Program-made: the position numbers and the translations under genes
In this document: one piece after another, positions 1 through 64,000 of the stretch
Layout: each line of letters begins with the position of its first letter
How positions within the stretch are numbered: the stretch's first letter is position 1
The notes under the pieces: generated by a model
The model's input: only the letters and a program-made list of their open reading frames with translations
Told to the model about the DNA's origin: nothing
Database searches by the model: none
Source of the DNA: Chryseobacterium sp. Leaf180
Lineage (GTDB): Bacteria > Bacteroidota > Bacteroidia > Flavobacteriales > Weeksellaceae
Direction: 5' to 3'
Length of the DNA stretch: 64,000 bases
Assembly: GCF_001424585.1 (NCBI RefSeq)
Contig: NZ_LMPJ01000001.1
Coordinates: forward strand, 977,100 to 1,041,099

Positions 1-378
1 TTTTGGTTTTACGGAAACGAGATTTTCTTTAAAATCAACAAGCAGAAATTTCCGCCGCAGACGCCTTATATTATCTGGAGTTTATTTTCACTTACCACAC
101 TTTTCATTCTTTACAACCGTTTAAAAATCAGCAAAGAAAGTTTTGTCACGTACATCGGAAAAAACGCGATTTTCTTCTATTTCGGTCAGGGATTGAGTTC
201 GTCGCTTGTTTATTTTATCGTAGTGCCGGCAAAAGAGCTGATGCCGTGGTGGCTTTTAATGATTTTGATATACGTTATAAACGTGATTCTCGCTTTTTCC
301 ATTGCAATACTTCTAAAACGTTTTGATGCTTTTGGCTGGAGAGTTTTAGAATTTTTAAGACGAAAAACCGCTGCCTGA
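1..378 (+). CDS. Membrane acyltransferase-like protein, C-terminal part (5' truncated by window edge)
   Basis: The reading frame is open from base 1, so only the last 125 residues are present and the true start lies outside the window. The fragment has about three hydrophobic segments separated by short basic loops (PYIIWSLFSL, AIFFYFGQGL, LMILIYVINV) and ends in a basic tail. The IGKNAIFFYFGQ stretch resembles the last helices of acyltransferase-3 (OafA/YrhL type) or related sugar-acyltransferase membrane proteins, which acylate cell-surface glycans. The catalytic N-terminal part is not visible, so the family call is tentative. A TTG at 193 could be mistaken for a start but lies mid-protein. 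Confidence 0.55.
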   Translation, partial: FWFYGNEIFFKINKQKFPPQTPYIIWSLFSLTTLFILYNRLKISKESFVTYIGKNAIFFYFGQGLSSSLVYFIVVPAKELMPWWLLMILIYVINVILAFSIAILLKRFDAFGWRVLEFLRRKTAA

Positions 379-430
379 TTACATTTAAAACGATTGTAAA
401 ACAATTCAATCAATTTTACCTAAAATATTT

Positions 431-438
431 TAAATTTG
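431..438 (+). promoter_or_regulatory. -7 box of miaE
   Basis: TAAATTTG fits the Bacteroidota -7 consensus TAnnTTTG and lies 17 bases before the miaE ATG at 456. The transcription start is inferred, not seen. Confidence 0.55.
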
Positions 439-455
439 CTGAAACTACTGTCTTT

Positions 456-1037
456 ATGTTTAAACTGAAACTTCCTACAGATCCCAGATGGGCCAATATC
501 GCGGAAGAAAATCTTCAGGAAATTCTTACCGATCACGCGTGGTGCGAGCAGAAAGCGGCTACCAACGCCATCGGTTTGATTACGATGCTACCCGAATATC
601 CGGAGATCGTGACCGAACTTCTCATAATTGCGCAGGAAGAACTCGAGCATTTCAGACAGGTTCATGAGATTATAAAAGCCAGAGGTTATACTTTTGGACG
701 GACCAGAAAAGATGATTACGTAAACGAACTCGTAAATTTCATTCAGAAAGGCGGAAACCGCGATGATTTAATTGTTGACAAAATGCTTTTTGCCGCGATG
801 ATCGAAGCAAGAAGTTGCGAACGTTTTAAAGTTTTAACAGAAAACATTAAAGACGAAGAATTAAAAGAGTTTTACCGCGAACTTATGATATCTGAAGCCA
901 ATCATTACACCACTTTTATCGGTTTTGCGAGACAGCTTGGCGATCCTGAAAAGGTGAATGCGCGCTGGGAAAAATGGCTGGAATATGAAGCCAAAATCAT
1001 TAAATCTTACGGAAATAAACAAAGCATACACGGATAA
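456..1037 (+). CDS. miaE: tRNA-(ms2io6A37)-hydroxylase MiaE
   Basis: This non-heme diiron monooxygenase hydroxylates the isopentenyl side chain of ms2i6A37 in tRNA, acting in the cytoplasm. At 193 aa it has the family's usual length. Carboxylate/His ligands of a ferritin-like four-helix bundle are visible: EELEHFRQVHEI near residue 64, MIEARSCERFK near 115 and SEANHYTTFIGFA near 147. The ATG at 456 is preceded by a good -7 box. The next gene starts four bases after the stop, so the two are probably cotranscribed, although no functional link is obvious. Confidence 0.9.
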   Translation: MFKLKLPTDPRWANIAEENLQEILTDHAWCEQKAATNAIGLITMLPEYPEIVTELLIIAQEELEHFRQVHEIIKARGYTFGRTRKDDYVNELVNFIQKGGNRDDLIVDKMLFAAMIEARSCERFKVLTENIKDEELKEFYRELMISEANHYTTFIGFARQLGDPEKVNARWEKWLEYEAKIIKSYGNKQSIHG

Positions 1038-1041
1038 TCTT

Positions 1042-1656
1042 GTGAAAAAACCCACTTTTGAAACCCTCACGAATATTTTCCTGAAGAATTTTTTTCAGGG
1101 ACTGATTATTATAGGGCCGATCGGACTGACGATTTACGTGATTTATTTTGTCATTACTTCCGTCGACGGTATTATTCCGTCGGTTGCTAAAGTTATTCCC
1201 GGGTTGGTTTTTATTTCGATGATTCTTGCTACAGCAGTTCTGGGTTATCTGGGAAACAAATTTGTGGTCGGAAGATTTTTTGTGGAAGCTGTGGACAGAC
1301 TTTTGGAAAGAACGCCCGGCATCAAACATATCTATTCTCCAACGAAAGATGTCATGTCTTCGTTTGTGGGCGACAAAAAGAAATTTAGCGATCCGGTTTG
1401 GGTTAAAACCAACGAAAATCCTGAGATCTGGAGAATTGGTTTTCTTACCCAAAAAGAAATGGCCGACGTCGAAAAACACAATTATGTAGCGGTTTATCTT
1501 CCGCATTCTTACGCGATTTCCGGCTGGGTGATTGTAACTGAAGAGAAAAACATCAAACCCGTAATCGGAATGACGGCCGCTTCAGCTATGAAATTTGCAG
1601 TAAGTGGTGGCGTTGCAGGTTTCCATTCTGACGAAAATGCCTTTGCTGCAAAATAA
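1042..1656 (+). CDS. DUF502 family membrane protein
   Basis: A 204-aa protein of the DUF502 family, function unknown; related plant proteins are called COV (continuous vascular ring) proteins. Two hydrophobic segments are visible: FFQGLIIIGPIGLTIYVIYF near residue 14 and LVFISMILATAVLGYLG near 50. A soluble domain follows, with the conserved PGIKHIYSPTKD and AVYLPHSYAISG stretches. I chose the GTG at 1042, four bases after the miaE stop, because the protein then starts MKKPTFETLTNIF, as family members do. The longer frame from ATG 958 would overlap miaE by 80 bases. Confidence 0.8.
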   Translation: MKKPTFETLTNIFLKNFFQGLIIIGPIGLTIYVIYFVITSVDGIIPSVAKVIPGLVFISMILATAVLGYLGNKFVVGRFFVEAVDRLLERTPGIKHIYSPTKDVMSSFVGDKKKFSDPVWVKTNENPEIWRIGFLTQKEMADVEKHNYVAVYLPHSYAISGWVIVTEEKNIKPVIGMTAASAMKFAVSGGVAGFHSDENAFAAK

Positions 1657-1665
1657 ATACAGACT

Positions 1666-2910
1666 TTATTTCAGCGAAAATTTTGCTTCTCTCTCGATTT
1701 TCAAATCACGCAGGAAACTGTTGATCAGTTTTTCTGTCACGTGCGCCATGGTCACTATTTTCCACCATTTTGGATCGTGATAATTATCTGCCACCAAATG
1801 ATATTTTTTAATTAAAGCTTCAGAAACATCTTCAGCATTAATCGCAACAATATTCATACTTGGATTTCTGAAATATTTTACGCCTAAATCATCCAAATTT
1901 TCGCAAAGATGATCGGTAAGATCTGTAAGATTTTTAATCGTTTTTATCCATCCTTCCGATCCGTACGTCATCAGAATCATCCAGATAGAAATCGCATTCG
2001 CTCCCGATCGGCTTCCGCAAAGTGTAAAATCTGAACCGTGAACGTATGAAGCTTCCTCTGTTTGTGCAAACTCGATTAAACCTTTTCTGCAAAGGAAAAT
2101 GCCGGTGCCGTAAGGTGCCTGAAGCATTTTATGGGCATCGATTGTTACCGAACTGATTTCAGGATTTTCGAAAGAAAGATCTCTGCTAGAAGAGGCAAAC
2201 GGATAGATGAAACCGCCAAAAGCCGCATCCACATGTACAAAATAATGTTTAAAATGGTTTTTTACCACACTTAAAAACGATGCAGAATCATCAACGCTTC
2301 CAAAAATTGTCGTGCCAAGCGAAAGGTGTACGATCAGATATTTAATTCCCGACGTTTTTGCCTGTGTAAGCTTTTCTTCAAGATCATCAAGCAAAACTTT
2401 TCGTGTTTCAAAATCAACTTTTATGGCAATCGATTCTATTCCTAATAAGTTTGAGCCTTTGTAAACAGAATAATGCGCGTCTTCGGAAAACACCACAGCG
2501 ACTTCAGAAGGCTTTGCATTATGTTTTTGCATGAAAAAATTCCGGTAAATCCACTGCGCTTCGATATTAGCTTCTGTGCCTCCAGTCGCAACATAACCGT
2601 CGTATGAATCTGGTTTTGCACTGAAAATTTCTTCTGCGCAAATTCTTAAAACATCAATTTCCAGCTTTTGAGTTCCCGAAAAATACCGTTCGCCTTTGCT
2701 GTACGTATGGCAACCGATATGGTTAGGATTATTTACCAAAACTGATAGAAACGCCGCTTCTTTCAAAAAAGGTGAATAGTGAAACTGACCCTGATCCAGA
2801 AAAGTTCCAGGCAAACCTAGGATCGATTCTTTTGAATAATTTAAATTCTGGTCTAATGCACTAAAAACTTTTTCTCTAATCGATTCTGGTGAAAGCTGTG
2901 GCCAATGCAT
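1666..2910 (-). CDS. Pyridoxal-phosphate-dependent group II amino-acid decarboxylase
   Basis: A 414-aa fold-type I PLP enzyme of the group II decarboxylase family (glutamate/histidine/aromatic amino-acid decarboxylases). The Schiff-base lysine is in SVTIDAHKMLQAPYGTG (near residue 260); the upstream GGTEANIEAQW (near 109) and HVDAAFGGF (near 226) are the usual cofactor-contact motifs. The overall style is closest to bacterial histidine-decarboxylase-like proteins, but the substrate cannot be read from sequence. It converges on the DUF502 gene with a 9-base gap and has its own promoter region upstream. Confidence 0.85.
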   Translation of the reverse strand: MHWPQLSPESIREKVFSALDQNLNYSKESILGLPGTFLDQGQFHYSPFLKEAAFLSVLVNNPNHIGCHTYSKGERYFSGTQKLEIDVLRICAEEIFSAKPDSYDGYVATGGTEANIEAQWIYRNFFMQKHNAKPSEVAVVFSEDAHYSVYKGSNLLGIESIAIKVDFETRKVLLDDLEEKLTQAKTSGIKYLIVHLSLGTTIFGSVDDSASFLSVVKNHFKHYFVHVDAAFGGFIYPFASSSRDLSFENPEISSVTIDAHKMLQAPYGTGIFLCRKGLIEFAQTEEASYVHGSDFTLCGSRSGANAISIWMILMTYGSEGWIKTIKNLTDLTDHLCENLDDLGVKYFRNPSMNIVAINAEDVSEALIKKYHLVADNYHDPKWWKIVTMAHVTEKLINSFLRDLKIEREAKFSLK

Positions 2911-2969
2911 TTTTTTGTAGTTTAAAGTTAAAAATCAAAACTGCCTTAGAAAACCGGCGAATTTGTCAT

Positions 2970-2977
2970 CAAAATTA
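2970..2977 (-). promoter_or_regulatory. Candidate -7 box of the PLP decarboxylase gene
   Basis: On the minus strand this reads TAATTTTG, matching TAnnTTTG, 59 bases upstream of the ATG at 2910. The leader would be longer than is usual in this window, so the call is moderate. Confidence 0.35.
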
Positions 2978-3050
2978 CAAAAATTTTAGCTGACCGGAAA
3001 TTTTTAAACATCAGCATTTATTTGAATAGTGTCTGATTTTAATTAAAAGA

Positions 3051-3084
3051 AAAAACCCTTTCACAAAACTGCGAAAGGGTTTTT
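3051..3084 (-). terminator. Terminator downstream of the sugar dehydrogenase gene
   Basis: Inverted repeat AAAACCCTTTC / GAAAGGGTTTT with a ~10-base loop. On the minus strand the second arm runs into a T-rich stretch. It lies just after the stop of the gene ending at 3089. Confidence 0.75.
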
Positions 3085-3088
3085 CAAA

Positions 3089-4288
3089 TTACTTTTTAGA
3101 TATTTTATAGAGTTTTCCGCTGTCGGTAATTCCGTAAAGATTTCCGTCCATGCCATTCAAAACATCACGGAACCGCTCCTTCTGGTCTAAAAGCAACCGT
3201 TCTTCGCCGACGACTTTATTATCTTTTAAAACAATTCGGTTAATATGTTCTGCGCTAAGACAGCCGATGAAGAGATTATTTTTCCACTCGTCGATATTTC
3301 CCGTGTAGAAAGCAACTCCGCTCGGCGAAACTACAGGATCCCAATAATAGACAGGTTGTTCTGTTCCTTCTTTCTGCGTCGTTCCGTTATTTATTTTATC
3401 ACCGTTGTACTCGATGCCATACGTTACATCGCCCCAACCGTAATTTTTTCCGGGTTTGATGAGATTGATTTCGTCGCCACCGCGTGGTCCCATTTCGATA
3501 TCCCAAAGCTGACCTTTTTCGTCCATCGCCAAACCTTGCGGACTGCGAATTCCGAATGCGTAAATTTCAGGTTTGTAACCCGCTTTTCCAATAAATGGAT
3601 TTCCGGCAGCGGGTTTTCCGTCTTTGGTAATTTTTAAAATTTTACCTAAATAATTATCTGTCTTCTGCGCATAAACCCGCGTTTCTTTATCAGATCTTTC
3701 GCCGGTACTGACAAACAAATTTCCGTCTTTGTCAAAAACCAAACGGCTTCCGTAATGTTTGTCGCCATCATACGTCGGTGTAGCACGGAAAATTACTGTT
3801 GGATTTAAAACAGATTTCATATCTGAAGAAAGTTTTGCTTTCCCGACCGCGGTGTGATTTCCGCCTTCCACTGGTTCGGAAAAAGAATAATAGATCATAT
3901 TGTTGGTGCTGAAATCCGGATCTAAAGCCAAATCGAGCAATCCGCCCTGCCCTTTCGAATCAACTTTCGGGAAACCTGTAATTTTTGTTGCCTGCTTTCC
4001 GTCTTTAGAGACAAGATGTACAAAACCGGATTTTTCGGTAATTAAAAAGCGACCGTCAGGCAAATTAATTATTCCCCAAGGTTTTCCCAATGAAGTATTG
4101 AGAATTTCCACGGAATATGGCGTAGAAGTTTTCACGGGCGTAATGCGGGTTTGTCCGGCAAAAGCAGGTTTGTAATTTGTGTTGGGTTTTTCTTCGCGCG
4201 CAGAAGGTTCGCTGGGTTTTCCCTTTCCCTGGCACGAGACCATTTGGAATGCAACGACCGACAATAAAGGTAAAAGAAGTTTTTTCAT
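3089..4288 (-). CDS. PQQ-dependent sugar dehydrogenase-like lipoprotein
   Basis: A 399-aa six-bladed beta-propeller of the soluble glucose/aldose sugar dehydrogenase (GSDH, YliI-like) family. These enzymes oxidise aldoses with PQQ and calcium in the periplasm. The N-terminus is a lipoprotein signal (VVAFQMVSCQGKGK, lipobox Cys at 19), so it is probably anchored to a membrane. Family landmarks are GKPWGIINLPDGRFLITEK (near 68), YGSRLVFDKDGNLFVSTGE (near 178) and FGIRSPQGLAMDEKGQLWD (near 246). No PQQ-biosynthesis gene is in the window, so the cofactor source is unknown. It diverges from uvrB. Confidence 0.85.
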   Translation of the reverse strand: MKKLLLPLLSVVAFQMVSCQGKGKPSEPSAREEKPNTNYKPAFAGQTRITPVKTSTPYSVEILNTSLGKPWGIINLPDGRFLITEKSGFVHLVSKDGKQATKITGFPKVDSKGQGGLLDLALDPDFSTNNMIYYSFSEPVEGGNHTAVGKAKLSSDMKSVLNPTVIFRATPTYDGDKHYGSRLVFDKDGNLFVSTGERSDKETRVYAQKTDNYLGKILKITKDGKPAAGNPFIGKAGYKPEIYAFGIRSPQGLAMDEKGQLWDIEMGPRGGDEINLIKPGKNYGWGDVTYGIEYNGDKINNGTTQKEGTEQPVYYWDPVVSPSGVAFYTGNIDEWKNNLFIGCLSAEHINRIVLKDNKVVGEERLLLDQKERFRDVLNGMDGNLYGITDSGKLYKISKK

Positions 4289-4420
4289 AATATTTTTTTA
4301 AAAAAGTGGTGATTTAATGTGCGGAAAAAATAATGCCATAAAAATTTGGTTCTAAAAAAAATATGATGAAAACATTGATTCAATAGATGATACAGATTTT
4401 CATTCCTTTTAATTTATTCA

Positions 4421-4428
4421 TAAATTTG
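4421..4428 (+). promoter_or_regulatory. -7 box of uvrB, four bases before the ATG
   Basis: TAAATTTG is followed by ATGT and then the uvrB ATG at 4433. If transcription starts 5-6 bases after the box, as in Bacteroidota promoters, the mRNA begins at or next to the start codon, so a leaderless transcript is inferred. Confidence 0.6.
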
Positions 4429-4432
4429 ATGT

Positions 4433-6424
4433 ATGAAATTTACACTTCAATCTGATTATAAACCCACCGGCGACCAGCCAACAGCCATCAAAAAACTTAC
4501 AGAAGGCGTGGATATCGGCGAAAAATACCAAACCCTTCTGGGAGTTACCGGCTCGGGGAAAACTTTTACTGTCGCGAATGTGGTGCACAATGTGCAGCGA
4601 CCGACGCTGGTTTTGGCGCATAACAAGACTTTGGCAGCGCAGCTTTTCATGGAATTTAAAGAATTTTTTCCTGAAAACGCGGTAGAATATTTTGTGAGTT
4701 ACTACGATTATTATCAACCGGAAGCCTACATCGCAAGCTCTGGGACGTATATTGAAAAAGATTTGAGCATCAACGAAGAAGTAGAAAAACTGCGTCTTTC
4801 TGCGATTGCGAGTCTGCTTTCCGGGCGACGCGATGTTTTGATTGTGGCTTCTGTTTCGTGTATTTACGGTGTAGGAAACCCTTCTGAATTTCATAAATCG
4901 TTGGTGACGCTTGCGATTGGTGAAAAAACGACGCGCACTTCGCTGCTTCATTCTTTGGTTAATGCCTTGTATTCGCGGACAATGGGCGAATTTCAGCGTG
5001 GAACTTTTCGCGTGAAAGGCGATGTCGTGGATATTTTCCCTGCGTATGCGGATAACGGAATCAGAATACAGTTTTTTGGTGATGAAATTGAAAAAATTCA
5101 GAGTTTTGATCCGGTTTCAGGGAATGTGACGGGGAATTTTGAGAATATTCAAATCTATCCTGCAAATCTTTTTGTGACCTCAAAGGAAACTTTAAATGGT
5201 GCAATTCGAAATATTCAGGATGACCTGGTGAAGCAGGTTGATTTTTTCAGCTCGATTGAAAAACCTCTGGAAGCCAAACGTCTTGAAGAGCGCACCGAAC
5301 TTGATTTAGAAATGATTAAAGAACTCGGTTACTGCTCCGGAATTGAAAATTATTCGCGTTATCTGGATGGGCGGCTTCCTGGCTCGCGACCCTTTTGCCT
5401 GCTCGATTATTTCCCGAAAGATTATCTGATGGTGATTGACGAAAGTCATGTTACGGTACCACAGGTTCATGCAATGTATGGCGGCGACCGCAGCAGAAAA
5501 GAAGCTTTGGTGGAATACGGTTTCCGGCTTCCGGCTGCGATGGACAACCGTCCGCTGAAATTTGAAGAGTTTGAAGCGATACAAAATCAGGTCATTTATG
5601 TTTCGGCTACACCTGCAGATTACGAGCTTGAAAAAACCGGCGGAGAATTTATCGAACAGATTATCCGGCCGACCGGACTTTTGGATCCGATTATTGAAAT
5701 CCGGCCCACTGTAAATCAGATTGATGATTTAATGGAAGAAATCCGGAAAAGAGCGGAAATTGACGAACGTGTTTTGGTGACTACTTTAACAAAGAAAATG
5801 GCAGAAGAACTGACGAAATATTTTACAAAGTTTGGAATCCGCTCGCGATATATTCACTCAGATGTTGAAACCCTGGAAAGAATTCAAATCATGCAGGATT
5901 TGCGTCTTGGATTGTTTGATGTTTTAATTGGCGTCAATCTTCTGCGTGAAGGTTTAGATTTGCCTGAAGTTTCGCTTGTTGCGCTTTTGGATGCCGATAA
6001 AGAAGGAATGTTGCGAAGCCGACGCTCAATGATACAGACGGTTGGGCGAGCCGCAAGAAATCTTAACGGGCGCGCAATTATGTATGCCGACAAGATGACC
6101 AAATCGATGCAGTCGACGATTGATGAGACCAATTACCGCCGACAGAAACAAATGGAATATAACGAGGCACACGGACAGGTTCCAATGTCACTGAATAAAA
6201 AGATTTCTGAAAATCTGGTAGGTAGAAGTAAAGATTTTCCGGATGAGCGTTATACGCAAAAGGAAATTACGCAGAAAGTCGCCGAGACAAAGGCTTCATA
6301 CAAGACTGAAGACATCGAAAAACTGATTTCTCAGAAGCAGAAAGATATGGAGAATGCCGCGAAGAATCTTGATTTTATTAAAGCCGCAAAACTGCGGGAT
6401 GAAATAGTTGCTTTGAAAGGCTAA
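4433..6424 (+). CDS. uvrB: Excinuclease ABC subunit B (UvrB)
   Basis: The damage-verifying helicase of nucleotide excision repair; it is loaded by UvrA and recruits UvrC. The 663 aa are the usual length. Walker A GVTGSGKT is at residues 37-44 and the DNA-clamping beta-hairpin region YYDYYQPEAYIASSGTYIEKD begins near 90. The DEAD-box-like VIDESHV is near 336, and helicase motifs V/VI (GVNLLREGLDLPEVSL, TVGRAARN) are near 500-540. The C-terminal UVR domain that contacts UvrC (MENAAKNLDFIKAAKLRDEI) ends the protein. No other uvr gene is near. A strong palindrome follows the stop. Confidence 0.97.
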   Translation: MKFTLQSDYKPTGDQPTAIKKLTEGVDIGEKYQTLLGVTGSGKTFTVANVVHNVQRPTLVLAHNKTLAAQLFMEFKEFFPENAVEYFVSYYDYYQPEAYIASSGTYIEKDLSINEEVEKLRLSAIASLLSGRRDVLIVASVSCIYGVGNPSEFHKSLVTLAIGEKTTRTSLLHSLVNALYSRTMGEFQRGTFRVKGDVVDIFPAYADNGIRIQFFGDEIEKIQSFDPVSGNVTGNFENIQIYPANLFVTSKETLNGAIRNIQDDLVKQVDFFSSIEKPLEAKRLEERTELDLEMIKELGYCSGIENYSRYLDGRLPGSRPFCLLDYFPKDYLMVIDESHVTVPQVHAMYGGDRSRKEALVEYGFRLPAAMDNRPLKFEEFEAIQNQVIYVSATPADYELEKTGGEFIEQIIRPTGLLDPIIEIRPTVNQIDDLMEEIRKRAEIDERVLVTTLTKKMAEELTKYFTKFGIRSRYIHSDVETLERIQIMQDLRLGLFDVLIGVNLLREGLDLPEVSLVALLDADKEGMLRSRRSMIQTVGRAARNLNGRAIMYADKMTKSMQSTIDETNYRRQKQMEYNEAHGQVPMSLNKKISENLVGRSKDFPDERYTQKEITQKVAETKASYKTEDIEKLISQKQKDMENAAKNLDFIKAAKLRDEIVALKG

Positions 6425-6461
6425 TGTTTAGGGGCGGCACCGAAGGTGCCGCCCCTAAACA
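6425..6461. repeat. Perfect 17-bp GC-rich inverted repeat between convergent genes
   Basis: Arms 6425-6441 and 6445-6461 are perfect reverse complements around a GAA loop, starting one base after the uvrB stop. The core GGGGCGGCACC is far richer in GC than its surroundings. Placed between uvrB and the convergent DUF3820 gene it would fold in both transcripts and may end them. There is no T-run on either side, so it is not a classical intrinsic terminator and could be a dispersed palindromic element. Confidence 0.8.
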
Positions 6462-6483
6462 TTCATTTAAATAAAATTTTAAA

Positions 6484-6714
6484 TCATTTCAAACCTTGTC
6501 GGATCGGTCGCAAAAGATCTGTCAGACCATTCAGCTTAATTTCATAAACCGTCGAAAGCTGCATTCCCAAACGGTTCTTAGGCATTCCCTGACGCTGAAA
6601 CCATTCCAGATAACTGACAGGCAAATCTGCGAGAATACAGTCTTTATATTTACCAAAAGGCATTTTTACGGTGCAGATTTCCTGCAGAATTTTCGGGTCA
6701 ATGCCGTATTCCAT
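6484..6714 (-). CDS. DUF3820 family small protein
   Basis: A 76-aa protein matching the DUF3820 family by its MPFGKYKDCILADLPVSYL core (residues 19-37) and the following LEWFQRQGMPKNRLG. The FGKYKG-like core is typical of these small proteins, which are sometimes linked to nuclease folds or labelled putative quorum-sensing-regulated factors; the role is unsettled. It lies three bases downstream of the AI-2E permease stop and is probably its operon partner. Confidence 0.8.
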   Translation of the reverse strand: MEYGIDPKILQEICTVKMPFGKYKDCILADLPVSYLEWFQRQGMPKNRLGMQLSTVYEIKLNGLTDLLRPIRQGLK

Positions 6715-6717
6715 CTT

Positions 6718-7809
6718 TTAAATCGTTAAATCAATTTTATTTTCCAGTTCCTCTCGGCGGTCTTTTTCGGGAAGAATAAGTTCCACTTCATCGGTTGAAA
6801 ACTCGTTCCTGTAGACCTGAATCATTAACAAAGTAAAAGACACGAGAATCGGCCCGAAAATTAAACCCATAAAACCGAAGATATTTAAACCCATAATAAT
6901 TCCGAAAACGGTATTTAAAGGGTGAATGTCTTCCAATTTTTTCAATAGTGTAAATCTCAAAAGATTGTCGGTAACACCAACAACGATGACACAGTATGCC
7001 GCAAGACCAATTCCGGCCCCAGTTTGTCCTTCAGCAATCATAAAAATACAGATTGGTGCGTAAACAATCGCGGCTCCCACAATTGGAATCATCGATGCAA
7101 CGGCCGTCAATGCAAAAAGCAATATCGGACTTGGCGCCCCGAAAATAAAATAACCGACCAAGGCCACAATTCCCTGTCCGACGGCAACAACAGGCAAACC
7201 AATCGCATTTGCCATAATCAGTTTTCGCATTTTTTCGCCAATTAAAGAAACATTAGCTTTTTTTAAAGGTGCTGACGAAGCTAAAATACGTTCGAATAAA
7301 CGTGGCTTTTCCAACATAAAATACAGAATAAAATACATCGAAGCGATGACCGTAAGTGTATTAAAAGTTCCGTTTAAAGCAATCGTAGAAAACTTACCTG
7401 CTGCCTCTTTCAGTTTGGTCATGTTCTCTTTGCTGAGAATATCAATCTTGGTTTTAGCGAAAACAAAATCATGAATTTTATCAATAAAAACATTGAATTT
7501 CTGCATATATGCCTGAGCATTTCCTAACTTTTCAATCAGCAAATCTCCGATGAAATAAAGCGGCAAAGTGATCACTAAAAGACTTGCAAGAATAAGAACT
7601 GTTGCCGACAACCAAGGTTTCCAGCCACGTTCTTCCTGCAGATAGAAATTGTATTTCCGGCAAATCACATAGAACATAATCGCTCCCAAAAGTGACGGAA
7701 TAAACATCGCGAGATTGTACCCGATGAGAAGAGTGAAGATAATTATGATCGCCAGAAGGGCAACCTGTTTAATTTTAACTCCGCTTATCTGCTGCTCTTT
7801 GAATGACAT
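6718..7809 (-). CDS. AI-2E family transporter (PerM/YhhT/TqsA-type permease)
   Basis: A 363-aa polytopic membrane protein of the AI-2E exporter-like family (formerly UPF0118). Hydrophobic helices include VALLAIIIIFTLLIGYNLAM near residue 16 and two more before residue 90. A long amphipathic region (MQKFNVFIDKIHDFVFAK) follows, then several helices including LPVVAVGQGIVALVGYFIFG and MIPIVGAAIVYAPICIF. The family exports diverse small molecules or acts as an antiporter, so autoinducer transport is not implied. The charged C-terminal tail (EKDRREELENK) is cytoplasmic. It forms a unit with the DUF3820 gene. Confidence 0.85.
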   Translation of the reverse strand: MSFKEQQISGVKIKQVALLAIIIIFTLLIGYNLAMFIPSLLGAIMFYVICRKYNFYLQEERGWKPWLSATVLILASLLVITLPLYFIGDLLIEKLGNAQAYMQKFNVFIDKIHDFVFAKTKIDILSKENMTKLKEAAGKFSTIALNGTFNTLTVIASMYFILYFMLEKPRLFERILASSAPLKKANVSLIGEKMRKLIMANAIGLPVVAVGQGIVALVGYFIFGAPSPILLFALTAVASMIPIVGAAIVYAPICIFMIAEGQTGAGIGLAAYCVIVVGVTDNLLRFTLLKKLEDIHPLNTVFGIIMGLNIFGFMGLIFGPILVSFTLLMIQVYRNEFSTDEVELILPEKDRREELENKIDLTI

Positions 7810-7918
7810 GGTTTGGTGTTTTAATTGGTTGAAAACATGTGTTACAATAAAAATACCAATACTTAAGAAATAAATGAAAGAAGAGAATTAGTTTTTATCA
7901 AAAAAGTAAATAAACGTT

Positions 7919-8695
7919 TTAAGATTTCTCAGAATCTAAAAAATCTTCTGCCAACAGACTTTGCATTTCCGGCGTTTTGAAAATTTCTTTAAATAAAGAA
8001 TAAATCATCGCATTCCAGAATGGGAAAGTGAGCAATCCGCCGACTAAAAACAGCATTAAACCCGCAAATTTAAATACAAAAGCTACAATGACGCAGACAA
8101 ATATTTCGAGGAAATAGACTTTCAAGAGTTTAAAATTTAAAATAACTGCATTGAGAAAAGTGAATTTGCTGAAATATAAAATTGGTGCAACTAAAATAGT
8201 CGTAAACACCCAGAAAATCGGGATAATCAGCGTACGCGCGGTAAAAAGATAAAGGAAAAGCCAGAAGACAAAATACGATATAAATCTGAAGAAATTGATT
8301 CCGCGATAACCTGCAAAAAGATCACCCACCATAATGGTTTCTTTTGAATCAAGCTTTCTGTAAATTTCGTAAAAGCCCATATTTAAAGGGAAAAGAAAAC
8401 AAACGGCCGCCATAACTGCGAAATAAAACGTGCTGAATTCTTCTGTAGCTACAATCTTCGCTACATTCTGCTGATATTCCGCGTAGGTTTGTCCAGATTT
8501 ATTATACTCTACAACTGCACCGAGAATCTGATCGAAAATCCCGTATTTAACAGAGAAAAAATAGGCAACGCTCGCTACAAAGGCAAAATAAACCAGCGAA
8601 AAAAGCACCTGATACAGTAAAGTTTTGCTCCAGTACTGAAAAGCATTTCTTAGGATAACGTCGATTCCCGATTTCTGCGGATAATTCTGCTGCAT
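7919..8695 (-). CDS. Polytopic membrane protein of unknown function
   Basis: A 258-aa protein with about five to six hydrophobic segments (LLYQVLFSLVYFAFVASVAYF, YFAVMAAVCFLFPLNMGFYE, FFRFISYFVFWLFLYLFT, TLIIPIFWVFTTILVAPILYF, FVCVIVAFVFKFAGLMLFLVG). I do not recognise a family beyond a loose likeness to DUF975/DUF4013-style membrane proteins. I chose ATG 8695 (MQQNYPQKSG). The longer TTG start at 8713 sits inside the gene's own -7 box at 8711-8718 and cannot be translated from that promoter. It is divergent from pabB. Confidence 0.75.
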   Translation of the reverse strand: MQQNYPQKSGIDVILRNAFQYWSKTLLYQVLFSLVYFAFVASVAYFFSVKYGIFDQILGAVVEYNKSGQTYAEYQQNVAKIVATEEFSTFYFAVMAAVCFLFPLNMGFYEIYRKLDSKETIMVGDLFAGYRGINFFRFISYFVFWLFLYLFTARTLIIPIFWVFTTILVAPILYFSKFTFLNAVILNFKLLKVYFLEIFVCVIVAFVFKFAGLMLFLVGGLLTFPFWNAMIYSLFKEIFKTPEMQSLLAEDFLDSEKS

Positions 8696-8710
8696 TGTAA
8701 AAATTTTGTA

Positions 8711-8738
8711 CAAAAGTAATCATCAATACTTACTTTTG
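8711..8738. promoter_or_regulatory. Divergent promoter pair between the membrane-protein gene and pabB
   Basis: Two TACTTTTG boxes (TAnnTTTG) point away from each other. One is on the minus strand at 8718-8711, 15 bases before the ATG at 8695. The other is on the plus strand at 8731-8738, four bases before the pabB ATG at 8743. The boxes are only 12 bases apart, so the two polymerases' binding sites must overlap and the genes probably compete. A TTG at 8706-8708 could be the -33 element for pabB. Confidence 0.65.
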
Positions 8739-8742
8739 TGGA

Positions 8743-9720
8743 ATGTTTTCGGGAAAAGATGAGAATTTTATAAGGATGGATGAGCTTTCGGCGCAGAAAG
8801 TTCCGTTCTTTTTTATTACTGATTTTCTTTGTGAAAATGTTGAGGTTTACACCGAAAAAGAAATTTCAAAAAAAGGTTTGTTGATTGATTTTCAGACATT
8901 TTCAAATATAAAAAAACGACAAGACGCAAAAGATGGCCTTCAATGGAAAACCTATCCTGGAAGTCTGGAAGAATTTAAAAATGGTTTCGATACAGTACAG
9001 GAAAATATCCGCCGGGGAAATTCTTACCTGACGAATTATACCCGAAAAACTCACATTGAAACAAACCTGAGTCTTGAAGATCTTTTTTATCAGTCGGAAG
9101 CAATATACAAAGTTTTATATCCTGAAAAATTCGTTTTTTTCTCGCCCGAAACTTTCATTAAAATCAATGGTAATAAGGTTTTTACCTATCCCATGAAAGG
9201 TACGATTGATGCTTCTGTGGAAAACGCAGCCGAAATTTTGAAAAACGACCCCAAGGAAAAAGCCGAACATTACACCGTAGTCGATCTGCTAAGAAATGAC
9301 CTCAGCATGATTGCTGATGATGTTTCCGTGGAAAAATTAATGTATCTTGATTTCCTGAAAACGCGCCAGAAAAACCTGTTTGCGATGAGTTCGGAGATCT
9401 GCGGATATATTAAAGAAGAATTTAAAGGAAAAACAGGAAGTATTTTGCAGAAACTGCTTCCTGCAGGTTCAATCTTGGGTGCGCCAAAACCGAAAACTTT
9501 AGAAATAATTTTGAAGGCGGAAGGCTACGACCGCGGATTTTACACCGGAGTTTGCGGATTTTTTGACGGAGAAAATCTCGACAGCTGTGTGATGATTCGT
9601 TTTATCGAAAAAGAAGGCGAAAAGCTCTATTTCAAAAGTGGTGGCGGCATCACGCACATGAGCAAACCGGAAGATGAATATATGGAAATGAAAAACAAAA
9701 TCTATGTCCCAGTTTATTGA
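8743..9720 (+). CDS. pabB: Aminodeoxychorismate synthase component I (PabB)
   Basis: Converts chorismate plus ammonia to 4-amino-4-deoxychorismate in folate synthesis. The 325 aa correspond to a chorismate-binding domain without the long N-terminal extension of anthranilate synthase. Visible motifs are RRGNSYLTNYT (near residue 87), YTVVDLLRNDLSMIA (near 178), LPAGSILGAPKPKT (near 240) and the C-terminal GFYTGVCGFFDGENLDSCVMIRF. The ATG at 8743 is only four bases after the -7 box, which fits a leaderless mRNA; an in-frame ATG at 8776 is the alternative. It overlaps the next gene by 17 bases, implying translational coupling. No glutaminase subunit (PabA) is nearby. Confidence 0.88.
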   Translation: MFSGKDENFIRMDELSAQKVPFFFITDFLCENVEVYTEKEISKKGLLIDFQTFSNIKKRQDAKDGLQWKTYPGSLEEFKNGFDTVQENIRRGNSYLTNYTRKTHIETNLSLEDLFYQSEAIYKVLYPEKFVFFSPETFIKINGNKVFTYPMKGTIDASVENAAEILKNDPKEKAEHYTVVDLLRNDLSMIADDVSVEKLMYLDFLKTRQKNLFAMSSEICGYIKEEFKGKTGSILQKLLPAGSILGAPKPKTLEIILKAEGYDRGFYTGVCGFFDGENLDSCVMIRFIEKEGEKLYFKSGGGITHMSKPEDEYMEMKNKIYVPVY

Positions 9721-10330
9721 AAGTATAAAAGTAGAAGACCAGAAGATTTTCTTGGCAGACTATCATCAGAAGCGTGTGAACGATACTTTTTCTCATTTCG
9801 GGAAAGAAGGTTCGATTGATCTTGAGAAAATTTTTGAAGAGCTGAATCACGAAGAAGACGGTTTGTTTAAACTGAAAATCACGTACGATCTTGATAAAAA
9901 AATACGGACGATGATGATTCCGTATGCGATCCCTGAGATTCATTCTTTTCAGCTTACAGAAAATAATGTGTACGATTATTCTTTCAAATTTGAAGACAGA
10001 CGCGAACTGGAGAAGATGAAAATGAAGGCGAAAGCCGAGGAAATTATCATCGTTAAAAACAACCATATTACTGACACTTCATTTTCAAATCTGCTCTTCA
10101 AGCGCGGCAAAGAATGGTTTACGCCGTCAACCTATCTGTTGAACGGCGTGCAGAGACAGTTTCTTTTAAAGAAGAAAAAGATCAAAGAAACTGAAATTAC
10201 CCTTCAGAATCTGAAAGAGTTTTCGCATTTTCAACTCATCAATGCGATGAATGATTTTGATGATATGTTTGTCTATCCGATTGCAAAAATCACTAATCTG
10301 CCGGAAAATAATGATTATCTCGATTTATGA
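9704..10330 (+). CDS. pabC: Aminotransferase class IV, probable 4-amino-4-deoxychorismate lyase
   Basis: A 208-aa fold-type IV PLP protein, short for the family (about 200-290 aa). The most telling part is KAEEIIIVKNNHITDTSFSNLLFKRGKEWFTP, which matches the NxxxxxxSxxNLF-type cofactor/substrate loop of class IV enzymes; a lysine-rich segment (EKMKMKAKAE) just before it would hold the Schiff-base Lys. The 17-base overlap with pabB and the function of PabC, which releases p-aminobenzoate and pyruvate from PabB's product, support the assignment. Its 3' end overlaps the convergent menD by six bases. Confidence 0.75.
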   Translation: MSQFIESIKVEDQKIFLADYHQKRVNDTFSHFGKEGSIDLEKIFEELNHEEDGLFKLKITYDLDKKIRTMMIPYAIPEIHSFQLTENNVYDYSFKFEDRRELEKMKMKAKAEEIIIVKNNHITDTSFSNLLFKRGKEWFTPSTYLLNGVQRQFLLKKKKIKETEITLQNLKEFSHFQLINAMNDFDDMFVYPIAKITNLPENNDYLDL

Positions 10331-11998
10331 TTTTAAAAAATTAAAATACGCTTTCTGAATATCAGCGTTGCTTTTTCCCTGCGTGATTACTTCAAGAATC
10401 TTCGGCATAGAGTCCGGATTGAAAAAATTTTCCAGTACGCGGTCTAAAGTTCGCTCATCTTCCACTTTCACATAGCCGAAACCAAAATGTTTCGCCAGAA
10501 ATTCTGCATTTTTCTGATGTTTGGTCGCAATAAATTCGTCAACGGTATTTGAGTTGGCGTTTCCGGGCCCGGGAATGATTTTAAAAATATTTCCTTCCCC
10601 GTTATTAAAAATAATAATACGTGTAAACGGCGGAATGTACTGATTCCACAGTCCGTTGATGTCGTAGAAAAAGCTGAGATCGCCGGTGATGAGCAGAGTC
10701 GGATCTTCACTTTTCATGGCAAATCCCATTGCCGTTGAGGTACAGCCGTCGATTCCGCTGGTGCCGCGGTTGCAGTAGATTTTTCTTTTCCCGAAATCAA
10801 AAAGCTGTGCGTATCGAATCGCCGAACTGTTGCTGAAATGAATATTGTATTTCTCTGGAATGCTGTGTGATATTACATTAAAAAAGTAAAAATCTGAATA
10901 ATCTGCGGTATTGAGAAATGCTTCATGTTTCGCGTCTTTTTTATCGCGAAGTACGTCCCAGAGATTATAATAAGGTTTTGGCTCCAAAGTGGCGAATTGC
11001 AGAAGTTTTGAGAAAAATATTTCCGGCTTTACTTCCAGTTTTTCTGTAAGTACAAAATAGGTATCCGGCTGCCAAACCTCATCGATGTGCCAGTGCTGTT
11101 TCGGATGCGCTTTTCTCAGGAACTGTTTTACTTTTTTCGAAACCACATTCTGCCCGATTGTGATGAGCAGATCTGGTGCGTAGGTCATGTAATCTTCCTC
11201 AGAGAAAGCAAAAATATAACGGTCGATATGTTTAAAAAACTTCTCGTGATGCAGGTTTGAATTAGCTTCACTCAAAACGACCACTGTATGGTTTTTCACC
11301 AGCTGACTCAGCTGATTTTCAAGCTCGGCACTGTAATCGCGCGTACCGACGAGTATCATAATGCGCTGTGAGGTATTCCAGTCGGCGATGAGATTTCTGG
11401 GCATCTCAAAATCTTTGCGTCGGATGGTTTTTTCCACCTCAGCAAACGTCGGAAGCTCAGAAACCAGCTCGTACAAAGGTTCTTCCAGCGGAATATTGAT
11501 ATGAACCGGACCCTGTTTTTCGAAGCAGAGTTCGATGGCTTTTTTTATCGTATCAAAATTGATGTCTTCGGCATCTTCTTTAGAATCTTCCACGAGTTCA
11601 AAATCGCCGTACGAATGCTGTCGGTACAGTTCTTTCTGGCGAATCGTCTGTCCGTCGAAAAGATCGACAAAATCGGTCGGCCGGTCGGCGGTAAGCACGA
11701 GCATCGGGATATTTTGATAAAAAGCTTCGGTGATGGCGGGATAATAATTGGCCGCTGCAGAACCGCTGGTACATGCGATCACCACAGGTTTGTGTGTACT
11801 TTTGGCCATCCCGAGCGCGACAAAAGCAGCACTGCGTTCGTCGACGATGCTGTACGCGTTGAAGGCTTCAATTTCAGAAAAATGAATCGCCAGCGGCGCA
11901 TTGCGCGAGCCAGGAGAAATCACCATATCTTCAATGCCGTACTGCTGCAGAAGGTGCGCCAACACCTGAATGCTTCTTTTCGAAGAATATTTTTTCAT
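10325..11998 (-). CDS. menD: 2-succinyl-5-enolpyruvyl-6-hydroxy-3-cyclohexene-1-carboxylate synthase (MenD)
   Basis: A ThDP enzyme that adds 2-oxoglutarate to isochorismate in menaquinone synthesis. The 557 aa are full length. The N-terminal ThDP domain shows DMVISPGSRNAPLAIHF (residues 20-36) and the activating Glu region (IVDERSAAFVALG). The C-terminal cofactor domain shows NRGTSGIDGCTSTAMGFA and ITGDLSFFYDINGLWN with NNGEGNIF as the Mg/ThDP loop. It is alone on the minus strand here, without other men genes, but uses chorismate-derived isochorismate while its neighbour PabB uses chorismate itself. Confidence 0.93.
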   Translation of the reverse strand: MKKYSSKRSIQVLAHLLQQYGIEDMVISPGSRNAPLAIHFSEIEAFNAYSIVDERSAAFVALGMAKSTHKPVVIACTSGSAAANYYPAITEAFYQNIPMLVLTADRPTDFVDLFDGQTIRQKELYRQHSYGDFELVEDSKEDAEDINFDTIKKAIELCFEKQGPVHINIPLEEPLYELVSELPTFAEVEKTIRRKDFEMPRNLIADWNTSQRIMILVGTRDYSAELENQLSQLVKNHTVVVLSEANSNLHHEKFFKHIDRYIFAFSEEDYMTYAPDLLITIGQNVVSKKVKQFLRKAHPKQHWHIDEVWQPDTYFVLTEKLEVKPEIFFSKLLQFATLEPKPYYNLWDVLRDKKDAKHEAFLNTADYSDFYFFNVISHSIPEKYNIHFSNSSAIRYAQLFDFGKRKIYCNRGTSGIDGCTSTAMGFAMKSEDPTLLITGDLSFFYDINGLWNQYIPPFTRIIIFNNGEGNIFKIIPGPGNANSNTVDEFIATKHQKNAEFLAKHFGFGYVKVEDERTLDRVLENFFNPDSMPKILEVITQGKSNADIQKAYFNFLKS

Positions 11999-12002
11999 AC
12001 AA

Positions 12003-12010
12003 CAAATTTA
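12003..12010 (-). promoter_or_regulatory. -7 box of menD, four bases before the ATG
   Basis: On the minus strand TAAATTTG is followed by TTGT and then the menD ATG (11998). The spacing is identical to uvrB and pabB and predicts a leaderless mRNA. Confidence 0.6.
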
Positions 12011-12186
12011 GGCATAAATGCGGAATTGGAAGGTGACATCGGTGTGTGTTTTGGCTGGAAGACGTGTATACATCTGATAAATTATCAAAATTTTTTTGAA
12101 GATCATTTCCGGTTGCTCCTTAAAGTTTCAAAACTTCGCTCCGCAAGATATTCGCATCAGTTATTGATGATTTTCACTTCAGATAC
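12011..12186. other. Intergenic DNA between menD and the repeat array; nothing recognisable
   Basis: This is the first part of a 667-base gap between menD and the next credible gene. Beyond the menD upstream region I see no ORF with coding character, no hairpin and no repeat here. Confidence 0.5.
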
Positions 12187-12420
12187 TGAGTATCCAGGGT
12201 CATCCTTTTTGGGATCATGCAGGACCCGCGGTTTTCGAGACCATCGGGTTTTGGTTTGCCCCGGAAACTGAGGATCCGGCAATAACCTGTTTGGGTTTGC
12301 CTCAAATCCTGAGGATTCGGGTTCTTCCTTTTAAGGATGGAGCAAAATCCGCAGTTTCCGGGGCTATCGGGTTTATTTGGATGAGATACGCGGTCTCTGA
12401 GGTAGCGGGATATCATTTCC
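12187..12420. repeat. Degenerate tandem array of ~41-bp repeats
   Basis: Six diverged units begin at 12187, 12228, 12269, 12310, 12351 and 12390 (period 41, the last 39). Shared marks are TGAGGATYCGG at unit starts and YATCGGGTTT or a related TTTNGGNTTTG block about 20 bases in. Units at 12269 and 12310 share TGAGGATNCGG; those at 12228 and 12351 share CNATCGGGTTT. CCCCGGAAACTG (12259-12270) and CAGTTTCCGGGG (12352-12363) form an exact 12-bp inverted repeat. As 41 is not a multiple of three, the overlapping open frames on both strands are by-products, not repeat proteins. Confidence 0.65.
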
Positions 12421-12515
12421 ATTCATATCTTAATAATTTTTTCTTAAAAATCGTCAGATATTTTTACTTTTATGAGCAAATGATTGTGGAGCAATCCCTA
12501 ATATATCGATTGAGA

Positions 12516-12546
12516 AACGGGCGAGACGCTCGCGCCAGCGGGGGTT
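12516..12546. repeat. GC-rich hairpin block in AT-rich intergenic DNA
   Basis: A 31-base block, mostly G and C, stands out from its surroundings. It contains the perfect hairpin GCGAG-ACG-CTCGC (12521-12533) followed by GCCAGCGGGGGT. It looks like a scrap of a dispersed flavobacterial repeat, but there is no second copy in the window to prove it. Confidence 0.4.
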
Positions 12547-12576
12547 TGGAATAAAGCCAAAACATTTTATAAATTT

Positions 12577-12657
12577 ATGACAGACAATCCTTTTTGTATT
12601 CCCGCTTATCAAGCTCAATATAATGATTATACAAACTCAGGCCATTTTTATAAATAA
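12577..12657 (+). CDS. Possible 26-aa micro-ORF or gene remnant
   Basis: ATG to TAA encodes MTDNPFCIPAYQAQYNDYTN plus six residues, ending eight bases before the next gene. The frame stays open upstream through the GC-rich block to a stop at 12511. The residue mix (aromatic, Pro, Asn) looks protein-like, so it may be the tail of a decayed gene rather than a functional peptide. No promoter box is visible. Confidence 0.25.
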   Translation: MTDNPFCIPAYQAQYNDYTNSGHFYK

Positions 12658-12665
12658 ACGAAATT

Positions 12666-13127
12666 ATGTCTAAAATCATTTTAATTTTTTTTGTCAGCTT
12701 TTTTTCCGCACAGCAGAGTTGCAAAATATCTTTTAAAAATAGTGTTTTGTCAGACGATGGAATAATAAAACTTATCGTAACTGAGATCGGTGGTAAAAAA
12801 GTAAAAGTTCCCCAAATATATTCATCTATTTGGGCCAGACCAATTGAACTTCAAGTTTTTAATGATGTAAAAAATGATTATGTTACCACAGATTATATTG
12901 GGGATGATGTAGATTGTTTTAATAACAATGGATGTTTTGGCAAAATGTTCAATTTAAAAAAAGGAAATTCTAAAGAGTATAGAATAAAAATAATTCCCGG
13001 TAGTTTATCTAGAGGACTTAAATACAAAAAGATTTATAGATTTAAATTAGCTTTTGATACTTCATTTTTAAAAGGATGTAATGATTATGTAACTGACTGG
13101 CGATATTATGATAATAAAAATAAATAG
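12666..13127 (+). CDS. Small exported protein of unknown function
   Basis: A 153-aa protein not recognised as any family. Residues 1-16 (MSKIILIFFVSFFSAQ) form a short signal peptide with a plausible cleavage after SAQ, so it is probably periplasmic or secreted. Five cysteines remain in the mature part (including DVDCFNNNGCFGK and FLKGCNDY), which would suit disulfides. Its AT content is clearly higher than that of menD or the following oxygenase gene. It lies in the accessory stretch after the repeat array and has no obvious partner, so recent acquisition is possible. Confidence 0.6.
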   Translation: MSKIILIFFVSFFSAQQSCKISFKNSVLSDDGIIKLIVTEIGGKKVKVPQIYSSIWARPIELQVFNDVKNDYVTTDYIGDDVDCFNNNGCFGKMFNLKKGNSKEYRIKIIPGSLSRGLKYKKIYRFKLAFDTSFLKGCNDYVTDWRYYDNKNK

Positions 13128-13134
13128 AACTCGC

Positions 13135-13160
13135 TGCGCAAAGTAAGGAGACTTTGCGCA
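13135..13160. repeat. 10-bp inverted repeat after the small exported-protein gene
   Basis: TGCGCAAAGT (13135-13144) and ACTTTGCGCA (13151-13160) are perfect reverse complements with a 6-base loop, 7 bases after the stop at 13127. There is no T-run after it, so it may or may not terminate transcription. Confidence 0.5.
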
Positions 13161-13237
13161 TTTGTACTAATCTTATCTTTAAAGAAAATCATTATAGTAA
13201 TTTGTATCATCCTCTATCAGGAGACTTTGCCTATTTG
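13146..13237. repeat. Pair of 19-bp direct repeats flanking a 54-bp spacer
   Basis: AGGAGACTTTGCGCATTTG (13146-13164) and AGGAGACTTTGCCTATTTG (13219-13237) differ at two positions. They lie between the two small low-GC genes, the first after gene one and the second before gene two. This suggests a duplication or cassette-junction sequence. Confidence 0.5.
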
Positions 13238-13304
13238 AGAAAATCTTAAGTTAATAAATTATGATAAATAATTAAGCTTTTCACCAAATAATAAAATCAA
13301 AATC

Positions 13305-13808
13305 ATGAAAACAGGGAATTTATTCATTGTACTCAGCTTTTTCGTCGTACTAATTTCCTGTAAGAAAGAGAAAGATGCAAAGCAGGTAGAGATCATCGCA
13401 AAAAAGACATTTCTAAAAATCGACACTTTTGAAGATTCACTTGTTAAAAATAAATTCGTTTCCGGTTGTATTATGTCATTGTATAAAAAATCAGACAATA
13501 ATGCTGACCCTATTTTAATGCAGGGAAATGAAATTAAACATGTAATCGGAAGATCTATATTTATCATGAAAATCGATAACACATTGCAGAAATTTGATTC
13601 TAATGATGAAAGAGACGTTAGAAATATAAACCGAGATCTGATCAGAACTAAATTAACGAACAAAGAGTACGAGGTAGAAATCACAACATATTTTGAAAAG
13701 AATATTAAGGGAGCCTACCTTAACAAATATTTTGGAACTATAAAAGTTAAAAGAAAGAAAGACAGTGTTACTAACTCTGTCGATTATGTAGGTGAAATGG
13801 TTTGCTAA
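13305..13808 (+). CDS. Small lipoprotein of unknown function
   Basis: A 167-aa protein with a lipoprotein signal (LSFFVVLISCKKEKD, lipobox Cys near residue 19), so it is exported and lipidated. The mature part is lysine-rich and mixed-charge; I recognise no domain. Composition is AT-rich like its upstream neighbour, and the two may have arrived together. It ends 49 bases before the oxygenase gene, which is distinctly richer in GC. Confidence 0.6.
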   Translation: MKTGNLFIVLSFFVVLISCKKEKDAKQVEIIAKKTFLKIDTFEDSLVKNKFVSGCIMSLYKKSDNNADPILMQGNEIKHVIGRSIFIMKIDNTLQKFDSNDERDVRNINRDLIRTKLTNKEYEVEITTYFEKNIKGAYLNKYFGTIKVKRKKDSVTNSVDYVGEMVC

Positions 13809-13857
13809 GCTTTCACCAATTTTTATTACATTAGCCTTAACGTAAAATTTCTGTAAA

Positions 13858-14808
13858 ATGGATAAAATACCTAGTGTAGACCTGCGTGATTTCCTTTCGG
13901 GTGACCCGAAACGCAAACAAAAATTTGTAAATGAAATCGGAAAAGCTTACGAAGAAATTGGTTTTGTAGCCCTCAAAGGCCATTTCCTGGATGATAAACT
14001 GGTAGACGATCTGTACGCAGAGGTGAAAAACTTTTTTGAACTTCCCACCGAGACCAAACAGAAATACGAAATCCCCGGCATCGGCGGACAGCGTGGCTAT
14101 GTAGGTTTCGGGAAAGAAACGGCAAAAGGTTTTAAAAAAGGCGATCTGAAAGAATTCTGGCATTTTGGTCAGTACGTTTCTGATAAGTCGAAATACAAAA
14201 ACGAGTATCCGGACAATGTGATGGTGGAAGAACTGCCAAGATTCAACCACGTCGGGAAAGATGCGTATCAGATGCTGGAGAAAACCGGAAAATACGTACT
14301 TCGCGCGCTTGCTCTGTATCTTGGTCTGGATGAATTTTATTTTGATGATAAAATCGCCGAGGGAAATTCTATTCTCCGACCTATTCATTATCCGCCGATT
14401 ACGCAGGAGCCTGACGATGCGGTGCGTGCCGCGGCGCATGGCGACATCAATCTCATCACGCTCTTGATGGGCTCGCAGGGGAAAGGTCTGCAGGTTCAAA
14501 ACCATAAAGGAGAATGGATTGATGCGATTGCAGAACCGGATGAACTGATGATTAACGTTGGTGATATGCTTTCCAGACTTACTAATAATAAGCTTAAATC
14601 TACGATTCATCGAGTGGTAAATCCGCCAAGAGAACTTTGGGGAACATCGCGCTATTCAATTCCGTTTTTCATGCATCCGGTGAGCGAAATGCCGCTCAAT
14701 GCCTTAGAAAACTGCGTTGATGAAAACCACCCAAAACTATATGAAGACACGACCGCCGGAGAATTTCTCCACGAGCGTCTGATCGAACTGGGACTGATTA
14801 AAAAATAA
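13858..14808 (+). CDS. Isopenicillin-N-synthase-like Fe(II)/2-oxoglutarate oxygenase
   Basis: A 316-aa member of the IPNS/2OG-Fe(II) oxygenase superfamily, with the N-terminal DIOX_N region (PSVDLRDFLSGDPKRK, EEIGFVALKGH) and the C-terminal jelly roll. Iron ligands are visible as HGD in RAAAHGDINLITLL (near residue 201) and the distal His in LKSTIHRVVNPP (near 254); RYSIPFFMHP supplies the 2-oxoglutarate-binding Arg-x-Ser (near 264). Bacterial homologues are usually of unknown substrate, and nothing nearby suggests beta-lactam synthesis. A clear terminator follows the stop. Confidence 0.85.
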   Translation: MDKIPSVDLRDFLSGDPKRKQKFVNEIGKAYEEIGFVALKGHFLDDKLVDDLYAEVKNFFELPTETKQKYEIPGIGGQRGYVGFGKETAKGFKKGDLKEFWHFGQYVSDKSKYKNEYPDNVMVEELPRFNHVGKDAYQMLEKTGKYVLRALALYLGLDEFYFDDKIAEGNSILRPIHYPPITQEPDDAVRAAAHGDINLITLLMGSQGKGLQVQNHKGEWIDAIAEPDELMINVGDMLSRLTNNKLKSTIHRVVNPPRELWGTSRYSIPFFMHPVSEMPLNALENCVDENHPKLYEDTTAGEFLHERLIELGLIKK

Positions 14809-14811
14809 AAG

Positions 14812-14839
14812 AAAACCGAACGGATTGTTCGGTTTTTTT
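14812..14839 (+). terminator. Terminator of the oxygenase gene
   Basis: AAAACCGAAC (14812-14821) pairs with GTTCGGTTTT (14827-14836) and is followed by more T residues. It begins four bases after the stop. Confidence 0.85.
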
Positions 14840-14852
14840 ATTTGGAATTTTA

Positions 14853-15667
14853 TTACTTAAAATCCACTTTTTGATCCAATTCAATCGGATTATTATTTGT
14901 TATCAGTGTCTTTCGAATGTTCCCAATAAGTTCACTTTGATTCATAGGAATGCTTCCGCCGCTACCGTCATTTTTAGATAATTTACTGATTCCCATAGAC
15001 CGCATCGCAAACATTGGATCGTCATATAATTGCTGTTGCAGCTGTTGATATTGCTTCCAGGTGATCACTTTTCCACCTTTTGGAAGATAGAGAGAATCCC
15101 CCTCATACTTTTTTAATGAAGATAAAGAAAAAACAAAGTTATCATCTACATCTGAAATTTTCAAAATAAGACCAGGCAAACCATAAAAATAATAAGGCCC
15201 TTCTGCCAAAGCAATATCTTTTGTAAACCATGCCGTCCAGTTTCTGCCACCATAATTTACCATTGCTTTTTGACAGTGGAATTCTCCAATCTTTGCCGTT
15301 TCATCAGCAATCTGCCAGTTCAGCTCCGGCATTTCTTTTATAAAATAGCGATCGCGGCTTAATGAAACATAATGTTTTGTAAAAATGTTCGATTTAAGAT
15401 CTTTGACGATATAAAGCTGTCGGTTTGGTGCTGTCTCATAGGAAAAGCCATATTGATTTCTTGCTAAGAGTGAATCTGAAATTCTTCTGTTTTCGGCCCG
15501 GAAAACAGATTTATTATTTAAAATATCAAGAACATATTTCTGCTCAGACTGTTTATATCCTTTCCAGAAAACGTATATTTTATCTGATAAGCTTGTGCTG
15601 AAAAAAAAGCATTTATTGCGATAGAAAATAATACCGTGAAAATTTTTGAAAATAATGTTTTACACAT
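14853..15667 (-). pseudogene. GLPGLI family protein gene, interrupted by a one-base frameshift
   Basis: GLPGLI proteins are exported Bacteroidota proteins of about 270 aa with unknown function; the naming motif YGLPGLILKI is present in the second half. The ATG at 15667 opens a good signal peptide (LFSKIFTVLFSIAINAFFSA, then QAYQIKYTF), but this frame stops at 15518 after 49 codons. The remainder (KQSEQKYVLDI onward through GLPGLI to the stop at 14853) is open in the -1 frame. Adding one A to the AAA at 15552-15554 would join them as YTFSGKDIKQSEQKYVLDI, giving 271 aa. So a one-base deletion is inferred, either real or a sequencing error. The 159-codon ORF from ATG 15332 is only an internal fragment. 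Confidence 0.8.
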
Positions 15668-15683
15668 ACCTGATTTTTATAAT

Positions 15684-16730
15684 TTAAAACAACCTCAGCT
15701 GCTGCTCGCGTGTTCCGGTAAAGTTTGCGGATGAAAGTTCGGGTAGCGATTTGTCTTTAAAATATTTCAGCTTTCCAATTTTGAATGTATTGTGAATCAT
15801 CTCTGCGATATTCCCTTCGCCTTTCTGGCGTTTAAAATATTGCTTTTCGCCGAGTTTTCCGCCACGCATTGAGCGGATCAGATTTAAAACCTTCTGCGCC
15901 CGATCCGGAAAATGTGCTTCAATCCATTTGACAAAAACCGGCTCGACAGAATCATTAAGTCTGACAAGCGTATAACCAAAACCCAATGCGCCCGCATCTG
16001 AAACCGATTTTAAAATCCCCAGAGATTCATCACTCGTCAGCCCCGGAATCACCGGCGCCACCATCACATTCACTGGAATATTCTGGCTTGATAACAGTTC
16101 GATCGCTTTAAGTTTATTATACGAAGAACTCGTTCGCGGCTCCATTTTGCGGCGAACTTCTTCATTCATCGTCGGGATACTGAGCGAAACGGTGACGAGA
16201 TTTTGCTCCGCCAATGGTTTTAAAATATCCATATCACGCGTGACCAACGCGTTTTTTGTAAGCACATTCACGGGATGCCGGTAATCGAGACAAACCTGCA
16301 GCATCTTTCTGGTAATCTCAAATTTGCGCTCGGCAGGCTGATAGCAGTCGGTATTTCCGGAAAGTAAAATCGCGTGCGGCTGATAACCTTTTTTCTTAAA
16401 GAAACTCTCCAGAAGTTCGGGTGCATTTTTCTTGACCATGATTTTTCTTTCAAAATCAATTCCGGCACTGTATCCCCAATATTCATGCGTCGGCCGCGCA
16501 AAACAGTAACTGCAGCCATGCTCACAGCCCTGGTACGGATTCATTGAAAACTGCATTGATAAATCGCGGCTTTTTACATGATTCACAATAGACTTAGGAA
16601 AAACTTCGGTGAAGGTCGTTTTAACAGATTCCATATCTTCTTCCTCAGGTTCAAAGGTATAACGGTCGAAACGGTTTATCTCGTTCTGCTGCGCGCCTTG
16701 TCCTTTTTTGAAATCTGAAGATGAAATCAT
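15684..16730 (-). CDS. PA0069 family radical SAM protein
   Basis: A 348-aa radical SAM protein; the [4Fe-4S] motif CEHGCSYCFARPTHEYWGY is near residue 68 (CxxxCxxC). The family resembles spore photoproduct lyase-like enzymes but the substrate is unknown. Further marks are ILLSGNTDCYQPAERKF (near 120), TKNALVTRDMDIL and the C-terminal TLVRLNDSVEPVF. The C-terminus (TGTREQQLRLF) is typical. The GLPGLI gene starts 16 bases beyond its stop in the same direction, so they may be cotranscribed without a functional link. Confidence 0.85.
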   Translation of the reverse strand: MISSSDFKKGQGAQQNEINRFDRYTFEPEEEDMESVKTTFTEVFPKSIVNHVKSRDLSMQFSMNPYQGCEHGCSYCFARPTHEYWGYSAGIDFERKIMVKKNAPELLESFFKKKGYQPHAILLSGNTDCYQPAERKFEITRKMLQVCLDYRHPVNVLTKNALVTRDMDILKPLAEQNLVTVSLSIPTMNEEVRRKMEPRTSSSYNKLKAIELLSSQNIPVNVMVAPVIPGLTSDESLGILKSVSDAGALGFGYTLVRLNDSVEPVFVKWIEAHFPDRAQKVLNLIRSMRGGKLGEKQYFKRQKGEGNIAEMIHNTFKIGKLKYFKDKSLPELSSANFTGTREQQLRLF

Positions 16731-16787
16731 GAGATAAAGATAAGTTCAAATTTTGAAAAACCAAAATCTAAGCCAATAGTTTTTGCA

Positions 16788-16823
16788 TAAAAAAAAATCC
16801 GGAATCGTACGATACCGGAATTT
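16788..16823 (-). terminator. Terminator of the small membrane-protein gene
   Basis: A hairpin with arms TCCGGAATCG / CGATACCGGA (one mismatch) is followed on the minus strand by a run of eight or more T residues. It lies about 25 bases after the stop of the gene ending at 16847. Confidence 0.75.
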
Positions 16824-16846
16824 CCTCTGAAGGATATTTTTAGTTG

Positions 16847-17038
16847 TTATTTGAATGCATAATATTCTACTCCGTGCTCGTCATCAGAATAATCATTATC
16901 AAAATGACGGTGGTGATCTGAGTAATAATCATTGTATTTTCTGCTTTTCTTGCTTAAAATTTTCTTTACGCCCAAAAAACCCAACACTGCCAAAAGACCT
17001 ATCCCTCCTGCCAATAAAACGCCGACTTCTTTTTTCAT
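16847..17038 (-). CDS. Small single-pass membrane protein with His/Asp-rich tail
   Basis: A 63-aa protein: residues 5-22 (VGVLLAGGIGLLAVLGFL) form one glycine-rich membrane helix, followed by a basic stretch (KKILSKKSRK) and a tail dense in His, Asp and Tyr (DYYSDHHRHFDNDYSDDEH). The tail could bind a metal, but that is inference. The basic patch after the helix suggests the tail is cytoplasmic. Its own terminator and the divergent gene at 17205 make it a stand-alone unit. No known family. Confidence 0.65.
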   Translation of the reverse strand: MKKEVGVLLAGGIGLLAVLGFLGVKKILSKKSRKYNDYYSDHHRHFDNDYSDDEHGVEYYAFK

Positions 17039-17204
17039 ACTTAAAACTGTTTAGTACCATACGAAAGCAAATAGTGTTCCTTTTCAGTACGATAATATTG
17101 TAAATTTTTGTTAATACAAGAATCGGTGATAATCCGTCAGGTACCATAAACATTACTATGGTTTGAAAATTGTACTCTGAAAAGCAACCTTAAAAAATAG
17201 TACT

Positions 17205-17555
17205 ATGGAAAATCCGAAACTGAATAACGAAGACAATATGAGCACACTGAGCCAAGTGATGAATACAATGGCAAAACGTGGCATAACCAAAGAATTCCGC
17301 ATGAACGAAAACTGCGAAATGAAGTTCGAAAATTCTGAAAAAAACTATCGTCCGGAAGAACTTACGATCGTGAAAAGTTACCGCTTTGAAGGTGACAGCA
17401 ACCCGGATGACAGCGCCGTTCTTTATATCGTTTCAGATAATGATGGCAATAAAGGTATGATCATCGATTCGTACGGAGCCGACAGCAATTATCCCGGTGA
17501 AGAGTTTGATGCGTTTCTACGAGATATACAGATCAAAGAAACTGACGAATTTTAA
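17205..17555 (+). CDS. Conserved small acidic protein of unknown function
   Basis: A 116-aa soluble, acidic protein. Bacteroidota homologues of this type are often labelled phosphoribosylpyrophosphate synthetase, but nothing here resembles the PRPP-binding or catalytic motifs, so I do not adopt the name. The core MAKRGITKEFRM, then YRPEELTIVKSYRFEGDS and DNDGNKGMIIDSYGA, looks like a single alpha/beta domain. A second ATG at 17238 (MSTLSQVM) may be the true start, because the first 11 residues look unstructured. A strong terminator follows. Confidence 0.65.
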   Translation: MENPKLNNEDNMSTLSQVMNTMAKRGITKEFRMNENCEMKFENSEKNYRPEELTIVKSYRFEGDSNPDDSAVLYIVSDNDGNKGMIIDSYGADSNYPGEEFDAFLRDIQIKETDEF

Positions 17556-17573
17556 CATAAATTCAAGTAAAAC

Positions 17574-17611
17574 AAAAAACGTCCTGATATAAATATTCAG
17601 GACGTTTTTTT
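17574..17611. terminator. Bidirectional terminator between convergent genes
   Basis: AAAAAACGTCCTGA (17574-17587) pairs with TCAGGACGTTTTTT (17597-17610), giving a T-run on both strands. It serves the gene ending at 17555 and the minus-strand gene ending at 17611. Confidence 0.9.
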
Positions 17612-20142
17612 CATTTCTTCTTTACTTTTGCGGCTTCGACAGGAACTGTTTTCGTCGGCTCAAGTTTGATTCCGATCAGCGTTCGTTTCAGACCATCTTC
17701 AATGCCTTTCCAGAAAAGATTAAAGAACGATTTCGTAGGATCGCGATCCACATCTTCTACCACCACGGCTTCCGGAAATTTATCTGAATCTGATTTAATA
17801 AACAGATTAGCAACAGCACTCAAAATTCCTTTTTTCTCTTTTGTTTCTTTTTTCAGAACCGTAATTTTTAAGTCTTTATGCTTAATACTGAACGGCCCGC
17901 CGATACCTTTTGGATTTCCTTTGAAATTGAACAGCATTTCATTAATCGTTCCTGTCGCGGTCACGCTCATGTAAGGAACAACGAACGAATTAAGTGCTAC
18001 CGCAGGAATATTACTGAGCTTTCCGCCAATTGAAAAACGGTCGCTCCGGTCGGCAGTGTCAAAATCCCAGTTCACATTCAGCGGTGAGGTTTTCATAAAA
18101 ATACAGTTAATTTTAATACCCACACGCGTCGGTTTGTTTTTCATTTTTGCCGAATTAAGATTGGTTACCGCCATATTGAAATTTGTAAACGTCAGTTTAC
18201 CAGGTCCGTCACTTTTCGGCGTATCTTCCTCATACACCAAAACCGAATTTTTCAGCTGAACCAAATTAATAAGCATTGGAATTTTGATCTCGCGAAGCAT
18301 TTTAGAATAAAGTGGTTTTTTCTTCGGATCGTCATCTGGAACTTTACTTCTGAAAATATTCGCGTCGGCACCTTCAACAGTCATTTTTGAAGCAAAAATC
18401 GATTTTTCCTCAGACAGAAAATCCCAGTTTCCCTGCGCCGAAACTTGTTTTACACTGATATCATAAAGGTCTTTTTCCGTGTCAATCATTTTGATAAACG
18501 CGTTTCGCGAAACGAGCGGCTTCATTGAAAAATTGGCAAGCGAAAAATTTTTCTCGGTAAAACTTAATGCCTGACCTTTCATCAGATAAAACTCCGTTTT
18601 GTACGCGAAATCTTTAGCTTTCAGACTGTAATTTTTCACAGAAAAAGCAATTCCGTCTTTCGAAGAGTTTTCTGTGATTTCTGCATTATTCAGCTGCGCA
18701 TTCAGGTTTGAAAAACTTAGAGGCTGATTTTTTGAAATATATTCAATACTGGAATTTTTAAGATCAACCTGATGAATTTTTACAGGAAATAAAAGGCTTT
18801 CAGCACGTTTTTTAGATTTTGGCTTTGTAATTCCGGCTATAATATTTCCATTGATATTTTCCAGAAGAAGATTCTGTACATCGAGTTTTATTTTCTTATC
18901 AACTACTTCGAAAGTATTCAGATTAAAGGCAATTTTACCGCCTTTCAGTCCCATCGAAGTTTTTTCTGAATTTTCCGAAATTGGTTCGGATGAAATATCG
19001 GTGAATTCTCCTTTCTTTTCCGTCAGACTAAACTTCCCGATTCCAAAATCCTGGTGTGTGAAAAAATGCAGCCTGCTTCCGCTTATGTTAAAATCCTTGT
19101 ATTGCACCGGAATGATTTCCTGCGAACTATTTTTATCAATTTTAAAAGCATTAATGCTCGCATTCAGCAAAGGCGCGTCCAGTAATTTTTCGCCGTTTGG
19201 TTTTTTGATGAGGATTTTAGCATTCGCAATTTTTATGTTATCCAGATTGACTTCAAAATTAAACGGCTTTTTTAGTTGATCCGGAACGGCATCAGTGGTA
19301 GAAATTTCCAGCTGCGGATTTTGAAAAAAAGCATTCGTGAGCGTCACCTTATTCTTCTTCAGAATCATATCCTGAAAAACCATTTTCTGAAGCGTCATCG
19401 CGTAAAGCTGTTTCTTCTTTGGAAACTTTCTTTTAAAATCATCAAAAGAAACAAGCGGTTTTACCACAACATTTTCCGCCGACAGTTTTCCGTTTGCAGT
19501 TGCCATTTTCTTCACCGTGATAGCATAAACTTCATTAGGCCGAAAATAAAAATTGCGCGTGGAAATACTATAAGAATCGAATAGCAGAGGCAAATCATTT
19601 TCTGTAGGTTCTTCAGGTAAAGAAAGCTCGTCAACTGATAAATTGAGATCGTCTGCCGCAAAATATGGCGAATGGTCAGATTTTAAAATACGGATCGAAC
19701 CATTGATAATTTTTATATTGTCAAAAGCAACAGGATTGCGCTTTTTTGGCGCTTTTTTATCTTTTGGTTTTGCTAAAGTAATCTGAAGATTTGGCCGCGC
19801 CAGTAGAATATCGCTTGAATGAATAACTTTATTTACAACCGCATCATAAATCCCGAAACGGCTAACTTTCAATGTATCAATCGTTCCGCGAAAGCCAATA
19901 ATTTTATCGTTCTCAGGATTTTTAGTTTTTACGGAAATCTGTGTTGCAAAAACATTTCCGGTGCCGAGATCGACCCCTAAAGTTTTGTAGCTGACAAGAT
20001 AGTCGGTATTATTTTTAATGTAAACCGGAAGGCGGTTTTTAAGCCAGAGATTCAGCGCAAAATTGGCGATAAGCACGATCCCAAAAAAAATTCCCAGACC
20101 GATCAACAGCTTTTTCACCCACGGTTTTTTCGTGATTTTCAT
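17611..20142 (-). CDS. AsmA/DUF748-like membrane-anchored protein with an internal duplication
   Basis: An 843-aa protein with one N-terminal membrane anchor (LLIGLGIFFGIVLIANFALNL, residues 12-32) and a long beta-rich periplasmic region, like AsmA, TamB and DUF748 proteins that act in envelope lipid transport or outer-membrane homeostasis. The start is typical of the family (LPVYIKNNTDYLVSYKTL, then SVDLGTGN-like text). Two segments align: VKPLVS plus about 60 residues near 225, and MKPLVS plus about 60 residues near 538, each followed by a LY-x-M/I-x-LQK/VKQ helix-strand pattern. The C-terminal tail is lysine-rich. It lies 12 bases downstream of the WG-repeat gene on the same strand. The exact function is not known. 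Confidence 0.7.
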   Translation of the reverse strand: MKITKKPWVKKLLIGLGIFFGIVLIANFALNLWLKNRLPVYIKNNTDYLVSYKTLGVDLGTGNVFATQISVKTKNPENDKIIGFRGTIDTLKVSRFGIYDAVVNKVIHSSDILLARPNLQITLAKPKDKKAPKKRNPVAFDNIKIINGSIRILKSDHSPYFAADDLNLSVDELSLPEEPTENDLPLLFDSYSISTRNFYFRPNEVYAITVKKMATANGKLSAENVVVKPLVSFDDFKRKFPKKKQLYAMTLQKMVFQDMILKKNKVTLTNAFFQNPQLEISTTDAVPDQLKKPFNFEVNLDNIKIANAKILIKKPNGEKLLDAPLLNASINAFKIDKNSSQEIIPVQYKDFNISGSRLHFFTHQDFGIGKFSLTEKKGEFTDISSEPISENSEKTSMGLKGGKIAFNLNTFEVVDKKIKLDVQNLLLENINGNIIAGITKPKSKKRAESLLFPVKIHQVDLKNSSIEYISKNQPLSFSNLNAQLNNAEITENSSKDGIAFSVKNYSLKAKDFAYKTEFYLMKGQALSFTEKNFSLANFSMKPLVSRNAFIKMIDTEKDLYDISVKQVSAQGNWDFLSEEKSIFASKMTVEGADANIFRSKVPDDDPKKKPLYSKMLREIKIPMLINLVQLKNSVLVYEEDTPKSDGPGKLTFTNFNMAVTNLNSAKMKNKPTRVGIKINCIFMKTSPLNVNWDFDTADRSDRFSIGGKLSNIPAVALNSFVVPYMSVTATGTINEMLFNFKGNPKGIGGPFSIKHKDLKITVLKKETKEKKGILSAVANLFIKSDSDKFPEAVVVEDVDRDPTKSFFNLFWKGIEDGLKRTLIGIKLEPTKTVPVEAAKVKKK

Positions 20143-20154
20143 GTTTAATTTTGT

Positions 20155-21999
20155 TTATCGAAGTTCTGTTGGCGGAGGTGGTTCTACTATCTCAGAGTTT
20201 TCAGTAACAAATTTTTCCGTCAGATTTGATTTTAAAATTTTTCCTTTTTTATCTATTAGAAAATACGAATTCCCTTTTTTTGCATAAATCTTCTGTTCGG
20301 TCTTGTTATAGCCAAAGAAATCATTTTGATCTGGGAAAATTTCATCATAAATAAAATCACACAAGATTTTTCCTTCTTCATTTATAATTCCGGCTTTGTT
20401 TTGTTTCTTAGCGAAAATTAAACCATTGAGATATTGAAACTTATCGAAAATCGGTGGAATGGTTATTTTAAAGTTTTCATGATCGATTAAACCAGTTTTT
20501 CCTTTTTTGACAATGAATTTAGAATGTCGTGGTCCATATTCAGTCCAATTTGAAATTTCATCGTATTCCAAAGGAAGAATTATTTTTTTGTCGATATCAA
20601 TAATTCCAAACTTTTTGTTTTTCGAAACAATAAGATAGTTGTGGTTATTGAATATTGGAGTTACCGAATTATATCCCTCAATTAGTACTTTGTTATTGAT
20701 ATTGATTATTTTATTGTCCGCAATAAACAAATTCTTTTCACGTAGTTCTTCATCGTCAAATTTATCATACAATGGAAAAATTCCTTTGTATTGAATGGGG
20801 ATTTTTATTTTTCCTTTTTCATCAATTATACCAAATTTTTCTTCTTTTGAAATTTCCAAAAATGAAGTTCCTTCCAGTTCAGACATTGTGTCGTACTCAA
20901 ATGGTATAAGAACATTTCCTTGCCAATCTATTTTTCCAAACTTATTTTTAAGATTTTTAAAAATCAAAAATGATTTATCTGTAGAATAACTACTGTAAAT
21001 AGGCTGATGTGAAAGACCGACTTCATCGAGTTGTTTATTTAAAATATGATAAACATTTCCTTTTCTAGCATTGTAATATTCTGAATAACTAGAGTAATTG
21101 GTATCGCAGGGTTGAATAAAATCATATTCTAATGGGATTTTAAATTCTCCATTGGTCTTTATCATTCCATACTTCCCTTTCCTTTTTACAATTGCATTTT
21201 TAAAGGTATCGAATACACTTGCGGAATCAAATTTATTATTGGGAAAAGACGCCTGAGCTTTTAAATTTATAAATTCAAATTTGCCGTCTCTTTCCACAAG
21301 AGCTGCACCATTTCCAAAATAGGTAGAAGCATCTCTTTTAAAAAAATCTTTAGAAAAATCTGTAATATCTGTGCGATGTATTTTATCATAAACAAAATCT
21401 GAGAGTTGCTTTCCTTGATTATCAAAAACAGCCCACTTCCCGTTTTTCTTTACAACTACATTAGTATCGAGCATTTGCTGATTAACGTCGGGATATATAA
21501 TGGCAATAACCTCCATACCTTTTTTATTAATAAAGCCCCATTTGCCATTTTTCTGAACCGCGCACAAGCCACTTGGTCGGAAATAATCGACCTCATCATA
21601 CTGAGGAGAAATCACAAATTGCCCTTGGGTATTAATAAATCCCCACTTTTGCTTTTTTTTAGCAGAAGCAAGTCCTTCAGAAAAAATGTTGATTGCTTCA
21701 AAATCGCCTTCTAATTTTAAATTATTTTTTGTGATGAAAAATTCTTTGCCATTATTTTTCGCATATGCCAATCCATTTTCAAAAGGATTTAGAAAATCAT
21801 ATTCAAAAGGAATTACGACCAAACTGTCTTTATCTATGAATCCCCATTTATTGGGTTGGTGAAGATTTACTCTAATCCAACCTGTTTCTTCATCCTTTTC
21901 AAAATGCGATATATTTTTTCTAGACAAGTCAATCTTTTCCTGTGATTTTGAATTACAAGAAACTATGAGTACTAATAAAACAAATAAAATGTTTTTCAT
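20155..21999 (-). CDS. WG (KWG) repeat lipoprotein
   Basis: A 614-aa protein made almost entirely of about a dozen WG repeats, each around 45 residues with the pattern GKWGFIN..G...IP..YD (e.g. NKWGFIDKDSLVVIPFEYD, QKWGFINTQGQFVISPQYD, KKFGIIDIDKKIILPLEYD). The N-terminus MKNILFVLLVLIVSCNSKSQ is a lipoprotein signal with Cys near residue 15. WG repeats form beta-rich solenoids or propellers with unknown, probably binding, roles. I chose ATG 21999; the longer frame from 22020 would overlap the preceding gene. It is followed closely by the AsmA-like gene. Confidence 0.85.
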   Translation of the reverse strand: MKNILFVLLVLIVSCNSKSQEKIDLSRKNISHFEKDEETGWIRVNLHQPNKWGFIDKDSLVVIPFEYDFLNPFENGLAYAKNNGKEFFITKNNLKLEGDFEAINIFSEGLASAKKKQKWGFINTQGQFVISPQYDEVDYFRPSGLCAVQKNGKWGFINKKGMEVIAIIYPDVNQQMLDTNVVVKKNGKWAVFDNQGKQLSDFVYDKIHRTDITDFSKDFFKRDASTYFGNGAALVERDGKFEFINLKAQASFPNNKFDSASVFDTFKNAIVKRKGKYGMIKTNGEFKIPLEYDFIQPCDTNYSSYSEYYNARKGNVYHILNKQLDEVGLSHQPIYSSYSTDKSFLIFKNLKNKFGKIDWQGNVLIPFEYDTMSELEGTSFLEISKEEKFGIIDEKGKIKIPIQYKGIFPLYDKFDDEELREKNLFIADNKIININNKVLIEGYNSVTPIFNNHNYLIVSKNKKFGIIDIDKKIILPLEYDEISNWTEYGPRHSKFIVKKGKTGLIDHENFKITIPPIFDKFQYLNGLIFAKKQNKAGIINEEGKILCDFIYDEIFPDQNDFFGYNKTEQKIYAKKGNSYFLIDKKGKILKSNLTEKFVTENSEIVEPPPPTELR

Positions 22000-22000
22000 T

Positions 22001-22795
22001 TTAAGAAATTTCCAGCTCAATCACATATCCCTCATGCCCTCTCACATTCATAAAATTCCCTCCCTCAAAAGCTAAATACTGACCTTTAATACCGATAAGT
22101 CTTCCGGTAAATTCCGGGTTTTTGTCTAAAGTAAAAGAAGCTACCTTTTCGGGTTTTGAATACGGATAATCAAATTTCCACATCTCTTCACCTTCCGAAT
22201 AAAACTTCTGAAAATCATCCGGAAAATATTCTCTGATCTTCTGCTGAAAATCGGCGAGATCAATTTCATCTTCAAAATCATCCTGAAGCATCTTCCGCCA
22301 GTTGGTTTTATCGGCCAGATGATTTTTCAGCGCGACTTCGATCATGCCGGCTTCGTAGCGGTTTTCGGTGCGCGCGATAGGCAAAGCAAATGTTGCGCCC
22401 TGATCAATCCACCGCGTCGGGATCTGAGAATTTCGCGTGACGCCCACTTTCACATCGCCGGTGTACGCAAGGTAAACCGTATGTGGCTGCAGCTGAATTT
22501 TCATCTCCACATCGAGATCACGCTCGCCGATGCCGAGATGCGCCGTAGAAAGTTCGGGACGGATGATCGTGTCGCTGGCATACGGACTTTCAAAAAAGCA
22601 GCTTTTACAGAAACCCATTCTGTAAATCTGCCGGTCGTGGCCGCAGTGTACACATTGGTATCCATCGTGCTTTATAGAAAGCGTTTTCCCGAGCAACTCG
22701 TTCATGTGAATAAGGTCGCCGGAAAGGTTTAAATAATATTGAATCGGCTCTGCATTGTAGCTCGACATTTTGAGGATTTGCCCACGAAACTGCAT
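22001..22795 (-). CDS. DUF2797 domain protein with two CxxC pairs
   Basis: A 264-aa protein of the DUF2797 family, function unknown. A zinc-ribbon-like CVHCGHDRQIYRMGFCKSCF is near residues 48-68. HTVYLAYTGDVKVGVTRNSQIPTRWIDQG (near 130) resembles a GIY-YIG-like fold start, as in this family. ATG 22795 (MQFRGQILKMSS) is preferred over the TTG at 22831. The WG-repeat gene begins two bases after its stop, so the two are one transcription unit, with the epimerase diverging on the other side. Confidence 0.8.
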   Translation of the reverse strand: MQFRGQILKMSSYNAEPIQYYLNLSGDLIHMNELLGKTLSIKHDGYQCVHCGHDRQIYRMGFCKSCFFESPYASDTIIRPELSTAHLGIGERDLDVEMKIQLQPHTVYLAYTGDVKVGVTRNSQIPTRWIDQGATFALPIARTENRYEAGMIEVALKNHLADKTNWRKMLQDDFEDEIDLADFQQKIREYFPDDFQKFYSEGEEMWKFDYPYSKPEKVASFTLDKNPEFTGRLIGIKGQYLAFEGGNFMNVRGHEGYVIELEIS

Positions 22796-22857
22796 AAAAT
22801 CTTTGTTACATTTTACAGTAAATTTAATCAATTATCTATTTACACCGCTTTAATTTA

Positions 22858-22865
22858 TATTTTTG
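22858..22865 (+). promoter_or_regulatory. -7 box of the epimerase gene
   Basis: TATTTTTG matches TAnnTTTG, 19 bases before the ATG at 22885. Confidence 0.5.
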
Positions 22866-22884
22866 TCTGAAATAAGCAACACAG

Positions 22885-23907
22885 ATGACGTATCTCGTTA
22901 CCGGCGGAAGCGGCTTTATCGGTTCCCATCTGGTAGAAAAACTTTTATCTCACGGACATTCTGTCATAAATATTGACAATTTTGATGACTTCTACGATTA
23001 CCGCATCAAAATCATCAACACACTGGAATCTCTTCAGCAAAAACCCGAGTTTTCTTTTTCTGAAAAATCTTCAGATTTAAAAAAACTGTCAGAAGAAACG
23101 CAGTCAACAAACTATACCTTATATATACAGGATATCCGCGACAAAGAAGGTTTAAAGCAAATTTTTGAGCAGCATACTTTTGACAGCATCATTCATCTGG
23201 CGGCGCTTGCGGGCGTTCGGCCATCGATTGAGCGACCGTTGGAATATGAAGAAGTGAACATCCGCGGAACGATGAATCTCTGGGAACTGGCGAATGAATT
23301 TGGAATAAAAAAAGTGGTTTGCGCATCGTCCTCAAGTGTGTACGGCAATTCAGATTACGTTCCTTTTTCAGAAAAAGATAATGTGGATAAGCCTATCTCG
23401 CCTTATGCCGCGACCAAACGCAGTATGGAAGTTCTGGGCCATGTGTATCATCATTTATATAAAATTGATATGATTCATCTGCGTTTTTTCACGGTTTACG
23501 GGCCGCGGCAGAGACCCGATCTGGCTATTCATAAATTTGCCAGACTCATGGCTGCAGGAGAAGAAATTCCGTTTTACGGCGATGGTACTACAGCACGCGA
23601 TTATACATTTATTGATGATACCGTTGAAGGTATTTTAAAATCAATAGAATATCTTGAAAATCACGACCGTGTTTACGAGATCATTAATCTGGGAGAAAGT
23701 GAAGTGATTACTTTAAATGAAATGCTGGCAGTTTTAGAAAAGAATTTAGGAAAAACCGCAAAGCTGAAAAAAATGGCGATGCAGCCCGGCGATGTCACAA
23801 AAACGTATGCCGATATTGCTAAAGCAAAACACCTTTTGGCGTATCAGCCGGCCACAAACTTCCAAAATGGCATAAAAATTTTTGTGGAATGGTTTTTGGG
23901 AAAATGA
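22885..23907 (+). CDS. NAD-dependent nucleotide-sugar epimerase (UDP-glucuronate 4-epimerase-like)
   Basis: A 340-aa extended SDR. The NAD-binding TGGSGFIGSHLVEKLL is at residues 6-21, the catalytic Ser region is CASSSSVYGNSDYVPFSE and the YxxxK motif is YAATKRSME near residue 174; FTVYGPRQRPDLAIHKFA then lines the sugar site. The overall pattern fits UDP-glucuronate 4-epimerase/CapI types, which supply galacturonate for capsule or LPS, but C4-epimerisation of other UDP-sugars is possible. No glycan cluster surrounds it. Confidence 0.87.
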   Translation: MTYLVTGGSGFIGSHLVEKLLSHGHSVINIDNFDDFYDYRIKIINTLESLQQKPEFSFSEKSSDLKKLSEETQSTNYTLYIQDIRDKEGLKQIFEQHTFDSIIHLAALAGVRPSIERPLEYEEVNIRGTMNLWELANEFGIKKVVCASSSSVYGNSDYVPFSEKDNVDKPISPYAATKRSMEVLGHVYHHLYKIDMIHLRFFTVYGPRQRPDLAIHKFARLMAAGEEIPFYGDGTTARDYTFIDDTVEGILKSIEYLENHDRVYEIINLGESEVITLNEMLAVLEKNLGKTAKLKKMAMQPGDVTKTYADIAKAKHLLAYQPATNFQNGIKIFVEWFLGK

Positions 23908-24010
23908 GGCCAGCTACCGAGATTATGCTTACAGCGCTAAGGCAGCTGAAATTTCATAAAAAGAATTGAAAATCAAGTGGTAAAAAAGTTTATAATATAA
24001 GCTATTTTTA

Positions 24011-24018
24011 TACTTTTG
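24011..24018 (+). promoter_or_regulatory. -7 box of the DUF2795-like gene
   Basis: TACTTTTG matches TAnnTTTG and ends 15 bases before ATG 24034. It also contains the TTG that would otherwise extend the ORF to 24016. Confidence 0.6.
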
Positions 24019-24033
24019 CAAAAAATATATTAT

Positions 24034-24255
24034 ATGTACTGGACATTAGAATTAGCATCGTATCTGAGTGACGCACCATGGCCGATGACAAAGGCAGAAT
24101 TGATCGACTATGCCATCCGCACAGGCGCACCGATGGAAGTGGTAGAAAATCTTCAGGCAATTGAAGACGAAGGTGAGGTGTATGATGCTATCGATGAGAT
24201 CTGGAGTGATTATCCTACGGATGAAGATTATCTCTGGAACGAAGACGAATATTAA
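24034..24255 (+). CDS. Small acidic DUF2795-like protein
   Basis: A 73-aa, very acidic protein (MYWTLELASYLSDAPWPMTK to YLWNEDEY). The core LSDAPWPMTKAELIDYAIRTGAPMEVVENLQ is that of the DUF2795 fold, a small helical domain of unknown role found in Bacteroidota and others. The start is set by the promoter box just upstream. It lies in front of secA but is separated from it by its own terminator. Confidence 0.75.
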   Translation: MYWTLELASYLSDAPWPMTKAELIDYAIRTGAPMEVVENLQAIEDEGEVYDAIDEIWSDYPTDEDYLWNEDEY

Positions 24256-24263
24256 AGCAACAG

Positions 24264-24293
24264 GCTTTAAGCACAACGCTTGAAGCTTTTTTT
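24264..24293 (+). terminator. Terminator of the DUF2795-like gene
   Basis: GCTTTAAGC / GCTTGAAGC (one G-T pair) with a 5-base loop, followed by seven T residues, nine bases after the stop. Confidence 0.8.
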
Positions 24294-24370
24294 AAATATC
24301 ATTTTACGCAGAACAGCGTGTTACTAAAAACGCCTGCAGCTTTCCGCTGCCGGCATAAAGCAAAAAATTT

Positions 24371-27300
24371 ATGAGTTTTTTAAATAAAGTTCTAAAAGGA
24401 TTTTTGGGAGACAAAAAAGCACAAGACCTTAAAGAAGTAAAAAAAGTTGTTACCAAAATAAAATCTGTAGAGCCCGAGATCCAGAAACTGTCTGATGATG
24501 AGCTGAGAAGTAAAACACTGCAGTTTAAAGAAAAAATCAAAGAAGCTACTTCTTCGATCACTTCGCAGATTGAGCAGACGCAGGAGCAGATCAAAAACTC
24601 TGGTAACGTAGACGAAAAAGAAGCGCTGTTTGCTAAAATCGAAACTTTAAAAAAAGAATCTTACGAAATAGAAGAGAAAGTTCTTCTTCAGGTTTTGCCG
24701 GAAGCTTTTGCTTTGATTAAAGAAACTTCGCGACGCTGGGCAGAGAACGGAGAAATTCGTGTGACAGCTACCGACTGGGACAGAGAACTGGCCAATGCCG
24801 GAAAAGATTTCATCGAAATCCAGGGTAACGAAGCCGTTTGGAAAAGCTCATGGAACGCTGCAGGAACACCTGTAGTTTGGGACATGGTGCATTATGACAC
24901 GCAGTTTATCGGTGGTGTGATTCTTCACAGCGGAAAAATCGCAGAGATGGCGACAGGTGAAGGTAAGACATTGGTGGGAACTCTTCCTATCTATTTAAAT
25001 GCACTTCCTGCAAGAGGTGTACACGTGGTAACGGTAAATGATTATCTGGCAAAACGTGACTCAGCGTGGATGGGACCATTGTACCAATTCCACGGAATGT
25101 CTATTGACTGTATTGATAATCACCAGCCCAACTCAGACGGAAGAAGAAAAGCATACAATTCAGATATTACGTACGGAACCAACAACGAATTTGGTTTTGA
25201 TTACCTGAGAGACAACATGGTGGCGTCGCCTTCGGAACTTGTGCAGAGAGAATTAAACTTTGCCATTGTAGATGAGGTTGACTCAGTTTTAGTGGATGAT
25301 GCGAGAACGCCTTTGATTATTTCAGGTCCGGTTCCGCAGGGCGACAGACAGGAATTTGATGTTTTAAAACCTTCTATCGACAGAATTGTTGAAGTTCAGA
25401 AAAAAACCGTTTCTGGGATTTTTAATGAAGCTAAAAAATTAATCGCTGCCGGAAATACAAAAGAAGGCGGATTCAAATTGCTTCAGGCATACAGAGGTTT
25501 GCCAAAAAACAGACAGCTAATTAAATTTTTATCGGAAAGCGGAAACCGCGCGTTGCTTCAGAAAGTTGAAGCGCAGTATATGCAGGACAACAACCGCGAT
25601 ATGCCGATTGTAGATAAAGATCTTTATTTCGTAATTGAAGAAAAAAACAATCAGGTAGACCTTACAGACAAAGGTGTAGAATATATGTCTCAGGGGAATT
25701 CTGACAACAATTTCTTCGTTCTTCCGGATATTGGAACTGAAATCGCTGAGCTTGAAGCTAAAAATTTATCTAAAGAGGAAGAATTTGAAGCTAAAGAAAA
25801 ACTGTTCTCCGATTTTGCTGAAAAATCTGAGCGTGTTCATACAATGAGTCAGCTTTTGAAAGCCTACACGCTTTTCGAAAAAGATGATGAATATGTAGTA
25901 ATAGACGGTGAAGTTAAAATCGTCGACGAGCAAACCGGTCGTATCATGGAAGGAAGACGTTATTCTGACGGTCTTCACCAGGCGATTGAAGCTAAAGAAA
26001 GTGTAAAAATCGAAGCTGCAACGCAGACTTTTGCGACGGTAACGCTTCAGAACTATTTCCGTATGTACAACAAACTTGCGGGGATGACTGGTACGGCAGA
26101 AACGGAAGCAGGCGAACTTTGGCAGATTTATAAACTGGATGTTGTGGTAATCCCTACCAACAGACCGATTCAGAGAGATGACAAGCAGGATCTGGTGTAC
26201 AAAACCAACCGTGAAAAATATAACGCTGTAATTGAAGAGATTGAAAATCTTACCGCGCAGGGAAGACCTGTTTTGGTGGGAACAACTTCGGTAGAAATTT
26301 CTCAGTTACTGTCGAAAGCGCTTCAGCTAAGAAAGATTCAGCACCAGGTTTTGAATGCGAAACTTCACAAAAAAGAAGCAGAAATCGTTGCCGGAGCAGG
26401 TCAGCCCGGAGTAGTAACGATTGCAACTAACATGGCAGGTCGTGGTACCGATATCAAGCTTTCAAAAGATGTGAAAGAAGCCGGAGGTTTAGCAATCATC
26501 GGAACAGAAAGACACGATTCAAGACGTGTTGACAGACAGTTGAGAGGTAGAGCGGGACGTCAGGGAGATCCTGGAAGCTCACAATTCTACGTTTCTTTGG
26601 AAGACAACTTGATGCGTCTATTCGGATCTGAAAGAATTGCTAAGATGATGGACAGAATGGGTCATAAGGAAGGTGAAGTCATTCAGCATTCCATGATCTC
26701 AAAATCGATCGAAAGAGCACAGAAAAAAGTGGAAGAAAACAACTTCGGAACAAGAAAAAGACTTCTTGAGTACGATGATGTAATGAATAAGCAGCGTGAT
26801 GTAATCTACAAAAGAAGAAAGAACGCATTGTTTGGAGATCACCTCAAATACGATATCGCCAACATGATTTTCGATGTGGCTAACTCAATCGTAGCGAAAG
26901 GAAAAGCCAACGGAAATTTCAAAGATTTTGAGTTTGAAGTGATTAAAAACTTCACGATGGAATCTCCGGTTTCTGAAAATGATTTTAAAAACAAACAGGT
27001 TCCTGAACTTACAGATCTTCTTTTCAAAGCTGCGCAGGCTGATTACGATATGAAGCTGAATCTGCTTAAAGAAAAATCTTTCCCGATTATCGAAAATGTT
27101 TACCAAAACCAAGGTTCGATGTTTAAAATGATTCAGGTACCTTTCACAGACGGAATCAAAACTTTAACGATTGTTACTGATCTTAAAGAAGCTTTTGAAA
27201 CGAAGTGTGAAAACCTCATCAATGATTTTGAAAAGAATATCACGCTTTCTATTATCGATGAAAACTGGAAACTTCATCTACGTGAAATGGATGATTTGAG

Positions 27301-27445
27301 AAGATCTTCTCAGGGTGCCGTTTATGAGCAGAAAGATCCATTGGTGATCTACAAACAGGAATCTTTTCACCTTTTCAGTGAAATGGTAGACAAAATGAAT
27401 AAGGAAATTATATCTTTCCTTTTCAGAGGAGAAATTCCTGCATAG
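24371..27445 (+). CDS. secA: Preprotein translocase ATPase SecA
   Basis: The motor that drives unfolded preproteins through SecYEG. The 1024 aa fit Bacteroidota SecA, longer than the E. coli protein. Walker A is in [12 protein letters not shown] (near residue 195), Walker B in [16 protein letters not shown] (near 305), and the second ATPase lobe ends with [13 protein letters not shown] and [19 protein letters not shown] (near 720). An insertion of about 70 residues ([13 protein letters not shown] region) lies in the preprotein crosslinking domain. The protein ends at FRGEIPA without the Cys-rich zinc tail of many SecAs. I see no clear -7 box in the 77 bases between the upstream terminator and the ATG. 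Confidence 0.97.
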
Positions 27446-27466
27446 CAAAATTTTTTATAAACTTAT

Positions 27467-27496
27467 AAACCACCTCTTTCCAGAGGTGGTTTTTTA
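27467..27496 (+). terminator. Terminator of secA
   Basis: AACCACCTCT / AGAGGTGGTT with a 4-base loop, followed by a T-run, 22 bases after the stop. Confidence 0.9.
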
Positions 27497-27513
27497 TTGT
27501 CTCATATTAACAA

Positions 27514-27529
27514 AATGACAATTATCATT
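27514..27529. promoter_or_regulatory. Candidate Fur-like operator upstream of the TonB-dependent receptor
   Basis: AATGACAATTATCATT is a near-palindrome with exact AATGA/TCATT arms and a GAxAATnATTnTC-like core reminiscent of Fur boxes. It lies 32 bases before the receptor's -7 box, where a repressor could act. The protein that binds it is inferred only from the kind of gene controlled. Confidence 0.4.
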
Positions 27530-27560
27530 TCAGTATTTTATTTAGAATAATTAAAAACAA

Positions 27561-27568
27561 TATATTTG
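27561..27568 (+). promoter_or_regulatory. -7 box of the TonB-dependent receptor gene
   Basis: TATATTTG matches TAnnTTTG and ends 15 bases before ATG 27584. The TTG at its end is not a start codon. Confidence 0.65.
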
Positions 27569-27583
27569 CACAAAATTATTCCA

Positions 27584-29794
27584 ATGAAAAAATATGTAGT
27601 TGCTGCAGGTCTTTTGTTTTCTTTCTCTGCGTTGGCGCAGGAGCAAGATTCTGCAAAAATGAAGAATATTGAAGAAGTCATCATTAATACGATCTCTAAA
27701 AAAGACAGTGAGTATTCTAATAAAATGCCGTTAAAAGCAATTGAAGATCCGCAGGTACTTTCGTCTGTAAGCAGAACGATTCTAGAAAACCAGAACATTT
27801 TCACAGTTGATGATGCGTACAGAAATGTTACCGGTTTACAGAAAATGTGGAATGCCACCAGCAGAGCCGGTGATGGTGGTGCATTTGTCGTTTTACGTGG
27901 TTTTGTGGCAAGCAGCTCCATGAGAAATGGTTTGGTGTCTCCTGTCACTACAAGTATTGATGCCATCAACTTAGAAAAACTTGAAGTATTGAAAGGTCCT
28001 TCAGGTACGCTTTATGGAAGTAATGTAGCGTCTTATGGCGGACTTATCAACAGGGTTACAAAAAAACCGAATGAAGTTTTTGGAGGAAATGTATCTTTAA
28101 TGGGCGGTAGCTACAATACCTACAGAGCTCAGGCAGATCTTAATACTCCGCTTACAAAAGATAAAAAACTGCTCTTAAGAGTCAATACCGCATATACCAA
28201 TGAAGGAAGTTTTCAAAAGACAGATCAAAAAAATTCATTTTTTGCATTTACACCTTCATTAACGTATAATGCTTCTGACAGACTGCAGTTTAATGTAGAA
28301 TACGAAATGTTCAATACCAGAGCGGTAGGCGAACAGCTGTTTTTTTACCTCTCGCCAGACGTTCTCGGTGGAATCGACAACATGAAAGATCTTGAAAATA
28401 AAGGTCTTGATTATAAACAGTCTTATTTAGGCGACGATCTTTACACTACCGCAAGAGTAAACAATGTATTCGGTCAGATAAATTACAAAATAAACAACCA
28501 GATAAAATCGTCTACCAATATCAATAACTCGCACAGTTATTCAGACGGTTTCGGTCCGTATTTCTCTGCCGGTTTAGATGCTGCCAATTCATTAACTGTT
28601 TCAAGATTTGATCAGGGTACACGAGACAGTAAAAAAAACTGGTTTCAGATTCAGCAGAATTTTAACTTTGATTATACGTTCGAGAATGGCATGAGAAACA
28701 GAACTGTTGCCGGTTTTGATTATTTAAAAACGAAAGACAGATCGCGTTTCATTTACCTGAATGTAGATGGTGGTTTTAATCCCGTTCCTGCAGTTGGAGG
28801 CGACTATTCCGGTTTTAACGGAACCGTTATGGGCGATCTTTACGGCAATCCTTCAAATATCGGGTCGTATGATATCAATGCAGATCTTAATACTTACAGC
28901 GGCTATATATCCAACGTGTTTACGCCAGTTGCAGGATTAAATTTGGTTGTTGGTCTCCGTTATGAAAATAATGATGCACAGGCGGGCAAAATCGGTACAA
29001 AACCTACCGATGCTTACAATCAGTCGGCATTTTCACCGAAAGCTGGTTTGGTCTATGAAATCGTAAAAGACAAATTTTCTGTATTCGGCAATTACCAGAA
29101 CAGTTTTAAAAGCAACGGATTTTATTTTGTTGATAATGATGCCAATCTCGCACTGTCAGAGCCTGAAAGAGCCAATCAGTTTGAGGGTGGTTTCAAAACA
29201 AATATTATTAATGGAAAGATAAATGCTACCGTAAGTTATTACGATATCAAAGCCAGAAACTATCTTGTACAAACCGGCTATGTCACAACTGATATTGCAG
29301 GTGTGCCGACTCCGGATTTTAATAAGCCCATACAAAACGCAAGCGGAGAAACTCACAGCAAAGGATTTGAGCTTGAAGTAAATGCGTATCTCGTGAAAGG
29401 ATTTTCTCTGATCGGAGGCCTTGCCTACAATGATACAACCGATTTGACATCTGGTCTCAGACCCTCCACAGCGGGTTCCCGTTGGCTTGGAAACTTTAAT
29501 GCGAGCTATCAGTTTCTGGATGGCAGTCTCAAAGGTTTAGGTTTTGGTATTGGCGGAAATTATGCCGGCGAAAATAAGATTTTAAACAACCTTGATAAGG
29601 CTACAGGTTCTGTTACAACATTCACCCTGCCTAAATTTTTTGTCCTGAATGCGAACGCATTTTATGATGCTAAAAAATTCAGAATCGGTGTGAAGGTTGA
29701 CAATTTTACCAATGAGCATTACTGGATCGGATATTCTACAGCCAATCCTCAAAAACTCATCAATGCGCTGGGAACGGTTACCTACAAATTTTAG
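27584..29794 (+). CDS. TonB-dependent siderophore receptor
   Basis: An outer-membrane ligand-gated channel of 736 aa: signal peptide MKKYVVAAGLLFSFSALAQ, a plug domain (NQNIFTVDDAYRNVTGLQKMW, VVLRGFVASSSMRNG, LEVLKGPSGTLYGS) from about residue 40 to 170, then a 22-strand barrel ending in aromatic LGTVTYKF. No carboxypeptidase-like N-terminal domain, unlike SusC proteins. The plug resembles FhuE/FoxA-type ferric-hydroxamate receptors, but the siderophore cannot be assigned. The Fur-like site and the PepSY reductase-like gene after it support a role in iron uptake. Confidence 0.9.
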   Translation: MKKYVVAAGLLFSFSALAQEQDSAKMKNIEEVIINTISKKDSEYSNKMPLKAIEDPQVLSSVSRTILENQNIFTVDDAYRNVTGLQKMWNATSRAGDGGAFVVLRGFVASSSMRNGLVSPVTTSIDAINLEKLEVLKGPSGTLYGSNVASYGGLINRVTKKPNEVFGGNVSLMGGSYNTYRAQADLNTPLTKDKKLLLRVNTAYTNEGSFQKTDQKNSFFAFTPSLTYNASDRLQFNVEYEMFNTRAVGEQLFFYLSPDVLGGIDNMKDLENKGLDYKQSYLGDDLYTTARVNNVFGQINYKINNQIKSSTNINNSHSYSDGFGPYFSAGLDAANSLTVSRFDQGTRDSKKNWFQIQQNFNFDYTFENGMRNRTVAGFDYLKTKDRSRFIYLNVDGGFNPVPAVGGDYSGFNGTVMGDLYGNPSNIGSYDINADLNTYSGYISNVFTPVAGLNLVVGLRYENNDAQAGKIGTKPTDAYNQSAFSPKAGLVYEIVKDKFSVFGNYQNSFKSNGFYFVDNDANLALSEPERANQFEGGFKTNIINGKINATVSYYDIKARNYLVQTGYVTTDIAGVPTPDFNKPIQNASGETHSKGFELEVNAYLVKGFSLIGGLAYNDTTDLTSGLRPSTAGSRWLGNFNASYQFLDGSLKGLGFGIGGNYAGENKILNNLDKATGSVTTFTLPKFFVLNANAFYDAKKFRIGVKVDNFTNEHYWIGYSTANPQKLINALGTVTYKF

Positions 29795-29839
29795 ATTTAA
29801 TCATTAAATAATGCGCCGTTCCTGATAAAATTTTCAGGG

Positions 29840-31069
29840 ATGGCTTTTGTATGTATGCGAAAAAAACATCATCATAAAAAGAAAATAAGTCCGTTTAAAA
29901 AATGGACCGGGAAGCTTCACCTCTGGCTTGGGATGGGCGTAGGGCTGCTTATCTTCATCATTTCTATAACAGGAACTCTGTTCGTTTTTAAAGATGAAAT
30001 TGAAAATTTCAGCCGGAAAGAAGTGATGTTTCATCAGGAAGAAAACATTCAGTCAAAAAATGTTTTGCCCATTCGCGTTTTAGAAAAAGCGGTAGAAAAA
30101 CAGGTTCCCGAGCCCTATAAAATTCATTGGGTAAACGTGCCGATCGACAAAAAAATGTCGTATATCTTTTATTGGTACGAACACGATACGAAGGATACAT
30201 GGAATTATTTTGATGAATTTCCGATTTACAAATCAGCCTACGTAAATCCGTATACTGGAAAAGTTTTGGGCGTTTATGACGAGAAAAACGGTTTTTTCAG
30301 TATCGTAAAATCCATCCACTGGAGTTTTCTTCTAAAACAGGATTGGGGGAAATATGTAGTGGGAATTCCTGTGATTATTTTCTTAATAATGATGATTTCC
30401 GGCATCGTGCTGTGGTGGCCAAAAAATAAAGCGGCGCGCAAGCAGCGGTTGTCATTTAAATGGAAAAACATCACCAGCTGGAAAAGAAAAAACTATGATC
30501 TTCACAGCATTCTCGGCTTTTATTCTTCAGTTTTCGGATTGATTTTCGCGATTACCGGGCTTTTTTATGCGTTCTTTATTGTACAGGGCATGATTTATTT
30601 CGCGTTTTCGGGTGGCGAAACTGCTTTCCCGGATTTTTCAAAAATCACTACCAAAGCTCCGGTTGAAGCGAGAAATGAGAGCACTTTAGATAAAGTTATC
30701 AGTACAGTTCAGGCGAAATATCCTGGGTCGTATGGTTTTTCAGTCGACCTCGGACATCCGCATCTTGATGATCACGAGCACCCAAATTTTGAGGTGTATG
30801 TGAAGCATCTCTCCTATTCTTATCATAAAAGCAGCAGTTTGATTTTTGATGAAAACTCTGGTGAACTTCTTCATACACACGATCATGCAGACAAAAATCT
30901 GGGCGAGAAAGCAGTTGCTGCAAATTACGATGTACATGTAGGATCCATTCTTGGTCTGCCTACAAAAATCATCGCCTTTATCGTCAGTATGATGCTTGCC
31001 TCACTTCCGGTGACCGGTTTCATGATCTGGTATGGCCGAAATAAAAAGAAGAAGCCTGCGCAGGCATGA
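29840..31069 (+). CDS. PepSY-associated membrane protein (siderophore reductase-like)
   Basis: A 409-aa PepSY-TM protein with four or so membrane helices: GLLIFIISITGTLFVFKDEI near residue 35, VGIPVIIFLIMMISGIVLWW near 173, YSSVFGLIFAITGLFYAFF near 226 and IIAFIVSMMLASLPVTGFMIWYG near 375. Histidines such as KLHLWLG and SIHWSFLL could bind heme, and relatives (FoxB/PiuB) release iron from siderophores at the inner membrane. It follows the receptor by 45 bases. Start: ATG 29840 or the in-frame ATG at 29855 (MRKKHHHKKK), which looks more natural. Confidence 0.8.
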   Translation: MAFVCMRKKHHHKKKISPFKKWTGKLHLWLGMGVGLLIFIISITGTLFVFKDEIENFSRKEVMFHQEENIQSKNVLPIRVLEKAVEKQVPEPYKIHWVNVPIDKKMSYIFYWYEHDTKDTWNYFDEFPIYKSAYVNPYTGKVLGVYDEKNGFFSIVKSIHWSFLLKQDWGKYVVGIPVIIFLIMMISGIVLWWPKNKAARKQRLSFKWKNITSWKRKNYDLHSILGFYSSVFGLIFAITGLFYAFFIVQGMIYFAFSGGETAFPDFSKITTKAPVEARNESTLDKVISTVQAKYPGSYGFSVDLGHPHLDDHEHPNFEVYVKHLSYSYHKSSSLIFDENSGELLHTHDHADKNLGEKAVAANYDVHVGSILGLPTKIIAFIVSMMLASLPVTGFMIWYGRNKKKKPAQA

Positions 31070-31142
31070 TATTTCAGATTAATAAACCTTTTTTAGTCTA
31101 ATCTTTTTATTAATTTTATTGACTCTAAAATTTTAAACACGA

Positions 31143-32114
31143 ATGTCAATAATAGATTTGTCAAAACAGGTGGCTTTAGGAATCGATATCGGAGGCACAA
31201 ACACAAAATTCGGTATTGTAAATCACAGAGGTCAGATTTTGGCTAAAGGAACGATTTCTACAGAAGATTATAATACACCGGAAGCCTTGATTGATGCGCT
31301 TCATGAGCAGATCGGGCCGATGATGAAGGAGCAGGGCGTGGAAGATAAAATTCAGGGAATCGGTATCGGCGCACCCAACGCAAACTATTATACAGGAACC
31401 ATTGAGCAGGCTCCCAATCTTCCATTTAAAGGCGTAATTCCATTTGCAAAACTGGTCACCGAAAAGTTTGGTTTCCCATGTAAAATGACGAACGATGCCA
31501 ATGCAGCGGCACTTGGTGAAATGCTTTACGGCGCTGCACGCGGGATGAGAGATTTCATTATGATCACTTTGGGAACAGGCGTTGGAAGCGGTATCGTTTC
31601 ATCCGGAAGTATCATCTACGGACACGACGGTTTTGCCGGCGAACTTGGTCACACTATTGTAAAGCCCGGCGGAAGAAAACACTGGAGCACGGGCTCTGAA
31701 GGAAGTTTAGAAGCCTATGCATCAGCAACAGGAATCACCATTACCGCAAAAAAAATGCGCGCCGAGTTTCCGGATTCTATGCTGAATACCTATCCTGAAG
31801 ATAAAATTGACAGCAAAACCGTGTACGAATGCGCTGAAAAGGGTGATGCTGTTGCCATTGAAGTTTTCCGATATACCGGGCAGATTTTGGGTGCCGCTCT
31901 GGCCAATTTCGTTATGTTTTCGTCACCGGAAGCGATTTTGCTTTTCGGTGGTGTTATCAAAGCGGGCGATTTTATTTTTAAACCTGCCAAACTTCACATG
32001 GAAAGAAACCTTCTTCCTATTTTCAGAAATAAGGTAAAATTGGTATTCAGTGAGCTCGATGAAGCCGATGCTGCCATTTTGGGAGCGAGTGCATTGGTCT
32101 GGGAAAATAAGTAA
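31143..32114 (+). CDS. ROK family sugar kinase-like protein lacking the zinc cysteines
   Basis: A 323-aa ROK (repressor/ORF/kinase) protein without a DNA-binding domain, so a kinase such as glucokinase. The ATP loop LGIDIGGTNTKFGIVN is at residues 12-27, the catalytic Asp is in KMTNDANAAALGEM (near 118), and GTGVGSGIVSSGSIIYGHDGFAGELGH is the ROK signature with the sugar-binding Glu and His. The usual zinc site CxCGxxGCxE is WSTGSEGSLE here (near 181): the three cysteines are W, T and S. The fold should still be a ROK kinase, but metal structuring is absent. Confidence 0.82.
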   Translation: MSIIDLSKQVALGIDIGGTNTKFGIVNHRGQILAKGTISTEDYNTPEALIDALHEQIGPMMKEQGVEDKIQGIGIGAPNANYYTGTIEQAPNLPFKGVIPFAKLVTEKFGFPCKMTNDANAAALGEMLYGAARGMRDFIMITLGTGVGSGIVSSGSIIYGHDGFAGELGHTIVKPGGRKHWSTGSEGSLEAYASATGITITAKKMRAEFPDSMLNTYPEDKIDSKTVYECAEKGDAVAIEVFRYTGQILGAALANFVMFSSPEAILLFGGVIKAGDFIFKPAKLHMERNLLPIFRNKVKLVFSELDEADAAILGASALVWENK

Positions 32115-32191
32115 ATCAGACTTTTTTTTCAGCCTATCGTCTCGCGGTGTACTTTTTGTGTAAATATGTCTGTAAAATAACAATCAATAAA

Positions 32192-32752
32192 ATGGACAAT
32201 AATAATTTAGCACAAATCACATTCGGTGGTGGTTGTTTTTGGTGCGTAGAAAGCTGTTTTAATATGCTGAATGGGGTCGAATCTGCCATCTCAGGATATT
32301 CTGGCGGACATAAAGACAATCCTACATACGAAGAAGTCTGCAATGGAAATACCGGTCACGCAGAAGTCGTTCAGATCACTTACGATCCAAAAATTATCAG
32401 TTATGAGCAATTGATGGATGTCTTTTTCTTTCTGCACGATCCTACCCAACTGAACAGACAGGGAAATGACGTCGGGACGCAGTACCGATCGGTGATTTTT
32501 TATAAAGATGATGCTGAAAAAGCAGATGCTGAAGCAGCCATAAAAAAATCTGAAGAATCAGGAAGATGGTCTGGTAAATATGTAACTGAACTGACTCAGT
32601 TTGAAAAATTCTGGCCGGCAGAACAATATCATCAGGGATATTATAATGTCAATCCAAATCAGCCATACTGCAGCGCTGTAGTCGGACCGAAAATTCAGAA
32701 ATTTAAAAAGCACTATGAGGAACTCGGCATGCTGGATCATGCTAAAATATAG
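32192..32752 (+). CDS. msrA: Peptide-methionine (S)-S-oxide reductase MsrA
   Basis: Repairs oxidised methionine; 186 aa from ATG 32192 (MDNNNLAQITFGGGCFWCVE). The catalytic GCFWC is at residues 14-18, followed by SGYSGGHKDNPTYEEVCNGNTGHAEVVQI and FFFLHDPTQLNRQGNDVGTQYRS, all strongly conserved. A C-terminal NPNQPYCSAVVGP supplies a possible recycling Cys. The longer frame from GTG 32147 adds only an implausible leader. A good terminator follows. Confidence 0.95.
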   Translation: MDNNNLAQITFGGGCFWCVESCFNMLNGVESAISGYSGGHKDNPTYEEVCNGNTGHAEVVQITYDPKIISYEQLMDVFFFLHDPTQLNRQGNDVGTQYRSVIFYKDDAEKADAEAAIKKSEESGRWSGKYVTELTQFEKFWPAEQYHQGYYNVNPNQPYCSAVVGPKIQKFKKHYEELGMLDHAKI

Positions 32753-32762
32753 TTTTTAAAAT

Positions 32763-32795
32763 AAACCCTAAACAGATGTTTAGGGTTTGTCTTTT
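32763..32795 (+). terminator. Terminator of msrA
   Basis: AAACCCTAAAC / GTTTAGGGTTT, a perfect 11-bp stem with a 4-base loop, then GTCTTTT, 11 bases after the stop. The rest of the gap to 33037 is AT-rich with no recognisable element. Confidence 0.8.
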
Positions 32796-33037
32796 GCGTG
32801 AGATTTAGAAAGTAATGAAAGCCTCCCTTCAATGGGTATTGTCTCTTCACTTAATTATGAATAAAATTAATTTAATTTAATTTTTTATTAATTCTGTTAA
32901 ATATTTTCTTAAATATCTGTGAATACCTGAAAATTTTTATCTTTACCACTCTGTTTTTAATAATGTAATGAGCTGATTTTAATCTGCCACTTAGAATTTC
33001 AAACACAGGAAAACACACTTTTGAAAAAAAATAAACC

Positions 33038-33394
33038 ATGTCTAAAAAAATTCTTCCGAAAAACGGAAAATTCATCATTACCCAACGGGCAACCCGAGAA
33101 TTTCAGTTTAATCTTAAAACGCCCGAAGGCGAACTGATCCTGATGAGCTCAGGTTTTCCCGAAAAAACAGAATGCCTTCACTGCATCGATATCGTAAGGA
33201 AAAATGCAGAGTCTGAAATGAATTTTGAGAAAAAAATTTCTGAAAGCCAACGCAATTTCTTTATTTTAAAAACGGCAAAAAGCGGCGATCTGTGCCGTAG
33301 TCAGCAGTACAGCACCGAAGAATACCTCAATGAAGGCATTCACCTTGTACAATCTGTCGCACCCATAGCAGAAATTATCGATCTTACAGTATAG
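33038..33394 (+). CDS. DUF1508 (YegP-like) small protein
   Basis: A 118-aa protein with two halves of the DUF1508 motif: GKFIITQRATREFQFNLKTPEGELILMSS (residues 7-35) and a weaker second copy (RNFFILKTAKSGDLCRSQQY, near 76). YegP-family proteins have this two-copy beta-alpha layout and an unknown role, sometimes linked to stress. It stands alone between msrA and the two-component system. Confidence 0.75.
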   Translation: MSKKILPKNGKFIITQRATREFQFNLKTPEGELILMSSGFPEKTECLHCIDIVRKNAESEMNFEKKISESQRNFFILKTAKSGDLCRSQQYSTEEYLNEGIHLVQSVAPIAEIIDLTV

Positions 33395-33428
33395 ATACAC
33401 AATCAAAAAACGTTTGCTTTCTTTTTCC

Positions 33429-33436
33429 TATTTTTG
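33429..33436 (+). promoter_or_regulatory. -7 box of the response-regulator gene
   Basis: TATTTTTG matches TAnnTTTG, 17 bases before ATG 33454; it overlaps the GTG at 33436 that would extend the ORF. Confidence 0.6.
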
Positions 33437-33453
33437 TGAAAGTGGATGTTTTT

Positions 33454-34161
33454 ATGAATAAAATTGTTCTGATCGAAGACGAAACCAGCGTTGTTTCTTT
33501 CATTAAAAAAGGCCTTCAGGAAAAAGGATATGAAATTTCGGTGGCTTTTGACGGTCTTACCGGGATTTCGCTTGTGCAGCAAAATGACTTCGATCTTGTA
33601 ATTCTCGACATTATGCTCCCGGAGATGAACGGTCTTGATGTATGTAAAGAAATCAGAAAAACCAACAAAAACGTCCCTATTTTGTTTCTCACAGCACTTG
33701 GAACATCCGAAAATATCGTTTTGGGACTTGAAAGTGGTGGCGACGATTATCTGGTAAAACCTTTTAAATTTATTGAGCTTGTCGCTAGGATAAAATCTCT
33801 GCTGAGAAGGAGCAATACGGCAGAAAAAGAAACTAGCCCAGAGCAGAACGACGATCACGACGTCATTCGCTTTGCAGATCTTTCGGTCAACGATTATACC
33901 AAAACAGTGCGGCGAGGAGGCGAAGAAGTTTCGCTCACGTCTACCGAATACAAACTCCTCATGTACTTTTTAAATAATCCTGAACGTGTCGTTTCCCGTG
34001 CAGAAATTCTCGATGCGGTTTGGGGTGTCAATTACGATCTTGGAACTAATGTCGTGGATGTTTACGTTAATTATCTCCGGAAAAAAGTGGACACACAGGA
34101 AGATAAGAAGCTTCTCCACACGGTGATCGGAATGGGTTATGTGCTGAAAAATCCACAATAA
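33454..34161 (+). CDS. OmpR-family response regulator
   Basis: A 235-aa response regulator. The receiver (residues 1-115) has the acidic pocket LIEDE, the phospho-acceptor in LVILDIMLPEMNG (Asp near 51), the Thr in LFLTALGTSE and Lys in YLVKPF. A winged-helix domain follows (VSLTSTEYKLLMYFLNNPERVVSRAEILDAVWG, VDVYVNYLRKKVD). It ends directly before the kinase ATG, so the two are cotranscribed. The DNA sites are unknown; the CATTTTAA repeats at 35594-35633 are candidates. Confidence 0.92.
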   Translation: MNKIVLIEDETSVVSFIKKGLQEKGYEISVAFDGLTGISLVQQNDFDLVILDIMLPEMNGLDVCKEIRKTNKNVPILFLTALGTSENIVLGLESGGDDYLVKPFKFIELVARIKSLLRRSNTAEKETSPEQNDDHDVIRFADLSVNDYTKTVRRGGEEVSLTSTEYKLLMYFLNNPERVVSRAEILDAVWGVNYDLGTNVVDVYVNYLRKKVDTQEDKKLLHTVIGMGYVLKNPQ

Positions 34162-35568
34162 ATGATCAAAAACGTCATAACGAATCAGACCAAAACGATG
34201 GTGCTTCTCATGGTGGTCTTTACCACGGTGATTCTGATTTTTGGTGCGTTGGTTTATTTTTCCATTGTCAATTTTTCTCATCAGCGGTTTTATGAATTAT
34301 TAAAAATCCGGACAACGACGATTGTACAGATTGAGAAAAGCAAAGAAATTCTGGATCTTCCGGAAAATTATATACTGAACGGTCTCAACGGCGAAGAACT
34401 TCCGATGGAAAGAGATTATGTTTTTGCTGTTCCTGCAAATCAGAATTTTAAAGAAATTTCACAAAAAATAAAACTGCCGGTTTCTTTCTTTAAAAATGTG
34501 CTGAAGAAAGGCGAAGAGAATTTTAATGATGAAGAGTATTACTACATTGGTCAGGCATTCAAAACCGGCGGTAAGGAATACATTGCCATCGCATCAGCAA
34601 AAAACCGTTATGTCGTAGATTATCTCGGTTTTTTGGAACGGACACTGGTTACATGTATTATTTTATCAGTTTTTTTCAGTGCTGTTTTTTCATTTTATCT
34701 TTCTAAATCTTTATTTAAACCGATTTTAAAAATCACCGGAAAAGTAAAGGAAATCAGCAGTGAAAATCTCCATCTTCGCCTTGAGCCTCAACCAGGAAAC
34801 CGCGAACTCAACGAGCTTGTGGATACTTTTAATACCATGCTGACGAGGATTGAAACCTCCTTTGAAACACAAAATCACCTTATCGGAAATGTTTCGCATG
34901 AACTTCGTACGCCGCTTACGTCGATTATGGGTGAAGCTGATGTTGCGCTGTCAATAAGCCGCAGTGCGGATGAATACAGAGATACTTTGGAAATTATTTT
35001 AGATGAAGCTGAGAAACTCGACAAGAAAATAAAAGCACTTCTGATGATTGCACAAACCGGTTTTGACGGTAAGATTCAGAAAATGGATAAAATCCGCGTC
35101 GATCAGCTTCTTTGGGATGTGATAGAAACTTCCAGAAAAATTGATTCACGTAACAATATTTATCTCGACATCAGCATGCTTCCCGATAATCCGAAAAAGC
35201 TGAAAGTGCAGGGAAATGAGCAGCTGATGCATCTCGCCGTAGCGAATATCATCAATAACGGCTGTAAATACTCAAATTTTCAGCAGGTAAAAGTTTCGCT
35301 TGGCGCGACCGACACCGATCTTTACATCATCATAAAAGATAAAGGCATTGGCATCCCAGAATCTGAGATGAACAAAATCTACGATCCCTTTTTCCGTGCC
35401 TCAAATACCAGAAACTACGAAGGTTATGGCATCGGGCTTCCGCTCGCGAGAAATATTGTGCGCATGCACAACGGTGAACTGATCGTCTCTTCCAGCGAAA
35501 ATGAAGGCACGACAGTGCAGATGCGTTTCCCGACAATTTACGCTCAGGAAAACAGAATTAAATCTTAG
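34162..35568 (+). CDS. Sensor histidine kinase
   Basis: The 468-aa partner of the upstream regulator; its ATG abuts the regulator's stop. There are two membrane helices (MVLLMVVFTTVILIFGALVYF near residue 13; TLVTCIILSVFFSAVFSFYL near 156) around a ~120-residue periplasmic sensor, then HAMP, and the dimerisation H-box in GNVSHELRTPLTSIMGE (near 249). The ATPase boxes follow: N (AVANIINNGCKYS), G1 (KDKGIGIPES) and G2 (YEGYGIGLPLARNIV). It resembles CusS/ArlS-like kinases of envelope or metal stress, but the signal is not known. Confidence 0.9.
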   Translation: MIKNVITNQTKTMVLLMVVFTTVILIFGALVYFSIVNFSHQRFYELLKIRTTTIVQIEKSKEILDLPENYILNGLNGEELPMERDYVFAVPANQNFKEISQKIKLPVSFFKNVLKKGEENFNDEEYYYIGQAFKTGGKEYIAIASAKNRYVVDYLGFLERTLVTCIILSVFFSAVFSFYLSKSLFKPILKITGKVKEISSENLHLRLEPQPGNRELNELVDTFNTMLTRIETSFETQNHLIGNVSHELRTPLTSIMGEADVALSISRSADEYRDTLEIILDEAEKLDKKIKALLMIAQTGFDGKIQKMDKIRVDQLLWDVIETSRKIDSRNNIYLDISMLPDNPKKLKVQGNEQLMHLAVANIINNGCKYSNFQQVKVSLGATDTDLYIIIKDKGIGIPESEMNKIYDPFFRASNTRNYEGYGIGLPLARNIVRMHNGELIVSSSENEGTTVQMRFPTIYAQENRIKS

Positions 35569-35593
35569 AATACTTTTTTGGAAATTCTAATCT

Positions 35594-35633
35594 CATTTTA
35601 ATCTCTCTCATTACATTTTAATTTCATTTTAAA
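35594..35633 (+). promoter_or_regulatory. Three CATTTTAA direct repeats, candidate response-regulator sites
   Basis: CATTTTAAT at 35594-35602, CATTTTAAT at 35614-35622 and CATTTTAAA at 35625-35633. The starts are 20 and 11 bases apart, about two turns and one turn of the helix, as for OmpR-type regulators binding on one face. They lie upstream of the -7 box at 35655 and 26 bases after the kinase stop, so the system may control the downstream genes. Confidence 0.45.
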
Positions 35634-35654
35634 AGGTCTCTAATCTTGTGATTA

Positions 35655-35662
35655 TAGTTTTG
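35655..35662 (+). promoter_or_regulatory. -7 box of the USP-like gene
   Basis: TAGTTTTG matches TAnnTTTG, 37 bases before the ATG at 35700 and 21 bases after the last CATTTTAA repeat. Confidence 0.55.
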
Positions 35663-35699
35663 TAGTATCAAAAAAGATAACAACACAAAATCAAGAGAT

Positions 35700-36194
35700 A
35701 TGAAGACTATTTTAATTGCCACAGACTTTTCGCTGGAATCTTTGAATATTCTGAAAAAGGTTTTAAAGGAAAAAAATGAGCAGCAGGATAATTCTCAATA
35801 CGAAATTCTGCTGGTTTCCGGCTACGATATGGGCGACTCGATTCGCGATCTTCTTTTTGGGAACAAAGCGCATATAATGGATAAAATCTGCAATAAAGAA
35901 TTTACTGAAGCCTGCAGCATCATCCGTAATAAATATCCACATCTCATTCATAAAATCCGCTGCGATATTTTTTCAGGAAGTTTTACGCGTGTTTTTGAAA
36001 ACTATCTGAAAGCTGAAAATGTAGATGAAGTGTACTACGCCACATCGCTTAACGGAAAAAATAAAAATGGCAGATTTGATCTCGTGCCTTTCATTAAAAA
36101 GGCACAAAATATTAAAAAAGAAGAAATAATCATTACATCGCCGGCATTTTTACCTGAAAAAGGCAAAATCGCTGAAGTCTTTGTAGAAGTTTGA
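35700..36194 (+). CDS. Universal-stress-protein-like small protein
   Basis: A 164-aa protein beginning MKTILIATDFSLESLNILKK, the typical first strand and helix of a UspA domain, with KYEILLVSGYD-like second strand text. The ATP-binding GxxGxxGS(S/T) motif of canonical USPs is not seen, so it may not bind nucleotide. It lies between the two-component genes and a DUF1275 gene, with a promoter that carries possible regulator repeats. A stress-linked role is inferred. Confidence 0.6.
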   Translation: MKTILIATDFSLESLNILKKVLKEKNEQQDNSQYEILLVSGYDMGDSIRDLLFGNKAHIMDKICNKEFTEACSIIRNKYPHLIHKIRCDIFSGSFTRVFENYLKAENVDEVYYATSLNGKNKNGRFDLVPFIKKAQNIKKEEIIITSPAFLPEKGKIAEVFVEV

Positions 36195-36222
36195 AATCTC
36201 TCATCATTAAAAATCAGAAATC

Positions 36223-37086
36223 ATGCTAAGGAATTACAGTAACAGCCGCACATTGGGAGACAACATCAAACTCGGAACGCTTACGGCTTTCACAGCGGGC
36301 ACGATTAATATTGCGTCGCTGCTGATTTTCCTGTCTTTTACGTCAAACGTCACAGGTCACTATGCTGTTTTTGCAGCAGAAATAAGCAAAGGCAACTGGT
36401 CTCAGGTAGCTGTGGTCGGTTGTTGGATTGCGCTTTTCTTCCTCGGAAGTTTTACGGCAAATGCATCTGTGATCAATTTAAATAAAAAAAGTAAATATTT
36501 TGCACACGCCGTGCCTTTGGTTTTAGAAATTCTCTGCCTCTTAAGCGTTGGTTTGTACGGACAGTATTTTTACCAGAAAACCATGGAGGAAGCGCAGGTT
36601 TTGGTAGCGGTAATGCTTTTTGCGACCGGTTTGCAGAACGGTCTTACGGCGAGTATATCTAATTTCCTGGTTAAAACGACACATCTTACAGGTACGACAA
36701 CCGATCTGGGCATTCTGATGTCGATGTTTACCCACAAAAAATACAGAAAAAACCCTGAACTCATTGCACGGGCGAAACTTCTTTCAAGCATTATGTTTGC
36801 ATATGTTTTGGGAGCTGTTTTCTCAGGTTTGGTTTATTATTCGCTCGAGTTCAGGGTATTTTACATCATCAGTCTCTGTCTTCTCGTTGTTATCGGCTAT
36901 GATTTTTATAAGATCAATATCAGGCATTTTAAAACCAATTACCGATACGCAAAAATTTATAAAAAGCCGAATATGATGGCTTATTTATATGACAAAATTC
37001 ACGGTATACCAGAAGTGCCGACAATTTCTGCGACTCAGAAAAGAAACGGAAACTCTAAACTTGTACTGGACGAAAAAATGATCTGA
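36223..37086 (+). CDS. DUF1275 (YoaK-like) membrane protein
   Basis: A 287-aa polytopic protein of the DUF1275/YoaK family, with about six helices: FTAGTINIASLLIFLSFTS near residue 25, WIALFFLGSFTANAS near 72, AVPLVLEILCLLSVGLYG near 93, VLVAVMLFATGLQNGLTAS and two further helices near 190-230. The TGTTTDLGILMSMF signature (near 155) is diagnostic. The function is unknown. It follows the USP-like gene by 28 bases and is probably cotranscribed. Confidence 0.85.
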   Translation: MLRNYSNSRTLGDNIKLGTLTAFTAGTINIASLLIFLSFTSNVTGHYAVFAAEISKGNWSQVAVVGCWIALFFLGSFTANASVINLNKKSKYFAHAVPLVLEILCLLSVGLYGQYFYQKTMEEAQVLVAVMLFATGLQNGLTASISNFLVKTTHLTGTTTDLGILMSMFTHKKYRKNPELIARAKLLSSIMFAYVLGAVFSGLVYYSLEFRVFYIISLCLLVVIGYDFYKINIRHFKTNYRYAKIYKKPNMMAYLYDKIHGIPEVPTISATQKRNGNSKLVLDEKMI

Positions 37087-37125
37087 CACTTTTTTGTAAA
37101 TTCTTTATATTTAGTTTTTAGTCAG

Positions 37126-37160
37126 CTCCCGAGTCGCTTCTGCGCCGGGAGTTTTATTTT
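37126..37160 (+). terminator. Terminator after the DUF1275 gene
   Basis: CTCCCG / CGGGAG with a 14-base loop that is itself partly paired, then TTTTATTTT. It lies 39 bases after the stop. Confidence 0.75.
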
Positions 37161-37202
37161 AAAAGTACTCAGCCGTTTACCTCAATTCTTGTTTGCTTTG
37201 CC

Positions 37203-37210
37203 TATTTTTG
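37203..37210 (+). promoter_or_regulatory. -7 box of mutL
   Basis: TATTTTTG matches TAnnTTTG, 17 bases before the mutL ATG at 37228. Confidence 0.6.
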
Positions 37211-37227
37211 TATGTTTATAAGAAGAT

Positions 37228-39006
37228 ATGTCAGACATCATTCAGCTTTTACCCGATCATGTTGCCAACCAGATTGCCGCAGGCGAAGTGGTACAGCGGC
37301 CGGCTTCGATTGTAAAAGAACTGCTGGAAAACGCGATTGATGCTGGCGCCACCAAGATTGAACTCATCGTGCGCGATGCCGGCAAAAATCTGATTCAGGT
37401 TGTGGATGACGGCAAAGGAATGTCTGAAACCGATGCACGAATGGCTTTTGAGCGACATGCCACTTCTAAAATTCGCGGTACTGAAGATATTTTTAAAATT
37501 TCCACTAAAGGTTTTCGCGGTGAGGCTTTGGCTTCCATCGCGGCTGTAGCTCAGGTGGAGCTTAAAACGAAACTTCACGATGCTCATCTCGGCACAAATA
37601 TATATATTGAAGGCGGAACTTTTCATTTTCAGGAACCTGTACAGACCTCCGAAGGCTCAAGTTTTTCTGTTAAAAATCTTTTTTACAACGTTCCGGCACG
37701 CCGAAAATTTCTAAAAAACAATAATGTAGAATTCCGTCATGTGATCGACGAATTTCAGCGCGTGGCATTGGCTCATGAGAATACCGAGTTTACCATGTTT
37801 CATGATGACGAACCTATTTTCAGACTGAGAAAAGGCACACAGATGCAGCGCATTGTTGATATTTTCGGCCGAAAACTGCAGCCGCTGCTGATCCCGATTC
37901 GTGAGGATATTCTCTGGTGCCAACTTCATGGCTTTGTGGCAAAACCCGAAGGAGCGAAGAAAACGCGTGGCGAACAGTTTATTTTTGTAAACGGCCGGTT
38001 TTTTAAAAGTAATTATTTTAATAAAGCGGTGCAGGATGCTTTCGAAGGATTGCTTCTGCCCGGTTATACACCTTCTTTTTTCCTTTTTCTTGAACTTGAT
38101 CCGGAGAAAATCGACGTTAATATTCATCCGCAAAAAACGGAGGTAAAATTTGAAGATGAGCACCTTATTTTTGCGCTCATCAGATCGACCATCAAACGCT
38201 CACTCGGAATTTATAATGTTGCACCAAGCCTCGATTTTGAACGCGATCCGCAGCTCGATGAGATGATGCAGAAAAGTTTTCCGAGCCGGAGCAATGGCGA
38301 ACAGAGTTTCAAAATGCCGGAAGTTTCTGTCGACCGCGATTACAATCCTTTTTTGGAAGAGAAATCTCCAGGAAAAGCGGAAATTCAGAATCTCGCAGAG
38401 ATGTATCACCAAAATATATCGGCAGCGCCTTCGAAAATTAATCTGTTTGAAGATGAAGATTTCGACGAAGATCTGATGCGGCTGCCAAACGGCTACTGGC
38501 TTTTTAACAAAGGAGACCGCACCTTGATGCTCGATTTGGGACGAATGCACCGACTGCTGGTTTCTGAAAAAGATAAATCGGCACAGAAACAGAATCTCAG
38601 TCATGCCCTTCTTTTTTCGCTGGAGTATCATATGAATGAAATTGAGCGCAACAAATACCGTTCGATCAAGAAATTTCTGCCTGAGCTTGGCTTTGACATG
38701 AAAATTGCACATGGGAATGTACTTCGCATCGATGCTGTGCCTGAAGGTCTGAAAGAAACGCAGGTGATGAATTTTCTTGAGAATCTTTTTGATATTTTAG
38801 AATACAAAACGGAAGACGATTTTATGCATTTTTACCAAAACCAATGGAATAAACTGCAGAGCAAATCGCGTTTTGATTTTATTTATAAAAACGATGCCGA
38901 GCAGCTCATCAAGGAGTTTACCGCTTTAGGCTTCCCTGAATATCTGCCGAACGGAAAAAGGTGTTTTTATGAAGTTCCTTTCAACGATTTTAAAAATAAA
39001 TTTTAG
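37228..39006 (+). CDS. mutL: DNA mismatch repair protein MutL
   Basis: Couples MutS recognition to strand removal. The 592 aa have a GHKL ATPase N-terminus: VANQIAAGEVVQRPASIVKEL (residues 12-32), VDDGKGM (near 64) and ISTKGFRGEALASIAAVAQ (near 90), followed by NVPARRKFLK and the transducer. The C-terminal dimerisation domain should carry DQHAxxExxxxE in endonuclease-type MutLs, but here the segment reads MLDLGRMHRLLVSE, and the CPHGRP-like element is GKRCFYEVPF. So nicking activity is probably lacking. The rhomboid gene starts six bases after the stop. Confidence 0.92.
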   Translation: MSDIIQLLPDHVANQIAAGEVVQRPASIVKELLENAIDAGATKIELIVRDAGKNLIQVVDDGKGMSETDARMAFERHATSKIRGTEDIFKISTKGFRGEALASIAAVAQVELKTKLHDAHLGTNIYIEGGTFHFQEPVQTSEGSSFSVKNLFYNVPARRKFLKNNNVEFRHVIDEFQRVALAHENTEFTMFHDDEPIFRLRKGTQMQRIVDIFGRKLQPLLIPIREDILWCQLHGFVAKPEGAKKTRGEQFIFVNGRFFKSNYFNKAVQDAFEGLLLPGYTPSFFLFLELDPEKIDVNIHPQKTEVKFEDEHLIFALIRSTIKRSLGIYNVAPSLDFERDPQLDEMMQKSFPSRSNGEQSFKMPEVSVDRDYNPFLEEKSPGKAEIQNLAEMYHQNISAAPSKINLFEDEDFDEDLMRLPNGYWLFNKGDRTLMLDLGRMHRLLVSEKDKSAQKQNLSHALLFSLEYHMNEIERNKYRSIKKFLPELGFDMKIAHGNVLRIDAVPEGLKETQVMNFLENLFDILEYKTEDDFMHFYQNQWNKLQSKSRFDFIYKNDAEQLIKEFTALGFPEYLPNGKRCFYEVPFNDFKNKF

Positions 39007-39011
39007 CAAGC

Positions 39012-39761
39012 ATGTTCAACTCTATCCCACCAATCACCCGAAATTTAATTATCATTAATGTGGTGGTTTATATTATTTCAAATTTTATTTTCAAAGATCT
39101 CTACTCTTTACTTTCAGGATATTTTCCTTTATCACCATACTTTAAATCTTTCCAGATTATAACTCATATGTTTATGCATGCTGAATTGGGAAATGGGATT
39201 GGGATTGCTCATATTCTGTTTAATATGTTTACTCTATATAGTTTTGGACCCATATTGGAGCATTCATTAGGAGAAAAGAAATTTTTAATTCTCTATTTCG
39301 TCTGCGGACTAGGCGCATACACACTTTTTAATCTCTGGAATTATTTTGAATATCAGCAGTTATATACTCTATTTGAAAATTTGGGATTAGATGTGGTTCA
39401 GTATATGAGAAATTCTGATCAGTATATTATCTCTCCGAATAAGATCACAACTCAGGAAATGGCAGATAATGTTGGTAAATTATTTGTTTTAAAAGCTGGT
39501 ACTATGGTTGGTGCTTCCGGAGCTATTTTCGGCGTTATTGCTGCTTTTGCCACTCTCTATCCTGAATCTAAGATCGGTATTATGTTTATTCCGGTTCCGG
39601 TAAAGGTGAAAATCTTACTTCCTATCATTATTGTTGGTTCTATTTATCTGGGAATAACAGGAAGCGGTGGAAATGTCGCTCACCTGGCGCATGTTGGAGG
39701 CGCAATTGTCGGTTTTATTCTGGCGATGATCTGGCGAAAACATCTTTACCGTTTCAATTAA
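39012..39761 (+). CDS. Rhomboid family intramembrane serine protease
   Basis: A 249-aa membrane protease. The catalytic Ser is in VGASGAIFGVIAAFATLYP (near residue 175) and the His in VAHLAHVGGAIVGF (near 228); the HMFMHAELGNGIGIAHILFNMFTLYSFG region (near 56) contains the conserved oxyanion His and Asn. About six helices, with an unusual 40-residue loop (EYQQLYTLFENLGLDVVQYM to EMADN) before the serine helix. Substrates are unknown. It is tightly packed after mutL and before the EEP pair. Confidence 0.9.
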   Translation: MFNSIPPITRNLIIINVVVYIISNFIFKDLYSLLSGYFPLSPYFKSFQIITHMFMHAELGNGIGIAHILFNMFTLYSFGPILEHSLGEKKFLILYFVCGLGAYTLFNLWNYFEYQQLYTLFENLGLDVVQYMRNSDQYIISPNKITTQEMADNVGKLFVLKAGTMVGASGAIFGVIAAFATLYPESKIGIMFIPVPVKVKILLPIIIVGSIYLGITGSGGNVAHLAHVGGAIVGFILAMIWRKHLYRFN

Positions 39762-39767
39762 TTATCC

Positions 39768-40760
39768 GTGAAGATCTTTAGATTTTTTTTTCTCATACTG
39801 CATCTTCTGCTTTTGTTGATGTTGCTCGGTGTTTTGTTGAATGCGTATGTGCCGCCAAGACGATTTGCGTGGTTTAATCTGCTTTCGCTGGGGTTTCCGG
39901 TCATCATTATTTTATATTCTCTGCTTACACTTGTGTGGATCTTCCTGAAAAAAAAGCGGGCGGTTTTCTTTATTTTATTGGGTTTACTATTTATAAATCC
40001 GGTAAGAAGATGGATTAATTTTTCACTCGAAAAAAAGGAGATTGCGAATCTGAAGATTGTTACCTTAAACACAAAGGGCGGCAAATTTGGAGCAGATAAA
40101 ATTGAAAAATTTGTAAATGAACAGCATCCCGATTTGGTTTTTCTGCAGGAAGACGGCGATATCGTATATGATTTTTCCGACTTAAAAAGAAACAGCAAAA
40201 TATACGTGGTTTCTCTTTATTCCCGTTACGAAGTGGTTGCCCACAAAGAACTATTTGAAGGCTTGTACAGCGAAGATTTTAATGCATATGCCGATTATAC
40301 AGATCTTCAGATTCGTGATAAAACCTACAGAATTATCAATCTTTATCTGCAGCCTTTCAAATTTGAAAAGCAAATGGTAAAGCTCAACGGCAATTCAAAA
40401 GAAGATGAACAAAAGGTAAAAAATATCGTAAAAAGACTCATTCCGACATTTAAAGCACATCAGGAACAGGTAAATATAATCAGGAATGCTATTGATGAAT
40501 CACCGTATCCTGTAATTGTTGCAGGAGATTTTAATTCGGCGCCAAATTCATACGAATATTACCATCTCGGAAACGGTTTGAAAGATGCTTTTATGGAAGC
40601 TGGAAATGGCAGCGCAACAAGTTTCCACGAATACAAATTCCCTATAAGGATTGATTATATTTTCACTTCACCATCGATCAAAGCTCTATCATATAAAGTT
40701 GACCGTTCGCAGAAACTTTCAGATCATTTTCCTGTAGTGGCGACTTTTAAGATTGATTAA
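39768..40760 (+). CDS. Endonuclease/exonuclease/phosphatase family membrane protein, copy 1
   Basis: A 330-aa protein with three N-terminal hydrophobic segments (FFFLILHLLLLLMLLGVLLNAY, FPVIIILYSLLTLVWIFL, FFILLGLLFIN) and an EEP (exonuclease/endonuclease/phosphatase) domain from residue ~100. The catalytic pieces are LKIVTLNTKGGKFG, LVFLQEDGD, VIVAGDFNSAPNSYEYYHL and SDHFPVVATF. The family cleaves phosphodiesters of nucleic acids, lipids or nucleotides. The start is GTG 39768. The next gene is a clear paralogue in tandem. Confidence 0.82.
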   Translation: MKIFRFFFLILHLLLLLMLLGVLLNAYVPPRRFAWFNLLSLGFPVIIILYSLLTLVWIFLKKKRAVFFILLGLLFINPVRRWINFSLEKKEIANLKIVTLNTKGGKFGADKIEKFVNEQHPDLVFLQEDGDIVYDFSDLKRNSKIYVVSLYSRYEVVAHKELFEGLYSEDFNAYADYTDLQIRDKTYRIINLYLQPFKFEKQMVKLNGNSKEDEQKVKNIVKRLIPTFKAHQEQVNIIRNAIDESPYPVIVAGDFNSAPNSYEYYHLGNGLKDAFMEAGNGSATSFHEYKFPIRIDYIFTSPSIKALSYKVDRSQKLSDHFPVVATFKID

Positions 40761-40819
40761 CATTCGATGAAGGGTATGTGGCAGAGGTTTTGTTGTAGAC
40801 CGGCATTATAGTGATATAC

Positions 40820-41806
40820 ATGAGGCGCGCGCACATTTTCCTATTTATACATTTTTCCATTTTCGTTTTACTCGTCTGTACGCTGCTCAACGCCTACATT
40901 TCGCTGCAGAGCTTTCCCTATTTTAATTTCCTTTCGATTGTCTTTCCGTATCTGCTTTGCATCCACATTATATTGACGCTGATTTTAATTTTAAAAAAAA
41001 GAAAAATTGCGTGGCTTGCGATAGTTTCTGCTATACTGTTTTATATGCCTGCAAAACGTTGGGTTCGGTTATCCTTTGCCGAAAATCAGCCACAGAAGAA
41101 TAAACTTCAGATCAAAGTTCTTTCATATAACGTAAAATACGGAAGCAAAGGCTGGCCGAAAATACGGGATTATATCCGCAGTCAGGACGCTGATTTTATT
41201 TTCGTGCAGGAAAAAGATACGAATCATGAAGTGCGCCGGGATCTGGTAAAATATCCGTCGGTAATTCTTAAAACCAAACATAAAATTTTACGACAGCAGG
41301 AGCTGATGAATGATTACTGCAACGGCAATTCGTTTTACGCAGATGTGCAGATTCATGGGAAAATCATCCGGATTGTCAATGTATATCTTGAACCGTTTAG
41401 GCTGAATAAATCGATGCTGAAAGTAAAAGATAATCTTGAAGCAAAAGACAAAAGCCAGACCTTTTTTGGCATTTTTGACCGCTTGGTTCCAACTTTCAGG
41501 ATTCATCAGGTGCAGGTGGAAAAAATCCGCAGGGCAGTGGAAAATTCGCCATATCCTGTGATTATGGCGGGCGATTTCAATGCGGCACCCAATTCCTGGG
41601 AATATTATCATTTAAGCAAAGATCTCAAAGATGCATTTCTCACTGCCGGGAATGGCAGCGCGACAAGCTTTCACGATTATAAAATCCCGCTGCGGCTGGA
41701 TTATATTTTTACGTCATCACAATTAAAAGCAGTTAATTATAAAGTACACCGTGAGGTAAAATTATCTGATCATTTTCCGGTAATTGCAGAATTTGAGCTA
41801 AATTAG
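40820..41806 (+). CDS. Endonuclease/exonuclease/phosphatase family membrane protein, copy 2
   Basis: A 328-aa paralogue of the upstream protein with the same plan: three hydrophobic segments (IFLFIHFSIFVLLVCTLLNAY, FPYLLCIHIILTLILIL, WLAIVSAILFYMP) then an EEP domain (IKVLSYNVKYGSKGW, FIFVQEKDT, VIMAGDFNAAPNSWEYYHL, SDHFPVIAEF). Long blocks are near identical (GNGSATSFHxYK, RLDYIFTS), so a tandem duplication is plain. The in-frame ATG at 40820 (MRRAHIF) is preferred to the GTG at 40811. Confidence 0.82.
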   Translation: MRRAHIFLFIHFSIFVLLVCTLLNAYISLQSFPYFNFLSIVFPYLLCIHIILTLILILKKRKIAWLAIVSAILFYMPAKRWVRLSFAENQPQKNKLQIKVLSYNVKYGSKGWPKIRDYIRSQDADFIFVQEKDTNHEVRRDLVKYPSVILKTKHKILRQQELMNDYCNGNSFYADVQIHGKIIRIVNVYLEPFRLNKSMLKVKDNLEAKDKSQTFFGIFDRLVPTFRIHQVQVEKIRRAVENSPYPVIMAGDFNAAPNSWEYYHLSKDLKDAFLTAGNGSATSFHDYKIPLRLDYIFTSSQLKAVNYKVHREVKLSDHFPVIAEFELN

Positions 41807-41810
41807 TTTT

Positions 41811-42134
41811 ATGAAAAACAGCATTTGCTTGACAGCATTTTTGGCTTTAAACTTGATCTCATGCTCGAAGCGTAAATCAGCAGCCGCGACTGAAGTGAAT
41901 GAACTTAAACTGCAGTACGACACGACTGCAATAGATTCTTTCTCGCCAGGAGCGGTTTCTGTAGATGTTGCTAGGGAAATCAGAATGTCTTCGCAGAAAT
42001 ACCAGGATTCTGTAAGAGAAGCTTTACGGATAGAAAAGGAAACAAAAAAGATTGAGGAAGCACTATTGAAGGAGAAAAAAGCGGAAGACGATAAAAAGAA
42101 AAAAACAGCAGAAGCCGAAAAATCTTCGCAATAA
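41811..42134 (+). CDS. Small lipoprotein with charged coiled-coil tail
   Basis: A 107-aa protein: lipoprotein signal MKNSICLTAFLALNLISCSK (Cys near 18), then a mostly helical, highly charged remainder ending in lysine/glutamate-rich repeats (EKETKKIEEALLKEKKAEDDKKKK). It starts five bases after the EEP copy 2 stop, suggesting one operon. Unknown function. Confidence 0.6.
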   Translation: MKNSICLTAFLALNLISCSKRKSAAATEVNELKLQYDTTAIDSFSPGAVSVDVAREIRMSSQKYQDSVREALRIEKETKKIEEALLKEKKAEDDKKKKTAEAEKSSQ

Positions 42135-42165
42135 TTTTATTAAAACAAATTTTAAAAATATCACA

Positions 42166-42540
42166 ATGAAAAAACAAATTTTTGCAGCTTTGGCTGTCTC
42201 AACAATGGTTTTGTCCTGTACAAAATCAACGACAAAAACTGAAACAACACAAGATGAAACAGGTGTAACGTCGACTACAGTGACCACAACGACGAGCAAA
42301 ACTGGAACAGACACTGTAGGAATCGACCGTACTAAAGAATCGATCAATACAAAACTTGATGCAGCAGGAAACAAAGTGACTACGGCCAGCAAAGAAGTTT
42401 CATCAGATATGAAAGAAGCCGGAAAAGACATCAAACAAGGCACGAAAGAAATCGGGCAGGATATAAAAGAAGCGACCGCAAAAGGCGCAGCAAAAGTGGA
42501 AGAAGGCGCCAGAAAATTAAAAGAAGATCTGAAAAAATAA
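42166..42540 (+). CDS. Small lipoprotein with amphipathic 11-mer repeats
   Basis: A 124-aa lipoprotein (FAALAVSTMVLSCTKSTT, lipobox Cys near 19). A Thr-rich linker (TTVTTTTSKTGTDT) leads to a Lys/Glu/Ala helix with roughly 7- and 11-residue periodicity (EAGKDIKQGTKEIGQDIKEATAKGAAKVEEGARK), as in LEA-like or YtxH-like stress proteins. It follows the previous lipoprotein by 31 bases and ends in a strong bidirectional terminator. The function is unknown; an envelope-stress role is a guess. Confidence 0.6.
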   Translation: MKKQIFAALAVSTMVLSCTKSTTKTETTQDETGVTSTTVTTTTSKTGTDTVGIDRTKESINTKLDAAGNKVTTASKEVSSDMKEAGKDIKQGTKEIGQDIKEATAKGAAKVEEGARKLKEDLKK

Positions 42541-42544
42541 AAAG

Positions 42545-42570
42545 AAAACCGCAGAAAAATTGCGGTTTTT
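42545..42570. terminator. Bidirectional terminator between convergent genes
   Basis: AAAACCGCA / TGCGGTTTT with a 7-base loop and T-runs both ways. It overlaps the stop of the GH3 gene by two bases and follows the lipoprotein gene by four. Confidence 0.85.
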
Positions 42571-44086
42571 ATATTTTGTTTAGCTGCAAAAGCGGATCGA
42601 TATATTCGCGGTCGTTACTGAGTCGCGGGACTTTATTCTGTCCTCCTAACTTTCCTTTAGACTCCAGCCAGCAATAGAAAAGATTTGGACGTGCAACGTG
42701 AACAAGCGGTCGTTTCAGCGTAATATTATTATATCTCTTGGCTTCATAATCCGAATTAATGGCTTTTAAATGATCATCAAAAACGTCAATAAAAGCATCC
42801 AATGATTCCGGGTTTTGCGAAAATTCAAAAATCCATTCATGGGCGCCACTTTCATTTTCCTGCATAAAAACAGGAGCGCCAGTGAAATCTTTCACCGCAG
42901 CATTGGTGAGCTCGCAGGCTTTAGACAAAGCAGATTCTACATTGGTAATCATCAGTTCTTCACCAAAAGCATTGATATAATGTTTCGTTCGTCCCGTGAT
43001 TTTGATTCTGAAAGGATCTACAGAAGTAAACATTACCGTGTCGCCGATGAGATACCGCCACAATCCACCGTTGGTAGAAATCACCATCGCGTAATTTTTC
43101 CCGATCTCAACATCTTCCAGGCAAACTACTTTTCGGTTTTCTTTGTGAAATTCTTCCATCGGAATAAATTCGTAAAAAATCCCGTAATCAAGCATCAGCA
43201 GCATCTCATCGCTGTTTGATCGGTCTTGAATTCCGAAAAATCCTTCAGATGCGTTATAGATTTCGTAATAATTGATATTTTTTCCTATCAGACTTCGGTA
43301 TTGATCTCGGTAAGGTTTAAAACTAATTCCACCGTGAAAGAAAACTTCCAGATTTGGCCAGAGTTCTGAAATATTCTTAACATCTGTTTCTCTTAAAACA
43401 CGCTGCAGAAGAACCATCATCCAGCTTGGAACTCCCAGGATACTTCCTACATCTTCATTTTTAACCTCAGAAACGATGGCATTTAACTTACTTTCCCACT
43501 CAGACATCAGCGAAACTTTCTTGCTCGGTGTCGTGGTAATTTCAACCCAAAAAGGAAGATTATCAATAATGATGGCAGAAAGATCTCCAAATTTTGTATT
43601 GAAATCTGCATATAGTTCGGAACTTCCGCCCAGACGTAAATTTTTATTGGTGAAAAGCTGATTTTCTGGATGATTGTTGGCATAGATAGAAACCATGTCT
43701 TTTCCTGCCTTTAAATGGCAGTCCTGAAGACTTTCAGCAGAAATTGGAATAAACTTGCTTTTTGCATTTGTGGTTCCTGAAGATTTTGCGAAGTGACGGA
43801 TTGTTCCCGGCCAGCTTACATCCTTATAACCCTGTCTTGCTCGTTCAATGTATGGCTCAAACTCTTCATACGTCACAACAGGCACTTTATTTTTAAAATC
43901 CTGATAGCTTGAAATCGAGTTAAAACCGTATTTTTTACCGTACTCGGTATCTTCGGCATTAAAAAGCTGAGAGAACAGAATTCCTTTCTGCGTTTCCAAT
44001 GGTCGATCCATAAAATTCTGAATCTGATCAATCCGCTGACGAATAAACCAATTGACGACCGTGTTGAAAAGTACTTTTGTTGCCAT
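42569..44086 (-). CDS. GH3 auxin-responsive-promoter family protein (acyl-adenylase)
   Basis: A 505-aa adenylate-forming enzyme of the GH3 superfamily, which in plants conjugates amino acids to hormones; in Bacteroidota the substrate is unknown. Motifs: RHFAKSSGTTNAKSKFIPIS (residues 98-117, ATP loop), YEIYNASEGFFGIQD (near 280) and GRTKHYINAFGEELM (near 360). The start at 44086 is set by a -7 box five bases upstream. It has no obvious partner gene. Confidence 0.87.
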   Translation of the reverse strand: MATKVLFNTVVNWFIRQRIDQIQNFMDRPLETQKGILFSQLFNAEDTEYGKKYGFNSISSYQDFKNKVPVVTYEEFEPYIERARQGYKDVSWPGTIRHFAKSSGTTNAKSKFIPISAESLQDCHLKAGKDMVSIYANNHPENQLFTNKNLRLGGSSELYADFNTKFGDLSAIIIDNLPFWVEITTTPSKKVSLMSEWESKLNAIVSEVKNEDVGSILGVPSWMMVLLQRVLRETDVKNISELWPNLEVFFHGGISFKPYRDQYRSLIGKNINYYEIYNASEGFFGIQDRSNSDEMLLMLDYGIFYEFIPMEEFHKENRKVVCLEDVEIGKNYAMVISTNGGLWRYLIGDTVMFTSVDPFRIKITGRTKHYINAFGEELMITNVESALSKACELTNAAVKDFTGAPVFMQENESGAHEWIFEFSQNPESLDAFIDVFDDHLKAINSDYEAKRYNNITLKRPLVHVARPNLFYCWLESKGKLGGQNKVPRLSNDREYIDPLLQLNKI

Positions 44087-44091
44087 TGTAA

Positions 44092-44099
44092 CAAATATA
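44092..44099 (-). promoter_or_regulatory. -7 box of the GH3 gene, five bases before the ATG
   Basis: On the minus strand TATATTTG precedes TTACA and the ATG at 44086, implying a leader of zero or one base. Confidence 0.55.
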
Positions 44100-44132
44100 A
44101 CACTATTTCAATCTCCAGAAAATGATTTAAAT

Positions 44133-44164
44133 AAAAAACCATCACAAAGTTTGCAATGGTTTTA
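44133..44164 (-). terminator. Terminator of the bacilliredoxin gene
   Basis: Minus strand AAAACCATTGCAAAC / TTTGTGATGGTTTTTT folds with small mismatches and ends in a T-run, 24 bases after the stop at 44188. Confidence 0.75.
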
Positions 44165-44187
44165 TATCTAAAAAATTTTATCGGGTT

Positions 44188-44601
44188 TTAAGCACAGTAC
44201 TCATCATACGCCGCCTGAAGATTGGCCGCAATCGCACCTGCAGGATTTCCTTCAATGTGATGTCTTTCCAGCATGTGAACCAATTCGCCATCTTTGAAGA
44301 GCGCTACACAAGGTGAACTTGGAGGAAAAGGAGCCAAATGTTTTCTGGCTTCAGAGACTGCTTCAGTATCAAAACCTGCAAAAACAGTCGTTAAATTATC
44401 CGGTTTTTTGTCTCCTGTAAGAGAATATACAACGCCTGGTCTTGCCGCTCCTGCTGCACATCCGCATACTGAGTTTATCACTAAAAGTGTGGTTCCCGGT
44501 TTTGCCAAAGCTTCTGTCACTGCTGATGGTGTCGCCAAATCCTGAAAACCTTTATCTGTAAGCTCTGCCTTCATCGGCATTACCAAATCTTGTGGATACA
44601 T
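44188..44601 (-). CDS. BrxA/BrxB family bacilliredoxin
   Basis: A 137-aa thioredoxin-fold protein with the CGC active site in VINSVCGCAAGAARPGVV (near residue 53). In Firmicutes these proteins remove bacillithiol from mixed disulfides; Bacteroidota homologues are thought to serve similar low-molecular-weight thiol chemistry, but the thiol here is unknown. SPCVALFKDGELVHMLERHHIEG (near 99) completes the family pattern. Confidence 0.9.
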   Translation of the reverse strand: MYPQDLVMPMKAELTDKGFQDLATPSAVTEALAKPGTTLLVINSVCGCAAGAARPGVVYSLTGDKKPDNLTTVFAGFDTEAVSEARKHLAPFPPSSPCVALFKDGELVHMLERHHIEGNPAGAIAANLQAAYDEYCA

Positions 44602-44623
44602 ATGTTGAATTTTAAATTAGATA

Positions 44624-44631
44624 CAAATTTA
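44624..44631 (-). promoter_or_regulatory. -7 box of the bacilliredoxin gene
   Basis: On the minus strand TAAATTTG, matching TAnnTTTG, 22 bases before the ATG at 44601. Confidence 0.5.
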
Positions 44632-44775
44632 CAAATATTAAAAACAAAATTCAATTCAAAATAACTATTAGGAAATGAAGAGCTAAGGCATTAAAATCAT
44701 ATTTTAATTTTTAGAACCATTATAAACTATCAGATATGTTATGCAATTTTTGTTAATTGTTGTTAAAATTTTTCA

Positions 44776-44783
44776 TATATTTG
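44776..44783 (+). promoter_or_regulatory. -7 box of an orphan transcription unit
   Basis: TATATTTG is identical to the receptor-gene box at 27561. A TTTTTG at 44747-44752 could be the -33 element (spacer about 23). It faces a 170-base stretch with no annotated gene that ends in a strong stem-loop. Confidence 0.55.
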
Positions 44784-44797
44784 AATCGATTCTAATA

Positions 44798-44860
44798 ATG
44801 AAGTATGATAAAAATTTATTAATTGATCCTGTTTACAGGATTTCCCCTCCTAATTTTTAG
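44798..44860 (+). CDS. Candidate 20-aa micro-ORF in the orphan transcript
   Basis: ATG to TAG encodes MKYDKNLLIDPVYRISPPNF. The ATG is 14 bases after the -7 box, close to the 15-17 bases seen at the DUF2795-like, TonB-receptor, response-regulator, mutL and miaE genes. The peptide is not a signal peptide or membrane helix; the end RISPPNF is distinctive. The hairpin at 44826-44841 falls inside the ORF. It could be a leader-type or free-standing micropeptide. Not recognised; conservation would decide. Confidence 0.35.
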   Translation: MKYDKNLLIDPVYRISPPNF

Positions 44861-44921
44861 AGAGTTGCTTTTTAAAACCATGAAGACAGGAAGCAATTAT
44901 TTAAAAATTATTTTTTCAACG

Positions 44922-44950
44922 AAAAGCCCGAAACAATGTTTCGGGCTTTT
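44922..44950. terminator. Strong terminator stem shared by the orphan unit and the dcw operon end
   Basis: AAAAGCCCGAAAC (44922-44934) and GTTTCGGGCTTTT (44938-44950) pair perfectly around AAT; each arm supplies the T-run for its strand. It can end the plus-strand small transcript and, 54 bases past the GatB/YqeY stop, the long minus-strand operon. Confidence 0.85.
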
Positions 44951-45004
44951 CTAATCAAATCGATATGTAATGGTACTATATCCTAAAAATAAAAGACTTT
45001 AAAA

Positions 45005-45451
45005 CTATGAAAGAAGCTTTTTAGCCATGGCTGAAATGCTTTTCCCGTCAGATTTTCCGGCAAGATTCTTAGAAGCAATTCCCATCACTTTTCCAAGATC
45101 TTTCATAGATTGTGCTCCGGTTTCATCAATGATGGTTTTCATCTCAGCTTCCAATTCTTCATCCGTCAGCTGCTGCGGAAGAAATTTTTCAATCACTTTC
45201 ACCTGCGCATCTTCCACCTCAGCGAGATCATTTCTTCCCTGTGCAGAAAACTGCTCAGAAGAATCTTTTCTCTGCTTGATCATTCGCTGAAGAATAGCAA
45301 TCTCCTGCTCCGGCGAAACTTCTGCGCCACGAGCTTCTGTTTTTAATAATAAAATCTGAGCTTTTACGGCACGCAGCGCGTCTAAAGCCGTTTTATCTTT
45401 TGCACGCATCGCTGTTTTTACCGCTTCGCTGATTATTTCTTCTAAACTCAT
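45005..45451 (-). CDS. GatB/YqeY domain protein
   Basis: A 148-aa YqeY-type protein: a free-standing version of the tail domain of the GatB/GatE amidotransferases, of unsettled function. Marks: RAKDKTALDALRAVKAQI near residue 17, EQEIAILQRMIKQRKDS near 47 and the C-terminal MKDLGKVMGIASKNLAGKSDGK. It follows ftsZ by 15 bases and closes the dcw cluster, a placement common in flavobacteria. Confidence 0.88.
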   Translation of the reverse strand: MSLEEIISEAVKTAMRAKDKTALDALRAVKAQILLLKTEARGAEVSPEQEIAILQRMIKQRKDSSEQFSAQGRNDLAEVEDAQVKVIEKFLPQQLTDEELEAEMKTIIDETGAQSMKDLGKVMGIASKNLAGKSDGKSISAMAKKLLS

Positions 45452-45466
45452 AGTTTCTAATTTGAG

Positions 45467-47359
45467 TTAATCTACATCTTTATTTAAAAACCGGTTTTCA
45501 CGGACTCTCATTTCACCGTTATCTTCAGACAAATAACTGTGAATATTCTGATCTGACGCGTTACTTCCGTCGATGTTGATGTTTTTTCTCTTGAAGGCAG
45601 GCACCGTTTCAAACTCATTGGCCTGATCAAAATTCTGGTATCTCGAGTTGAATTCTTTCAGTTTATTTCGTCGTTCAGAAACACGTTCCTGATCGGCAGT
45701 TTTATTAACGAAAGTGAATTCGGTCTGCGTCCCCACAGGAATCTGAGTGTCTACCGAAGTATCATATGCTGATGCTTCTTCAACAACCTGCTGTTTCACC
45801 GGCTCGAAGAAATACTCCACTTTTTTGTCGGTTTCCTCAGTCAGATTTGCGACATCAGCCGTGAACTGATCTAGCGCTGCTTTTGGAAGATTTCCGTCCG
45901 CTCCGTCTGTTTTATTTTCTTTAATAAAGAAACTGAAGTCTGAAGAAGGTTCATTTTTGAATGAAACTTCCGCATTATTGTCAGGTGTGTTTTCTTTTTT
46001 TCTTTCGAAATCAAAAGAGAAAGATTCTGTTTCGAGATCATTTGCTTCATCATCCACCAAAAAATTCTGATGATCGTTATCCTCATCATCGTTCCAGCGC
46101 GCATTGTCGCTATAGTGTTCATTTTCAGATTCTAAAAAACCGTTTTGAGAAGTATTATCTTCTAAAGTCATTTTTTTTTCATCTGATGAAGCACGGAACT
46201 GTGTTGAATCCTGCTCATCATCATCAAGTCTGAAAAGATTTTTGCTTCCAAAATCGTAATTATGCTCCGGCGTGATTTCTCTTTCTTCTTTAGTTTTAAA
46301 AGGAGAATTTTTAGAAGAATCTAAACGGTCATTCAAACCAATTCTGATTTTCTCAGTCGGCCCGGAAAACTTTTTATTATCATTTGAAAAACCCGTAGCA
46401 ATCACCAAAACGCTCACTGCATCGCCCAATTCTTCATCTGCACCCACTCCAAAAATAATATCTGCAGTGTGACCTGCTTCTTTCTGAATGTAATCCATGA
46501 TGATTCCGATTTCGTCCATCGTCGCTTCTTCCACACCACTTCTGATGAGCAATAAGACGTTTCGTGCTCCGGTAATTTTATTATCATTTAACAGTGGAGA
46601 ATCAAGCGCTTTTCTCACCGCTTCCTCTGCTTTATTTTCACCTGAAGCCATTCCGGTAGACATCAATGCTGTTCCCGAATTCTGAAGAACAGATTTCGCA
46701 TCGCGGAAGTCAATATTCACGTCAAAATAACCGGTAATAACTTCTGCCATACCTTTTGCAGCATTCGTTAAAACCTCATCTGCTTTTGAAAATCCTTGCT
46801 TAAAACCGAGATTTCCGAACTGCTGTCTCAGTTTATCATTATTAATAACGATCAATGAATCGACATTATTTCTCAGTTTCTCAAGACCCAATTCTGCCTG
46901 ATCCAATCTTCTTTTTCCTTCAAAACTAAAAGGTACGGTGACGATTCCCACAGTCAGAATCCCCATATCTTTCGCTACTTTAGCAATTACCGGCGCGGCT
47001 CCAGTTCCGGTTCCACCGCCCATTCCAGCAGTGATGAACACCATTTTGGTATTCTGCCCCATCGCAGCTTTGATTTCCTCAATGCTTTCGATAGCGGCTT
47101 TTTCTCCCACTTCAGGATCTGCACCAGCGCCTAAACCTTCGGTAATAGTTACGCCAAGCTGTACTTTATTAGAAACCGGATTATTATCCAGCGTCTGCGC
47201 ATCGGTATTGCAGATCACGAAATCTACCCCGTGAATTCCTTTTTCGTACATGTGCTTCAGCGCGTTGTTTCCGCCGCCGCCGACTCCAATTACTTTAATA
47301 ATGGATGAATTTCCTTTTGGCAGGTCAAACGAAAATCCGTGTGTATCTGTGTTTTGCAT
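45467..47359 (-). CDS. ftsZ: Cell division protein FtsZ with a long C-terminal linker
   Basis: The tubulin-like GTPase that builds the division ring. The GTPase domain spans about residues 20-330, with VGGGGNNALKHM near 26, the tubulin signature AGMGGGTGTGAAPVIA near 113 and NVDSLIVINNDKLRQ near 166. The remaining 300 residues are an acidic, low-complexity linker (EDNTSQNGFLESENEHYS and similar), much longer than in E. coli but normal for Bacteroidota. The conserved tail FETVPAFKRKNI, which binds FtsA, is near 590. It is preceded by ftsA with 66 bases between. Confidence 0.97.
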   Translation of the reverse strand: MQNTDTHGFSFDLPKGNSSIIKVIGVGGGGNNALKHMYEKGIHGVDFVICNTDAQTLDNNPVSNKVQLGVTITEGLGAGADPEVGEKAAIESIEEIKAAMGQNTKMVFITAGMGGGTGTGAAPVIAKVAKDMGILTVGIVTVPFSFEGKRRLDQAELGLEKLRNNVDSLIVINNDKLRQQFGNLGFKQGFSKADEVLTNAAKGMAEVITGYFDVNIDFRDAKSVLQNSGTALMSTGMASGENKAEEAVRKALDSPLLNDNKITGARNVLLLIRSGVEEATMDEIGIIMDYIQKEAGHTADIIFGVGADEELGDAVSVLVIATGFSNDNKKFSGPTEKIRIGLNDRLDSSKNSPFKTKEEREITPEHNYDFGSKNLFRLDDDEQDSTQFRASSDEKKMTLEDNTSQNGFLESENEHYSDNARWNDDEDNDHQNFLVDDEANDLETESFSFDFERKKENTPDNNAEVSFKNEPSSDFSFFIKENKTDGADGNLPKAALDQFTADVANLTEETDKKVEYFFEPVKQQVVEEASAYDTSVDTQIPVGTQTEFTFVNKTADQERVSERRNKLKEFNSRYQNFDQANEFETVPAFKRKNINIDGSNASDQNIHSYLSEDNGEMRVRENRFLNKDVD

Positions 47360-47425
47360 GCTTTTATTTTTTATGGTCGATGTAGCTTAATGATTTTTAC
47401 ATCACTTATCGCACATCAATTATTA

Positions 47426-48805
47426 TTATTCTACTTCTTCAAAGAATTTTTTCACCTTTTCCATCAGAGACTGCCCGAATGTAAGCCTTACTTTTTTCTG
47501 CTGTTTGGTTTCCGTTTCTTCTTCCATTACCGGAAGTTTTGCCGCCAGCTCGGCTTCTTCCCGAGCCGCTTCCGGCGAAACTGCTGCAACAGGCTTTTCA
47601 TCAATCTCAATAGTTTCCTCAAGCTGAGAAACGGGTTTTCTGTCTCGGATTTTCAAACTTTCCATCAGCAAACCGATCGAAGTTGCATATTCCGGACCTT
47701 TAAGATACTGATTTTTATCGTTTGCAATATACTCATTTGCGAAACCAATACGGCTATCAAATCCTGTGGTATAATTGGCGAGCTGACGAAGGTGTTTCAG
47801 ATTAGAACCACCGCCAGTGAGTACAATTCCTGCGATCAATTTTTTCTTCTGCTCAAATGCGCCGTACGCTTTTAGCTCAGTATTAACCATTTCTAAAATC
47901 TCCTCAACGCGCGCATTGATAATTTGAGCCAATGTCTTAAGCGAAATTTCTTTGTCGGGTCTGCCGTGCAATCCCGGAATCGTCACAAAAGTACTGTCTT
48001 TTTCAAGCTCAGGAACAGCCGATCCAAATTTTACTTTAAGCTGATCTGCATGTTTTTCAATAATCGAACAGCCTTCCTTAATATCTTCCGTAATAATCCC
48101 ACCACCGTAAGGAATCACGCAGGTATGACGGATGATATTATCTTTGAAAATCGCAATATCCGTCGTTCCACCACCGATATCAACAATTGCAACTCCAGCT
48201 TCTTTTTCTTCTTTGGTTAAAACAGCTTCGGAAGATGCCAAAGGCTCAAGCGTCAGCGCTTCCATTTCGAGACCGGCTTCCCGCACGCATCTGGCAATGT
48301 TTCTGATACTTCCCATCTGCCCGACAACCACGTGAAAATTTGCCTCAAGACGCTTTCCGTGCATGCCAACAGGCTCCTGAATTTCTCCTTCAGAATCAAC
48401 TTTATATTCTTGCGGTAAGACGTGAATGATTTCTTCGCCAGGAAGCATCACCAGTTTCTTTACCTGATCTTTTAATGCATCAATATCGTCTTCGGTAATA
48501 AATTTATCCGGATGTTCCCGCATGATGTAATCTGAATGCTGCAGCGAGCGGATGTGCTTGCCAGCGATACCCACCGTGACTTTATGAATGGGAACGCCTG
48601 CACTCAACTGTGCTTCAGAAATCGCTGCTTTTATCGAATTGATTGTCTGCGAAATGTTATTCACAATACCTTTATGCACACCGAGACTTTTGGCTTTTCC
48701 CACGCCGAGAACCTCGATTTTTCCGTGTGCATTCCTGCGGCCCACAATGGCGACGATTTTCGTCGTACCAATATCGAGACCTACTGAATACTCTTGATTT
48801 TCCAT
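47426..48805 (-). CDS. ftsA: Cell division protein FtsA
   Basis: An actin-like ATPase that tethers FtsZ to the membrane. The 459 aa show the phosphate 1 loop SVGLDIGTTKIVAIVG (residues 7-22), phosphate 2 AIVDIGGGTTDIAIFKDN (near 204) and the adenosine loop GIVLTGGGSNLKHL (near 332). A C-terminal extension rich in Glu/Lys leads to a short amphipathic helix (SLMEKVKKFFEE), the expected membrane-targeting end. It is part of the ftsQ-ftsA-ftsZ run. Confidence 0.95.
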   Translation of the reverse strand: MENQEYSVGLDIGTTKIVAIVGRRNAHGKIEVLGVGKAKSLGVHKGIVNNISQTINSIKAAISEAQLSAGVPIHKVTVGIAGKHIRSLQHSDYIMREHPDKFITEDDIDALKDQVKKLVMLPGEEIIHVLPQEYKVDSEGEIQEPVGMHGKRLEANFHVVVGQMGSIRNIARCVREAGLEMEALTLEPLASSEAVLTKEEKEAGVAIVDIGGGTTDIAIFKDNIIRHTCVIPYGGGIITEDIKEGCSIIEKHADQLKVKFGSAVPELEKDSTFVTIPGLHGRPDKEISLKTLAQIINARVEEILEMVNTELKAYGAFEQKKKLIAGIVLTGGGSNLKHLRQLANYTTGFDSRIGFANEYIANDKNQYLKGPEYATSIGLLMESLKIRDRKPVSQLEETIEIDEKPVAAVSPEAAREEAELAAKLPVMEEETETKQQKKVRLTFGQSLMEKVKKFFEEVE

Positions 48806-48870
48806 TTTATACCGATTTGATTTTTTACTTAATTAATTTAAATTTTCCCTTCTTCATTTTTCCAGATCAT

Positions 48871-49812
48871 TTATTCGATCTTCACTTTTGCCTTCTTCTT
48901 CTCAGGTTTCTTTTCCACTTTTTTTGCAGGTTTTTTCGCCGCTGCAACCGTTTTTTCTTTTCTGACGACTTTTTTAGGTGAAACTTTAGCAGGTTTAACC
49001 AAAGATTCACTTTTCCTGACTGCGTTTTGAACTGATATTTTTGCAATCTCCTTATTTCCGGCAGCAAGAATGCTGTCATTCTCTTCAAAATTTGGGTTCA
49101 GCGTCGTCACTATCTGATTTTGATACTTCACCGAAATCATGCTGTATTTTTGCGGATCCTGATATACAAGATATTTTTCAACAAAAGTTTTAAAACCTTT
49201 TACTTTCACATCGATATTTTCCAAATCACCGATTTCCACTTTATAATTTCCTTCGCTGGTAAGCAAATGATAACTGCCGCGGTATTTTGAGATGCCGATA
49301 AAATATTTTTTACTGAAATCGTCTTTATCAATTTTCTCAACAAGCTCCGCGAGTTTTTCATAATCTGAGGCCGGAACATTTCCCGTGACCAACATACACG
49401 GGTGAGAATAGGTTTTAGAAATCGGAAATTCTGTTCCTTTTTCGTCCACATAAAAATCTCTTCCTTCTTTATTCAGCCTGAAAACCGGAACACGCTGTTT
49501 GATATCGAGATTCAGATTACCATTCAGATTCAAATAAACATTCGCGCTGTCGACCGCAGGAAGTGCGTTGATCTTTTTTTCAAGCTCCGGAATATTCAGA
49601 TCGCCCACTTTTCTCGACGGATTTTCTGTGTTTACAATCGTTCTAATATCTTTTTCGTCGATAAAATACACCGGCGTTTTTTCATTCATTTTTACAGAAA
49701 TTTTGCTGTCGGCAATCTTCTGACCACTGAATTTCTTCAAAGAGAAACTCAGCAGGAAACCAAGAATGATCACTGTGAAGACAATTTTTAATATTCTGTA
49801 TTTGTTTTTCAT
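48871..49812 (-). CDS. ftsQ: Cell division protein FtsQ
   Basis: A 313-aa bitopic divisome protein linking early and late division proteins. One membrane helix near the start (ILKIVFTVIILGFLLSFSL, residues 8-26) is followed by a POTRA-like region (PVYFIDEKDIRTIVNTENPS, LEKKINALPAVDSANVYLN) and the FtsQ beta domain. The last 50 residues are an unusual Lys/Ala/Val-rich tail (KKVVRKEKTVAAAKKPAKKVE) that may contact peptidoglycan or nucleic acid; this tail is lineage specific. It lies between murC and ftsA. Confidence 0.9.
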   Translation of the reverse strand: MKNKYRILKIVFTVIILGFLLSFSLKKFSGQKIADSKISVKMNEKTPVYFIDEKDIRTIVNTENPSRKVGDLNIPELEKKINALPAVDSANVYLNLNGNLNLDIKQRVPVFRLNKEGRDFYVDEKGTEFPISKTYSHPCMLVTGNVPASDYEKLAELVEKIDKDDFSKKYFIGISKYRGSYHLLTSEGNYKVEIGDLENIDVKVKGFKTFVEKYLVYQDPQKYSMISVKYQNQIVTTLNPNFEENDSILAAGNKEIAKISVQNAVRKSESLVKPAKVSPKKVVRKEKTVAAAKKPAKKVEKKPEKKKAKVKIE

Positions 49813-49825
49813 TATTTTAAGATGA

Positions 49826-49853
49826 CAGATTTTAGACGTCAGATTTCAGACAT
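49826..49853. repeat. Two tandem 14-bp repeats before ftsQ
   Basis: CAGATTTTAGACGT (49826-49839) and CAGATTTCAGACAT (49840-49853) differ at two positions and each is built from related 7-bp halves. They lie in the 68-base murC-ftsQ spacer. Confidence 0.55.
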
Positions 49854-49880
49854 TTAAAACTGTTTTAAATTTATTTATTT

Positions 49881-51239
49881 TTAATTGTTTCCTAACCATT
49901 CACAAATCGGGTCATACAGCGTATCTATATTTCCTGCTCCAACCGTTAACAAAATGTCAAATTCTTTTTCTTTTATTTTATTAAAGGCTTCTGACAAACC
50001 TGAAATTTCTTTTTTATTTAAAGTCACTTTTTCTAATAACCAATCTGAAGTTATTCCTTCAAAATTCTCCTGAAGCTCTCTGGCAGGATAAATATCAAGC
50101 AAAATCAACTCTTCAGAATTACTTAAACTTTCAGCAAATCCATCCGCAAAATCTCTCGTTCTGCTGAATAAATGTGGCTGAAAAACCACCAACAGTTTTC
50201 TATCGGGATAAAACGTTTTAATTGAACCTACGACAGCATTAATCTCTGTTGGATGATGCGCGTAATCGTCAATATATATTTTACCGCCAGGATAAATGTG
50301 TTTTGTATATCTTCTTTTGATCCCTTTAAAATTGGCAATTGCTTTTTTTAAGGTTTCAAAATCAACTCCCAAATTATGAAGAATAGCCAGTGAAACCGTT
50401 GCATTTTCAACATTGTGAATTCCCGGAACATCCCAGACAAAATCTTTTACAGTTTCTGTTGGCGTATGAAAATCGAAATAGATTTTATCATAATCCATAC
50501 GAAGATTGTCCGAGTAATAATCAGCTTTTTCGTTAACAGCGTATGTCTTATGCGCTCTTCCGATTTCAATTCCTTTTCTCACAAAAAGTTGCTGATCTTC
50601 AGGAACTAATGCTGCAAATTGTCTAAAGCCTTCTTCAATGGTGTTTTTATCTCCATAAATATCCAAATGATCTGCATCTGTTGAAGTAATCACCGCCCAA
50701 TCTGGTGAAAGTGTAAGAAAACTTCTGTCATATTCATCCGCTTCCACCACAGAATATTTTGTTCCGTTAAACAGAAAATTTGATTTAAAATTCTCAGAAA
50801 TTCCACCTAAAAAACAGGAGAAAGGCAAATTTGCTTCTTTGCACAAATGTGAAACCAAAGTAGAGGTTGTAGTCTTCCCATGAGTCCCTGCAACTGCAAT
50901 GCAGTCTGTGTTTTCGGTAATTAAGCCTAAAACTTTTGCACGCTTTTTTACTTCAAACTGATTTTCATTAAAATAATCTAAAATCCCCAGCTTTTTGATT
51001 GCCGGAGTGTAGATAACCAATGTATTTTCTTTCTGAAGCGAAGTAATTTTATCATCAATAACATCTTCAAAAACAATATCAATTCCTTCGCTCATCAAAG
51101 CAGTCGTTAATTTGGTATTCGTTTTATCATAGCCCAAAACATTCTTGCCCGAAGCGTGGAAATAACGCGCTAAAGCACTCATTCCGATACCTCCGATTCC
51201 GACGAAGTAAAAATTTTGATATGTTTCTAAATTGTTCAT
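49881..51239 (-). CDS. murC: UDP-N-acetylmuramate-L-alanine ligase MurC
   Basis: Adds L-Ala to UDP-MurNAc in cytoplasmic peptidoglycan synthesis; 452 aa, full length. N-terminal GIGGIGMSALARYFHASGK (residues 14-32), ATP loop VAGTHGKTTTSTLVSHLC (near 118), VEADEYDRSFLTL (near 166), and the C-terminal domain with YIDDYAHHPTEINAV (near 324) and VFQPHLFSRTRDF. All catalytic motifs are intact. It sits between murG and ftsQ. Confidence 0.95.
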   Translation of the reverse strand: MNNLETYQNFYFVGIGGIGMSALARYFHASGKNVLGYDKTNTKLTTALMSEGIDIVFEDVIDDKITSLQKENTLVIYTPAIKKLGILDYFNENQFEVKKRAKVLGLITENTDCIAVAGTHGKTTTSTLVSHLCKEANLPFSCFLGGISENFKSNFLFNGTKYSVVEADEYDRSFLTLSPDWAVITSTDADHLDIYGDKNTIEEGFRQFAALVPEDQQLFVRKGIEIGRAHKTYAVNEKADYYSDNLRMDYDKIYFDFHTPTETVKDFVWDVPGIHNVENATVSLAILHNLGVDFETLKKAIANFKGIKRRYTKHIYPGGKIYIDDYAHHPTEINAVVGSIKTFYPDRKLLVVFQPHLFSRTRDFADGFAESLSNSEELILLDIYPARELQENFEGITSDWLLEKVTLNKKEISGLSEAFNKIKEKEFDILLTVGAGNIDTLYDPICEWLGNN

Positions 51240-51308
51240 TATAATTATCCTCTCTTCTTTTATAGCAATCTTATTAATATTATGTACTAACTGCTTTTAA
51301 TTTGCAGT

Positions 51309-51332
51309 GTCAGGCTGAGCCTGTCGATGTCC
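51309..51332. repeat. Palindromic repeat fragment in the murG-murC spacer
   Basis: GTCAGGCTGAGCCTGTCGAT with the exact palindrome CAGGCT-G-AGCCTG (51311-51323). Sequences of this form (CAGGCTGAGCCTGTCGAA) recur in flavobacterial intergenic DNA, to my knowledge; only one copy is in this window. Confidence 0.5.
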
Positions 51333-51337
51333 ATTTC

Positions 51338-52441
51338 TTAAATTATTATCTTAAATATCTCATCCACAATCTCCTTCGCCGCATTGGGTTTGGCAAAATA
51401 TTTCAGATTGTCAGACATTTCTTTTCTTACACTTTCACTTTCACAGATTTCTGATAATGTACTCCAGAATTTATCCTGCATTTCAGAATCTTTTACCATT
51501 CTGGCTGCGTTTTTTTCAACCAAAGTCATCGCATTTTTAGTCTGATGATCTTCCGCTGCAAACGGAAACGGAACCAACAAAACCGGCTTCTGCGCAACAG
51601 CCAACTCTGAAATGGCAATTGCACCCGCTCTGGAAACAATGACATCCGCTGCTGAATAAGCAGTTTCCATATCTTTGATGAATTCCTTCAACTGGATTTG
51701 AGATTTGAGATTTGAGATTTGAAGTTCATTGCTTAACTCACTGTAATCCAGTTTTCCGGTTTGCCAGATTAACTGATGCCCTTTGTCTTTTAATTGATCT
51801 AAATTCTCTTTCCAGCCGTTGTTTAATGTTTTTGAACCTAAAGAACCACCAACAGAAAGAATGGTCAGCTTATTTTGATCCAAACCTAATTTCTCTTTTG
51901 CCTGAGAGATTTCCTGCATTCCTGAAATGATATTCTCACGAATCGGATTTCCCAAGAACTTTATTTTTTCAGCCGGAAAACCTTCCACTTTCGGATAGGC
52001 TGTAAAAACGGCCTTTGCTTTTTTACTTAAAATTTTATTCGTCACTCCTGCATGTGCATTCTGCTCCTGGATGAAAATTGGAATTCCTGCTTTACTTGCT
52101 TCATATAAGGCCGGTCCGCTTGCAAAACCACCAGTCCCGACCGCAAAATCCGGAGCGAAATTTCTGATGATTCTCTTTGATTTAGATAAACTTTTTAAAA
52201 TCTTAAAAGGCAATCCCAGATTCGAAAGAATATTTCCTCTGTCGATTCCTGCAATATCAATTCCTTCGATTCTGTAGCCAGCCTGCGGAACTTTTTCCAT
52301 TTCCATTTTTCCGTTGGCACCGATGAACAAAAACTCAGTATCCGGAAATCTCTTTCTGATCTCGTCTGCAATGGCAATCGCCGGGAAAATGTGTCCTCCC
52401 GTGCCGCCACCACTTAGCAATACTTTTAGTTTTTTGTTCAT
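51338..52441 (-). CDS. murG: Undecaprenyl-PP-MurNAc-pentapeptide GlcNAc transferase MurG
   Basis: A peripheral membrane GT28 glycosyltransferase that makes lipid II from lipid I. From ATG 52441 (MNKKLKVLLSGGGTGGHIFP) it has 367 aa; ATG 52444 is adjacent. Motifs: LSGGGTGGHIFPAIAIADEI (residues 9-28), LSVGGSLGSKTLN (near 191) and SAADVIVSRAGAIAISELAV (near 268), with LVPFPFAAEDHQTKNA. The 7-bp repeats at 51695-51722 encode residues ~240-249 (LQISNLKSQIQ). The longer frame to 52474 overlaps the 76-aa gene. Confidence 0.95.
   Translation of the reverse strand: MNKKLKVLLSGGGTGGHIFPAIAIADEIRKRFPDTEFLFIGANGKMEMEKVPQAGYRIEGIDIAGIDRGNILSNLGLPFKILKSLSKSKRIIRNFAPDFAVGTGGFASGPALYEASKAGIPIFIQEQNAHAGVTNKILSKKAKAVFTAYPKVEGFPAEKIKFLGNPIRENIISGMQEISQAKEKLGLDQNKLTILSVGGSLGSKTLNNGWKENLDQLKDKGHQLIWQTGKLDYSELSNELQISNLKSQIQLKEFIKDMETAYSAADVIVSRAGAIAISELAVAQKPVLLVPFPFAAEDHQTKNAMTLVEKNAARMVKDSEMQDKFWSTLSEICESESVRKEMSDNLKYFAKPNAAKEIVDEIFKIII
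51695..51722. repeat. Four perfect 7-bp tandem repeats inside murG
   Basis: Four consecutive GATTTGA units (plus strand) in the murG coding region. The unit is not a multiple of three, so losing or gaining one copy would shift the murG frame; gaining or losing three would keep it. Confidence 0.9.
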
Positions 52442-52451
52442 CATTACTGTT

Positions 52452-52682
52452 TTAAGCTGTAGGCTTATTTTCAATCAAATCCATATATTCCACTTCCACA
52501 GAAGTTTCATTTTCGTTTTTCGAAACATTTTTCACGGTGTACATCGCGTCGCCAAGCTCGATTACTTCGCCGTTTTCGAGTTTAAATGTTTCCAGAAAAT
52601 TGCTGATTTCTTCCGCGTTTTCGAAAGTCATCACGTTTTCTGAAGATTTTTCATCTTTAAAAATAATTTTTTGTGTTTCCAT
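52452..52682 (-). CDS. Small acidic protein inside the dcw cluster
   Basis: A 76-aa acidic protein (METQKIIFKDEKSSENVM to EYMDLIENKPTA), no membrane helix, no recognised family. Predicted beta-rich: the second half (GEVIELGDAMYTVKNVSKNE) resembles a small beta-barrel strand pattern. It lies between ftsW (6 bases upstream) and murG (10 bases downstream), with no room for separate promoters, so it must be transcribed with them. Confidence 0.65.
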   Translation of the reverse strand: METQKIIFKDEKSSENVMTFENAEEISNFLETFKLENGEVIELGDAMYTVKNVSKNENETSVEVEYMDLIENKPTA

Positions 52683-52688
52683 ATAATT

Positions 52689-53927
52689 TTATGCGATATC
52701 GTTAATTTCTGCAAGGCTTTGTTTTTTGCCTAAACCTTCTTCATCATAAATCTGAATTCTGGAGCTGATATTTAAAATAATCCCCAGCTGAATATAGGTC
52801 ACAAGCATTGAAGTTCCTCCGTAACTGATTAAAGGTAAAGGCTGTCCGGTCACGGGAATCAGATTTATCGCAACGGCAATATTTACTGCCAACTGCGTAA
52901 AAATCATCACGCCCAGACTCAGTACGAGTAATGACCCAAAAAATGCAGGCATTTTACTGGCGATCATCACAATCCTGACAATCATTATTAAATACATGCT
53001 GATAAGAAATCCGGCACCGATTAAACCGTATTCTTCCACAATCACCGCAAAAATAAAATCAGAAGCCGACTGCGGTAGCATTTGTTTTAAAGCAGATTTT
53101 CCAGGTCCCATTCCGGTAATTCCACCATGAACGATTGCGGCTTTCGCCTGCATTACCTGGTAATTTTTGGCTTTTACACTTTCATCATCTACATCTGCAG
53201 ATTTTGCTTTGCTTGAGGTAAATGTTTCGATACGGCTCATCCATGTATGAACACGGTTTCCGCCTATCATGTTTGTATTTAAAGCCACCAAAAGAAAGAG
53301 AATAATTGCCACAACTGATGTGGAAATAAAACCGGCAATGTACTTCCAGTGAAGTTGCCCGATAATAAGAACAATCACAGAAACCATTAAAATCATCAAA
53401 GCGGTAGACCCGTTGTCTTTTGCCACCAAAACAAAAACCAGCAATATCGGCCCGAAAATAAAACCTACATTTTCCCAAACCGTTCTCTCGCGCGCTATTT
53501 TCTTTGTTAAATATCTGCAGAGATAAATAATCAACATGAGAAACGCGAAAGACGAAGGCTGAAAAGAGATCGGCGTTCCCGGAATTTTAAGCCATCTTGA
53601 AGCACTCGCTCCATCGATCGTTTGACCGGTAAACATCGTCAAAACCAACAAAATAACCGTAAGCATCAGCATGATACTGCTGAGTTTCCCCATATACTCG
53701 TACTTTACCGTTCCTACGACACGCATGATTGCAAGACCTAAAACCACAAAAAACATATGTTTAATCACGTGGCCGGTTGTCGTTCCGTTGTTGACGATAT
53801 ATTCCAGATTTGAACTCGCAGAATATACCGGGAAAATTGAGAAAATCGAGATCACAAGAATGACCATCCAAAGGACTTTATCGCCCTTCAGAAACTCAAA
53901 TTTATTCTCTGTATACTGTTCGCTCAT
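52689..53927 (-). CDS. ftsW: FtsW family lipid II polymerase
   Basis: A 412-aa SEDS glycosyltransferase that polymerises septal peptidoglycan with PBP3. About ten helices; SEDS signatures are QTIDGASASRWLKIPG (near residue 102), YQVMQAKAAIVHGGITGMGPGKSALK (near 255), FIFAVIVEEYGLIGAG (near 287) and the C-terminal AINLIPVTGQPLPLISYGGTSML (near 357). The gene is placed between murD and the 76-aa gene, as expected for a division-specific member rather than RodA. Confidence 0.95.
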   Translation of the reverse strand: MSEQYTENKFEFLKGDKVLWMVILVISIFSIFPVYSASSNLEYIVNNGTTTGHVIKHMFFVVLGLAIMRVVGTVKYEYMGKLSSIMLMLTVILLVLTMFTGQTIDGASASRWLKIPGTPISFQPSSFAFLMLIIYLCRYLTKKIARERTVWENVGFIFGPILLVFVLVAKDNGSTALMILMVSVIVLIIGQLHWKYIAGFISTSVVAIILFLLVALNTNMIGGNRVHTWMSRIETFTSSKAKSADVDDESVKAKNYQVMQAKAAIVHGGITGMGPGKSALKQMLPQSASDFIFAVIVEEYGLIGAGFLISMYLIMIVRIVMIASKMPAFFGSLLVLSLGVMIFTQLAVNIAVAINLIPVTGQPLPLISYGGTSMLVTYIQLGIILNISSRIQIYDEEGLGKKQSLAEINDIA

Positions 53928-53945
53928 TACTTTTTTAAATCGCTT

Positions 53946-55286
53946 TTAGCTGATCACTTTTTTCTTTAAAACCTGCTCTTTAAACTGTTTTCCGCGGTCT
54001 TCATAATTTTTGAAAAGATCAAAACTTGCGCAGCAAGGCGACAGCAGAACTGCATCATTTTTCGTAGCCAGAGATTTTGCCGTTTTCACCGCTTCTTCCA
54101 TGCTCGAAGTGCTGTAGATGTATTCTTTTTTATCTTTAAAAAAATCGATTATTTTCTGATTATCAAGGCCGAGACAGACAATCGCTTTTACTTTTCTTTT
54201 AACCAAATCTTCAATTTCGGTATAATCATTCCCTTTATCAACACCACCAACGATCCAGATTGTCGGGTTTTTCATGCTTTCTAAAGCATAATACGCGGCA
54301 TTTACATTGGTCGCTTTGCTGTCGTTGATATATTTTACGCCGTTTATTTCAGTTACAAATTCTAACCTGTGTTCTACAGCCTGAAAAGTCATCAGAGAAT
54401 TTCTGATACTTTCATTACTAATTTCCAATATTTTACCGGCAATAGAAGCCGCTAAACTATTTGCCACATTATGATTTCCAATAAGAGAAAGCTCTTCAAT
54501 TTTCATAGAAAATTCTTCCTGCAGTTTTACCATAATCTGATCATCATTTATGAATCCGCCTTCTGTAAGTTTCTCTTTGGTAGAAAAAGGAATCATTTTA
54601 GCCTTTACCTCAAATTTTTCGAGAATATTTTTACTCATTTCATCGTCTTTATTATAGATGAAAAAATTATCATTCTCCTGGTTTTCGGTGATTCTGAATT
54701 TCGCCATCGCATACTCTTCATAATCGTAATTGTACTGATCGAGGTGATCTTGCGAAAGATTCAGCAGAAGCGAAATGTACGGTCTGAAATTCTGAATATC
54801 ATCCAGCTGAAACGAGCTCACTTCCAAAACATAAAACTCAAAATTCTCGTCGGCAACCTGCTTTGCAAAACTGTAGCCGATGTTTCCTCCCAAACCGACA
54901 TTCATTCCGTCATTTTTCAGGATGTGATAGATGAGCGAAGTCGTTGTCGTTTTTCCGTTGCTTCCGGTAATCGCGATAATTTTCGCATCGGTAAATTCAG
55001 ATGCAAATTCTATCTCCGAAGAAACCCTGATATTTTTATTCTGAATTTTTTGAATAAGATCTGCTTTTTTCGGAATCCCAGGGCTCTTGATGATCCAGTC
55101 GGCATTTAAAATCCGATTTTCATCGTGCTGACCTTCTTCAAATTCGATAGCATTTTCGGTAAGAAAGTTTTTATAGTGATCCTTAATCGCGCTTTTGTCT
55201 GAAAGAAAAACCTCCAGACCTTGTTTTTTAGCCAGATAAGCTGCTCCGCAACCACTTTCACCTCCTCCGAGTACAACTATTTTCAT
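53946..55286 (-). CDS. murD: UDP-N-acetylmuramoylalanine-D-glutamate ligase MurD
   Basis: Adds D-Glu to UDP-MurNAc-L-Ala; 446 aa from ATG 55286 (MKIVVLGGGESGCGAAYLAK). ATP loop AITGSNGKTTTTSLIYHIL near residue 106, SLLLNLSQDHLDQY near 177, VEHRLEFV near 304 with YINDSKATNVNA, and the terminal VLLSPCCASFDLFKNYEDRG. The ATG at 55304 adds six residues outside the family's conserved start and is less likely. Confidence 0.94.
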   Translation of the reverse strand: MKIVVLGGGESGCGAAYLAKKQGLEVFLSDKSAIKDHYKNFLTENAIEFEEGQHDENRILNADWIIKSPGIPKKADLIQKIQNKNIRVSSEIEFASEFTDAKIIAITGSNGKTTTTSLIYHILKNDGMNVGLGGNIGYSFAKQVADENFEFYVLEVSSFQLDDIQNFRPYISLLLNLSQDHLDQYNYDYEEYAMAKFRITENQENDNFFIYNKDDEMSKNILEKFEVKAKMIPFSTKEKLTEGGFINDDQIMVKLQEEFSMKIEELSLIGNHNVANSLAASIAGKILEISNESIRNSLMTFQAVEHRLEFVTEINGVKYINDSKATNVNAAYYALESMKNPTIWIVGGVDKGNDYTEIEDLVKRKVKAIVCLGLDNQKIIDFFKDKKEYIYSTSSMEEAVKTAKSLATKNDAVLLSPCCASFDLFKNYEDRGKQFKEQVLKKKVIS

Positions 55287-55341
55287 ACAATTTGCTTTAT
55301 GCATTTCGCTGTAAGCTTTATAATTCTCACTTACCGCGTAT

Positions 55342-56583
55342 TTATCTCATTTTCAAAGTAATCAGGCAAACAATCGCAAGCATAACTCCAATGATTATCA
55401 TTCTGTTAACGATTTTACTTTCGTGAAATCCTTCTTTCTGATAATGGTGATGAAGCGGCGACATTTTGAACAGTCTATTGTTCTGCGCGTACTCCAAACC
55501 AAATTTTCTTTTTCTGTATTTAAAAACAATTACCTGAAGCATTACCGAAAGGTTTTCAATCAGAAATATTCCGCAAAGCACAGGAATCATCAGTTCTTTT
55601 CTTAAAATAATCGCCAAAACACCGATCACGCCGCCCAGCATTAAACTTCCCGTATCGCCCATAAAAACCTGCGCGGGATATGTATTATACCAGAAAAACC
55701 CGATGACTGCTCCTACAATCGCGACGACAAAAATTGTCGTTTCTCCCATATTCGGCAGGAACATAATGTTGAGATAATCGGCGAAAATGATATTCCCTGA
55801 AACGTACGCGAAAAAAGCGAGCGCCAGAAGAATAATCGTGCTGGTACCGGGAGCGAGACCGTCGATTCCGTCAGTGATATTGGCACCATTGGAAACTGCT
55901 GTAATAATAAAAATCACAATCGGAATAAAAACAACCCAAGCCCATTCGTGCGCATCTTCGTCGCTCATCCAGAATAAAATTCCGCTGTAGTCGAACTCAT
56001 TATTTTTAGCAAACGGTACGGTGGAAACGGTGATTTTTTCTTCGGGCATGAAGTTTTGCTCCACATTGTTGCGGTTGACCACTTTTGCATCGGCGTACTT
56101 TCTTTTCACTGTAATTTCGGGATGAAAATACATTGTCACGCCAACAATCAATCCTAAACCAACCTGACCGACGATCTTAAATTTTCCGCTGAGACCGTCT
56201 TTATTCTTCTTAATTTTCTTCAGATAATCATCAATAAATCCGATAGCGCCCATCCAAATCACTGAAACAATCAATAAAACGATATAGACATTCGTGATTT
56301 TCGTAAACAGCAAAACCGGAATAAGCGTAGCAAAAATGATAATCAAACCACCCATTGTAGGTGTTCCTTCCTTCTGCTTTTGCCCGTCAAGACCAAGGTC
56401 GCGTACCAACTCGCCCATTTGCTTCGACCGCAGATAATTGATGATATTTTTACCAAAAATCAACGCGATGGTAAGCGATAGCAAAACCGCCATTCCTGCA
56501 CGAAACGAAATGTAGCGCAGCATTCCCAAACCGGGAATGTGGATGCCGTGACTCGTTAAATATTCGTATAGATAATATAGCAT
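55342..56583 (-). CDS. mraY: Phospho-MurNAc-pentapeptide transferase MraY
   Basis: Makes lipid I from UDP-MurNAc-pentapeptide and undecaprenyl phosphate in the inner membrane. The 413 aa have about ten helices. Motifs: [12 protein letters not shown] (near residue 74), [26 protein letters not shown] (near 111, catalytic Asp pair), [12 protein letters not shown] (near 237) and the [17 protein letters not shown] cluster (near 378). An insert of about 55 residues after [10 protein letters not shown] (near 154) is longer than in E. coli and usual in Bacteroidota. Confidence 0.95.
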
Positions 56584-56661
56584 TCTATTTTTTTAAAGAT
56601 TAATGAATTTCGATATTCAGAGATTAACAGTTTCTACATTTCGAAATTGTTTCATTTAATT

Positions 56662-58125
56662 TTACTTACTCATCAACTTCCAAAGCTCATCAATCACTTC
56701 TTTATCATCAAAATGATGTTTTACACCATTGATGTCCTGATAATTTTCGTGGCCTTTTCCGGCAACGAGAATAATATCTTTCGGCTCAGCAAATTTGATC
56801 GCCATTTTTATCGCTTCTCTCCGGTCCGGAATCGAGGTATATTTGCTGAAATTCTGCGGTTCTATACCCGATTCAATTTCTTTAATAATAGCTGCCGGAT
56901 CTTCCGTGCGGGGATTATCTGATGTAATAATTGCCAATGTCGATTTTCTGCTCGCAATTTTTCCCATTTCGGGTCTTTTTGCATGATCTCGGTCGCCGCC
57001 ACAACCGAAAACGGTAATTAATCTTTCGTTTTTTGTCCGGATATCGTTGATGCTGTCTAAAACATTTTCCAAAGCGTCCGGCGTGTGCGCATAATCAACG
57101 ATAAAGAAAATGCCGCCGTCAGATTTGATGGTTTCAAATCTTCCTGAAACTCGTTTTAAAATGCTGATCGCCTGAAGAATTTCTTCCTGCTCAAAACCTA
57201 ATTCGGAAGCAATGCCGAAAACCAAAAGCAAATTATAGACATTGAATTTTCCGGTAAGCGTCGTCCAGAATTCTTTGCCGTTAAAATTGAGAAGCATTCC
57301 GTTGAAATCCACTTCCAGAAGTCTCCCGTGATACTCTGCCATCGTCTTCAAAGCGTAGGTTTTCTTTTCCGCTTTGGTATTCTGCAGCATCACAGTTCCG
57401 TTTTTATCATCAACATTGGTGATGGCAATCGCGTCTGAATGCAGTTCGTCAAAAAATCTTTTTTTCGCTTTTAAATATTCATCAAACGTTTTATGATAAT
57501 CCAGATGATCATGCGTAAGGTTTGTAAAACCGGCAATTTTAAAATGTAAACCTTCAATTCTGTTTTGAGAAATTCCGTGCGAACTCACTTCCATAAAGGC
57601 AAAATCACAACCTTCTTCTACAGCTTTCGCTAAAATTTCATTAATGGTAATAATATCTGGAGTCGTGTGCGTGGCCGGAATTATTTTATCGCCGATTCTG
57701 ATTTCTACCGTTGAAAGCAGTGCCGATCTGTAGCCTAAATTTTTAAAAACATCAAAAAGCAATGTCGTAACAGACGTTTTTCCGTTGGTTCCGGTAACGC
57801 CGATAAGTTTTAATTTTTCTGAAGGATTTCCGTAAAAATTAGAAGCCAGTTTCCCAACTACTTTTGACGATTCTTTTACTTTTACATAAGTGACATCAGC
57901 ACTTAGATTTTCAGGAAAAATTTCGCAAACAATTACCGCTGCACCTTTGTCAACTGAAGAATCAATATAAGAATGACCGTCTGTCACCGTTCCTATAACG
58001 GCGATGTAAAGTGACTTTTCGGTAACTTTTCTGCTGTCGAAAACCAACGAAGAAACCTCACGGCGATCGTCGCCCTGAATCTCTATCACCGAAATTCCTT
58101 TTAATAACTCAGCCAGTTGCATCAT
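56662..58125 (-). CDS. murE: UDP-MurNAc-tripeptide synthetase MurE, probably meso-DAP specific
   Basis: Adds the third amino acid of the stem peptide; 487 aa. ATP loop IGVTGTNGKTSVTTLL near residue 108, FTNLTHDHLDYH near 204, and the diaminopimelate-recognition motif SDNPRTEDP near 406; DNPR is the mark of meso-DAP enzymes, whereas Lys enzymes differ here. GKGHENYQ is near 460. It lies between ftsI and mraY. No murF is in the cluster, as is usual for flavobacteria. Confidence 0.94.
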   Translation of the reverse strand: MMQLAELLKGISVIEIQGDDRREVSSLVFDSRKVTEKSLYIAVIGTVTDGHSYIDSSVDKGAAVIVCEIFPENLSADVTYVKVKESSKVVGKLASNFYGNPSEKLKLIGVTGTNGKTSVTTLLFDVFKNLGYRSALLSTVEIRIGDKIIPATHTTPDIITINEILAKAVEEGCDFAFMEVSSHGISQNRIEGLHFKIAGFTNLTHDHLDYHKTFDEYLKAKKRFFDELHSDAIAITNVDDKNGTVMLQNTKAEKKTYALKTMAEYHGRLLEVDFNGMLLNFNGKEFWTTLTGKFNVYNLLLVFGIASELGFEQEEILQAISILKRVSGRFETIKSDGGIFFIVDYAHTPDALENVLDSINDIRTKNERLITVFGCGGDRDHAKRPEMGKIASRKSTLAIITSDNPRTEDPAAIIKEIESGIEPQNFSKYTSIPDRREAIKMAIKFAEPKDIILVAGKGHENYQDINGVKHHFDDKEVIDELWKLMSK

Positions 58126-58140
58126 GCTAAAACGTGCTTT

Positions 58141-60132
58141 TTAATTTTGAAGAGAGAGATAAATTCTCTGATTTTTACTGATCGCCGTCCCTTCCAACGG
58201 AAACTGCTCCTTTATTTTTCCAACACCTTTGTAGTCGACACGGTATCCAAGATTCTCCAGTTGTGGAATCACATTTTTACCGATAAGCCCGACAACGCTT
58301 GGCATCTGTTTGTTTTGTACACGAACTTTTACATTCGGCTCCACCATTTTATTTAAATCAACTTTGCGGTCAACCAACATTTCTTTTTCTATGTTCTGTG
58401 GTGTTTTCAGGAATGTTTTTCCGGCGATTTCTTTAAAAACCGGCGCAGAAACGGTTCCTCCATAAAATCCTTTAGAGGTATTCGGCTCAGAAATCATCAC
58501 ATAGCAAGTATATTTGGGATTGTCTGCCGGATAAAATCCTGCAAACGACGCTCTGTATTTCATCGGACCAGGCAGCCAGTATTCAAATCTCGCGGTTCCT
58601 GTCTTTCCTGCCATTCTTAAATTGGGAGTGAAAATACTTTTCGCCGTCCCTTTTTCCACTGCTTTAGTCAGCGCACTCGTCATCATTTGAATAGCTTTAT
58701 CAGATGCCATTTTTTTTACCAGAATTTCTTCCTTCGCTTCAAAAACAGTCTGCCCGTCTTTCATGATTTTATCAATGAAAATCGGTTTCAACATTTTCCC
58801 TTTGTTCGCCACTCCATTATAAAAAGTGGTCAGCTGCAACAGGTTTATGTTTGAAGAATATCCGTAAGCAATTGACGCTAAGGTCGCTGCATTCCAACGT
58901 TTATTTTTTGGCGTAAGAATTTTTGGTTTGGCAATTCCCGGCAACTCTATCTGCATTTTGTCAAAAAGTTTCCATCTTCTTAAATGATCAAGAAAAATCT
59001 CCGGCTTATCCGCATAATATTTTGTGATCAGTTTTGCCGTTCCTACGTTGCTTGATTTTGCCAAAACATCACTGATGTCATATGTTCCGCCGCCGTGACC
59101 ATCAGAAATTCTCTGTTTTGCATACACCCAGTTTCCATTTCCTACATTTACCGTTGTGTTTTCATCAATAAAACCGTCGTCCATAGCGGCCAGCAGAGAG
59201 ATTGTTTTAAAAGTCGAACCCGGCTCAATATTATCTTTTAAAGCATAATTGTATGCATCTTCATATACTCCAGGCTCAATTTCGCGAAGATTTACCAAAG
59301 CGCGAACTTTTCCGGTCGCAACTTCCATTACGATTACAGTGCCGTGTTTTGCCTCAAAATTAATAAGCTGTTTTTCTAAAGCTGAATGCGCGATATCCTG
59401 AATACGCAGATCCAAAGTCGTGTAAACATCCTGACCATCAGTTGGTTCCTGCACTTTCCAGTAGTCGATCGGTTTCCACTGCGAAGAATTGATTCGCTGC
59501 TCGAGTCTTTTCCCATCTGAACCCTTTAAAAATTTAGAAAAAGCACCTTCAAGACCAGATTTTGCTACGCCGTTGTCTATCCCGATGGTTCCGGCGCCAA
59601 TTTCAGAAGTTGCCAGTTCACGTTTATAATTTCTATCTACAATGAAACCACCTTTGTTTTTTCCTTTTTTAAAGATTGGAAATTTGCGGATTCTGTCGTA
59701 CTGGTCAAAATCTAAGCCTTTTACCAAAGAAAAATACTGGTTTTTCTTTTTCCGCTGTTCGTCTAATCTTTTTCTGAATTCTGCTCTCGATTTTCCAAAC
59801 ATCTGACTTAAAGAATCTGTCAAAGCGCCGATATTATTGGTATAAACGCTGTCTTTCATCGTTTTAAAATCGATAAAAATGTCGTAGCGCATCACCGTCG
59901 TTGCAAGAATCGACCCATCGGAAGCGAAAAGATTTCCGCGCGCCGCTTTTAAAGTCGCTGTTCGGTAATTGTTGTTGATGTAATCATCCTTGATTTCCTG
60001 CACATTGGTATTCTGCAGCACCACGATTCTCACGAGAAACATCCCGAATACGCACAGAGCCATAACCGCGAAAAGGTAGCCCCAGCGCAGTGTTTTTTTC
60101 CGTTTGTTGTCGTAGTCATTTTGATTTTGCAT
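58141..60132 (-). CDS. ftsI: Penicillin-binding protein FtsI/PBP3 with PASTA domain
   Basis: The septal transpeptidase; 663 aa. One membrane helix (WGYLFAVMALCVFGMFLVRIV, near residue 17), a pedestal domain, then the transpeptidase with PGSTFK (near 302, nucleophile Ser), SSN (near 355) and AGKTGTAR (near 507). A PASTA domain ends the protein (MPSVVGLIGKNVIPQLENLG, near 612), which binds peptidoglycan or muropeptides and is found in Bacteroidota and Gram-positive class B PBPs. It overlaps ftsL by 17 bases. Confidence 0.94.
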   Translation of the reverse strand: MQNQNDYDNKRKKTLRWGYLFAVMALCVFGMFLVRIVVLQNTNVQEIKDDYINNNYRTATLKAARGNLFASDGSILATTVMRYDIFIDFKTMKDSVYTNNIGALTDSLSQMFGKSRAEFRKRLDEQRKKKNQYFSLVKGLDFDQYDRIRKFPIFKKGKNKGGFIVDRNYKRELATSEIGAGTIGIDNGVAKSGLEGAFSKFLKGSDGKRLEQRINSSQWKPIDYWKVQEPTDGQDVYTTLDLRIQDIAHSALEKQLINFEAKHGTVIVMEVATGKVRALVNLREIEPGVYEDAYNYALKDNIEPGSTFKTISLLAAMDDGFIDENTTVNVGNGNWVYAKQRISDGHGGGTYDISDVLAKSSNVGTAKLITKYYADKPEIFLDHLRRWKLFDKMQIELPGIAKPKILTPKNKRWNAATLASIAYGYSSNINLLQLTTFYNGVANKGKMLKPIFIDKIMKDGQTVFEAKEEILVKKMASDKAIQMMTSALTKAVEKGTAKSIFTPNLRMAGKTGTARFEYWLPGPMKYRASFAGFYPADNPKYTCYVMISEPNTSKGFYGGTVSAPVFKEIAGKTFLKTPQNIEKEMLVDRKVDLNKMVEPNVKVRVQNKQMPSVVGLIGKNVIPQLENLGYRVDYKGVGKIKEQFPLEGTAISKNQRIYLSLQN

Positions 60133-60481
60133 CGTCGCGGTCGAGTTTTATCAGGAGTTTGTGTGGATGACTTTCGAGGGTCATCAGGGAATCTTTCAGC
60201 ATTTCTTTTCCCAGCTGAGATTCCATTTTTACTTTTATAAGTTTACTTTGTGCGTAGGCGTTCCGTGATTTGTACTCTTCGGTTTCTTCCTTTAAAGCAT
60301 TTACAATTTTTATTTTTTTATTGACAAGATGGTTGCTGTAGATAATTCCCATCATCAAAACAAAAAGCAGCAGAAAGTATTTGTAATAAAGTTTCACTTC
60401 ATCACGGTTCAGAAAATTTCCTTTTATAATATCTATAAAAGTGAGTTTCTTCTGAGGTTTATATGCCGTTCTTTTTGCCAC
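60116..60481 (-). CDS. ftsL: FtsL-like cell division protein
   Basis: A 121-aa bitopic protein: a short N-terminal tail, a membrane helix (YKYFLLLFVLMMGIIYSNHLV, residues ~33-53) and a coiled-coil-like periplasmic part (KIKIVNALKEETEEYKSRNA). Size, topology and place between rsmH and ftsI identify it as FtsL; sequence alone would be weak. FtsL pairs with FtsB/DivIC to activate FtsWI. The 17-base overlap with ftsI suggests coupled translation. Confidence 0.8.
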   Translation of the reverse strand: MAKRTAYKPQKKLTFIDIIKGNFLNRDEVKLYYKYFLLLFVLMMGIIYSNHLVNKKIKIVNALKEETEEYKSRNAYAQSKLIKVKMESQLGKEMLKDSLMTLESHPHKLLIKLDRDDAKSK

Positions 60482-60582
60482 GTTTTTATTGTCAATTTGC
60501 TAAGCAGTATATTTACTTTGCTTTCCATTGTGAATTTTTCAATATTTTAAAGATTGATTATTCACAATTCACTCATTCACCT

Positions 60583-61476
60583 TTACAATTTTATTCCTGT
60601 TCTCATTTTAGCACTTCTCGCTCGGGAATTTCCTTCAATTTCTTCATCATCGGGAATGGTGGCTTTGCTTTTTACGAGTTCAAATGTTTTCGCGTAATTT
60701 CCATAGACGTCGCGCTCGGGTTCGCCTTCAAACATTCCGTTTTTCAGGAAACGTTTTACCAAACGGTCTTCCAGAGAATGATAAGAAATCACCACGAGTC
60801 TGCCGCCAGGTTTTAAAACATTGTAAGCCTGCACGAGCATTTCCTTTAAAACTTCAAGTTCCTGATTCACCTCAATACGGATCGCCTGAAAAAGCTGCGC
60901 ATAAAATTTATTCACCTTATTTGGCGGTAAAAAAGCAAACAGTTTTTTAAGATCTTCAGTCGTGCGGATGACTTTTATTTTCCTGTGATGCACAATATCG
61001 CGGGCCAGCTTTCTTGCTTCACGCAGTTCGCCATAATAATAGAAGATATCAGCCAAAGCATCCTCCTCATATTCGTTGATGATTTTCTTGGCATCAAGAC
61101 TCTGCATCACATTCATTCTCATATCGAGCGGCGCGTTGCTTCTGGTAGAAAATCCGCGGTCAGCTTCATCAAACTGATGCGATGAAACGCCTAGATCTGC
61201 CAAAACACCGTCTACCTTTGCAACGCCGTACAGCAGCAAACTGTTTTCTAAAAACCTGAAATTCTGATTGATTAAAGTAAAACGGTCGTCTTCTATTGTA
61301 TTTTTCAGTGCATCAAGATCCTGATCAAAAGCATAAAGCCTTCCTCTGTCTGAAAGCCTGTTAAGAATCTCGCGCGAATGACCGCCGCCGCCGAAGGTGC
61401 AGTCTACGTACACACCATCTCGATCTGTGATGAGATCGTCTACACTCTGTTTCAGCAAAACGGGGTTATGATACAT
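60583..61476 (-). CDS. rsmH: 16S rRNA m4C1402 methyltransferase RsmH
   Basis: SAM-dependent N4-methylation of C1402 in 16S rRNA, cytoplasmic; 297 aa. SAM loop YVDCTFGGGGHSREIL (residues 23-38), VDGVLADLGVSSHQFDEADRGFS (near 92) and the substrate region AQLFQAIRIEVNQELEVL (near 190) with VVISYHSLEDRLVKRF. It is preceded by mraZ with 22 bases between. Confidence 0.96.
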   Translation of the reverse strand: MYHNPVLLKQSVDDLITDRDGVYVDCTFGGGGHSREILNRLSDRGRLYAFDQDLDALKNTIEDDRFTLINQNFRFLENSLLLYGVAKVDGVLADLGVSSHQFDEADRGFSTRSNAPLDMRMNVMQSLDAKKIINEYEEDALADIFYYYGELREARKLARDIVHHRKIKVIRTTEDLKKLFAFLPPNKVNKFYAQLFQAIRIEVNQELEVLKEMLVQAYNVLKPGGRLVVISYHSLEDRLVKRFLKNGMFEGEPERDVYGNYAKTFELVKSKATIPDDEEIEGNSRARSAKMRTGIKL

Positions 61477-61498
61477 TTTTTGTGTTTTTTACTAATGA

Positions 61499-61957
61499 TT
61501 ATTCTGCAGTCAGATCGCCCATCACGTCTTCTGCCAGGCCCGCGAAATCGATTTCGTTAGAAGAAATCACGCTTTCGTAAGCATCTTTATCCCAAATTTC
61601 AAACAGCTCGCCGGCACTCGTTATCACGACATCTTTCTGCAGGTTTGAGAAAACCGTAAGATCTTTCGAAATCTGCAGTCTTCCCGCATTATCAATCTCT
61701 ACAGTTTTGACTCCCGCAGTAAAAACACGGATAAAATCAGCATTTTTCTTTATAAAACGATTGAGCTTATTGATCTTCTCCATTAGCCTGTCCCATGCTT
61801 TCATCGGATAAACTTCAAGACATGGCTGAAACACAGAACGCTTTACCACAAAGGTCTTATCATCAAAATCCTCCATCTGCTTTATAAGAGAAGATGGTAC
61901 TTTGAGACGTCCTTTGTCGTCTATTTTGCATTCGTATGTTCCAATGAAATTTTTCAT
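61499..61957 (-). CDS. mraZ: Transcriptional regulator MraZ
   Basis: A 152-aa AbrB-like protein with two repeats of the MraZ fold: GTYECKIDDKGRLKVPSSL (residues 5-23) and KTVEIDNAGRLQISKDL (near 87), both with the conserved DxxGR. In E. coli MraZ is a ring-forming repressor of its own dcw operon that binds TGGGN repeats; the TGGGA pair upstream here fits that. It is the first gene of the cluster. Confidence 0.94.
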   Translation of the reverse strand: MKNFIGTYECKIDDKGRLKVPSSLIKQMEDFDDKTFVVKRSVFQPCLEVYPMKAWDRLMEKINKLNRFIKKNADFIRVFTAGVKTVEIDNAGRLQISKDLTVFSNLQKDVVITSAGELFEIWDKDAYESVISSNEIDFAGLAEDVMGDLTAE

Positions 61958-61964
61958 TTGGGAG

Positions 61965-61972
61965 CAAAATTA
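61965..61972 (-). promoter_or_regulatory. -7 box of the dcw operon
   Basis: On the minus strand TAATTTTG is followed by CTCCCAA and the mraZ ATG (61957), giving a leader of at most two or three bases. Confidence 0.6.
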
Positions 61973-61991
61973 TATAAAAAATTCTAATGTT

Positions 61992-62006
61992 TCCCACTTT
62001 TTCCCA
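61992..62006 (-). promoter_or_regulatory. Candidate MraZ operator: two TGGGA boxes with 5-base spacer
   Basis: On the minus strand TGGGA-AAAAG-TGGGA (15 bases), ending 19 bases before the -7 box, at the -33 position. The spacing equals that of known MraZ boxes. Neither side has a third box: the flanking 5-mers are AGTCA and TAGAA. Binding is inferred. Confidence 0.65.
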
Positions 62007-62186
62007 CTTTTTGACTCAATGTTAATAAGTTTTGAACCCAACATTTAACTAGTTGATTCAAAATCGATTGTCAGAAGAAGCAATGCACGCAATTACATTT
62101 TAACTCAAATAAATACCAGCAGTCATAGTATTCTATTAATTTTATCTTAAATTAGAGATATGAAAAAACTTCTAAGGTTTAATTCG

Positions 62187-62194
62187 TATTTTTG
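62187..62194 (+). promoter_or_regulatory. -7 box of the alpha/beta hydrolase gene
   Basis: TATTTTTG matches TAnnTTTG, 23 bases before ATG 62218. The rest of the 62007-62217 gap is AT-rich with no further element. Confidence 0.5.
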
Positions 62195-62217
62195 CAACGC
62201 TCTATGAAAGGCATTTT

Positions 62218-62979
62218 ATGAGATTCAGTACAAAAAAAGACAAGAAATATACATACATCGAGGCCGGAGAAGGTCATCCGTTGGTTTTGCTGCACGGCCT
62301 GATGGGCGGTCTCAGCAATTTCGACAAGATGGTAAATTTTTTCTCTGACAAAGGCTTTAAGGTTTTTGTGCCACAACTTCCGATCTACGATTTGCCGGTA
62401 CTCAGTACAAATCTTACTACAATTGCCAAATATGTGGCGAAATTTATCGAGAACACCATCGGCGAGCCTGCAACAATCGTTGGAAACTCCATGGGCGGCC
62501 ACGTAGGTCTTATTCTTACGCTGTCACGACCCGATTTAGTTAAAAATCTTGTGCTTACAGGAAGTTCAGGGTTGTATGAAAGAGCTTTTGGCGACAGTTT
62601 CCCGAGGAAAAACGACCGCTCATACATAAGAAAAAAGGCAGAAGAAGTTTTTTATGACCCGACTGTGGCGACGGAAGATTTGGTAGATGAAGTTTTCAGT
62701 GTGGTGAATGACCGTATGAAAGGTATCAAAACCGTTATGCTTGCTAGAAGTGCCATCAAACATAATATGTTGAATGATCTTCCTAAAATTTCACGTCCTA
62801 CGTGTTTGATTTGGGGAAAACAGGACAATGTGACGCCGCCGGAAGTGGCAGAAGACATGCACAAATTTATACCAAACTCGGATCTTTTCTGGATCGATAA
62901 ATGCGGCCATGCAGCGATGATGGAAAAGCCTGATGAGTTTAATGAAATCCTCTACAGCTGGATTAAAAATAAAATATAA
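62218..62979 (+). CDS. Alpha/beta hydrolase
   Basis: A 253-aa alpha/beta-hydrolase-fold enzyme. Oxyanion HGLMGGLSNFDKM near residue 25, the nucleophile elbow GNSMGGHVGL (Ser near 92), the acid probably Asp in LIWGKQDNVTPP (near 205) and the base in DKCGHAAMMEKPDEF (His near 231). It resembles BioH/MhpC-like esterases, but the substrate is unknown. A terminator follows, so engB needs its own promoter. Confidence 0.85.
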   Translation: MRFSTKKDKKYTYIEAGEGHPLVLLHGLMGGLSNFDKMVNFFSDKGFKVFVPQLPIYDLPVLSTNLTTIAKYVAKFIENTIGEPATIVGNSMGGHVGLILTLSRPDLVKNLVLTGSSGLYERAFGDSFPRKNDRSYIRKKAEEVFYDPTVATEDLVDEVFSVVNDRMKGIKTVMLARSAIKHNMLNDLPKISRPTCLIWGKQDNVTPPEVAEDMHKFIPNSDLFWIDKCGHAAMMEKPDEFNEILYSWIKNKI

Positions 62980-62983
62980 TACG

Positions 62984-63016
62984 CAAACCATTAAGACTTC
63001 TTAATGGTTTGTTTTT
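62984..63016 (+). terminator. Terminator of the alpha/beta hydrolase gene
   Basis: CAAACCATTAAG / CTTAATGGTTTG around ACTT, then five T residues, four bases after the stop. The ATG at 63004 lies inside its second arm. Confidence 0.9.
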
Positions 63017-63036
63017 CTAAAATAAATAAGACGAAA

Positions 63037-63660
63037 ATGGTAATCAAAACAGCCGAATTTGTAAAAAGCAGCGGAAAATGGCAGGAATGTCCCGAGCCTA
63101 TACTACCTGAATATGCATTTATTGGAAGATCAAATGTGGGGAAATCGTCGCTCATCAATGCGATGCTCAACAGGAAAGATCTCGCAAAAACTTCACAAAC
63201 TCCAGGGAAAACTCAGCTTATTAACCATTTTATCATCAACGAAAACTGGTATCTAACCGATTTGCCGGGCTATGGTTATGCGAAGGTTTCTAAAGTACAG
63301 CGCCGGGAATTTGAAAAGCTCATCAACAATTATATTCTCAACAGAAAAAATCTGGTGAATCTTTTTGTGCTGATCGACGCGCGTCACAGCCCGCAGGAAA
63401 TTGATCTGGAGTTTATCCAGTGGTGTGGTGAAAGCGGCGTTCCGTTTTCTATCGTTTTCACGAAATCTGATAAACTGAAGCCCAACATTGCCATAAAAAA
63501 TGTAGAAAATTATAAAGCCGAACTTCACAAAACCTGGGAAGATCTTCCTGAAATTTATGTAACATCAGCAGAGAAAAAAATCGGTGGCGATGAGATTTTA
63601 AAGTTCATCAGAGAAACCAATGAATTTCTGGTAAACAACAGCGTAACTTTTGAAGAATAA
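63037..63660 (+). CDS. engB: Ribosome-biogenesis GTPase EngB (YihA/YsxC)
   Basis: A 207-aa GTPase needed for 50S assembly and cell division. G1 GRSNVGKSSL (near residue 31), G2 QTPGKTQ (near 57), G3 DLPGYGYAKV (near 75), G4 TKSDK (near 142) and G5 TSA (near 176) are all present. I chose ATG 63037 (MVIKTAEFV) because the ATG at 63004 lies in the preceding gene's terminator. The next gene begins one base after its stop. Confidence 0.94.
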   Translation: MVIKTAEFVKSSGKWQECPEPILPEYAFIGRSNVGKSSLINAMLNRKDLAKTSQTPGKTQLINHFIINENWYLTDLPGYGYAKVSKVQRREFEKLINNYILNRKNLVNLFVLIDARHSPQEIDLEFIQWCGESGVPFSIVFTKSDKLKPNIAIKNVENYKAELHKTWEDLPEIYVTSAEKKIGGDEILKFIRETNEFLVNNSVTFEE

Positions 63661-63661
63661 A

Positions 63662-64000
63662 ATGATCTGGAAAGTAAAAACGTTCGGCGAACTTTCAACT
63701 TCGGAGTTGTATGCAATTATAAAAGCCAGAATCGATGTTTTTGTTGTCGAGCAAAACTGCCCGTATCCTGATTTGGATGATTATGATCAAAAGGCTTTGC
63801 ATATTTGGGCAGAAAGCGACGGCAATGTTTTGGCATACTGCCGAATCTTTGATAAAGGCATTAAATATAATGAAACTTCGATCGGGCGCGTTTTAAGCAC
63901 ATCACCAGCTCGCGGTACGGGAGCAGGAAAGCAACTGATAAAATATGCGATTGAAACTATTGAAAACCGCTTGCGAACTTCAGAGATAAGAATTTCTGCG
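63662..64000 (+). CDS. ElaA-like GNAT acetyltransferase, 3' truncated by window edge
   Basis: The first 113 codons of a GNAT-fold protein. ELYAIIKARIDVFVVEQNCPYPDLDDYDQ (residues 14-42) is the ElaA family mark, and RVLSTSPARGTGAGKQLIKYA (near 79) is the acetyl-CoA loop R/QxxGxG/A. The substrate is unknown. It starts one base after the engB stop, so they are cotranscribed. Confidence 0.85.
   Translation, partial: MIWKVKTFGELSTSELYAIIKARIDVFVVEQNCPYPDLDDYDQKALHIWAESDGNVLAYCRIFDKGIKYNETSIGRVLSTSPARGTGAGKQLIKYAIETIENRLRTSEIRISA

Follow-up and report, generated by a model that had tools for sequence, protein, structure and literature searches.

A predicted small RNA gene of Chryseobacterium with conserved complementarity to a second small RNA

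The window, a 64,000-nucleotide stretch of Chryseobacterium sp. Leaf180 DNA, contains what its conservation shows to be a real small RNA gene, widespread in Chryseobacterium. The predicted transcript, RNA A, carries three blocks complementary to a second small RNA, RNA C, which is encoded elsewhere in the genome. With moderate confidence, we regard RNA A as a base-pairing partner of RNA C, most likely a decoy or sponge that would imitate a translation start. In one subclade, RNA A also contains an 18-codon open reading frame with a coding signature.

The RNA A gene and its surroundings

RNA A lies on the forward strand between a Disulph_isomer gene (PF06491, 44188–44601) on its left and a YqeY-like gene (PF09424, 45005–45451), belonging to the ftsA-ftsZ-yqeY operon, on its right, both on the reverse strand. 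The 403-bp gap between them (44602–45004) has no open reading frame of 60 or more amino acids, in line with the preliminary description, which had seen no normal gene here. A −7 promoter box, TATATTTG, is read in the sequence at 44776–44783 (most relatives have TAAATTTG); the presumed transcript starts at 44789, as judged from the promoter spacing, and ends with the terminator at 44950. The box had been called identical to the promoter of a TonB receptor, and the same letters are indeed found at 27561–27568, before a gene that is TonB-receptor-like as judged by eye. The box alone is weak evidence, since TATATTTG occurs eight times in the window, with 3.25 copies expected.

Several further features are present as first described. 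An ATG at 44798 opens the 20-amino-acid micro-ORF MKYDKNLLIDPVYRISPPNF (44798–44860, stop codon at 44858–44860), inside which a perfect 6-bp hairpin (44826–44841) is followed by CCCCTCCT at 44844–44851, and a perfect 13-bp stem pairs 44922–44934 with 44938–44950. The distance from promoter to ATG had been likened to that of real genes; 22 bases separate the start of the box from this ATG and 23 in the TonB-receptor-like gene, the sole gene compared. A second ATG, at 44805, opens the frame MIKIY. Not recorded before were a long interrupted hairpin of 11+11 bp in the fold of 44851–44910, absent from the alignment of relatives, the position of the terminator at the end of the opposite operon as well and the complementarity to a second small RNA.

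The predicted fold of 44792–44956 has an energy of −47 kcal/mol (z −6.0; none of 200 shuffles equals it) and leaves the UUCCC motif of the window copy unpaired between two hairpins. Comparison of the long and short forms of RNA A by alifold gave no consensus structure other than the terminator, and long-form relatives have another sequence between block 2 and UUCCC, where the window has its 6-bp hairpin. The check for a conserved peptide or stem proposed earlier goes against the unit in part only: relatives do not keep the stem of the micro-ORF, but they do keep the sequence blocks of the RNA and its terminator. A possible helix at GUUUUUAGAAU of long-form copies was also considered (mean 8.6 bp in 17 copies, against 7.6 ± 1.3 in shuffles) and is too weak to claim.

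The terminator hairpin (44922–44950) has T-rich ends on both strands, serving RNA A on the forward strand and the ftsA-ftsZ-yqeY operon on the reverse strand; this double use is probable because the terminator matches of relatives adjoin yqeY. Next to it, on the reverse strand, lies element D (44951–44983), a conserved block in the 3' UTR of the yqeY operon. With up to three mismatches allowed, it is found at all 130 genus flanks, core letters being altered in two, and at yqeY in at least ten loci of other genera. Element D complements the ftsA start region; in the window, the site AATCAAATCGGTAT in the ftsA 5' UTR (48809–48822, reverse strand) is its 14-nt complement, with one G-U pair. The complementarity of ATATCGATTTGATT of element D to this region extends over 14 nt in 14 of the 16 loci holding both and over 11 nt in the remaining two, with both parts on one strand in every case; among 2000 shuffled versions of one of these regions, none reaches 14 nt. 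This would fit an RNA derived from the 3' UTR that feeds back on ftsA, a possible autoregulation for cell division.

Conservation of RNA A in Chryseobacterium

A DNA search of 173 Chryseobacterium genomes gave a match in just 52, own genome included, and what matched in relatives were short pieces only, usually from the terminator, or else from the AT-rich 5' portion; plain BLAST thus hides the unit. YqeY was found in all 173 genomes, and 130 loci (30 loci and 100 regions) were fetched from those with their yqeY place listed. At 120 of these 130, the RNA A unit, consisting of the promoter, a 5' block, a start-codon block and mostly UUCCC, is present beside the terminator of the ftsA-ftsZ-yqeY operon; 119 copies were read directly and one was placed by a sequence model of RNA A alone, made from 34 copies that include the window copy. 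The retention of this place indicates that the unit is more than chance.

The same model places RNA A 0.4–1.6 kb off, on the same contig, in six exceptions, and on another contig in a seventh. Genome G143 has a match (E=2.1e-8) whose place is not listed, another genome has a weak match only (2.2e-4) and a last one has none, its yqeY flank holding a degenerate remnant. Across the genus, the model matches 171 of 173 genomes at E ≤ 0.01, a figure that includes matches at the RNA C locus. One locus, L141, was excluded from the reading as the wrong site had been picked; the model finds the unit there. Extra RNA A-like copies were observed elsewhere in two genomes, at three loci; two of these copies are shortened, retaining the promoter, block 1, the AUG block, a terminator and a block like element D.

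Block 1 of the window copy, ATTCTAATAAT, occupies 44789–44799 (ATTCTRAAAAC in relatives) and complements GUUUUUAGAAU of RNA C. With the promoter box and start-codon block as anchor, which located 116 of the 130 loci without requiring TTCT, TTCT is present in all 116, followed by A (43) or G (73), each able to pair with U; behind other promoter-like boxes in the same flanks it is present in 7 of 82. The earlier pattern used for the 119 copies did require TTCT, its constancy in that set being by construction. Block 2, ATGATAAAAATTTATTAA (44805–44822), holds the five-residue frame MIKIY and complements AAUAAAUUUUUUUUCAU of RNA C with one mismatch. It is the likely counterpart of AUGAAAAAA..UUAUU in relatives, in an alignment that is not certain. 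Block 3, TTCCCCTCCT (44842–44851), faces the GAGGGAA loop of RNA C; UUCCC is present in 107 of 119 copies and the exact UUCCCUC in 94. The window copy deviates from consensus in all three blocks.

At 27 yqeY loci from other genera, the unit was not found (best E 0.036). Matches of the model somewhere in 53 of 147 other family genomes are weak (best 2.1e-5) and were not counted as RNA A. A 20-letter piece of the unit was found in 42 stretches, 33 labelled Chryseobacterium, two Weeksellaceae and seven other taxa. At the site itself Rfam gives no match at gathering score and weak, chance-level ones below it. The covariance check proposed earlier, against 6S-Flavo and Flavo-1, places the site in neither family: 6S-Flavo (RF01685) matches nowhere in the window at its gathering score and, at 44580–45020, not even up to E=10, and Flavo-1 (RF01705) has none in the window at gathering score and none at the site. 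Elsewhere in the genome there is a 6S-Flavo candidate at C1:738251-738354 (49.7 bits, below the cut-off of 85), and Flavo-1 has 21 matches outside the window, 16 of them over the cut-off. The earlier suggestion of a free-standing RNA of no known class is thus supported, with no Rfam gathering score reached and promoter and sequence blocks kept across the genus.

Conserved DNA without any RNA function, that is, a promoter or operator plus the terminator of the opposite operon, might leave a similar trace: the relatives' terminator matches lie against yqeY, and block 1 overlaps an operator-like imperfect palindrome, GAAATGATTC. We consider this explanation very improbable, as UUCCCUC, NUG-AAAAAA and the coding signature described below are all downstream of any such operator. 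Moreover, in C. formosense RNA A has its own terminator with another gene behind it, and two further loci have two tandem terminators.

A Fur-type operator was considered in this context and left unproven. The block TTTGAAATGATTCTAAA resembles an inverted repeat, and TTTAGAATNATTCTAAA, at up to two mismatches, occurs 26 times genome-wide, whereas its reversed control occurs eight times. An inverted repeat, TTTAGAATAATTAAAAA, at 27541–27557 directly precedes the TATATTTG box of the TonB-receptor-like gene and is a possible Fur-type operator; a weaker likeness to it is found at 44709–44725. Among 15 TTTAGAATNATTCTAAA sites viewed by eye there is no clear iron gene besides the TonB-receptor-like one, and the published Fur box is a different one (PMC7976709).

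RNA C and its complementarity to RNA A

RNA C, about 86 nt in length, is encoded next to a DUF3810 gene (C1:1520091-1520211 in the own genome; L230:1494-1581, forward strand). Its gene has a promoter-like TATTTTTAC, and the RNA a 5' hairpin whose loop contains GAGGGAAC, a U-rich core, AAAUUUUUUUUCAUCAUUUGUGUUUUU, and a terminator that includes a run of T; the core reads UUUUUUUUCAUCAUUUGUGUUUUU. The RNA is nearly invariant among 14 aligned genus copies. By BLAST it is matched in all 173 genus genomes (in G135 and G143 only weakly). Of the 147 others in the family, 107 have a match at E ≤ 0.001, some of them weak; with a structure model, C-type copies are recovered from 25 of 28 genomes that were picked across 22 genera. 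Several RNA C loci come from one genome twice in some of the sets analysed, and genome counts exclude these doubles. Further copies with other terminators were observed in several genomes (L377–L379, L381–L384). RNA C reaches no Rfam gathering score (best below it: E 0.024, 21 of 58.7 bits), its core is absent from viral contigs and, as a text string, the core was met in one paper, which is unrelated.

The loop motif GAGGGAA is present in RNA C of 35 genus genomes (30 best BLAST matches and five more) and in none of the 23 readable, distinct C-type copies from other genera (26 rows, of which two were duplicated and one masked). The C-type copies read in G135, which is 73% complete, and in G143 are weaker and have no GAGGGAA, although G143 has a match to RNA A. 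In G042, RNA C is retained and RNA A absent.

The relation between the two RNAs is apparent in the own genome, where the best match of the RNA A model is the site itself (E=1.1e-5; this copy was in the model) and the second best is the antisense strand of RNA C (C1:1520112-1520172, E=3.6e-4). The antisense of RNA C is also matched in seven of eight further genomes, the one without a match being G042. Blocks of RNA A are the reverse complement of blocks of RNA C, in antiparallel order, within a likeness to the RNA C antisense that spans about 60 nt: AUUCURAAAAC would pair with GUUUUUAGAAU, NUG-AAAAAA..UUUAUU with AAUAAAUUUUUUUUCAU and UUCCCUC with the hairpin loop GAGGGAA. The start codon of RNA A is covered by UUUUUUUUCAU of RNA C. 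Block 2, the start-like one, has low sequence complexity.

RNA C of the own genus pairs better than the mean of other C-type RNAs with all 119 RNA A copies, by a mean of −5.5 kcal/mol, and is the single best of 26 for just 21 of them. Compared with 60 shuffles of RNA A, the pairing has a median z of −2.4 and is negative for all 119 copies, 36 of which beat every shuffle. For the window copy, four of 60 shuffles are as good as the real one, three C copies from outside the genus give a better duplex with it than the RNA C of its own genome does, and co-folding yields a net −10.5 kcal/mol, against −14.6 to −16.8 in three relatives. Conserved complementarity to a small RNA is a property of the genus; the window copy alone is no better than some ordinary gene starts, its duplex of −28.6 kcal/mol being equalled or beaten by seven of 49 such starts in the window.

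Among the variant states of the three blocks, 12 preserve the pair with RNA C and 15 break it, 12 of the latter in block 3. The A-to-G bias in block 1 could partly be ordinary transition bias. The ordered pattern GAGGGAA..GUUUUYAGAAY occurs 112 times in the DNA fetched, 1.24 Mb with some overlap, 38 times at RNA C and 74 times on the antisense of RNA A (70 assigned by rule and four by eye), and nowhere else; the latter are expected, because the pattern comes from RNA A. None of 30,000 shuffles of RNA C has GAGGGAA and GUUUUYAGAAY in this order. In G077, a duplicate of RNA A is oriented divergently from a C-like module (29 bits, E=0.017), the sole match of the RNA C model in 60 sources.

A shared origin might by itself account for the likeness over some 60 nt, with RNA A a trans-acting small RNA that targets mRNAs through UUCCCUC; a C-rich seed is known from RsaE, and the frequency of UUCCC and its exposure between two hairpins in the window fold would suit such a role. 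We judge this improbable, since all three blocks, and not a seed alone, follow RNA C, and the loop GAGGGAA of RNA C is seen solely in the genus that has RNA A.

A short reading frame in RNA A

The start codon could be aligned in 118 copies, two loci, L141 among them, not being alignable there and the window copy being entered with ATG 44805; it is ATG in 104, GTG in 12, TTG in one and ACG in one. In 45 loci (35 different sequences), it opens an 18-codon ORF, MKKTFxAFPxAxxLFNTx. Mapped on a tree built from the flanks, this ORF has 144 substitutions, of which 56 are synonymous, against 34.5 ± 4.8 under random placement (0 of 5000 as many), with 41, 32 and 71 at the three codon positions. Outside the conserved blocks, the values are 51 of 131, against 33.7 ± 4.7 (1 of 5000), and 39, 26 and 66. 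The 45 loci were chosen for an intact frame of 18 codons with FP at the motif, a choice which fixes the first and second codon positions there, and not the third. From this signature, we take the ORF to be translated in that subclade.

TTCCCTC inside the ORF has zero changes, third positions included (the first and second being fixed by the choice of frame), which suggests that the RNA letters matter besides the peptide. The 20-amino-acid ORF of the window has no counterpart in any copy read, and the alignment of its start codon is not certain; it cannot be retained as a conserved peptide. The idea of a dual-function RNA put forward in the preliminary description is supported for the family, by virtue of the 18-codon ORF, and not for the window copy. 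Both MKKTFxAFPxAxxLFNTx and MKYDKNLLIDPVYRISPPNF are, by eye, unlike a membrane span such as would be sought in a type I toxin-antitoxin system.

A tiny mRNA for the 18-residue peptide, with RNA C an antisense regulator lying over its start codon through UUUUUUUUCAU and no regulatory role for RNA A itself, would also account for the coding signature and for the retained start codon. We find this rather unlikely and rank it below the decoy or sponge. Outside the 45 loci, the ORF varies in length between 4 and 35 codons and is in some copies frame-shifted, whereas block 1 and mostly UUCCC stay. The invariance of the third positions of TTC CCT points to the RNA, and RNA C is present in other genera, where the 27 yqeY loci lack RNA A.

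Proposed circuit and related systems

In the arrangement we favour, RNA A would be transcribed from its own promoter and ended at the terminator, and its conserved job would be to pair in trans with RNA C. Pairing may begin between UUCCCUC and the GAGGGAA loop and spread to the start-codon block. The core of RNA C complements starts of the type ACAAAUGAUGAAAAAAAA, from which we infer that RNA C acts at gene starts. Block 2 of RNA A resembles an ordinary Bacteroidota gene start, A-rich with AUG AAA AAA, which is why we think of RNA A as a decoy: with one start-like block and two blocks that fit the Chryseobacterium RNA C, it would keep RNA C away from other mRNAs at their starts. RNA A of one subclade would additionally be translated into the 18-residue peptide, whatever part this may play. 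More tentatively, we propose a two-RNA circuit of Bacteroidota, in which a family-wide RNA C has a core antisense to a generic translation start, a genus-specific RNA A imitates that start, start codon included, to catch it, and the decoy became a translated 18-codon gene in one subclade.

Bacteroidota mRNAs are mostly without Shine-Dalgarno sites, and to our knowledge few small RNAs with known partners have been described in flavobacteria. A pair of RNAs this conserved would be a system for asking how pairing RNAs act on such mRNAs, and an ORF overlapping the pairing blocks would show the conversion of a decoy into a gene, or the reverse. In the literature searched, we found no description of RNA A, RNA C or element D, which is not proof of absence.

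Rfp18 of Flavobacterium psychrophilum is, like RNA A, a structured small RNA that stands by itself and is conserved within one genus of flavobacteria; it is described as acting on metalloprotease mRNAs, with no ORF or RNA partner named in that description (PMC9723704). 6S-Flavo and Flavo-1 are, like RNA A, small RNA families of this phylum but are located elsewhere in the genome. Enterobacterial RNA sponges, or anti-sRNAs, such as AgvB have a conserved part that complements a small RNA encoded elsewhere. RNA A does likewise, its sponging being predicted, but it differs by its start-codon block, to which a subclade adds a real ORF, and its partner RNA C is family-wide in Bacteroidota and below Rfam gathering scores. 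SgrS/SgrT, Spot 42/SpfP and RNAIII are dual-function small RNAs, and RNA A resembles them as a short RNA that combines a predicted pairing part with, in the subclade, a short ORF bearing a coding signature. It differs from them in that its pairing blocks are placed ahead of the ORF, over its start and inside it, and in that outside the 45 loci the ORF varies while the blocks mostly stay.
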